Assembly: GCA_012719535.1 (NCBI GenBank)
Contig: JAAYAC010000068.1
Coordinates: 1 to 35,681 of the forward strand
Origin: Syntrophomonadaceae bacterium
GTDB lineage: Bacteria > Bacillota > Syntrophomonadia > Syntrophomonadales > Syntrophothermaceae
DNA length: 35,681 bases
Reading direction: 5' to 3'
Made by a program: the position numbers and the translations under genes. Under the pieces are notes generated by a model that saw only the letters and a program-made list of their open reading frames with translations, searched no databases and had not been told where the DNA came from. Below are positions 1 to 35,681 of this stretch, one piece after another (the first letter of the stretch is position 1; every line of letters starts with the position of its first letter).

Positions 1-1223
1 CCCCCGGCAGTGCGCAACCCACCGGAAAGAACACCGACCTTGCCATAGACGGCAACGGGTATTTTATTCTGGACAGCGGGGGAGAACGGTTTTATACGAG
101 GGCGGGGGCCTTTGATTTCGATGTTCTAGGGAACTACGTGGCCTCGGGCGGCCTCCGGGTAATGGGTTACATGCCGGAGAAGGATCAAAACGGGGCCTGG
201 ATTACGGATGCCACCGGGAAACGCAAGATAGATACTACCAAAGGTATCGTCCCTATAGACATCTCCGCTTTACAGACCACCGAGCCTCAGGCTACCAGCC
301 GGATGAGGTTTGCCGGTAACCTGGACTCTACCCTGCAGCCAGAGTGGTTGTGGGATGATGCTACCAGCGACTTTGTTCTCAACCCGTCTGGAGCGGACTC
401 CAGGATAACATCCAAAGAGTTTTACGACACCTTGGGCAACAAGAGGACGGAATACTTCAAGTTCGAGAAGATAATGGACAGGGATAACGTTACCATCGAC
501 ACTGGTGTTACCATGAACGGCAGCATATGGCGGGTGCGGGTGAGCAGCCAGCCCGATTGCCCGGCGCCTACCAGTGGCACTACCCAGTCCCAGGACTTCT
601 ACCTGTTCTTTGACCAGGAGGGAAAGCTGCTCAGGGCCAAGAATGACAACGGTACCACAGGTGCTGCGCCGTCGGACTGGGCCGAGCCCGCGGTGGATAC
701 CATGACCTTTGCGGCCGGTGACAGTCCCGCCACGCAGAGCATCACTGTCCAGTACACCAATGAAGGTGTACCCTCGACCCAGACCATAACTCTTGATTTC
801 TCCAACCTAACACAGTGGAATGCAACCTTTACCGGCTGGGCGGAGTACCAGGACGGGTACACCAAAGGGGATCTGCGGAGTTTTACGGTGGACCAGAACG
901 GGGTTATCCTAGGGGTTTACTCCAACGGGGTGACCGATGTCCTGGGGCGGGTGGCCCTGGCCACCTTCCAGAACCCTGCCGGCTTGCTGGCCAAAGGGGG
1001 GAACGTCTTCCAGGCCTCCAACAACTCCGGAGATGCCAAGATTGGGGCCCCGGGCGAGGAGGCCATGGGAGTCATCCTGCCCAGCAACCTGGAGATGTCC
1101 AATGTGGACTTGTCGGAAGAGTTTACCGACATGATTGTCACCCAGCGGGGATTTCAGGCCAACTCCAGGATCATCACCGCCTCCGACGAGATGCTGCAGG
1201 AACTGGTTAATCTCAAGCGGTAG
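1..1223 (+). CDS. flgE: Flagellar hook protein FlgE (5' end outside window)
   Basis: Hook protein, exported by the flagellar type III apparatus and polymerised between rod and filament. The frame is open from base 3, so the N-terminus lies left of the window; the GTG at 138 is internal. The first visible residues include TDLAIDGNGYFIL and RAGAFDFDVLGNYV, the conserved region of the FlgE/FlgG/FlgF family. A variable hook D2-type region follows (roughly codons 90-300 of the visible part). The C-terminus reads EEFTDMIVTQRGFQANSRII, the conserved terminal helix that packs in the hook core. The length and the large middle domain fit FlgE better than the rod protein FlgG. flbD follows 15 bases downstream, as in many Firmicute operons. 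I see no frameshift. Confidence 0.93.
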   Translation, partial: PGSAQPTGKNTDLAIDGNGYFILDSGGERFYTRAGAFDFDVLGNYVASGGLRVMGYMPEKDQNGAWITDATGKRKIDTTKGIVPIDISALQTTEPQATSRMRFAGNLDSTLQPEWLWDDATSDFVLNPSGADSRITSKEFYDTLGNKRTEYFKFEKIMDRDNVTIDTGVTMNGSIWRVRVSSQPDCPAPTSGTTQSQDFYLFFDQEGKLLRAKNDNGTTGAAPSDWAEPAVDTMTFAAGDSPATQSITVQYTNEGVPSTQTITLDFSNLTQWNATFTGWAEYQDGYTKGDLRSFTVDQNGVILGVYSNGVTDVLGRVALATFQNPAGLLAKGGNVFQASNNSGDAKIGAPGEEAMGVILPSNLEMSNVDLSEEFTDMIVTQRGFQANSRIITASDEMLQELVNLKR

Positions 1224-1238
1224 TGGGGAGCTGGTGTT

Positions 1239-1433
1239 ATGCTCAAGCTCACCCGTTTTAATGGGGAGAAGATTTTTGTAAACCCGGATCTGGTTGAGTA
1301 CCTGGAGGAAACCCCAGACACCGTGGTGACTTTGACTACCGGGAAAAAGTTCCTGGTACGGGAATCGATAAAGCATATATCCGACCAAATGGTTAAATAC
1401 AAGCGGAGAGTTTTCTCCCAGCGTAAAAAGTGA
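1239..1433 (+). CDS. flbD: FlbD-family flagellar protein
   Basis: Small protein of 64 residues, the usual size of the FlbD/SwrD family that sits next to flgE in Gram-positive flagellar operons. In Bacillus the homologue SwrD promotes swarming by raising flagellar motor power. Visible family features are the start MLKLTRFNGEKIFVNPDLVE, a central TPDTVVTLTTGKKFLVRES segment (typical of a small beta fold) and a basic C-terminus. The ATG at 1239 is preceded by a purine-rich GGGGAG. It lies 15 bases after flgE and is followed by a 91-base gap with a strong inverted repeat before fliL. The family assignment is secure; the molecular role here is inferred from homologues. Confidence 0.87.
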   Translation: MLKLTRFNGEKIFVNPDLVEYLEETPDTVVTLTTGKKFLVRESIKHISDQMVKYKRRVFSQRKK

Positions 1434-1446
1434 CGGTGGAGTGGTA

Positions 1447-1496
1447 GCCGGAAGCCGGGTGTAGCCAGCCTGGATACTGGGCGGCCGGCTTCCGGC
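1447..1496. repeat. Strong inverted repeat between flbD and fliL
   Basis: Perfect 12-base arms at 1447-1458 (GCCGGAAGCCGG) and 1485-1496 (CCGGCTTCCGGC) enclose a 26-base loop, which can form a smaller CCAG/CTGG stem. No T-run follows, so it is not a canonical intrinsic terminator. It may stabilise or help process the mRNA between flbD and fliL. The function is inferred; the repeat is directly visible. Confidence 0.75.
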
Positions 1497-1524
1497 ATCG
1501 ATCTCGTGTGGGGAGGTAGAGGTA

Positions 1525-2001
1525 TTGGCAGAGGAAACCGAGAACAAGGAAAAGAAGACTCGAGCCGTTTTTGACCTGCAGATCATTATTATAGGCCTGG
1601 TGGTTTTCTTGATGTGTATGGGGGGGTCTTACTTCATGCTCAGAAGCCTGCTGGCGCCTTTGCTGCCCCCCGAACAGGCTGAAAAGAGCAAAAAAACTGA
1701 AGCGGTACTGGTAGAGGTAGGGGAATTTACTACCAACATCAATGACGTGTCCGGTACCCGCTTCTTGAAAGCGGAGGTATATCTTGAGGTGGGCGATGAA
1801 GGCACCAAGAAAGAAGTTGAGGCCCTCATGCCGGTGATTAAAGATGAGATATTATCCATCCTTTCTTCGCAGACCGTGGCCGACCTGGATGTGAGAAACC
1901 GGGAGAACCTGCGCGACGAGATCAAGGACCGTCTTTCCAAACGGCTGGGCGGGGACAAAAAGGTGAACGGGGTTTACTTTACCACTTTTATAATCCAGTA
2001 G
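1525..2001 (+). CDS. fliL: Flagellar basal body-associated protein FliL
   Basis: Single-pass membrane protein of 158 residues that associates with the stator around the motor. The start is TTG at 1525, 7 bases after a GGAGGT site at 1512-1517. A short charged N-terminus (residues 1-15) leads into one membrane segment at about residues 20-39. The extracytoplasmic domain carries the family pattern (VEVGEFTTNIND, then FLKAEVYLEVGDE, then LRDEIKDRLSKRL near the end). The stator genes motA and motB, which in many clostridial operons lie between flbD and fliL, are not present here. Confidence 0.9.
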   Translation: MAEETENKEKKTRAVFDLQIIIIGLVVFLMCMGGSYFMLRSLLAPLLPPEQAEKSKKTEAVLVEVGEFTTNINDVSGTRFLKAEVYLEVGDEGTKKEVEALMPVIKDEILSILSSQTVADLDVRNRENLRDEIKDRLSKRLGGDKKVNGVYFTTFIIQ

Positions 2002-2060
2002 TGTCCCATTGGGCCTTACAAATGTAGTCCCGATTTAAGGGCTTATTGGAGGGAGTTCGG

Positions 2061-3053
2061 GTGTCTGAAATACTATCTCAAGAAGAAATCGACGCCTTAT
2101 TGTCGGCCTTGAACAAGGGCGAGATCGATGCCGAGGAGTTGCGACGCGAGCAGAGCAAGAAAAAAGTCCGCGTCTATGACTTCCGCAGGCCCAACAAATT
2201 TTCCAAGGATCAAGTACATACCCTGCAGGTTATTTTCGAGAACTATGCCAGAACGCTGGGAACCTACCTTTCGGCCCAGCTGAGGGCCCCGGTTCAGATC
2301 GAGGTTCTTTCGGTGGAGCAATTAACTTATGACGAGTTCATACGCTCGCTACCGAATCCCAGTATACTTTGCATTTTCTCGATGCTGCCGCTTGAGGGGA
2401 CGGCCCTATTCGAAATCAACCCGAATCTAGGCTTCGTCATACTGGACCGGCTCCTGGGAGGGCCGGGATTGCCCTCCGACCGGATTAGAGCCCTGACCGA
2501 AATTGAAGAAACGGTAATTGAACGTTTTGGACAGAGGATGCTCAGCTACCTGGAGGAACCATGGAGCAGCATCATTCAGATTGAGCCGGTGTTGGACCAT
2601 ATCGAAACCAACCCCCAGTTTACCCAGATCGTTTCCCCCAGCGAGATGGTGGTTATTATTTCACTGGAGTCAAGAATAGGTGACGTTTTAGGCATCATGA
2701 ACATATGTATACCTTTTCTGGTGCTGGAGCCAGTCGTTAACAAGCTGACCGTCCACTACTACTACTCGTCGGCCAATAAGGAAAAGTCGAGCGACCACAT
2801 GCAGGCCATCAAGAGCCGGCTAGAGAACGCGGTCCTGCCGGTTAAGGTAGTGGTGGGCCGGGCGGTCATAACCGTAAGGGAATTGCTGGAGCTATCGGTA
2901 GGTGATGTAATTGCTCTGGAACGAGGGGTCAATGAGGATTTTGAAGTGGTGATCGGGCAAAAGACCAAGTTTCTGGGTGTCCCCGGGATAGTCAGCAACC
3001 GGATGTCGGTGAAAATATCCCGGGTTATGGAAGAGGAGGACGAACATGAATGA
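2061..3053 (+). CDS. fliM: Flagellar motor switch protein FliM
   Basis: C-ring switch component of 330 residues that binds CheY-P and sets the direction of rotation. I chose GTG at 2061 because TGGAGGGAG at 2047-2054 lies 6-7 bases upstream and the product then begins MSEILSQEEIDALL, the standard FliM N-terminal CheY-binding motif; an in-frame TTG at 2046 has no ribosome site. The middle domain (about residues 45-230) shows the CheC-like fold of the family. The C-terminal part (about 250-325, from LPVKVVVGRAVITVRELLEL onward) is the SpoA/FliN-type domain. The end overlaps fliY by 8 bases, implying coupled translation. Confidence 0.95.
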   Translation: MSEILSQEEIDALLSALNKGEIDAEELRREQSKKKVRVYDFRRPNKFSKDQVHTLQVIFENYARTLGTYLSAQLRAPVQIEVLSVEQLTYDEFIRSLPNPSILCIFSMLPLEGTALFEINPNLGFVILDRLLGGPGLPSDRIRALTEIEETVIERFGQRMLSYLEEPWSSIIQIEPVLDHIETNPQFTQIVSPSEMVVIISLESRIGDVLGIMNICIPFLVLEPVVNKLTVHYYYSSANKEKSSDHMQAIKSRLENAVLPVKVVVGRAVITVRELLELSVGDVIALERGVNEDFEVVIGQKTKFLGVPGIVSNRMSVKISRVMEEEDEHE

Positions 3054-4236
3054 CGGTATACTATCTCAAGAGGAAATAGATGCTCTTTTACGAGGTGAGG
3101 GTCTGGCGGCAGAACCCAGGGGTGCTGAAGAAGCTCTGAGTGAAATGGAGAAAGACGTTCTGGGGGAGATCGGCAACATTTCCATGGGGACCGCGGCGAC
3201 TACGCTCTCAACGCTGTTGAGGCACCGGGTCAGTATTACTACTCCCAAGGTGAAAGTAACCACCCGCAGCCAGTTACAGACCGAGTATCCGCTGCCGTAC
3301 CTGCTGATTGAAGTGGAGTATACCCACGGCATAAACGGAAGCAACCTCCTGGTGATAAAAAAACATGACGCCGCCATCATTGCCGACCTGATGATGGGCG
3401 GTGGCGGAGTAGATGTCAGCCCCGACCTCAACGAACTGCAGTTGAGTGCGGTTAGCGAGGCTATGAACCAGATGATGGGTTCATCTACGACCAGCCTGTC
3501 GTCCATGTTTGACCGGCGCATCGATATAGCGCCTCCCCGTATGACGGTAGTGGATTTCGGCAAGCAGGAGTTCGAGGCCGCTCTAGGCGTGGGATACAAC
3601 CAGATGGTGCAAATTCTTTTTAAAATGGAGATTGAAGGCTTACTGGACAGCGAGATTATGCAGATAATGCCGGTCGATTCCGCCAAAAGCATGGTAGCCA
3701 ATCTGATGGGCGGGGTGCCGGAAGCCGGCGATTCGTTTGTCGCACAACCGGAACCCCAGGTCGGTCCGCCGGCAGTAGAGGTGCCGCAGGCTGGTTTCTC
3801 CATACCGGAGGAGCCCCCCCGGCAGGCTCCGGCGATGCCGCCGCCCCCAATGATGGATAACCAGTGGTCGGGACAGGCGGGTGCATACAGCGCAGGTCCC
3901 GCGATGAAGAAAGGACAGGTCACGGTTCAACCGGTCCAATTTGCACCGCTGGCACCGGAACCGGGATTCAGCGAACCGCAGAATATCGGCCTTATCCTGG
4001 ATGTTCCCCTGGATATCTCGGTCGAACTAGGTAAAACCAGGAAGACCATTAAAGAAATCTTGGAACTAGGACCTGGCTCGATAATCCAACTGGAGAAGAT
4101 GGCAGGTGAGCCGGTCGATTTACTGGTTAATGGCAAACTTATCGCCAAGGGAGAGGTGGTAGTGATAGACGAGAACTATGGTATCAGGGTGACTGCAATC
4201 ATAAGTCCTATGGATAGAATGAGCAAACTGCAATAA
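3046..4236 (+). CDS. fliY: Flagellar switch phosphatase FliY (CheC-like plus FliN domain)
   Basis: C-ring protein of 396 residues that combines a CheC-like CheY-P phosphatase with a FliN domain, typical of Bacillus and Clostridia. Domains in order: an N-terminal DGILSQEEIDALL CheY-binding motif (residues 3-15), a CheC/CheX fold with phosphatase-type helices containing EMEKDVLGEIGNISMG and LSAVSEAMNQMMG, a proline- and glutamine-rich linker (about 235-305), and a C-terminal SpoA/FliN domain that includes LDVPLDISVELGKTRKTIKE. The ATG at 3046 follows AGAGGAGGA. It overlaps fliM by 8 bases. Together with CheC downstream it gives this system two CheY-P phosphatases. Confidence 0.94.
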   Translation: MNDGILSQEEIDALLRGEGLAAEPRGAEEALSEMEKDVLGEIGNISMGTAATTLSTLLRHRVSITTPKVKVTTRSQLQTEYPLPYLLIEVEYTHGINGSNLLVIKKHDAAIIADLMMGGGGVDVSPDLNELQLSAVSEAMNQMMGSSTTSLSSMFDRRIDIAPPRMTVVDFGKQEFEAALGVGYNQMVQILFKMEIEGLLDSEIMQIMPVDSAKSMVANLMGGVPEAGDSFVAQPEPQVGPPAVEVPQAGFSIPEEPPRQAPAMPPPPMMDNQWSGQAGAYSAGPAMKKGQVTVQPVQFAPLAPEPGFSEPQNIGLILDVPLDISVELGKTRKTIKEILELGPGSIIQLEKMAGEPVDLLVNGKLIAKGEVVVIDENYGIRVTAIISPMDRMSKLQ

Positions 4237-4253
4237 CTTGGGGGAGGTAGATT

Positions 4254-4616
4254 ATGGGAAAGACCGTCCTGGTAGTTGATGATGCTGCGTTTATGCGAAT
4301 GATGATAAAGGATATCTTAACCAAGAACGGGTATACAGTGGTGGCGGAAGCAGAAAACGGGTTAATGGCGATAGAAAAATTCAGAGAGTTCAAACCCGAC
4401 CTGGTTACCATGGATATAACCATGCCCGAGATGGATGGCATCACCGCGGTCAAGGAAATAAAGAAGATGGAACCTGACGCCAAGATAATCATGTGTAGCG
4501 CCATGGGGCAGCAAGCTATGGTCATCGACGCCATTCAGGCGGGGGCCCGGGACTTTGTGGTTAAGCCTTTTCAACCGGAGCGAGTTATCGAGGCGGTAAC
4601 CAAGGCCATTGGGTAG
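4254..4616 (+). CDS. cheY: Chemotaxis response regulator CheY
   Basis: Single-domain receiver of 120 residues that carries the phosphoryl signal from CheA to FliM/FliY. The acidic pocket is D9-D10, the phospho-acceptor is D54 (in VTMDITMPEMDG), the switch residue is S82 (CSAMG), and the conserved lysine is K104 (FVVKPF). No output domain follows. The ATG at 4254 has GGGGAGGT 7 bases upstream. Its place between fliY and fliO matches the Bacillus fla/che order, which supports the motor-directed CheY rather than an unrelated receiver. Confidence 0.95.
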   Translation: MGKTVLVVDDAAFMRMMIKDILTKNGYTVVAEAENGLMAIEKFREFKPDLVTMDITMPEMDGITAVKEIKKMEPDAKIIMCSAMGQQAMVIDAIQAGARDFVVKPFQPERVIEAVTKAIG

Positions 4617-4628
4617 GTGGGAGTGAGT

Positions 4629-5261
4629 GTGTTGTACACCCTGCGCCGCAAATACCGCTACATACTGGTCTTGACCCTCCTATTGGTGCTGGCGATCAAC
4701 GCGTTGGCCATGGCAGCCGACAGTGAACGACAGCGACTGAACCTGAACTATGATGATCCCCAGATGCAGGAAGGTCCGAGCATGGCCGGATTGCTGCTGC
4801 GGCTGGTGCTCAGCCTGGTGTTCATTATTGGGTTGGCCTGGATAACCATTCAGGTTTTTGGCCGGCAGGTGGCGCGCAAGTTTCAGGGGCAATGGCTTCA
4901 GGTATTGGATGAAGTGATACTCGGCCAGAACCGGGGGATTATTCTGTGCGAGATTGGCGGGAAGGTTTATGCTCTCGGGGTGACCGATCACCAGATTAGC
5001 GCTCTATTCGAGGTAGAGGATGAAAAGCTGATTGAAGACATGCTTAAGAAGGGGTACCAGGACCGGGGAGGTCCGCCGGCGACGGGAGTGGCGGCGATAT
5101 GGGAACGAGTCAGCGGGGTTGTACCGGTAAGACGGCATACCAAACCGGGGCGACATTTCCACAGCCTTATGCGAGAACAGGTCAGCAAACTGGAGGACCT
5201 TGCGTTCCGCCAGAAGACCAACTCCAGTATCAAGCGGGAAAGAAGCGAGGACAATGAGTAA
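4629..5261 (+). CDS. fliO: Flagellar export protein FliO (FliZ family)
   Basis: Membrane protein of about 210 residues that helps assemble the FliP ring of the export gate. A basic start is followed by a signal-like hydrophobic stretch (about residues 9-27, ending ALAMAA). After a short outside segment comes a second hydrophobic helix (about 55-75) with LVLSLVFIIGLAWITIQVFG, then the FliO cytoplasmic domain (VLDEVILGQNRGIILCEIGG, followed by KVYALGVTDH). Several GTG codons are in frame; I prefer 4629 because AGGTGGGAG at 4615-4623 is well spaced for it, but 4617 and 4623 are possible. The C-terminal tail is long and basic. It overlaps fliP by 8 bases. Confidence 0.85.
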   Translation: MLYTLRRKYRYILVLTLLLVLAINALAMAADSERQRLNLNYDDPQMQEGPSMAGLLLRLVLSLVFIIGLAWITIQVFGRQVARKFQGQWLQVLDEVILGQNRGIILCEIGGKVYALGVTDHQISALFEVEDEKLIEDMLKKGYQDRGGPPATGVAAIWERVSGVVPVRRHTKPGRHFHSLMREQVSKLEDLAFRQKTNSSIKRERSEDNE

Positions 5262-6030
5262 ACGGACAAGGATATTCTGCTTGGCTTTGGGGGTAGTAGT
5301 AATACTGGGCATGGCCGGATTGTACGCACCCCGCGTTCTGGCGCAACCTCTGCAAATTCCGGAGGTTAATTTACAGATCGGTGGACAGGCTGAGGGCCCG
5401 GAAGGGGTATCCCAGGCCCTGCAGATTCTGGCGCTGCTTACGGTACTGTCTCTGGCTCCGGCCATACTGATAATGGTCACCTCCTTTACGCGTATCATTG
5501 TTGTTTTGGCTTTTGTTAGGAGTGCGCTGGCGACCCAGCAAATGCCGCCCAATCAGGTGCTGGTAGGCCTGGCCCTATTCCTGACCTTCTTCGTCATGGC
5601 TCCCACGTGGCGGGACATTAACCGCGAGGCCCTGCAGCCGTACCTGCAGGGTAAGATTACCCAGGAACAGGCCTTTACCAGGGGTATGGCCCCTTTAAGG
5701 AGCTTTATGTTCAAACAGACTCGGGAAAAGGACCTGGCCCTCTTCGTCAAGATGGCAGATCTCAAACGGCCCCGAACCCGCGCTGATGTTCCGAATTATG
5801 TTCTCATCCCCTCTTTCGTCATCAGCGAGCTAAAGACCGCCTTTCAGATAGGGTTCGTCATCTTTGTCCCGTTTCTGGTGATTGACATGGTAGTTTCCAG
5901 TGCGCTGATGTCCATGGGGATGCTCATGTTACCCCCCATGATGATTTCCTTGCCGTTTAAGATACTGCTTTTTGTTTTGGTGGACGGCTGGAACCTGGTG
6001 GTCCGTTCCCTGATAATGAGTTTCGGGTAG
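5254..6030 (+). CDS. fliP: Flagellar export gate protein FliP
   Basis: Core channel protein of the flagellar type III export gate, 258 residues. The ATG at 5254 (MSKRTRIFC) is preceded by AAGCGAGGA and starts a cleavable signal peptide ending near VLAQ, as usual for FliP. The mature part shows the family patterns LTVLSLAPAILIMVTSFTRI and RSALATQQMPPNQVLVGLAL, then MAPLRSFMFKQTREKDLALF. The C-terminal membrane hairpin contains FQIGFVIFVPFLVIDMVVSS and MGMLMLPPMMISLPFKILLF. The start overlaps the end of fliO and the stop is 10 bases before fliQ, so fliO-P-Q are translationally linked. Confidence 0.96.
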   Translation: MSKRTRIFCLALGVVVILGMAGLYAPRVLAQPLQIPEVNLQIGGQAEGPEGVSQALQILALLTVLSLAPAILIMVTSFTRIIVVLAFVRSALATQQMPPNQVLVGLALFLTFFVMAPTWRDINREALQPYLQGKITQEQAFTRGMAPLRSFMFKQTREKDLALFVKMADLKRPRTRADVPNYVLIPSFVISELKTAFQIGFVIFVPFLVIDMVVSSALMSMGMLMLPPMMISLPFKILLFVLVDGWNLVVRSLIMSFG

Positions 6031-6040
6031 GTGGTTGGCC

Positions 6041-6316
6041 GTGTTTGAGGATGCAGTACTGGGAATTGCCAAGGAAGCCATGTTTGCCGTGTTGCTGGTT
6101 TCAGCCCCGATTCTGGCGGGAAGCCTGCTTATAGGTGTATTTATCAGCATTCTGCAGGCCACCACGCAGATTCAGGAACAAACCCTTACCTTTGTACCCA
6201 AAATAGTAGTGGTTTTGGTAGTGGTAATTATCTTTGGCCCCTGGATGCTGGATATACTGATTACATTTACCAACAACTTGCTGATAAATATACCTCACCT
6301 GATTACTTTCCGGTGA
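6041..6316 (+). CDS. fliQ: Flagellar export gate protein FliQ
   Basis: Small two-helix protein of 91 residues that packs in several copies around FliP/FliR in the export gate. Two hydrophobic helices are visible (about residues 13-38 and 52-78), with the family stretch LLVSAPILAGSLLIG, then QATTQIQEQTLTFVPKI. I prefer GTG at 6041 (MFEDAVLGIAKEA), since AGGTGG at 6029-6034 lies 6 bases upstream; an in-frame TTG at 6035 would be too close to that site. It sits between fliP and fliR as in nearly all flagellar operons. Confidence 0.93.
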   Translation: MFEDAVLGIAKEAMFAVLLVSAPILAGSLLIGVFISILQATTQIQEQTLTFVPKIVVVLVVVIIFGPWMLDILITFTNNLLINIPHLITFR

Positions 6317-6331
6317 TAAGGAAGTAGTTAT

Positions 6332-7096
6332 ATGCCATTCAGTTTAGATGGGTTTCTACTAGTTTTTGGACGGGTGTCGGGGTTGTTTCTCTCTGCCCCC
6401 GTATACAGTAGCCGCCAGATTCCGGTGCAGCTCAGGGTGTTGTTCGCGCTCTTGCTGGCGGCGGTAATGGCGTCAACTGGTGTACCGCGTTATGAGATAA
6501 ATATCAGTAATACCGGCCTGTTTCTGCTGGCCTTGCTGCAGGAGATGCTCACCGGATATGCGCTGGGTTTGGTGGCGTATATGGTTTTCGCCGGCATCCA
6601 GCTGGCCGGACAGCTAATGGACATGCAAATGGGGTTTGGCATAGTCAATGTGGTTGATCCCCAGTCAGGTATCCAAGTCCCGCTGATAGGCAACTTCAAC
6701 TACCTGCTGGCGCTGCTGGTTTTTCTAGGCATTAACGGGCATCACCTGCTGTTGCTGGCACTTCATCAGAGTTACCAGTTCGTACCGGTGCTGGGGGTGA
6801 GTTTTGTTCCCGGTTTTACCCGCTTTGTCGTTGAACTCGGTGCCTACATGTTTGTGGTGGGACTGAAAATTGCCGCTCCGGTGGTCGCGGCACTTTTCGT
6901 AGCCGACGTTGCTCTGGGCTTCATGGCCCGAACCGTTCCGCAGATGAATGTTTTTCTGGTCGGTATTCCGCTTAAGATACTGGGCGGCATTTTGATGTTG
7001 CTGGTGTTCTTGCCAGTATATATCTGGTTCTTGCAGGTATTGTTTGCCAGGTTTTTCGGGTATCTGGATCAAGCTGTGAGTGTACTTGCCGGATGA
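6332..7096 (+). CDS. fliR: Flagellar export gate protein FliR
   Basis: Integral membrane protein of 254 residues that completes the FliP5-Q4-R1 gate. About six hydrophobic segments can be seen. The most typical family stretch is GYALGLVAYMVFAGIQLAGQ, followed by LMDMQMGFGIVNVVDPQSG. Near the C-terminus MARTVPQMNVFLVGIPLKIL is also highly conserved. The ATG at 6332 lies 15 bases after fliQ. The final codons overlap the flhB start (ATGA), which links production of the two partners; FliR and FlhB are even fused in some clostridia, but here they are separate. Confidence 0.94.
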   Translation: MPFSLDGFLLVFGRVSGLFLSAPVYSSRQIPVQLRVLFALLLAAVMASTGVPRYEINISNTGLFLLALLQEMLTGYALGLVAYMVFAGIQLAGQLMDMQMGFGIVNVVDPQSGIQVPLIGNFNYLLALLVFLGINGHHLLLLALHQSYQFVPVLGVSFVPGFTRFVVELGAYMFVVGLKIAAPVVAALFVADVALGFMARTVPQMNVFLVGIPLKILGGILMLLVFLPVYIWFLQVLFARFFGYLDQAVSVLAG

Positions 7097-8214
7097 GGTG
7101 GCGTGGATTGGACGAACCTATCCTGTTTCCGTTCGATTTGCAGTTGTTTGCTGAGGGAGGGGAAAAAACCGAAAAGGCTACACCCAGGCGCAGGCAAGAA
7201 GCTCGGAAGAAAGGCCAGGTGTTTAAGAGTGTAGACCTTAATTCGGCAGTCATCCTGCTGGTCGGTTTTACGGTGCTGTATTTCACCACGCCCAGCATGG
7301 TTCACTATATGCAGGAGTTTATGGTCCGCTACTTCATTGACCGGGCGCTCCAGGACTTCACCCCTGCCTTTGTTCATGAAATGCTGCTGGATGCGGTTTG
7401 GGTCATGGTTAAAGTGTGCCTTCCCGTTCTGGGGGCGGTAGTTGTAGCTGGTCTGGCGGTTACTCTACTTCAGGTCGGCTTTGTCTTTTCGGGGGAGCCG
7501 CTGGCTATGAAACTGGAGAGGCTCAATCCAGTAGAGGGTTTCCAACGAATATTCTCCAAACGGGCTCTGGCAGAGTTCTGCAAGTCCTTATTGAAGATTA
7601 CCCTGGTGGGGTATGTTGTTTACACGGTCATGGTCAAGTACCTGGACCTTTTTCCCCGCTTCACGGACATGGCACCGGTAGCCATGTTGCACGCAGTTGG
7701 GCAAATCATTTTTGAGATGGCGGTGAAAACGGGGATCGTACTGCTTATTATCGGTATTCTCGATTACCTTTACCAGTGGTGGGAGCACGAGAAAGCCCTG
7801 CGGATGAGTAAGGAGGAAGTCAAACAGGAGTACAAGCAGACTGAGGGGGATCCGCAGATCCGAAGCAGGCAGAGACAAAAGCAGCGGGAGATGGCGATGC
7901 GCCGGATGATGGCGGAAGTGCCGAAAGCGGATGTCGTGATTACCAACCCTACCCATTTCGCGGTAGTGTTGAAATATGATGCAGACAAGATGTCTGCTCC
8001 GGTGGTGGTAGCCAAGGGCCAGGATTTTCTGGCTTTGCGCATCAAGTCGGTAGCCATGGAGAACAGTGTAGCTATTGTGGAAAATCCTCCCCTGGCGCAA
8101 AGCCTTTATTACTCCACCGAAATAGGGGATATGGTTCCGGAGAGCTTGTACCAGGCCGTGGCCGAGGTCTTGGCCTTTGTCTACCGCCAGAAGCAAAAAG
8201 CCATACATCGATAG
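7093..8214 (+). CDS. flhB: Flagellar export specificity switch FlhB
   Basis: Export-gate protein of 373 residues that switches substrate specificity from rod/hook to filament. A short N-terminal extension precedes the standard start region (GGEKTEKATPRRRQEARKKG, residues 22-41). Four membrane segments follow (about 48-250). A basic cytoplasmic linker leads to the autocleavage site NPTH with N285, the catalytic asparagine. The C-terminal domain includes VPESLYQAVAEVLAFVYR. The ATG at 7093 overlaps the fliR stop by 4 bases. Downstream, instead of coupling directly to flhA, the gene is followed by 171 bases carrying two palindromic repeat units. Confidence 0.95.
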   Translation: MRWRGLDEPILFPFDLQLFAEGGEKTEKATPRRRQEARKKGQVFKSVDLNSAVILLVGFTVLYFTTPSMVHYMQEFMVRYFIDRALQDFTPAFVHEMLLDAVWVMVKVCLPVLGAVVVAGLAVTLLQVGFVFSGEPLAMKLERLNPVEGFQRIFSKRALAEFCKSLLKITLVGYVVYTVMVKYLDLFPRFTDMAPVAMLHAVGQIIFEMAVKTGIVLLIIGILDYLYQWWEHEKALRMSKEEVKQEYKQTEGDPQIRSRQRQKQREMAMRRMMAEVPKADVVITNPTHFAVVLKYDADKMSAPVVVAKGQDFLALRIKSVAMENSVAIVENPPLAQSLYYSTEIGDMVPESLYQAVAEVLAFVYRQKQKAIHR

Positions 8215-8229
8215 AAGTAGGATCTATCT

Positions 8230-8280
8230 GGGGTCTGGCAACGAGCCGCAGCGAAGCGGAGGCGAGCCGTGCCTGACCCC
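8230..8280. repeat. REP-like palindromic unit 1
   Basis: The 51-base unit has inverted ends GGGGTCTGGCA (8230-8240) and TGCCTGACCCC (8270-8280), which pair over 11 bases with one T-T mismatch. The core holds CGAGCCG twice (direct) and a small CCGC/GCGG hairpin. A 51-base stretch (8227-8277) recurs 78 bases downstream with one difference. This resembles bacterial REP elements mobilised by RAYT transposases, but no transposase gene lies in the window. Confidence 0.8.
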
Positions 8281-8304
8281 GAACGCAACAAGTGAAAGAA
8301 TACT

Positions 8305-8355
8305 TCTGGGGTCTGGCAACGAGCCGCAGCGAAGCAGAGGCGAGCCGTGCCTGAC
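8305..8355. repeat. REP-like palindromic unit 2
   Basis: Second copy of the unit found at 8227-8277, in the same orientation and exactly 78 bases downstream, with a single G-to-A change visible in the core (GAAGCGG becomes GAAGCAG). Its right end is eroded: TGCCTGAC is followed by GCAA instead of CCC. The bases after each copy are also related (GCAACAAGTGAAAG and GCAACCAGTCGAAAG), so the duplicated unit was probably near 78 bases. It ends only 17 bases before the flhA ribosome-binding site. Confidence 0.8.
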
Positions 8356-8385
8356 GCAACCAGTCGAAAGCAGGGGAGAAAGAAG

Positions 8386-10439
<2,054 letters not shown>

Positions 10440-10443
<4 letters not shown>

Positions 10444-10558
10444 AGATACGCCGTTTCATTGCGGATAACCTTCAGGAGGCAATCAGGCAGGCCAGAATCG
10501 AACTGGGGCAGGATGCCATTATTCTTCTCATACCCGTAAGTTCAAGCAGGGAGGGTTT
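10440..10558 (+). pseudogene. flhF: Displaced N-terminus of flhF (frameshifted)
   Basis: The ATG at 10440 overlaps the flhA stop (ATGA) and encodes MKIRRFIADNLQEAIRQARI followed by ELGQDAIIL, the conserved FlhF N-terminus. After codon 29 (CTT at 10524-10526) the frame is wrong: the expected continuation HTRKFKQGGFMGLFGKP is read from 10529 in another frame. The two frames differ by the CT at 10527-10528, so either two bases are extra or one is missing. The upstream frame then runs as nonsense to 10754. The site lies in a pyrimidine-rich stretch (ATTATTCTTCTCATACC), prone to slippage or sequencing error. If real, full-length FlhF is not made by normal decoding. Confidence 0.8.
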
Positions 10559-11593
10559 ATGGGCCTGTTCGGCAAACCCCGCGTGGAAATTACGGTGGCT
10601 CTGGACGAGGTCCCCCGGGTTGTTGAGACCGGGTTGGTGCCCCCTGAGGTCCTGTCAGCCCCACCGGCTGCTGCTTCTCAGGGTGAAGCCCCGGCCGATA
10701 GCGATGGGCAAGCGGATCTCCTCTATGAACTCAAAACCGTCAAGGAACTGGTAACCCAGCTGAATGAAAAGATCGGAGAACGTGACAAGCTAAAAGGCCT
10801 GCCACGCAGCACCCAGGCTATGTACAAGAGACTGCTCAGAAACAATGTCGATGAAAAGCTGGCCCTGCGCCTGGTTCGGTCGGTTGGAGAACAACTGGAA
10901 AGTGAAAACACCCGGGACCAGGAAAGGTGTCGGGAGCTGTTTATTCAGGGTATTGAAAACCTGATAAGAAAACCCCGGCCCATAGAGTTTAACAAGAATA
11001 AACCCCGGGTGGTAGCCATGGTGGGGCCCACCGGGGTAGGTAAGACCACTACCATTGCCAAATTGGCTGCCAATTTTACGCTGTTGGAGAAGAAACAGGT
11101 AGGTCTTATTACCATTGACACTTACCGTATTGCCGCGGTGGAACAACTCAAGACCTATGCGGAGATTATCGGGATTCCCCTGGAGGTCGTGTTTCGACCG
11201 GAAGGGTTGATGCCGGCCCTTGATAAATTCCGCCACAAAGACCTAATTTTCATTGATACTGCTGGTAGAAGCCCCAAGAATGAGCCACAAATATCAGAAT
11301 TAGCTGAATTCCTGAAGGCAGCCCGTCCGGACGAAATCATGCTGGTCTTGAGTACCAACACCCATACGGCGGATCTCCTGGATATCTATCGCCGTTTCAA
11401 CGTAGTGCGAATAGATAAACTGGTATTTACCAAGCTGGACGAAAGCAACACCTGGGGACAGATACTCAACACGGTCCACAAAACAAGGACCAGCCTGGCT
11501 TACATAACCAACGGTCAAAATGTCCCGGACGATATTGAAGTACCTGACCCCTTTTATCTGGCCAAAACCATACTGGGAGAGGATGTCGGCTGA
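10559..11593 (+). CDS. flhF: Flagellar biosynthesis GTPase FlhF (body after the frameshift)
   Basis: SRP-type GTPase that sets flagellar position and number, working with FlhG. This part (344 residues) holds everything except the first ~40 residues of the FlhF N-terminus. It contains the N and G domains with P-loop GPTGVGKT (156-163), then TIDTYRIAAVEQLKTYAEII, the G3 motif IDTAGRSPKN, G4 TKLDES and closing motif GQNVPDDI. ATG at 10559 follows AGGGAGGG with a short 3-4 base spacer, so this fragment could start by itself, giving an N-terminally shortened but GTPase-competent protein. The codons before 10559 in the same frame (HTRKFKQGGF) are clearly FlhF, so the ancestral start was 10440. It overlaps flhG by one base. 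Confidence 0.88.
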   Translation: MGLFGKPRVEITVALDEVPRVVETGLVPPEVLSAPPAAASQGEAPADSDGQADLLYELKTVKELVTQLNEKIGERDKLKGLPRSTQAMYKRLLRNNVDEKLALRLVRSVGEQLESENTRDQERCRELFIQGIENLIRKPRPIEFNKNKPRVVAMVGPTGVGKTTTIAKLAANFTLLEKKQVGLITIDTYRIAAVEQLKTYAEIIGIPLEVVFRPEGLMPALDKFRHKDLIFIDTAGRSPKNEPQISELAEFLKAARPDEIMLVLSTNTHTADLLDIYRRFNVVRIDKLVFTKLDESNTWGQILNTVHKTRTSLAYITNGQNVPDDIEVPDPFYLAKTILGEDVG

Positions 11594-12489
11594 TGAAGGA
11601 CCAGGCAGAAAGACTCAGGTTAATGGCCAAAAACTTGAAGACCAGGATCGAGAACGACATGGTCAAGGGAATGAACCACACCCGGGTAATTGTGGTAACC
11701 AGCGGTAAGGGGGGGGTAGGGAAAACTAACCTGGCCTTGAACCTGTCCCTGGCCATGGCGGAGAATGGGATTCGGACCATTCTTCTTGACGCCGACATGG
11801 GTCTGGCCAATGTGGACATCATCCTGGGGGTGGTGCCGAAGTACAACCTGTACCACGTTGTTCTGGGGGAGAAAACCATCAAGGAAATTGTGATAAAGGG
11901 CCCCTATGACTTGAAAATAATACCGGGTGGTTCCGGCATACAGGAACTGGCCAACTTGCCCGAAGAGACCCTAAAGCGAGTCATCAGTGAGCTGGAACGC
12001 CTGGATGGTGAGTGCGACCTTATGATCATTGACACTGGTGCCGGTATATCGAATAGTGTCGTCAGTTTCCTGCTGGCAGGAGATGACATCATTGTGGTCA
12101 CCACGCCAGAGCCGACCTCCATCACCGACGCGTACGGGATAATCAAGGCGGCCTCCAGCCGGCGGGCGAGGGGACTGATCTACATAGTAGTCAACCGGGT
12201 GAGTATGGAGACCGAAGGTATCCTGGTAGCCCAGAAACTGGTTAGCGTTGCCGAAAAGTTTCTGGGAGTTGAAGTAAGGCCACTGGGGCATATGGTGGAA
12301 GACCCGGCGATTGAGCGCGCGGTTAAAAACCAGGAGCCCTTTTTACTGGCCTATCCCAATAGCCAGGCCGCTAACAATATCAGGGCCATTGCCCGTAAAA
12401 TATGCGAGGTCTGTTTCGAAGAAAAGACGGCGCCCAGGGCTTCAGGTCTCAGGTCATTTTTCCGCAATTTGACCAGTTTTATGCGCTAG
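11593..12489 (+). CDS. flhG: Flagellar number regulator FlhG (MinD/ParA-like ATPase, YlxH)
   Basis: MinD-family ATPase of 298 residues that stimulates FlhF GTPase activity and limits flagellar number. The N-terminus (MKDQAERLRLMAKNL) resembles the FlhG activator helix (DQAxxLR) that contacts FlhF. The deviant Walker A SGKGGVGKT spans residues 37-45, the switch/Walker regions include LLDADMGLANVDIILG and MIIDTGAGIS, and a C-terminal basic-hydrophobic helix (LRSFFRNLTSFM) could be the membrane-targeting sequence. The ATG at 11593 shares one base with the flhF stop (TGATG). Pairing with flhF separates it from the cell-division MinD. Confidence 0.94.
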   Translation: MKDQAERLRLMAKNLKTRIENDMVKGMNHTRVIVVTSGKGGVGKTNLALNLSLAMAENGIRTILLDADMGLANVDIILGVVPKYNLYHVVLGEKTIKEIVIKGPYDLKIIPGGSGIQELANLPEETLKRVISELERLDGECDLMIIDTGAGISNSVVSFLLAGDDIIVVTTPEPTSITDAYGIIKAASSRRARGLIYIVVNRVSMETEGILVAQKLVSVAEKFLGVEVRPLGHMVEDPAIERAVKNQEPFLLAYPNSQAANNIRAIARKICEVCFEEKTAPRASGLRSFFRNLTSFMR

Positions 12490-12503
12490 CCGGGGTGACA
12501 GTC

Positions 12504-13181
12504 GTGAACGATACCTTAAAAGTTAACCAGCTAGTTGAGATTAAAACCGATGGCATGCTTTATCGTGGGACCTATCCCAGTCGCATCGAAGAGATAACCG
12601 GAAATGTTCTTTACCTGGCGGTTCCCATCCGCTCCGGAGAACTGGTGCCACTGCGGACCGGGGAAACCATCAGGGTCAGTTATGTGGACAAGGACAATGC
12701 GTATTCCTTTGTGACCCGTGTCCTGGGACGAAAAATAGACCCTATCCCGGTGCTGATCGTAGAACGCCCCCAGACGATTACCAGAATTCAGCGCCGCAAT
12801 TTTGTAAGGATTGAAGCCAGTCTGCCCATATATTTTCAGCTTCTGGAGGAAGAAACTGGCGAAATCGGCGAAGGCAGGACCGTGGATATCAGCGGTGGGG
12901 GGGTGCTGTTCACCACCCGGGCCGGGTGGATACGGGCCAATCATCTGCTCCGGGTGAGAGTAGACCTGCCCCAACTCGAACCGGTTGTGTGCATCGCCCG
13001 GGTCATACGGGTGGGCCAAAATAGAATTTCCGGGGTTGTTTATAACCAGGTAGCCTGCAAGTTCGAAGACCTGCGCGAAGGCCAACGGGATACCATCATC
13101 AAATTTATATTTGAAAGACAGAGAGAACTAATCAAGAAAGGGTTACTGTGGGGGAGGGAAGCAAGAGATGAAGAAAATTAG
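12504..13181 (+). CDS. ycgR: YcgR-like c-di-GMP receptor with PilZ domain
   Basis: Flagellar brake-type protein of about 225 residues: N-terminal YcgR domain (about 1-90) and C-terminal PilZ domain (about 93-215). The c-di-GMP-binding motifs are complete: RxxxR at R98-R102 (RNFVR) and DxSxxG at 128-133 (DISGGG). Proteins of this type (YcgR, Bacillus DgrA/YpfA) slow the motor when c-di-GMP is high. GTG at 12504 (MNDTLKVNQLVEIKTDG) has GGGGTGA upstream; a GTG at 12495 is an alternative. The frame is also open upstream inside flhG, but that part has no domain match. It overlaps cheB by 14 bases, placing c-di-GMP control inside the chemotaxis operon. Confidence 0.88.
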   Translation: MNDTLKVNQLVEIKTDGMLYRGTYPSRIEEITGNVLYLAVPIRSGELVPLRTGETIRVSYVDKDNAYSFVTRVLGRKIDPIPVLIVERPQTITRIQRRNFVRIEASLPIYFQLLEEETGEIGEGRTVDISGGGVLFTTRAGWIRANHLLRVRVDLPQLEPVVCIARVIRVGQNRISGVVYNQVACKFEDLREGQRDTIIKFIFERQRELIKKGLLWGREARDEEN

Positions 13182-14250
13182 GGTTCTGGTGGTGGATGAT
13201 TCAGCCGTCATGAGGAGAGTCATCCGCGACATCATTAATTCCCAGCCGGACATGGAGGCTGTAGGAACTGCACGCAACGGTGCGGAGGCTCTGGTAAGAA
13301 TTCGGGAGCATAAACCTGACGTTGTGACCCTGGATGTAGAAATGCCAGTAGTTGACGGTATCTCCGCCCTGAAAAACATCATGGAGACGGACCCCCTTCC
13401 GGTACTCATGCTCAGTAGCCTGACCCAAAACGGGGCTGAACTTACTCTGCAAGCGCTGCAGCTTGGTGCAGTGGACTTTATTACCAAGCCTTCCGGTACC
13501 ATTTCGCTGGATATCAATAAAGTGGGCGAAGAGATAACCCGCAAGATAAGGGTGGCCGCTTCAACCCATCCCCAGTTAAGAAGGGCTTTCCCGGCGAAAA
13601 GAATGACCGATGCCCGAAGTGGTTTCAGCCAAGCCGTTTCCATGCGGCAACCGCCGGGTTCGTTACATCTTGACAAACTCATATTGCTCGGTACATCCAC
13701 CGGGGGACCGAGGGCGCTCCATGAAGTCATCCCCCGACTGCCCGCCGGCCTTAACGCCGGGATTTTGATTGTTCAGCACATGCCACCGGGGTTTACCAGG
13801 TCGCTCGCGGAGAGGTTGGACACTATTTCGGCCATTATGGTGAAAGAAGCTGAACATGGGGAACCTGTACTGCCCGGATTCGCATATGTCGCCCCGGGTG
13901 ACTATCATTTAACGGTACAAGGGGATGGCCGCCAGGGCCATAACCGGCTACAGATAAACTTGACTAAGGCTCCGCCGGTCTCCGGTCACCGGCCGTCAGT
14001 GGATGTAATGTTTGAGTCGGTGGCTGCTCTCGACTTTGCCGGGCAAATCGTGGGGGTTATCCTGACCGGTATGGGGCAGGATGGTTCCCGAGGGGTGGTG
14101 GCCATTAAGAAGAAAGGAGCCAGGGTTATAGCTGAAGATGCATCGACCTGTATTGTATTTGGTATGCCCAAGATGGCAATAGAGACGGGAAGTGTTGACA
14201 AAGTCGTTCCCTTACCCGATGTAGCGCAGGAGATTGTGAAAATGCTATAG
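13168..14250 (+). CDS. cheB: Chemotaxis methylesterase/deamidase CheB
   Basis: Two-domain enzyme of 360 residues that removes methyl groups from chemoreceptors (adaptation). The receiver domain has D10-D11, phospho-acceptor D56 (TLDVEMP) and K107 (FITKPSG). A linker (about 125-165) leads to the esterase domain with the catalytic triad S177 (GTSTGGP), H204 (QHMPPGFT) and D305 (MGQDGSRG). The ATG at 13168 follows GGGAGGGAAG. The partner methyltransferase cheR is not in the window. The overlap with the ycgR-like gene suggests coupled translation. Confidence 0.96.
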   Translation: MKKIRVLVVDDSAVMRRVIRDIINSQPDMEAVGTARNGAEALVRIREHKPDVVTLDVEMPVVDGISALKNIMETDPLPVLMLSSLTQNGAELTLQALQLGAVDFITKPSGTISLDINKVGEEITRKIRVAASTHPQLRRAFPAKRMTDARSGFSQAVSMRQPPGSLHLDKLILLGTSTGGPRALHEVIPRLPAGLNAGILIVQHMPPGFTRSLAERLDTISAIMVKEAEHGEPVLPGFAYVAPGDYHLTVQGDGRQGHNRLQINLTKAPPVSGHRPSVDVMFESVAALDFAGQIVGVILTGMGQDGSRGVVAIKKKGARVIAEDASTCIVFGMPKMAIETGSVDKVVPLPDVAQEIVKML

Positions 14251-14270
14251 AGTCTTGGAGGTGGATATCG

Positions 14271-16313
14271 GTGAACATGGATATGTCGCAGTACCTGGAT
14301 ATTTTCCTGGTTGAAAGCGGGGAACACCTGGAAAACCTTAACCAGAAGCTGGTGGAGCTGGAAAAGAACCCTGGTGGGCTTAACATTCTCCATGAGATCT
14401 TCCGGTCAGCCCATACCCTGAAAGGAATGTCTTCCACTATGGGCTTTGAAGACATGGCGGATCTTACGCATCATATGGAGAATGTGCTGGAGGATCTAAA
14501 GGAAGGTATACTACAGGTCAATACCTTTACCATCGATGTACTTCTCAAGTGCCTGGATCGCCTCCAGTTGATGATTGACAATATCCGTGAGGGACAGCCG
14601 GTAAACGTGGACAATTCTGACCTTATTGATTTACTCGACCATATCAAGAGCGGCGAACCGGTGGAAGCGAGGCTGGAGACGGTGGCTTTGGCCATGCCTG
14701 TTTCTCAGGTGCCTGATGAGGTGGAACTGCCGGGCGCGGCCGATTGGGAACTCAACCAGTTTGATCTGACCATGGTCGAGGAAGCCCTCAGCCGCAATAT
14801 GAACGTTTTCTCCATTAGTATACTGGTCGACCCGGGTTGTATGATGAAATCGGTTCGTGCTTTTATGGTTTTCAAGGCCCTGGAAGAGGATGGTGAGATC
14901 ATTAAGTCCGAACCAGCTGCCCAGGACCTCGACGAGGGGCGCTTCAATGAAGGTTTTCAATTGCTTCTTGTCACCAGTGCTGATGAACGGGTTATTGTTT
15001 CAAGGCTTAACGCTATTTCCGAGATAAGTATCCGACAAATCACCAGGCTGGACCTTAACCGTTACCGACACGGTTCGGGAGTGCCGGCAGAGAAGACCGT
15101 CCAGCGGGCGTCGGCAGAAGATGAGCCGGATGGCCAGAGTGTACCAGAAATCAACCGTACCCAGAGGTTCAGGCAGACGGTTCGTGTGGATATCGAGAAG
15201 CTCGACAACCTGATGAACCTGATGGGTGAACTGGTCATAAACAAGGGCAGATTGGAGCAGATAGGGGATATCCAGAAACTGCCCGAGTTAAATGAAACCA
15301 TTGAACAAATTGACCGTATTACCACCGATCTGCAGAGTGTGGTAATGAAAGTCAGGATGGTGCCTATCAAGCAGGTTTTCAACCGTTTTCCGCGCATGGT
15401 AAGGGACCTTGCCCGGGAACTGAACAAGGAAATCGAGTTTATCATCGAGGGGGAAGAAACCGAGCTGGATAGAACGGTAATTGATGAAATAGGGGATCCC
15501 TTGGTCCACCTGTTGCGCAACGCCATCGACCATGGCTTGGAACCACCCGGGAAAAGAGAGAAGCTGGGCAAACCCAGAAAGGGAATGGTCAAACTTTCGG
15601 CACGCCACGAAGGCAACAATGTGTTTATTGAGGTGACAGATGACGGCCAGGGTATCCAAGTCGACAAGATAAGAGCCAGGGCGGTTGAAAAGGGACTGGT
15701 CGACGCCCGGGAAGCGGAGCAGATGAGTGATGAAGAGACAATCCGGCTTTTGTTCAAACCAGGATTCAGTACGGCTACCAACATAACTGATATTTCCGGC
15801 CGGGGAGTCGGGTTGGACGTTGTTAAGAACAAGATTGAATCCCTTAACGGGGAGGTTGTCGTGGAATCCCGGGCGGGAGTGGGGACGACCTTTCAGATCA
15901 GGCTTCCCCTTACCCTGGCCATAATCCAGGCACTCCTGGTGGCGGTGGGAGACGAGACTTATGCCATACCCCTGGGTTCGGTAGATGAGACCACCATGCT
16001 CGACCGGGAAGAGATCAAGATGGTACAAGACCAGGAGGTAGCCTTGTTACGTGGTAACATCCTGCCCCTGGCCCGGTTGCGCCAGCTGCTTCAGGTACCT
16101 GGCGAATCCGGTGACCAGGAAACAACTTATGTGGTGGTGGTGAGAAGGGCCGACAGGCAGATAGGTCTCGTATGCGACTCCCTGATCGGGCAACAGGAGG
16201 TTGTCATCAAGTCGCTTGGCAAACTCCTGACCGGAATCAGCGGTCTGGCCGGGGCAACCATTCTGGGAGATGGCAAGGTTGCGCTAATTCTGGACGTGGG
16301 AACGCTGCTGTAG
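14271..16313 (+). CDS. cheA: Chemotaxis histidine kinase CheA
   Basis: Central kinase of the chemoreceptor array, 680 residues. Domains in order: P1 Hpt with phosphorylated H48 (FRSAHTLKGMS), a linker, a P2-like domain (about 170-265) that binds CheY/CheB, P3 dimerisation from about 300 (VDIEKLDNLMNLMGELVINK), P4 ATPase with N box HLLRNAIDHGLEPPG, G1 VTDDGQGI and G2 GRGVGLDVV, and P5 CheW-like regulatory domain from about 545. GTG at 14271 is chosen because GGAGGTG at 14258-14264 is 6 bases upstream. It lies in the usual cheB-cheA-cheW order. All kinase motifs look intact. Confidence 0.97.
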   Translation: MNMDMSQYLDIFLVESGEHLENLNQKLVELEKNPGGLNILHEIFRSAHTLKGMSSTMGFEDMADLTHHMENVLEDLKEGILQVNTFTIDVLLKCLDRLQLMIDNIREGQPVNVDNSDLIDLLDHIKSGEPVEARLETVALAMPVSQVPDEVELPGAADWELNQFDLTMVEEALSRNMNVFSISILVDPGCMMKSVRAFMVFKALEEDGEIIKSEPAAQDLDEGRFNEGFQLLLVTSADERVIVSRLNAISEISIRQITRLDLNRYRHGSGVPAEKTVQRASAEDEPDGQSVPEINRTQRFRQTVRVDIEKLDNLMNLMGELVINKGRLEQIGDIQKLPELNETIEQIDRITTDLQSVVMKVRMVPIKQVFNRFPRMVRDLARELNKEIEFIIEGEETELDRTVIDEIGDPLVHLLRNAIDHGLEPPGKREKLGKPRKGMVKLSARHEGNNVFIEVTDDGQGIQVDKIRARAVEKGLVDAREAEQMSDEETIRLLFKPGFSTATNITDISGRGVGLDVVKNKIESLNGEVVVESRAGVGTTFQIRLPLTLAIIQALLVAVGDETYAIPLGSVDETTMLDREEIKMVQDQEVALLRGNILPLARLRQLLQVPGESGDQETTYVVVVRRADRQIGLVCDSLIGQQEVVIKSLGKLLTGISGLAGATILGDGKVALILDVGTLL

Positions 16314-16329
16314 TGAAAGGAGTGGGAGA

Positions 16330-16788
16330 ATGGAGATGGCAAACGGCAGAGCAGAGGTCGGTGCCCCGGACGAAATTCAGGTGGTAACTTTTAAGCTGGG
16401 CGAAGAGGAGTACGCGGTGGATATACTCTCCGTCCAGGAAATCAATAAACTCTTGAATATCACGCGCGTACCTAAAGCGCAGAGTTATATTGAAGGAGTC
16501 ATCAACCTCAGGGGTAATGTAATTCCTATTTTAAACTTGTACAAGAGATTCGGGCTTGGCACGCAGGGGCACACCGATGATGCCCGGATTATTGTCCTAC
16601 AACACAATGATATCAGGGCAGGGGTGATAGTGGACCAGGTGTCTGAGGTTTCGCGACTCAAAACCTCGGAGATCGAAGAGGCGTCGAAGATTTACAGTTC
16701 TATAAACAGTGAGCTTATCCAGGGTGTAGGCAAGATGAACGGCCGGTTGGTTATTCTTTTGAACCTCCACAATTTGCTGCAAGTGTGA
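16330..16788 (+). CDS. cheW: Chemotaxis coupling protein CheW
   Basis: Adaptor of 152 residues joining chemoreceptors to CheA. A short unstructured N-terminus precedes the CheW fold: VVTFKLGEEEYAVDILSVQE (about 17-36), then the highly conserved GVINLRGNVIPILNLYKRFG, and VIVDQVSEVSRLKTSEIE toward the end. The ATG at 16330 follows AAAGGAGTGGGAG. The last bases are close to cheC, whose ribosome site begins 10 bases after this stop. Nothing unusual is seen. Confidence 0.96.
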   Translation: MEMANGRAEVGAPDEIQVVTFKLGEEEYAVDILSVQEINKLLNITRVPKAQSYIEGVINLRGNVIPILNLYKRFGLGTQGHTDDARIIVLQHNDIRAGVIVDQVSEVSRLKTSEIEEASKIYSSINSELIQGVGKMNGRLVILLNLHNLLQV

Positions 16789-16811
16789 TGTTGTTTCGAG
16801 GTGATGGTTTC

Positions 16812-17429
16812 ATGAAAGACTTTGGCGAGTTATCGGGTTTACAGTTGGATGCTTTGCGGGAAATCGGCAATATTGGAGCGGGTAATGCAGCGACTGCGCT
16901 GGCTCAGATGGTAAACGCCAAGATTGAAATGACTGTGCCCCGGGTTAGCATCTTGTCGCTGACGGATGTACCGGAGTTGCTGGGCGGGGCTGATTCCCAC
17001 GTAGTGGGCATATACCTGCGGGTCCAAGGGTCAATCGGGGCCAATATTCTGTTTGTCCTGCCCATAGACAATGCCCGGCTCCTGGTAGACATGCTGATGG
17101 CAGTGCCATCGGGTAGCACCAGGGATTTCGGCGAGATAGAGCTGTCAGCGCTGCAAGAGGTGGGAAATATCGTTGCCGCGACCTACCTGAACGCGATGGT
17201 GATGTTTACTCAACTGAAAATGGTACCGTCGGTGCCGGGTTTGGGAATTGACATGGCCGGTGCCATACTGGACGCGATCTTGGCTCAGTTCGGCGAGGTG
17301 GGAGACTATGTGCTGGTCTTGGAGACGAAATTCCGGAAGGATAGACAGGACGTGGTGGGTCAATTCTTCTTGCTGCCCGAACCGGGTTCTCTGGATACCA
17401 TATTATCTGCACTTGGGGTGAGTAATTGA
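16812..17429 (+). CDS. cheC: CheY-P phosphatase CheC
   Basis: Phosphatase of about 205 residues that dephosphorylates CheY-P and binds CheD for feedback. Both pseudo-symmetric active-site helices are visible: LDALREIGNIGAGNAATAL near residue 13, and ELSALQEVGNIVAATYLNAM near residue 110, each with the E-xx-N pair. ATG at 16812 is preceded by GAGGTGAT (16798-16805); an upstream in-frame GTG at 16785 overlaps cheW but lacks a ribosome site. It shares its end with the cheD start (TGATG), matching the functional CheC-CheD partnership. Confidence 0.94.
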   Translation: MKDFGELSGLQLDALREIGNIGAGNAATALAQMVNAKIEMTVPRVSILSLTDVPELLGGADSHVVGIYLRVQGSIGANILFVLPIDNARLLVDMLMAVPSGSTRDFGEIELSALQEVGNIVAATYLNAMVMFTQLKMVPSVPGLGIDMAGAILDAILAQFGEVGDYVLVLETKFRKDRQDVVGQFFLLPEPGSLDTILSALGVSN

Positions 17430-17914
17430 TGGCGAGAGTAATCCAGGTCGGGATGGCTGACTTGAAGGTGGCCAGGACACCGGACAAGCTAATGACCGCC
17501 GGTTTGGGTTCGTGTGTGGGCGTTTGCCTTTATGACAGGGTACCGAAACTGGGGGGATTGGCCCATATAATGCTACCTTCCAGCCAGCAGGCCAGGAATA
17601 ACCAGAACCCGGCCAAATTTGCCGACTCCGCCATTGAGATGCTAGTAGCCGAGATGATCAAAGCGGGGGCGGAGAGAAACCGGTTGACCGCCAAGATCGC
17701 GGGCGGGGCACAAATGTTCAACTTTGCCGGGGAGAGTGATATCATGAAGATAGGTGAACGCAATGCCCTGGCCGTCAGGGAAACCCTCAAGCGGTTGGAA
17801 ATAAGGCTTGTGGCCAGCGATACCGGAGGTAACTACGGCCGAACTATAGTCTTTGACATTGAAACTGGAGACCTGGCCGTCAAGACCATTGGACACGGGG
17901 AGAGAATCATTTAG
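17429..17914 (+). CDS. cheD: Chemoreceptor glutamine deamidase CheD
   Basis: Enzyme of 161 residues that deamidates receptor glutamines and, in Bacillus, binds CheC to tune adaptation. The cysteine protease-like catalytic residues are visible: C29 in AGLGSCVGVCLYD and H46 in GLAHIMLP; KIAGGAQMF in the middle is also typical. ATG at 17429 overlaps the cheC stop by one base and has GGGGTGA upstream. The sigD start follows directly after its stop. The presence of FliY, CheC and CheD together indicates a Bacillus/Thermotoga-type adaptation system. Confidence 0.95.
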   Translation: MARVIQVGMADLKVARTPDKLMTAGLGSCVGVCLYDRVPKLGGLAHIMLPSSQQARNNQNPAKFADSAIEMLVAEMIKAGAERNRLTAKIAGGAQMFNFAGESDIMKIGERNALAVRETLKRLEIRLVASDTGGNYGRTIVFDIETGDLAVKTIGHGERII

Positions 17915-18688
17915 ATGGGAAAAGACCCGGCGGTTTTATGGGAACGCTACAAAGAACACAACGACCCGCAGGCCCGTGAGGAACTCATCCTTCACTATGC
18001 GGGGTTGGTGAAATACATAGCGGGGAGACTGGTTGCGAACCTTTCTTCGCTGGTGGAGCTTGATGAACTGATTTCCTACGGGATAGAAGGTCTGATCGAC
18101 GCGATACATAAGTACGACCACCGGCGGAAAATTAAGTTTGAAACTTATGCCCTGGTTCGCATTAAAGGGGCTATGATAGATGGTCTCAGGTCGATGGACT
18201 GGATTCCCGTTTCCCTGCGCCAGAAAGCCAAGGAACTGGAAAAGACTTATATGTTGGTGGAACAGCAACTGGGCAGGGCGGCAACTGACGAGGAAATGGC
18301 GGCGGCCTTAGGACTGGAGACCAGAGATTTTCAAAATCTCTTAAGAGATGTCAACCTGGCTACGATAATTTACTTAGAGGATTTTTTACCCGGAGAAGAA
18401 ACCAGCGACAAGCATAAACGGATAGCAGACATACTCAGGGACCACAGCGCGGAAGATGCCCTGCAGATGGTGGAGTTCAACGAAGCCAAAGAACTTCTGG
18501 CCGAAGCTATTGCCAAGCTACCGGAAAAAGAAAAAAAGGTTGTCTACCTTTACTACTACGAAGGTCTGACTCTTAAAGAAATCGGTGAGGTACTGGGGCT
18601 TTCTGAATCCAGAATATCCCAGCTGCATACCAAGTCCATCTTAAGGTTGAGGGGAAGGCTGAGCAAGAAAAAGCGTCTAGTGTTGTAG
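17915..18688 (+). CDS. sigD: Flagellar RNA polymerase sigma factor SigD (FliA/WhiG family)
   Basis: Sigma-28-type factor of 257 residues that directs late flagellar and chemotaxis genes such as flagellin. Region 2 includes LVELDELISYGIEGLIDAIH and KIKFETYALVRIKGAMIDGL, with the very typical RSMDWIPVSLRQKAKELE just after. Region 3 follows, and region 4 contains LTLKEIGEVLGLSESRISQL, the helix-turn-helix for the -35 element. The ATG at 17915 abuts the cheD stop and GGGGAGAG lies upstream. Its position late in the fla/che operon is as in Bacillus, where distance from the promoter influences SigD level. No anti-sigma FlgM is visible in the window. Confidence 0.96.
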   Translation: MGKDPAVLWERYKEHNDPQAREELILHYAGLVKYIAGRLVANLSSLVELDELISYGIEGLIDAIHKYDHRRKIKFETYALVRIKGAMIDGLRSMDWIPVSLRQKAKELEKTYMLVEQQLGRAATDEEMAAALGLETRDFQNLLRDVNLATIIYLEDFLPGEETSDKHKRIADILRDHSAEDALQMVEFNEAKELLAEAIAKLPEKEKKVVYLYYYEGLTLKEIGEVLGLSESRISQLHTKSILRLRGRLSKKKRLVL

Positions 18689-18708
18689 CCGGGGAGGGAG
18701 AGTGGTTC

Positions 18709-20118
18709 ATGGCAAACAAAGCACCTGAATCACAGGATGGCCAAACCAAGGTATATATCACTCGGGATGGCATGGAGGCCTACCTTACCGTTTCCCCTCC
18801 TTGTGGAGACGGTAGGCCCGTGGACTTCAGGCAGGCCATGGATGCCCTGGAGAAAGCGGGAGTAGTACACGGTATCGATGTGGCCAGGGTTGGTGAAGCG
18901 CTGGAAGAAAGAAACTGGAACCGTTCCATTGTTGTTGCCAAAGGAACCCCCCCTGTGCACGGGGAGGATGGACGGGTAGAATACAAGTTCTCCCTGCCAG
19001 GGCAGAAAGTGGGCCCGGCAGAAACCGCCAATGGTAAGGTGGACTACCGTAACCTTAACCTGATATGTAATGTTAACAAAGGGGCGTTGCTAGCAGTAAA
19101 GATTGACCCCAAGCCGGGGGTGCCGGGGATGGCGGTGACCGGTAATCCGGTACCGCCCCGTATGGGGAAAGAGGTTGTGCTTAGGCGGGGGAAAAATACC
19201 GTACTTGACGATACCGGTCATTGCCTGTACAGTGCGGCCGATGGGCGAGTGGTTATGGATGATGATAAGATTGTAGTTGAAGCAGTTTACGAAATACGGG
19301 GAGATGTCGATTTCAGCACCGGTAACATAGATTTCGTAGGCAGTGTAATAGTAGGCGGAGAGGTTACCAGCGGTTTTGTTGTCAAAGCCGGCCAGGACAT
19401 AGAGATTAACGGGGGTGTTGAAGCAGCCCAGCTTATTGCCGGGGGTAACATTACGATACGCAAAGGAATAGCCGGTGGGGACAAAGGGATGATCCAGGCC
19501 GGAGGCAAGGTTGTGGCGCGGTTTATTGAGAACGCCCGGGTGATAGCGGGTAGTGAGGTTACAGTCCCGGATGCGATTATTCAGTCCTTCGTTCGCAGCA
19601 ATAGCTCCGTTCAGGTCGAAGGGCGGAGAGGCACAATTGTGGGGGGGTTAATCCAGGCGCGGGACGAAATATCCGCTCGGGTGATCGGTTCAACTTTTGC
19701 TACCCAGACCCATCTGGAGGTGGGGGTTGATCCCGAGGTTCGCGAGGAGTACCGGTCAATCGTAACCCGGTATAAGGAGAAGAAAAAGGCGTTCGACGTG
19801 GTAGCCCAAAACCTGCAGATGCTGCAGAGGTCGGTCACCTCACCGGATAACCTTTCGGGGAAACAGCGGATGGCCCTGATCAAACTCCTGGAAGAATATA
19901 AAAGCCTGAGTGCAGAGCTCAAACAAATGGAAGAACGCCGGGCATTTCTGGAACAGGAGTTCAACCGTCTTCAGGGGGGAAGAATCAAGGTCCTGGACAT
20001 CGTATACCCCGGGGTGCACATCACCATCGGCCGGGCTGTTTATGTGGTAAATGATCCTATCAAATATGCCATGTTTATTCTGGAAGACGGTGAGGTTAAG
20101 ATAACATCAGTGCGGTAG
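18709..20118 (+). CDS. FapA/DUF342 family protein
   Basis: Protein of 469 residues in the DUF342 (FapA) family, often found after sigD in Firmicute flagellar operons. The N-terminal ~170 residues contain the GKVDYRNLNLICNVNKG region and PGMAVTGNPVPPRMGKE. A central region (about 200-350) is rich in glycine and valine with regularly spaced turns (DFVGSVIVGGEVTSGF, GVEAAQLIAGGNITIRKGIA), as in a right-handed beta-helix. A coiled coil follows (about 350-425). In Vibrio vulnificus FapA links glucose status to flagellar assembly; the role here is not known. The ATG at 18709 follows GGAGGGAGAG. Confidence 0.85.
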   Translation: MANKAPESQDGQTKVYITRDGMEAYLTVSPPCGDGRPVDFRQAMDALEKAGVVHGIDVARVGEALEERNWNRSIVVAKGTPPVHGEDGRVEYKFSLPGQKVGPAETANGKVDYRNLNLICNVNKGALLAVKIDPKPGVPGMAVTGNPVPPRMGKEVVLRRGKNTVLDDTGHCLYSAADGRVVMDDDKIVVEAVYEIRGDVDFSTGNIDFVGSVIVGGEVTSGFVVKAGQDIEINGGVEAAQLIAGGNITIRKGIAGGDKGMIQAGGKVVARFIENARVIAGSEVTVPDAIIQSFVRSNSSVQVEGRRGTIVGGLIQARDEISARVIGSTFATQTHLEVGVDPEVREEYRSIVTRYKEKKKAFDVVAQNLQMLQRSVTSPDNLSGKQRMALIKLLEEYKSLSAELKQMEERRAFLEQEFNRLQGGRIKVLDIVYPGVHITIGRAVYVVNDPIKYAMFILEDGEVKITSVR

Positions 20119-20146
20119 GAGCTGGTCACATCCGGGAGGGATTGCC

Positions 20147-20467
20147 GTGACCGTCAGAACCGTCGATATGCAGGTACTTATTCCGAAACTCAGTGAGGTA
20201 GCGCGGGTACAACAGGTTCAACAACAGGAAAACAACAACCGGCAGCAGGAATTAATGGCCCAAATGGTTCAATCAACCGCCAGGAACGACACCTCGATCA
20301 GTCAATTGCCCGGCAGTGAAAATGTACTTATCCGTGAAAGAAGAGAAAAAGAAAAAAATCGAAAAAAATTGGTAAGAAAAGAAGGATTAACAGATGATAA
20401 AGAGAAGAAAGAAGCTGGTGAACTAAAAAAAGGGCTTCTAGGTGGAAAAATCGATTTAAAGGTTTGA
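20147..20467 (+). CDS. Hypothetical protein with Lys/Glu-rich tail
   Basis: Protein of 106 residues from GTG at 20147, with GGGAGGG 6 bases upstream. I do not recognise a family. The N-terminal part (VDMQVLIPKLSEVARVQQVQ) is amphipathic and glutamine/asparagine-rich; the C-terminal half (from about residue 65) is made almost only of K, E, R and N, coded by an A-rich stretch (20330-20450) with two A7 runs. No signal peptide or membrane segment is seen. Its place between the FapA-like gene and the membrane coiled-coil gene, with 28 and 10 base gaps, and its own good ribosome site suggest a real gene of the flagellar operon. Confidence 0.65.
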   Translation: MTVRTVDMQVLIPKLSEVARVQQVQQQENNNRQQELMAQMVQSTARNDTSISQLPGSENVLIRERREKEKNRKKLVRKEGLTDDKEKKEAGELKKGLLGGKIDLKV

Positions 20468-20477
20468 GGTGACAGGT

Positions 20478-20939
20478 GTGACAGTAGCTTGGATCACTGC
20501 TGTCATGGCGGTAATCCTGGTAGGAACCGCCATTTATAGTATATGCCAGCAGGAAAGGTTAGCCCGGGAGCTTACTGCGGATCTCAGAGAGGTACTGGAT
20601 GAGGCGGTTTTGGTTAAGCAGGATTTGCAGGCGGCCATGGATAATGCCTTACTAATATCGGAGAAGATAGTGAACGACCTGGAAGAGAAACTGGCTTTGG
20701 TGGAAGAGGCAGGCGAGCAACTGGTTTCAGCAGCAAGCAGGGGGCCCGGGCAGGCTAGGCTAAGGTCTGCCCTGCCATTTGAGTTGGAGGACCTGCGTAA
20801 AGCGCATCCTTACCTGGTGGTGCCGCGTTTATACCAGCAGGGCTTCACTGTCCCGGAGATCGCGGAGTTGTTGAACCGGGGCAAAGGGGAAATAAAATTG
20901 ATTCTCAATCTATACCAAAAAAAAGAAGCTTGCAGTTGA
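20478..20939 (+). CDS. Membrane-anchored coiled-coil protein (DUF6115-like)
   Basis: Protein of about 153 residues. One N-terminal membrane helix (about residues 2-21) is followed by a long coiled coil (about 22-88). The C-terminal ~45 residues (YQQGFTVPEIAELLNRGKGE then IKLILNLYQKK) look like a helix-turn-helix, the pattern of the DUF6115 proteins that close flagellar operons in Bacilli and Clostridia. GTG at 20478 is preferred because GAGGTGA (20466-20472) is 5 bases upstream; a GTG at 20469 lies inside that site. It is the last gene of the flagellar block: its final codons form the left arm of the terminator. Function unknown. Confidence 0.78.
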   Translation: MTVAWITAVMAVILVGTAIYSICQQERLARELTADLREVLDEAVLVKQDLQAAMDNALLISEKIVNDLEEKLALVEEAGEQLVSAASRGPGQARLRSALPFELEDLRKAHPYLVVPRLYQQGFTVPEIAELLNRGKGEIKLILNLYQKKEACS

Positions 20940-20969
20940 AGTCGGTTGCAAGCCTTATTTATTTTATGC
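20926..20969 (+). terminator. Intrinsic terminator of the fla/che operon
   Basis: GCTTGCA (20928-20934) pairs with TGCAAGC (20947-20953) over 7 bases, with a further AA/TT pair across one bulged C, and a U-rich tail CCTTATTTATTTTA follows. The left arm overlaps the last codons and stop of the preceding gene. The loop is 12 bases. It would separate flagellar transcription from rpsB, though the modest stem suggests some read-through. Confidence 0.65.
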
Positions 20970-20975
20970 TATACT
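20946..20975 (+). promoter_or_regulatory. Sigma-A-like promoter for rpsB operon
   Basis: TTGCAA at 20946-20951 and TATACT at 20970-20975 are separated by 18 bases, close to the consensus TTGACA/TATAAT. The -35 box lies in the right arm of the flagellar terminator, so the two signals share the same bases. Transcription would begin near 20982, leaving an mRNA leader of about 120 bases before rpsB. Read from sequence; the start site is inferred. Confidence 0.6.
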
Positions 20976-20981
20976 AATTTC

Positions 20982-21102
20982 CGGTTATTCGGGCTACAAG
21001 GTCCGACATTACTCACGCTGTCCGACCGGGAGGAAGGGTGCTCGGTGAGTCTTCCCCTGGGATGAAGCAGCGGAGGAACAACTTGAGGAAGGAGGTGCAG
21101 TG
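20982..21102 (+). promoter_or_regulatory. rpsB 5' leader, possible regulatory structure
   Basis: The stretch between the inferred start site and rpsB is long (about 120 bases), GC-rich and able to fold: GGAAG (21033-21037) can pair with CTTCC (21052-21056), and GTCCGAC occurs twice (21001-21007 and 21020-21026). Ribosomal protein S2 represses its own mRNA in some bacteria, so autoregulation is possible. I do not recognise a named leader motif. It ends in the strong GGAGGTG ribosome site at 21091-21097. Confidence 0.35.
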
Positions 21103-21801
21103 ATGTCCGTTGTTACTATGAAGCAGTTGTTGGAGGCTGGCGTTCACTTCGGCCATCAAACCAGGCGTTGGAACCCCAAGATGGCTACCTACATATACAT
21201 GGAGCGCAACGGCATTTACATCATCGATCTGCAGCAAACGGTCAAGAAATTCGAAGAAGCCTATGATTTCGTCAGGAAAATTACCGCCGAGGGGAAAAGC
21301 ATCCTGTTTGTGGGCACCAAGAAGCAAGCGCAGGAGACTATCCGTGAGGAGGCTACCCGTTGTGGTATGTTCTATGTCAACCAGCGTTGGCTGGGAGGCA
21401 TGCTTACCAATTTTAAAACCATTCACAGGCGGGTATACCGGCTGAGGGAATTGGAGAAAATGCAGGAGGAAGGCGCTTTTGACGTTCTCCCCAAGAAAGA
21501 AGTAGCCCGTCTCAGGGCTGAGCTGGAAAGGTTGGAACGCTTCCTGAAGGGTATCAAAGACATGAATCAATTACCAGGAGCGGTCTATGTGGTAGATCCC
21601 CGCAAGGAAAGAATAGCGGTAGCTGAAGCCAGAAAGCTTGGTATTCCCGTGATAGGCATCGTTGATACTAACTGCGACCCGGACGAAATAGACTATATTA
21701 TCCCGGGCAATGATGATGCCATCAGGGCTGTTAAGTTGATAACTTCAAGAATTGCCGATGCAGTGCTGGAAGGCAAGCAGGGTGAACAAGCCAGTGTATA
21801 A
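21103..21801 (+). CDS. rpsB: 30S ribosomal protein S2
   Basis: Small-subunit protein S2, 232 residues. It begins [20 protein letters not shown] followed by RRWNPKM, the conserved start, and contains the signatures [19 protein letters not shown] and [10 protein letters not shown], then [20 protein letters not shown] and [23 protein letters not shown] at 21103 is 5 bases after GGAGGTG; the GTG directly before it is also in frame but too close. It is the first gene after the flagellar terminator, the same order as in Bacillus subtilis. Confidence 0.98.
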
Positions 21802-21855
21802 TCAGGCCTGAAGGAGCCTGCCTGCCGCTTTTGCAACACGGAGTGGTTTACCAAC

Positions 21856-21895
21856 GGGGTGGATAAGGGTAATGCCTTTTTATCACCCCTTTTTT
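21856..21895 (+). terminator. Terminator/attenuator between rpsB and tsf
   Basis: GGGGTG (21856-21861) and ATAA (21863-21866) pair with TTAT (21880-21883) and CACCCC (21884-21889), one G bulged, followed directly by six T (21890-21895). This is a good intrinsic terminator. Since no clear promoter is seen before tsf, it probably acts as a partial terminator that lowers tsf relative to rpsB. Confidence 0.75.
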
Positions 21896-21935
21896 GAATT
21901 CAACAACATATATAAAATTAAGGAGGTCATGGCAA

Positions 21936-23325
<1,390 letters not shown>

Positions 23326-23333
23326 GGCGTAAT

Positions 23334-23891
23334 ATGGTCAAGGAGATCATGAGTGATATTGAAGCTCGTATGAAAGGAGCGGTTGGACACCTGGTAAAGG
23401 ATCTGGCTTCCTTACGGGCGGGCCGTGCCAACCCGGCTTTGCTGGACAAGGTTACCGTCGATTACTACGGGCAGCCTACCCCGGTTAACCAGCTGGGTAA
23501 CATTGGGGTTCCCGAGCCGAGGCTGCTGGTGATTCAACCTTGGGACAAGACGGCCATACCAGAAATTGAGAAGGCCATTATAAAGTCCGACCTGGGAGTC
23601 AACCCGAGCAATGACGGGAACGTTATCCGCATCGCCATTCCTCCCCTTACCGAGGAGAGGCGCAAGGATCTAGTGAAAGTGGTGAGGAAGAGGGCTGAGG
23701 AGGCGAAGGTAGCGGTAAGAAACCTGAGGCGCGAAGCCAACGATGCCATAAAGGCCCTGGAAAAGGATAAGGCGATATCCGAGGATGAAGGTAAGAAAAG
23801 ACTTGATGAGATACAGAAATTAACCGATAATACTATCAAAGAAATAGAAAAAGTTCTTCAGGCCAAAGAGAAAGATATCATGGAAGTCTAA
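23334..23891 (+). CDS. frr: Ribosome recycling factor
   Basis: RRF of 185 residues, which with EF-G splits the post-termination ribosome. Conserved parts are [50 protein letters not shown] and [20 protein letters not shown], followed by the long helix with [23 protein letters not shown] at 23334 has GGGAGGT in the end of pyrH upstream. A GC-rich stem with a T-tail begins 10 bases after its stop, so the translation-factor unit may partly end here. Confidence 0.98.
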
Positions 23892-23900
23892 CCAACAACA

Positions 23901-23925
23901 GGCCCCCTCTTGTGGGGGTTTTGTT
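23901..23925 (+). terminator. Terminator after frr
   Basis: CCCCC (23903-23907) pairs with GGGGG (23914-23918), extended by two G-T pairs, with a 6-base loop and the tail TTTTGTT. uppS begins only about 25 bases later and no promoter is evident between them, so some read-through is likely. Confidence 0.72.
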
Positions 23926-23950
23926 AATTATGGTTGTGAAGGGGAACGCA

Positions 23951-24700
23951 GTGGATAAGCTTGACTACAACGGTATAGACTGTGCCCGCATACCCGAGCA
24001 TATTGCTATAATAATGGACGGTAACGGCAGGTGGGCCAGAAAGCGTCACCGACCCAGGCCTTACGGGCATCGTGCCGGGATGGAGGCCTTGCGCCGGATC
24101 ATCGAGGTTTGCGCGGACCTAGGGGTCCGCATCTTAACGGTGTATGCCTTTTCCACGGAAAACTGGAAGAGGCCCTCGGAAGAGGTAAATTTTCTTATGA
24201 ACCTGCTGGTGGAGTACGTAAACCGGGAGCTTGGGGCGCTGCAAGACAAAAACGTTCGTATCAGGGTCCTGGGCATGGTTGAGCAACTGGAACCACGTAT
24301 CCAGCAGGAGATAAAGCGGGCAACGCGGGTTACGGCGGAAAACACCGGACTGGTGTTAAATATAGCGCTTAATTATGGAGGGAGAGCCGAGATCATCGAA
24401 GCGGCCAGGCGCGCGGCTACGCTGGTGAGCCAAGGAGAGCTGACGGTTGACGGTATTGATGAAGGGACATTTTCCCGGCTACTGTTCACCGAGGGACTCC
24501 CGGATCCTGACCTCCTCATCCGCACCGCCGGGGAAATGCGGGTCAGCAACTTCCTGTTGTGGCAGATTGCCTATACCGAACTATGGGTCACCGAGGTCTT
24601 ATGGCCAGATTTTTCAAAGGATGATCTTATCAGGGCCATAATAGATTATCAAAAGAGGGAACGGCGTTTTGGAGCGATAGACGTGGGAAAGGGCAGGTGA
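23951..24700 (+). CDS. uppS: Undecaprenyl diphosphate synthase (cis-prenyltransferase)
   Basis: Makes the C55 carrier lipid for peptidoglycan by adding isopentenyl diphosphate units to farnesyl diphosphate; about 249 residues. All signatures are present: IAIIMDGNGRWARKR with the catalytic Asp, YGHRAGMEALRRI, TVYAFSTENWKRP, NIALNYGGRAEI and RTAGEMRVSNFLLWQIAYTE. GTG at 23951 (MDKLDYNG) has AAGGGGA 6 bases upstream; the ATG at 23930 is an alternative. It is followed 4 bases later by cdsA, the standard pairing of lipid-carrier and phospholipid genes. Confidence 0.96.
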   Translation: MDKLDYNGIDCARIPEHIAIIMDGNGRWARKRHRPRPYGHRAGMEALRRIIEVCADLGVRILTVYAFSTENWKRPSEEVNFLMNLLVEYVNRELGALQDKNVRIRVLGMVEQLEPRIQQEIKRATRVTAENTGLVLNIALNYGGRAEIIEAARRAATLVSQGELTVDGIDEGTFSRLLFTEGLPDPDLLIRTAGEMRVSNFLLWQIAYTELWVTEVLWPDFSKDDLIRAIIDYQKRERRFGAIDVGKGR

Positions 24701-24704
24701 GTCA

Positions 24705-25490
24705 ATGTTGAAGACTCGTATCTTGACTGCCCTGGTGGGAATACCGGCTATGCTTGGCCTGGCATACCTGGGGGGGCCCTATTGGCAGCTTTTTGTACTC
24801 CTACTGGCGATGGCCGGTTTGTTTGAGTTCTATGCCATGGTGAGTGCTGGGGGGCATAGACCGATCAGAGTACTGGGGTACTTGCTGGTGGTGCTGTTAC
24901 TAGCCTGGTTCACCGGCATTCCCGCGGTACTGTCCCGGCAATCCCCCGCGTCGCTATTACTGGGCATGATGGTGACCGGGCTGGTTTTGCTCCTGTTTTT
25001 CCCCCGGTACAATCTGACCGATCTTGCCGTAACCTGGTTTGGCCCGTTATACCTCAGCGTATTCCTTAGCTACGCCCTTATTACCGGTGAACTGGACGGA
25101 TCGTTTGGCATCCTGCTCCTGGCTTTCCTGCTAACCTGGGCCAGCGACAGCGGTGGATACTTTGTCGGTCGGTGGCTCGGTCGCCGGAAACTGGCCCCGA
25201 CCATAAGTCCCAATAAGACCTGGGCGGGAGCTGCCGGGGGTATTTTCCTGGCGGTTATGGTAGCTGTGCTTTACGGATGGGGTGAGTACCCCGTGGCATA
25301 TACGGTACTATTGGGGGTTGCAGGTAGTATCACAGCCCAGGTGGGTGACCTGGTCGTTTCGGCTATGAAACGTCACTGTGGAGTCAAAGATACCGGCTCG
25401 CTAATTACCGGTCACGGGGGCGTGCTTGACCGGTTTGACAGCTTTATGTGGGTGATGCCCCTGGTGTATTACTTCTGCAAATACTTCTAA
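24705..25490 (+). CDS. cdsA: Phosphatidate cytidylyltransferase
   Basis: Integral membrane enzyme of 261 residues that makes CDP-diacylglycerol from phosphatidic acid and CTP. About seven hydrophobic segments fill the protein. The CdsA signature is seen near the C-terminus as SAMKRHCGVKDTGSLITGHG followed by GVLDRFDS; the upstream SDSGGYFVGRWLGRRKL and SPNKTWAGAAGG also match. ATG at 24705 is 4 bases after uppS. The downstream permease starts 38 bases later. Confidence 0.95.
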   Translation: MLKTRILTALVGIPAMLGLAYLGGPYWQLFVLLLAMAGLFEFYAMVSAGGHRPIRVLGYLLVVLLLAWFTGIPAVLSRQSPASLLLGMMVTGLVLLLFFPRYNLTDLAVTWFGPLYLSVFLSYALITGELDGSFGILLLAFLLTWASDSGGYFVGRWLGRRKLAPTISPNKTWAGAAGGIFLAVMVAVLYGWGEYPVAYTVLLGVAGSITAQVGDLVVSAMKRHCGVKDTGSLITGHGGVLDRFDSFMWVMPLVYYFCKYF

Positions 25491-25528
25491 GAACGGTTCA
25501 TGTTAAAGGTGGTTTAGGAGGGAATTGG

Positions 25529-26635
25529 TTGGATCCGCAACTGGCCAGAAGTCTGAAACTCCTGGTTAAAACAGCTATCCTGGTTCTGGGCCTGCTGGCC
25601 GTGTACCTGTTGTTTACTTATGTTCTCCCGCTGGCCGGCAGGATGCTGGTAGCGATTCCGGGATATATCATGCCCTTTATTGTGGCACTCCTGCTAGCCG
25701 TTCTGATTGAACCGCTGGCAAGCGTGTTTGAACGGCGCTTACGGCTCAACAGAGGGTGGTCGGTGTTTCTCAGCCTGATTCTGGTTTGGGGAACAGCTGG
25801 TTTTCTCCTGACCGCTCTCATAGCCAGGCTGATTGACGAGCTAGTAGGTTTATACCGGGTGCTGGCCGAGCATTCCGTGCAGATCAGTAACATGGTTGTG
25901 AGGCTGCTGGGGCGGGCAGAACTTTTCTATCTGCAGTTGAACCTGCCTCGTGATGTACAGCTTTCGATACAGAACAGTCTATTCCAGTATTTGCGCAACC
26001 TGGAGCAGGTACTGAACAATACTGCCAACCTGCTGATGGGAATTATGGCGGCCCTGCCGGGGTTTTTTATCTTTTTCCTTATCGTAACGGTTGCCACCTT
26101 CTTTATTATGCGCGACCGGGCTCTCATCAGAGAGTATTTCTTTGCCATTATACCAGAAAACTGGAAAGTTACCACCCGGACGGTGATTAATGACCTATTC
26201 GGCGTGTTCGTGGGCTTTCTCAAAGCATACAGCTTTCTAGTCCTAATGACCGGGCTGCAGACTATAATTGGCCTTAGACTTCTCGGGGTGGAGTATGCCC
26301 TGACCCTAGGCATCGTTACCGGGCTGCTTGATATCATGCCTGTATTGGGCCCGGGTATACTGTTTATACCCTGGATTGTCTTTTCTTATGCTACAGGCAG
26401 CACCGGCTTTGCTACCGGGCTGCTCGTACTATATGCCGTCCTGGTGGCGGTGCGGCAGGTACTGGAACCAAAAGTAGTGGGGGACAGCATCGGCCTGCAC
26501 CCCCTGGCAACTCTGATCTCCCTTTATATTGGCTTGAAACTCATCGGACCCGCCGGGTTGATACTGGGACCGGTGGTGGTAATCCTCTACCTGGCTTGCC
26601 AGCGAGCCGGTGTGTTCAGAAGATTTTCGTTCTGA
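25529..26635 (+). CDS. AI-2E family membrane protein, YtvI-like
   Basis: Polytopic membrane protein of about 368 residues in the AI-2E/UPF0118 family. About eight hydrophobic segments can be seen: two near the N-terminus, a long amphipathic region (about 95-175) and a C-terminal group. The family stretch LLGVEYALTLGIVTGLLDIM followed by PVLGPGILFIPW is clear, as is VGDSIGLHPLATLISLYIGL near the end. TTG at 25529 (MDPQLARSL) is 7 bases after TAGGAGGGA. The size and spacing resemble the sporulation protein YtvI, which would fit an endospore former, but other AI-2E members are similar. The substrate is unknown. Confidence 0.8.
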   Translation: MDPQLARSLKLLVKTAILVLGLLAVYLLFTYVLPLAGRMLVAIPGYIMPFIVALLLAVLIEPLASVFERRLRLNRGWSVFLSLILVWGTAGFLLTALIARLIDELVGLYRVLAEHSVQISNMVVRLLGRAELFYLQLNLPRDVQLSIQNSLFQYLRNLEQVLNNTANLLMGIMAALPGFFIFFLIVTVATFFIMRDRALIREYFFAIIPENWKVTTRTVINDLFGVFVGFLKAYSFLVLMTGLQTIIGLRLLGVEYALTLGIVTGLLDIMPVLGPGILFIPWIVFSYATGSTGFATGLLVLYAVLVAVRQVLEPKVVGDSIGLHPLATLISLYIGLKLIGPAGLILGPVVVILYLACQRAGVFRRFSF

Positions 26636-26652
26636 AGTGTCAGAAAAATATC

Positions 26653-26671
26653 AAAGGGGTCAGGCCCTTGT
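26653..26671. repeat. Small palindrome sharing a decamer with the flhB-flhA units
   Basis: CAAAGGG (26653-26659) and CCCTTG (26665-26670) form a short hairpin around GTCAGG. The decamer GGGGTCAGGC at 26656-26665 is identical to the reverse complement of 8271-8280, the end of REP-like unit 1. It lies just upstream of dxr and could be a degenerate single relative of that family. Short match, so tentative. Confidence 0.4.
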
Positions 26672-26702
26672 TTCCAAATGAGTGATTAAGGAAGCGATAC
26701 AG

Positions 26703-27845
26703 GTGATAAAGCACAAGGTTGTAATAATCGGGTCGACAGGTTCGATCGGGGAACAGGCCCTGGAGGTTATCAGTCACCATTCCGAGCGGTTTCAAGTTGT
26801 AGGTCTCGGGGCGGGAAGGAACGTCAAGCGGCTGGTCGAACAGGCGCGCCAGTTTCGACCCCGCGCTGTAGCCATAGGTGAGCAGAGTCATTACCCGCAC
26901 TTAAGGCAACAGGCCGGGTCCGTAGAAACGGTGGCAGGCGAGGAAGGCCTCTGTTACCTGGCGAGTCTGGAAGAGGCCGATCTGGTTCTCGTGGCAGTAA
27001 GCGGGGCTGTGGGAATATTGCCTACTACAACGGCCATTAAGGCCGGCAAGACAATAGCCCTGGCTAACAAGGAGACCCTGGTGGCAGCCGGTGACCTAGT
27101 GATGAAGCTGGCCGGTGTTCACGGAGTGGCCATCATTCCCGTGGACAGCGAGCACTCCGCCATATTCCAGTGCATCCGCGACGAAGGAAAGTATCTCAAG
27201 AATATCTGGCTGACCGCTTCGGGAGGACCTTTTCGAGATTACCGGCCCCAGGAATTATCGGCGGTTACAGCGGATATGGCCTTGCAGCACCCCAATTGGA
27301 ATATGGGAAAAAAGATAACCATTGACTCGGCCACTTTGATGAACAAAGGGCTGGAGGTAATAGAGGCTCATCACCTGTTCGGGGTTGATTATGACCGTAT
27401 CCGGGTTGTCATTCACCGGCAGAGCATTATACATTCCATGGTGGAGTTCATTGATGGGGCTTTTATTGCTCATTTGGGGGTTCCGGACATGAGGATTCCT
27501 ATTCAATATGCCCTTACCTACCCGGAAAGATGGGATTCACCTGCTCTATCCCTGAATCCGGTGGCCGCGGGCCAACTGCAGTTCGAGGAACCTGATACTT
27601 CAAGGTTCCCTGCTCTGGAGCTGGCGTTTGCGGCCGGAAAAAAAGGGGGAACCTTGCCGGCAGTAATGAACGCGGCCAATGAAGAAGCGGTAAACTGTTT
27701 TCTCCGGGGCCGGATCGGCTTCCTGGAGATCCCGGAGAAAGTGGCCAGGGTTATGGAATTGCACCGGGTCATCAACCACCCGGATCTGAGGCAAATACTG
27801 GAGGCGGATGCCTGGGCCCGGGAGTGCTTCAAGTCGCAACTTTAA
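26703..27845 (+). CDS. dxr: 1-deoxy-D-xylulose 5-phosphate reductoisomerase
   Basis: Second enzyme of the MEP isoprenoid pathway, converting DXP to MEP with NADPH; about 380 residues. The NADPH-binding start is VVIIGSTGSIGEQALEVI; further signatures are ALANKETLVAAGDLV, the metal site PVDSEHSAIFQC, TASGGPFRDY and NMGKKITIDSATLMNKGLEV. The C-terminal helical domain is complete. GTG at 26703 (MIKHKVVIIG) is preferred for its fit to the family start, with AAGGA about 10 bases upstream; a GTG at 26682 is possible. The gap before it carries a small palindrome. Confidence 0.95.
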   Translation: MIKHKVVIIGSTGSIGEQALEVISHHSERFQVVGLGAGRNVKRLVEQARQFRPRAVAIGEQSHYPHLRQQAGSVETVAGEEGLCYLASLEEADLVLVAVSGAVGILPTTTAIKAGKTIALANKETLVAAGDLVMKLAGVHGVAIIPVDSEHSAIFQCIRDEGKYLKNIWLTASGGPFRDYRPQELSAVTADMALQHPNWNMGKKITIDSATLMNKGLEVIEAHHLFGVDYDRIRVVIHRQSIIHSMVEFIDGAFIAHLGVPDMRIPIQYALTYPERWDSPALSLNPVAAGQLQFEEPDTSRFPALELAFAAGKKGGTLPAVMNAANEEAVNCFLRGRIGFLEIPEKVARVMELHRVINHPDLRQILEADAWARECFKSQL

Positions 27846-27929
27846 AGCCAGATGCTGTTACAACGCCCATCCTGCGTGTACCACCGGTTAGTCGGCTTGT
27901 AAAGAAAACAAAAAGGGGTTCAGAGCTTT

Positions 27930-28964
27930 ATGAATATTCTAACTTCGTTGTTGGTGATTGCCCTCATCATTCTGGTTCACGAACTGGGGCATTTCCTGGC
28001 GGCCAAGCGCGAGGGTATCCAGGTTGAGGAGTTCAGCATAGGGTTTGGCACCAGGCTCTACAGCTTTAAAAAGGGAGAAACCCAGTACTCCCTGCGCCTG
28101 CTTCCCTTGGGGGGATATATCAGGATGGCTGGGACAGGACAGGAGGAAGAAGAACCTAACCCCCGGGGATTCAACCAGAAGACTCCCTGGCAAAAGATCA
28201 AGGTTCTGTTTGCCGGTCCGGGGATGAATTTTGTCCTGGCGGCCCTCATATTTGTATATACCTTCACCATAATTGGCTCACCCCACCCGGTTAAAGCTGC
28301 TATCATCGGGGATGTGATAGAAGGGAAGCCTGCCTACCTGGCAGGCCTGAAGCCAGGTGACCAGGTGTTGTCCGTCAACATGGTAAAGGTATCCACATGG
28401 GCCGGTTTTGTTGAAGAGGTAAAGAAATCCAGGCCGGGTGAGCCTCTCGTTCTTAAGGTGGCAAGGGGAAGGCAGGTTTTCCATGCCACGGTCACCCCCG
28501 AAATGGACGAGTCCAGAAAGGTTCCGGTCATCGGGGTCAGGCAGCAAATAGAGTTCCGGAAGATTGGTATATGGGAAGGCATAAAGCTGGGCTTCTTACA
28601 GACCTTCCAGATCACCCTCATGCTTATTATGGGGCTGGGTCAGCTGCTCAGCGGGGCCGCTTCCACCGCTGATCTGGCTGGTCCGGTAGGAATGACCAAG
28701 ATGATAGGGGATGCGGCGGCAGGCGGAATGGTATATCTGGCCAGTTTTACGGCGATGCTCAGCATAAACCTGGGTATCCTGAACCTGTTACCTATTCCCG
28801 CTCTGGACGGAAGCCGAATTATCTTTGCCGGGATAGAGAGCTTGCGGGGGCGTCCGTTGGAACCCGAGAAGGAGAATTTTATTCACTTTCTGGGATTCGT
28901 GTTTCTGATCCTGTTGATGCTGGTGGTAACCTATAATGATATTGCCCGGCTGGTCAGGGGATAG
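27930..28964 (+). CDS. rseP: Site-2 intramembrane metalloprotease RseP
   Basis: Zinc protease of 344 residues that cleaves membrane-embedded substrates such as anti-sigma factors (RasP/YluC in Bacillus). The active-site motif HELGH is at residues 17-21 in the first membrane helix; the second zinc ligand lies in LLPIPALDGSRI with D293. One PDZ domain is visible between (about residues 115-190, with YLAGLKPGDQVLSV). Four membrane segments are seen. ATG at 27930 follows AAAAGGGG. The dxr-rseP-ispG order is common in Clostridia and Bacilli. Confidence 0.95.
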   Translation: MNILTSLLVIALIILVHELGHFLAAKREGIQVEEFSIGFGTRLYSFKKGETQYSLRLLPLGGYIRMAGTGQEEEEPNPRGFNQKTPWQKIKVLFAGPGMNFVLAALIFVYTFTIIGSPHPVKAAIIGDVIEGKPAYLAGLKPGDQVLSVNMVKVSTWAGFVEEVKKSRPGEPLVLKVARGRQVFHATVTPEMDESRKVPVIGVRQQIEFRKIGIWEGIKLGFLQTFQITLMLIMGLGQLLSGAASTADLAGPVGMTKMIGDAAAGGMVYLASFTAMLSINLGILNLLPIPALDGSRIIFAGIESLRGRPLEPEKENFIHFLGFVFLILLMLVVTYNDIARLVRG

Positions 28965-28970
28965 TGTGCG

Positions 28971-30041
28971 ATGAGAAGAAGGAGCAAGATCGTCAAGCTT
29001 GGTGGGGTATGTATCGGGGGCGATAACCCGGTGGTGGTGCAGTCCATGACCACCACCGATACCCGGAATGTAGAGGCCACAGTGCGGCAAATTCACCGGC
29101 TGGAAGAGGCCGGATGCGAGGTAATACGGGTAGCGGTTGTAGACGAGGACGCCGCCCGGGCCATCAGGAGTATTCGCAGCCGCATCAATATTCCGCTGGT
29201 GGCCGATATTCACTTCGATCACCGCCTGGCCCTATTGAGCCTGGAGGCCGGCGCCGACGGCCTGCGCATCAATCCCGGCAACATTGGAGGGCGGGTCAAG
29301 GTCCGGGAGGTCGTGGCGGCGGCGCAGGACCGGGGTGTACCGATAAGGATCGGGGTTAATGCCGGTTCACTGGAGAGGTCATTGCTGGAGAAATACGGGA
29401 AGCCATGTCCGGAGGCGATGGTGGAAAGTGCCCTTGGTCATGTTGCCATTCTGGAAGACCTGGGCTTTGCAAACATCAAGGTGTCGCTCAAGGCTTCTTC
29501 TCTGCAATTAACCCTCGATTCGTACCGGTTAATGGCGCAAAAAGTTGACTACCCCCTGCACCTGGGGGTTACGGAGGCCGGCACCCTGGAGCGTGGGTTG
29601 ATTAAGTCGGCTCTGGGAATAGGGCTGCTTTTGTACGAGGGTATTGGAGATACAATCCGGGTATCCCTGACGGCTGACCCGGTCTATGAAGTGTGGGCGG
29701 GGTTCCAGATCCTGAAGGTGCTTGGTTTAAGAGATTGCGGGGCCGAACTCATTTCCTGTCCCACCTGCGGGCGAACGGAGATTGATATCATCCGCATCGC
29801 GGAGGAAGTGGACAAGCGATTGATGACGGTGAAAGAACCGGTGAAAGTCGCGGTTATGGGTTGCGTGGTGAACGGCCCGGGTGAAGCTAGAGAGGCCGAC
29901 ATCGGTATCGCCGGGGGCCGGGGGTTTGGGCTTCTGTTCAAAAAAGGGGAAATTGTAAGGAAAGTAGAAGAAGGTAAACTTGTGGATACCTTAATAGAGG
30001 AAATAGACAAAATCCTTCAAGGAGGCAAGGACAGCCAGTGA
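28971..30041 (+). CDS. ispG: 4-hydroxy-3-methylbut-2-enyl diphosphate synthase IspG
   Basis: Iron-sulfur enzyme of the MEP pathway that makes HMBPP from MEcPP; 356 residues, the usual size of the bacterial two-domain form. The N-terminal TIM barrel contains [20 protein letters not shown] and [13 protein letters not shown], and [11 protein letters not shown] follows. The C-terminal domain holds the 4Fe-4S ligands C263 and C266 ([11 protein letters not shown]) and C298 ([14 protein letters not shown]). ATG at 28971 is 6 bases after the rseP stop. It overlaps proS by 4 bases (GTGA). Confidence 0.96.
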
Positions 30042-31756
30042 GAGCTACGGAACTGTTTTTTCCCCCCCTTAGAGAAGAACCCAGCGAGGCGGAGACGATC
30101 AGCCATCGCCTGCTGTTTCGGGCCGGGATGATTAGAAAGACCGCCGGGGGGATATACACTTACCTGCCCCTGGGCTACCGGGTCATCAAGAAGATAATCA
30201 ACATCGTAAGAGAAGAAATGGACCGCGCCGGGGGTCAGGAAGTAGGGTTACCTATTGTCCAACCTGCCGAGCTGTGGATGCAGTCCGGACGGTGGTTGGT
30301 TTACGGGGACGAGATGTTTCGCTTGAAGGACCGGCACCAGCGGGATTTCTGCCTGGGGCCCACCCATGAAGAGGTCATTACGGATATAGTCAATCACGAG
30401 GTGCACTCGTACCGTAACCTGCCCTTGCTGTTATACCAGATTCAGAACAAGTACCGCGATGAGATTCGGCCCCGGTTCGGCCTGATGCGCGGGCGGGAGT
30501 TCATAATGAAGGATCTTTACTCTTTCGATGTTGATGAGGATGGACTGGAGTTGTCCTACCGCAAGATGTATGAGGCTTACTGCCGGGTATTCGACCGCCT
30601 GGGCCTGGACTACCGCGTGGTGGAGGCTGACAGCGGTGCCATCGGTGGCAATGTCAGCCATGAGTTTATTGTGCTGGCCGACACCGGCGAGTCGACAGTT
30701 GTCTTCTGTGATACCTGCCAGTATGCTGCTAACGTAGAGAAGGCTGAGAGCGTTCCCGAACCCAGGGGTGACCGTGAGGAGGCTTCACCCGTACAGAAGG
30801 TGCATACACCTGGTCAGAGGACGATTCAGGACCTTTGCGCGTTTCTGGGTCTGCCGCAACACCGGCAAGTCAAGACCCTCGTTTACGTGGCCGACGGGCG
30901 GCCCGTGGTGGCACTGGTTAGGGGAGATCGCGAGGTCAATGAGATCAAGCTGAAGAATCATCTGGGAGCTAACCAGGTAGAGATGGCCGGTGAGAGTGTG
31001 GTCAGGGAGTTGACTGGAGCGGGGTTCGGTTCCCTGGGGCCGGTGGGGCTAAATCTGCAGGTATACGCTGACCGGGAAGTGGCGTTGATGAGCAACCTGG
31101 TATGTGGTGCCAACGAGGATGACTATCACTATATTAACGTCAACCCGGGGAGAGACTTTCAGCCGGCGGCTTATATCGATCTGCGCAACGCCCAGGAGGG
31201 TGACCTGTGCCCGGTATGCCGGGAAGGCCGGTTAAAACAAACGCGGGGGATTGAGACCGGCCATATCTTCAAATTAGGTACCAAATATTCGGAGAAGATG
31301 GACGCTACCTTCCTGGATGAAAAAGGTAAGGAGAGACCTATGGTGATGGGTTGCTATGGGATAGGGATATCCCGCACCATGGCAGCAGCCATTGAACAGA
31401 ATTACGATGAGGACGGTATTATCTGGCCCATAGCCATTGCACCGTTCCAGGTTATCATCATTCCGGTCAATGTGAAAAACCGGGAGCAGATGCAGGTGGC
31501 GGAGAGCCTGTACAGCGAGATGCAGAAAGCCGGGCTGGAGGTTATAATGGACGATAGGGATGAGAGAGCCGGGGTCAAGTTCAAGGATGCCGACCTTATA
31601 GGCATCCCGATAAGGATTACCATCGGCCCCAAGTCATTGCAGGCGGGCCAGGTGGAAGTAAAGAAGCGTTGGGAAAAGGACTTCGAAATGGTGGAGATCG
31701 ACCAGGCCCTGGCGAAGGTCAGAGCCATTATTAGTGCTGCTGCAGTGCAAGCATAG
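30038..31756 (+). CDS. proS: Prolyl-tRNA synthetase (bacterial type)
   Basis: Class II synthetase of 572 residues with the full bacterial architecture. Motif 2 region: [20 protein letters not shown] followed by [10 protein letters not shown], then [18 protein letters not shown]. An editing (INS/YbaK-like) domain lies between about 220 and 400. Motif 3 is [20 protein letters not shown]. The anticodon-binding domain is at the C-terminus ([20 protein letters not shown]). The GTG start overlaps ispG by 4 bases, so translation is coupled and no T-box leader can precede it. The mgtC-like gene follows after 67 bases. Confidence 0.96.
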
Positions 31757-31823
31757 CCTTAGAAAACCATGAGAAGTACGGGGAGAGGAATGCTGCCGTT
31801 CCTTCCTAGCAAGGGTGATGCAA

Positions 31824-32489
31824 GTGTCTGAGTGGGAGATTATTCTCAGGTTAGCCCTAGCCTGTTTTATGGGCGCACTGATCGGCCTGGAAAGAGAAAG
31901 CCTAAACCGGCCGGCTGGTTTGAGGACCTACACCCTGGTTTGCATGGGGTCCGCCCTGGCCATGATCGTTTCCTTGGATATGTATTATCAATACCATCAT
32001 ACGGTCAATGCGGACCCGGGGAGGATCGCGGCCCAGGTGGTTAGCGGTATAGGTTTTCTTGGGGCCGGGACCATCATGCGGGAGGGGGCCAATATCAGGG
32101 GACTGACCACCGCGGCCGGCCTGTGGGTCGTGGCTTGTATCGGGCTGGCCATTGGAGCCGGGATGTACGTTCCGGCAGTAGTTACCACCGCCCTTATCCT
32201 GTTTGTGCTCATTTATTTCTTTAAATTTGAAGAAAAGATCACTGCCTTCCGTGAATACAAAGGCTTTGTACTGGTAGTGGAAGACAAACCTGGTCAGGTA
32301 GGAAGGATCGGTTCTATCCTGGGTGATATGGGAGTGTTAATCAAGAATATTCAGCTGGAACGCCTGGAGGGAGACGAAGGCCTGGAGGTTGAGCTGTTGC
32401 TGCAGATGCCGCCTACCTTACCCCCAAGTATGGTCATGGAAGAACTATCCAAGGTGCCGGGTTGCCGGGAAGTAGAAAGGATTAACTAA
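31824..32489 (+). CDS. MgtC/SapB family membrane protein
   Basis: Membrane protein of about 221 residues. The N-terminal part (about 1-140) has four to five hydrophobic segments and the MgtC signature: LACFMGALIGLERESLNRPA followed by GLRTYTLVCMGSAL, then VSGIGFLGAGTIMREG and GLTTAAGLWVVACIGLAIGA. The C-terminal ~75 residues form a cytosolic ACT-like domain (KGFVLVVEDKPGQVGRIGSI). The reaction is unknown; homologues help survival under low magnesium or influence membrane potential and ATP synthase. GTG at 31824 has AAGGGTGA just upstream; ATG 31818 or GTG 31815 are alternatives. It looks like an insertion between proS and polC, which are adjacent in many Firmicutes. Confidence 0.85.
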   Translation: MSEWEIILRLALACFMGALIGLERESLNRPAGLRTYTLVCMGSALAMIVSLDMYYQYHHTVNADPGRIAAQVVSGIGFLGAGTIMREGANIRGLTTAAGLWVVACIGLAIGAGMYVPAVVTTALILFVLIYFFKFEEKITAFREYKGFVLVVEDKPGQVGRIGSILGDMGVLIKNIQLERLEGDEGLEVELLLQMPPTLPPSMVMEELSKVPGCREVERIN

Positions 32490-32531
32490 TGTAGGCTAGA
32501 TGGGCCCGGAGATGCACGGAGTGCTGCGGTT

Positions 32532-32549
32532 TGTGCTCGCATGAGCACA
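32532..32549. repeat. Perfect 7-bp hairpin downstream of mgtC-like gene
   Basis: TGTGCTC and GAGCACA flank a GCAT loop. There is no T-run after it, so termination is unlikely. It could be an operator half-site pair or the first stem of a longer RNA. The palindrome is directly visible; the function is unknown. Confidence 0.55.
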
Positions 32550-32583
32550 CTACCCAAAGAATCTTTGCTCGGGTTGTAACTTC

Positions 32584-32815
32584 TACATTCGCCGGAGGGC
32601 TCAGCGTTGCCCACTAGATATGGGCTTTCCAACCACGAATGAATGGGGTCAGCAGCCCGGGCAGGCTTGAGATAGTGAACAGAAGGAAAGGTGGCTGGGG
32701 CAAGCTGACGGCATGAGTGCCGGGCTGCCGTGGTAAAGAAGAGGGCATTGATGAGTGGATGGCCGGCCCAGGCGGTTGACTGGATGAGTGCCGGGCTGTC
32801 CTAGTTGCGAATGTA
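32584..32815 (+). ncRNA. Candidate structured RNA upstream of polC (HEARO/omega-RNA-like?)
   Basis: Possible stems: outer TACATTCGC/GCGAATGTA (32584-32592 with 32807-32815), GCCCA/TGGGC (32609-32613 with 32621-32625), GTCAGC/GCTGAC (32648-32653 with 32704-32709), GCAGCCCGG/CCGGGCTGC (32652-32660 with 32720-32728) and CGGCA-TGAG-TGCCG (32709-32722). Some exclude each other. ATGAGTGCCGGGCTG occurs exactly twice (32713 and 32784). The GCCC hairpin followed by TTTCCAACCACGA resembles, from memory, the 5' core of HEARO (IscB omega) RNAs, which also occur without their nuclease gene. No iscB or other nuclease gene is in the window. The strand is assumed from that resemblance. Confidence 0.35.
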
Positions 32816-32838
32816 CCATACCGGAGGCAAGATATCCC

Positions 32839-35681
32839 ATGGACTGGAAACAGTTGTTACGCGAATTTGGAATTGAGAATAACCACTATTGGCACGGGAC
32901 CCGTGTCAGGAAGGTAAAGGTCAACCGGCAGGAAAGGCTATGGGATATCTGCTTGTTGTCCCCGCGTCCTGTTCCCGGTGAAGAGTTGCGCAGGGTGGAA
33001 GCGGCTCTGGCCAACCGGGTCAATCCCCTACAGGGGGTCAGGGTGCAGTTGGAGCTCATGTACCCCGAGGATGGAATAAAAGAGATACTCGAGCACAGAA
33101 AGGATGATTTGTCATCCTATTTATTTTCTCCCCCCAACGAGCGGTGGGCGGGTCTTGTCGAGTGGCGGCCGGAAAGGAACTCGGTCAACCTGGTTATAGG
33201 TGACCGGTCCCAGTGGGAGGAGTTTCTGGAGACAGGTGCCTGTTCCCGGCTGGCGCACTGGTTCTGGGATGAATACCGTCTCAATATCCTGGTCAAGAGT
33301 ACCTGCCCCGGGGACACGGTTGCCGCGGTTACCAGGCCGCGAGTTGTCCCGGAGCTGCGGGGCCTGGAAGGGGACCTGCTGCGCGCAGCGCCGCCCCGGC
33401 GCAAGCGAACCGGGCAGCGCCGGAAAGAAAAGGCAATAGACAACCAGCTCAAAGGCCTTCCCATTCCGGTGGGCGAGGTTGAGGAGGGTATGCGCCAGGC
33501 AGTGGTGGAGGGAGTGGTAATCAACCTGGACAAGCGCGTGCTTAAAGAAGGCCGGCAGTTGATTACCTTGTATGTAACTGACTACAGCGATACCCTGACC
33601 TGCAAGTACTTTTGTGAACCTGATGAGGAAGATGCCATTAAGGTTGGTGATTGGCTCAGGGTTCAAGGGGTGGTCAGGTTTGATGAATTTGAGAAAGAAA
33701 CCGTCTTGTTCATTAATGCCTGGCAGAAAACCGTCGCCCCTGAACGGCGGGACGGGGCGGCGGAAAAGCGGGTCGAACTACACGCGCATACCGTGATGAG
33801 CGCTATGGACGGAGTGGTCAAGGTCAAGGAGCTGGTCGAAAGGGTGGCCGCCTGGGGACACCCCGCAGTGGCCATTACTGATCACGGGGTGGTTCAGGCT
33901 TTTCCCGAAGCTTACGAAGCTGCCCGGAAAAAAGGGGTTAAACTTATATACGGGCTCGAAGGCTACCTGGTAGATGAGTTGAAGCAAAGGCATGCCTACC
34001 ACATTATAGTTCTCGCCCGTAACCAGGAAGGACTGCAAAACCTGTACCGCCTGGTGAGCATCTCCCACCTCGACAACTTCTACCGCACCCCGCGGATTCA
34101 GCGCCAGGATATTGCGCGGCATCGGGAAGGGTTGATACTGGGCACCGCCTGCGAGGCGGGAGAACTTATCACCGCCTACCTGGAAGGGCGGAGTGATGAT
34201 GAACTGCAGCGCATAGCCTCGTTTTACGATTTCCTGGAAATACAACCCCTGGGAAACAACGAATTCCTGGTACGTGACGGCCGGGTATCGTCCCGGGAAG
34301 ACCTCAAAAAAATGAATGCGTACATAGTAGAATTGGGAGAAAAACTGCGGCTGCCGGTAGTCGCTACCGGAGACGTACACTTCCTGGACCCGCATCACGA
34401 GGTCTACCGGAAAATACTGCAGGCCAACAAGGGATACGAGGACGCTGAGGCTCAGGCCCCTTTGTACCTTCGTACCACTGAGGAGATGCTGGCCGAATTT
34501 GCTTATCTCGGCCCGGACAAGGCTTTCGAGGTGGTGGTGGAAAATCCCCGGCGGATTGCGGCGGAAATCGAGACACTGAAGCCGGTCCCCGACGGGAACT
34601 ATTTTCCTACCATCGAAGGAGCCGAGGAGGAGATTACGCGACTTGCCTGGGAGAATGCCCACCGGATTTACGGAAACCCTTTGCCGGAATTGGTGGACAA
34701 GCGCCTGCGGCGTGAACTTGACGCCATAATCAACAACAACTTCAGCGTACTATATTTAATCGCTCATAAATTAGTCAGAAAATCCAATGAAGACGGCTAC
34801 CTGGTAGGCTCCCGTGGCTCGGTTGGTTCTTCGCTGGTTGCCTTCTTGACCGGTATCACCGAGGTTAACCCGCTGGTTCCTCATTACCGCTGTCCACGGT
34901 GCTGCTATACCCGGTTCGTTGAGGATGGCTCCGTAGGGTGCGGGGTTGACCTTCCCGAGCTTACCTGCCCCAGGTGCGGTACATCTTTGACCCGTGACGG
35001 CTTCGACATACCGTTTGAAACATTTCTGGGATTTGAGGGAGACAAGGTACCGGACATCGACCTAAACTTTTCGGGCGAGTACCAGGCCCGAGCCCACCAG
35101 TATGTAGAAGAGGTGTTTGGGCGGGAGCACGTTTTCCGGGCGGGTACCATCAATACCCTGGCCGAGGCCTCGGCCATCGGTATGGTTAGGAACTACGCCG
35201 AAAAGAACCAGATGCGACTGCGTAAGGGCGAAGTCCTGCGACTGGCAGCCGGGATTGCGGGGGTCAAGAAAACCAGCGGCCAGCACCCGGGAGGGTTGAT
35301 CGTGGTGCCTCGGCAGAACGATATCCATGAGTTCACTCCGCTGAATTACCCGGCGAACAAGATAGAGAGCGGGGTGGTTACTACCCATTTTGACTACCAT
35401 TCCATCAGTGAACGGCTGGTAAAGCTCGACATTCTGGGACATGATGACCCGACCATGATCAAGGTTCTGGAGGACATGACCGCGTGCCGGGCTGTGGAGA
35501 TCCCCTTGAACGAGCCGCAGACCATGAGATTGTTTTCCGGAGTTGAACCCCTGGGAGTCTCCCCCGAGGAACTCCATTCCCAGGTTGGTACTTATGGGGT
35601 TCCCGAATTCGGTACCCGCTTTGTACGGCAGATGCTCGAGGTTACCCGTCCCCGGACCTTCGCGGAACTGGTCAGGATAAG
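32839..35681 (+). CDS. polC: DNA polymerase III PolC, exonuclease domain missing (3' end outside window)
   Basis: Gram-positive replicative polymerase alpha subunit; 947 codons are visible, without a stop. ATG at 32839 is 10 bases after CCGGAGGC. Domains in order: an N-terminal domain (1-210), an OB fold (about 220-305), a PHP domain with HAH (315-317), AITDHG and GLEGYLVDE (372-380), then directly RHAYHIIVLARNQEGLQNLY, the second half of the PHP domain (with GTACEAGEL and ATGDVHFL). In standard PolC about 170-190 residues of DEDDh exonuclease (VVFDxETTGL) separate these halves; none is here and the frame is continuous. The palm has GSRGSVGSSLVAF, a four-cysteine zinc site (CPRC, CPRCG), catalytic PDIDLNF, HPGGLIVVP and LDILGHDDPTMI. 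The polymerase core looks active. Confidence 0.95.
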   Translation, partial: MDWKQLLREFGIENNHYWHGTRVRKVKVNRQERLWDICLLSPRPVPGEELRRVEAALANRVNPLQGVRVQLELMYPEDGIKEILEHRKDDLSSYLFSPPNERWAGLVEWRPERNSVNLVIGDRSQWEEFLETGACSRLAHWFWDEYRLNILVKSTCPGDTVAAVTRPRVVPELRGLEGDLLRAAPPRRKRTGQRRKEKAIDNQLKGLPIPVGEVEEGMRQAVVEGVVINLDKRVLKEGRQLITLYVTDYSDTLTCKYFCEPDEEDAIKVGDWLRVQGVVRFDEFEKETVLFINAWQKTVAPERRDGAAEKRVELHAHTVMSAMDGVVKVKELVERVAAWGHPAVAITDHGVVQAFPEAYEAARKKGVKLIYGLEGYLVDELKQRHAYHIIVLARNQEGLQNLYRLVSISHLDNFYRTPRIQRQDIARHREGLILGTACEAGELITAYLEGRSDDELQRIASFYDFLEIQPLGNNEFLVRDGRVSSREDLKKMNAYIVELGEKLRLPVVATGDVHFLDPHHEVYRKILQANKGYEDAEAQAPLYLRTTEEMLAEFAYLGPDKAFEVVVENPRRIAAEIETLKPVPDGNYFPTIEGAEEEITRLAWENAHRIYGNPLPELVDKRLRRELDAIINNNFSVLYLIAHKLVRKSNEDGYLVGSRGSVGSSLVAFLTGITEVNPLVPHYRCPRCCYTRFVEDGSVGCGVDLPELTCPRCGTSLTRDGFDIPFETFLGFEGDKVPDIDLNFSGEYQARAHQYVEEVFGREHVFRAGTINTLAEASAIGMVRNYAEKNQMRLRKGEVLRLAAGIAGVKKTSGQHPGGLIVVPRQNDIHEFTPLNYPANKIESGVVTTHFDYHSISERLVKLDILGHDDPTMIKVLEDMTACRAVEIPLNEPQTMRLFSGVEPLGVSPEELHSQVGTYGVPEFGTRFVRQMLEVTRPRTFAELVRI

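Follow-up and report, generated by a model that had tools for sequence, protein, structure and literature searches.

The reading frame of flhF in this genome is broken near its 5' end, and the locus raises the question of what kind of event broke it. The earlier note offered a sequencing error, a recent mutation, phase-variable slippage changing flagellation, and recoding. Recent mutation or sequencing error fits every test reported below, whereas the other two are not supported. The split is best explained as a singleton 2-nt insertion, the most probable cause being a recent mutation with loss or change of function (probability roughly 0.6). This would be an ordinary event, and nothing in the data supports a new kind of switch.

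The stretch of DNA that was analyzed, 35,681 nucleotides long and called here the window, belongs to a draft genome of 2.49 Mb. The complete genome of a relative, G003, served as reference for tblastn searches and synteny. The features at the locus are as follows.

8401..10443, plus strand: flhA, intact; full-length match to TIGR01398; 77% identical to G003 over 98% of its length
10440..10526, plus strand: flhF 5' part, the first 29 codons of the FliG-interacting domain (FID), comprising strand 1, the helix and the start of strand 2
10527..10528, plus strand: two extra nucleotides, CT, within CTTCTC, placed by DNA comparison with six relatives from the family and order
10529..11593, plus strand: flhF body frame, open, with the rest of the FID, the linker and the NG GTPase domain
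10553..10559, plus strand: candidate -1 slippery heptamer G_GGU_UUA, from a script scan; slippage there would move the 10440 frame into that of the body at 10559
10559..11593, plus strand: possible restart ORF of 344 aa, lacking residues 1-39
11593..12489, plus strand: flhG/ylxH, intact; 75% identical to G003 over 100% of its length

Direct reading of positions 10440-10600 shows that a 2-nt offset interrupts the flhF frame after codon 29, leaving two contiguous FlhF pieces. The first frame starts with an ATG at 10440 that overlaps the flhA stop codon (ATGA), and its 29 codons (10440-10526) read MKIRRFIADNLQEAIRQARIELGQDAIIL. Beyond them this frame departs from FlhF sequence and terminates at 10754, 104 aa in all. 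The second frame (10529-11593) begins HTRKFKQGGFMGLFGKP and extends across the GTPase body, which is of the SRP type. In the NCBIfam FlhF model TIGR03499, positions 1-29 are matched by residues 1-29 of the first frame (E = 6.8e-6) and positions 30-286 by the second frame (E = 2.4e-58). No model position is missing or duplicated across the seam, and the full model is spanned only by the two frames together, by neither protein alone, although the body frame scores 198 bits against a cut-off of 174. The position of the split given in the earlier note is thus confirmed. So is its assignment of the offset to the CT at 10527-10528: a tblastn search with G003 FlhF aligned residues 1-29 and 30-383 with no gap in the query and two bases in the subject between the halves. 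Over the 5' part, identity to the corresponding residues of G003 FlhF is 69%.

In most respects the two pieces resemble the FlhF family. The body matches Pfam SRP54 (PF00448, E = 1.4e-43) and, as in the family, the NG domain retains its G motifs intact (P-loop GPTGVGKTTT, DTAGRS and TKLDE). The order flhA-flhF-flhG is that of other bacteria, and so is the DQAxxLR motif at the N terminus of the translated flhG/ylxH product (MKDQAERLR), a motif by which FlhG activates FlhF (PMC11236974). Unlike in the family, however, the break lies within the FliG-interacting domain, which is not encoded in frame with the NG domain.

FlhF homologs were collected from the order (63 genomes, with an FlhF match in 45) and from 80 GTDB loci. 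The genus is represented by this genome only and the family by three others, with 57-66% identity in FlhF; a search labeled as class-wide yielded genomes of the same order only. None of the order-level matches in the 45 genomes contains a stop codon. The comparison with relatives that the earlier note had asked for gave a clear result: in 87 distinct FlhF N termini the junction is open in a single frame, the typical residues there being D-A-[VI]-I-[LI]-[HNS]-[TS]-[RK]-K. Besides the copy studied here, the only broken flhF among those found is that of Clostridium senegalense JC122 (locus L114, 5912-6060; NZ_HE611050.1). Its frame is broken near the same codons but at a run of eight A residues, a typical error or slippage site, and the break is a separate, independent event. 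At the A8 run, transcriptional slippage is one possibility and a homopolymer sequencing error another. Because the relatives read through the junction and the sole other broken copy is separate, the split is a singleton. Within the genome there is no second flhF able to compensate, the other two matches resembling the paralogs Ffh and FtsY. An exact-match scan of viral contigs and a megablast search of plasmids revealed no second copy of the locus.

The break also appears to be young. In a maximum-likelihood tree the terminal branch of the FlhF body is 0.29, the shortest in the family (the others are 0.48, 0.53 and 0.69), which indicates a young break. Until recently, if not to this day, normal constraint has acted on the body. 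Such an undecayed, constrained body does not agree with an old pseudogene; it is what one would see with a young mutation, an error, or continued expression from an internal start. The frame is broken, the remainder is conserved and the relatives are intact, as expected of a young singleton pseudogene. The locus shows no evident difference from the 'singleton' class and young pseudogenes described with GeneTack (PMC3711429), sharing with them a single occurrence, a joined protein supported by BLAST and by the family, and the lack of both a conserved frameshift site and a repeat tract.

The neighborhood of the gene is in good order. The flagellar and chemotaxis cluster is cut at flgE: contig C99, which carries fliF, fliG and their neighbors, ends just before flgE (at locus L130), the window starts within this gene (1-1223), and synteny with G003 makes the two adjoin. 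The gene order follows that of G003 from the fliF-fliG surroundings to the che genes and sigma factor and on to rpsB and beyond (contigs C99 and C50). Nearly all compared genes of this stretch are in a single frame with 82-100% coverage, the exceptions being one divergent C99 protein that aligned in its C-terminal third only and one gene cut by a contig end. Intact copies of fliG and of two flagellin-type genes are present. Between flhB and flhA there is a 51-bp direct repeat (8227-8277 and 8305-8355; 98% identical, 78 bp apart). It belongs to a dispersed, pairwise repeat family, because contigs C32, C145 and C143 of the genome also carry related copies, in pairs and with 80-89% identity.

A recent mutation or a consensus error fits these observations, since the split is unshared, the neighbors are intact and the body is undecayed. 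The strongest competitor of a real mutation is that the organism's flhF is intact and that the two extra bases are an artifact of the draft, a reading that we consider a good deal less probable, although it has to be taken seriously. The assembly is a draft in 203 contigs. A fully conserved body and the integrity of all other compared flagellar genes are also what an unbroken gene would give. Furthermore, the GeneTack authors regard sequencing errors, and not genuine indels, as the expected cause of singleton frameshifts with BLAST support (PMC3711429). The indel background of this genome is low, however. A comparison of 0.57 Mb of it with the proteins of 1.6 Mb of G003 covered 296 genes (85,464 aligned residues), of which only two contained genuine frameshifts: flhF and a gene in visible decay. 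Frameshifts are thus not widespread in the assembly. Moreover, the change is a dinucleotide duplication and not a homopolymer miscount, and homopolymers of 7-8 bases in the window left their genes unbroken.

The decayed gene (L129, 17070-17380; about 37,070-37,380 of C99, minus strand) is frameshifted, near 37,100, and truncated, is similar to a 235-aa protein of G003, and adjoins what looks like an Hsp20-type gene. Two other frameshift candidates were discarded: C99:16147-16541 is read in antisense and spans what looks like a gene boundary, and L134:17242-17512 is a T-box leader.

What the break does to the protein can be judged from the structure of the FID, which comprises the first ~44 residues of FlhF and has been solved for FlhF of Shewanella putrefaciens (PDB 9en1; PMC11236974). 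The profile of the relatives' FlhF N termini matches 9en1. An AlphaFold model of the N terminus of one relative (L041; pLDDT 88) consists of a strand (residues 2-8), a helix (11-22) and two further strands (27-36 and 45-54), and was matched to 9en1 by Foldseek with a probability of 1.00. According to this model, the break after residue 29 would fall inside the second strand, and a restart at ATG 10559, which is residue 40, would begin in the loop before the third.

Such a restart had been proposed in the earlier note, and its elements are present: ATG 10559 is in the body frame and GGAGG (10550-10554) precedes it, although the loss would be 39 residues and not about 40. No ATG, GTG or TTG that could start a longer product lies upstream in the body frame. 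An NG-only FlhF without FID is thus possible on paper. That this form works, and perhaps has been selected, is improbable. The GGAGG in front of the start, the intact GTPase motifs together with the activator motif of FlhG, and the absence of relaxed evolution in the body would all agree with it. The GGAGG is, however, a by-product of conserved GGF codons, and its spacing of only 4 nt is short. The position of ATG 10559 is occupied by F, L or I in most relatives, and the start is therefore not a conserved design. In S. putrefaciens the FID is required for function, and FlhF without residues 1-44 behaves like the null mutant, although it continues to reach the pole (PMC11236974). The predicted restart product likewise lacks the FID, but the Shewanella variant was engineered in a polar-flagellate gammaproteobacterium with HubP and has lost 44 residues instead of 39.

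Recoding fares worse. The script scan found no slippery heptamer at the junction itself and two -1 heptamers in the frame overlap, G_GGU_UUA at 10553-10559 and A_AAC_CCC at 10574. Programmed or adventitious -1 frameshifting at the former would give a nearly full-length FlhF in which 10 native residues are swapped for 11 foreign ones. The heptamer is canonical, lies in the right frame, and would let ribosomes leave the 10440 frame for that of the body at precisely 10559. From their in-frame rate in the window, however, 0.5-0.7 such heptamers are expected by chance in the 94-codon overlap. No stimulating structure is seen in the downstream RNA, which is slightly less structured than shuffled sequence (z = +1.26), and the Shine-Dalgarno-like GGGAGG overlaps the heptamer instead of preceding it. 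U_UUA tetramers shift poorly in E. coli, only slightly above background (PMC4066793). Finally, no frame transition is conserved, since the 87 distinct relatives are open through the junction. Recoding could operate here only as an accident, and we regard it as highly unlikely.

Phase variation, in which slippage at the pyrimidine run would switch flhF as a contingency locus, is equally hard to sustain. The extra bases do lie in a short repeat, CTTCTC, and flagellar genes are known targets of phase variation (PMC3711429). But this repeat is a minimal one, with two dinucleotide units, of which the window contains 1148 examples; runs of four or more units are absent from the window, and the frameshift does not lie in a simple-sequence repeat tract. 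In a DNA alignment, six relatives lack the repeat at the junction. A one-off slippage duplication of CT is plausible, whereas a dedicated phase-variable tract is not. A deliberate split, in which an NG-only FlhF from the internal start and an occasional FID-containing form from -1 slippage would set flagellar placement by their ratio, is scarcely credible.

The preferred reading, a recent insertion, implies the following course of events. Slippage of the replicating strand would recently have duplicated the CT in tandem within CTTCTC, adding 2 nt at codon 30. Translation from 10440 would then yield a product of 104 aa, of which only 29 residues are FlhF, and restart at ATG 10559 may give some NG-only FlhF at low efficiency. 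The FID would be lost either way, and with it the ability of FlhF to connect the nascent C-ring with its site. Flagella would probably still be built but misplaced, as judged from the phenotype of the flhF deletion in B. subtilis (PMC12153297).

The analysis had a wider by-product: at the profile level the FID resembles Jag_N, a domain of KhpB/EloR/Jag. This is a lead and not a result. Pfam Jag_N weakly matches 12 of 54 FlhF N termini (window 10440-10603, FlhF residues 1-54; best E = 0.0069). In hhalign, FlhF N termini and Jag_N domains from the same family (loci L122-L127) were paired with a probability of 92% (E = 5e-7 for the pair). The alignment is colinear over 50 columns and includes a glycine-rich GxxG motif, which in both domains forms a loop before the last strand. 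Foldseek matched the Jag structure 3gku weakly (E = 0.42). No paper naming both FlhF and Jag was found in the literature searched.

As a genomic feature the split of flhF is ordinary. If the mutation is real, the organism would be a natural variant in which the flagellar genes are intact and FlhF lacks its FID. It would then test the need for the FID in flagellar placement outside the gammaproteobacteria, in an anaerobe of the Bacillota type.
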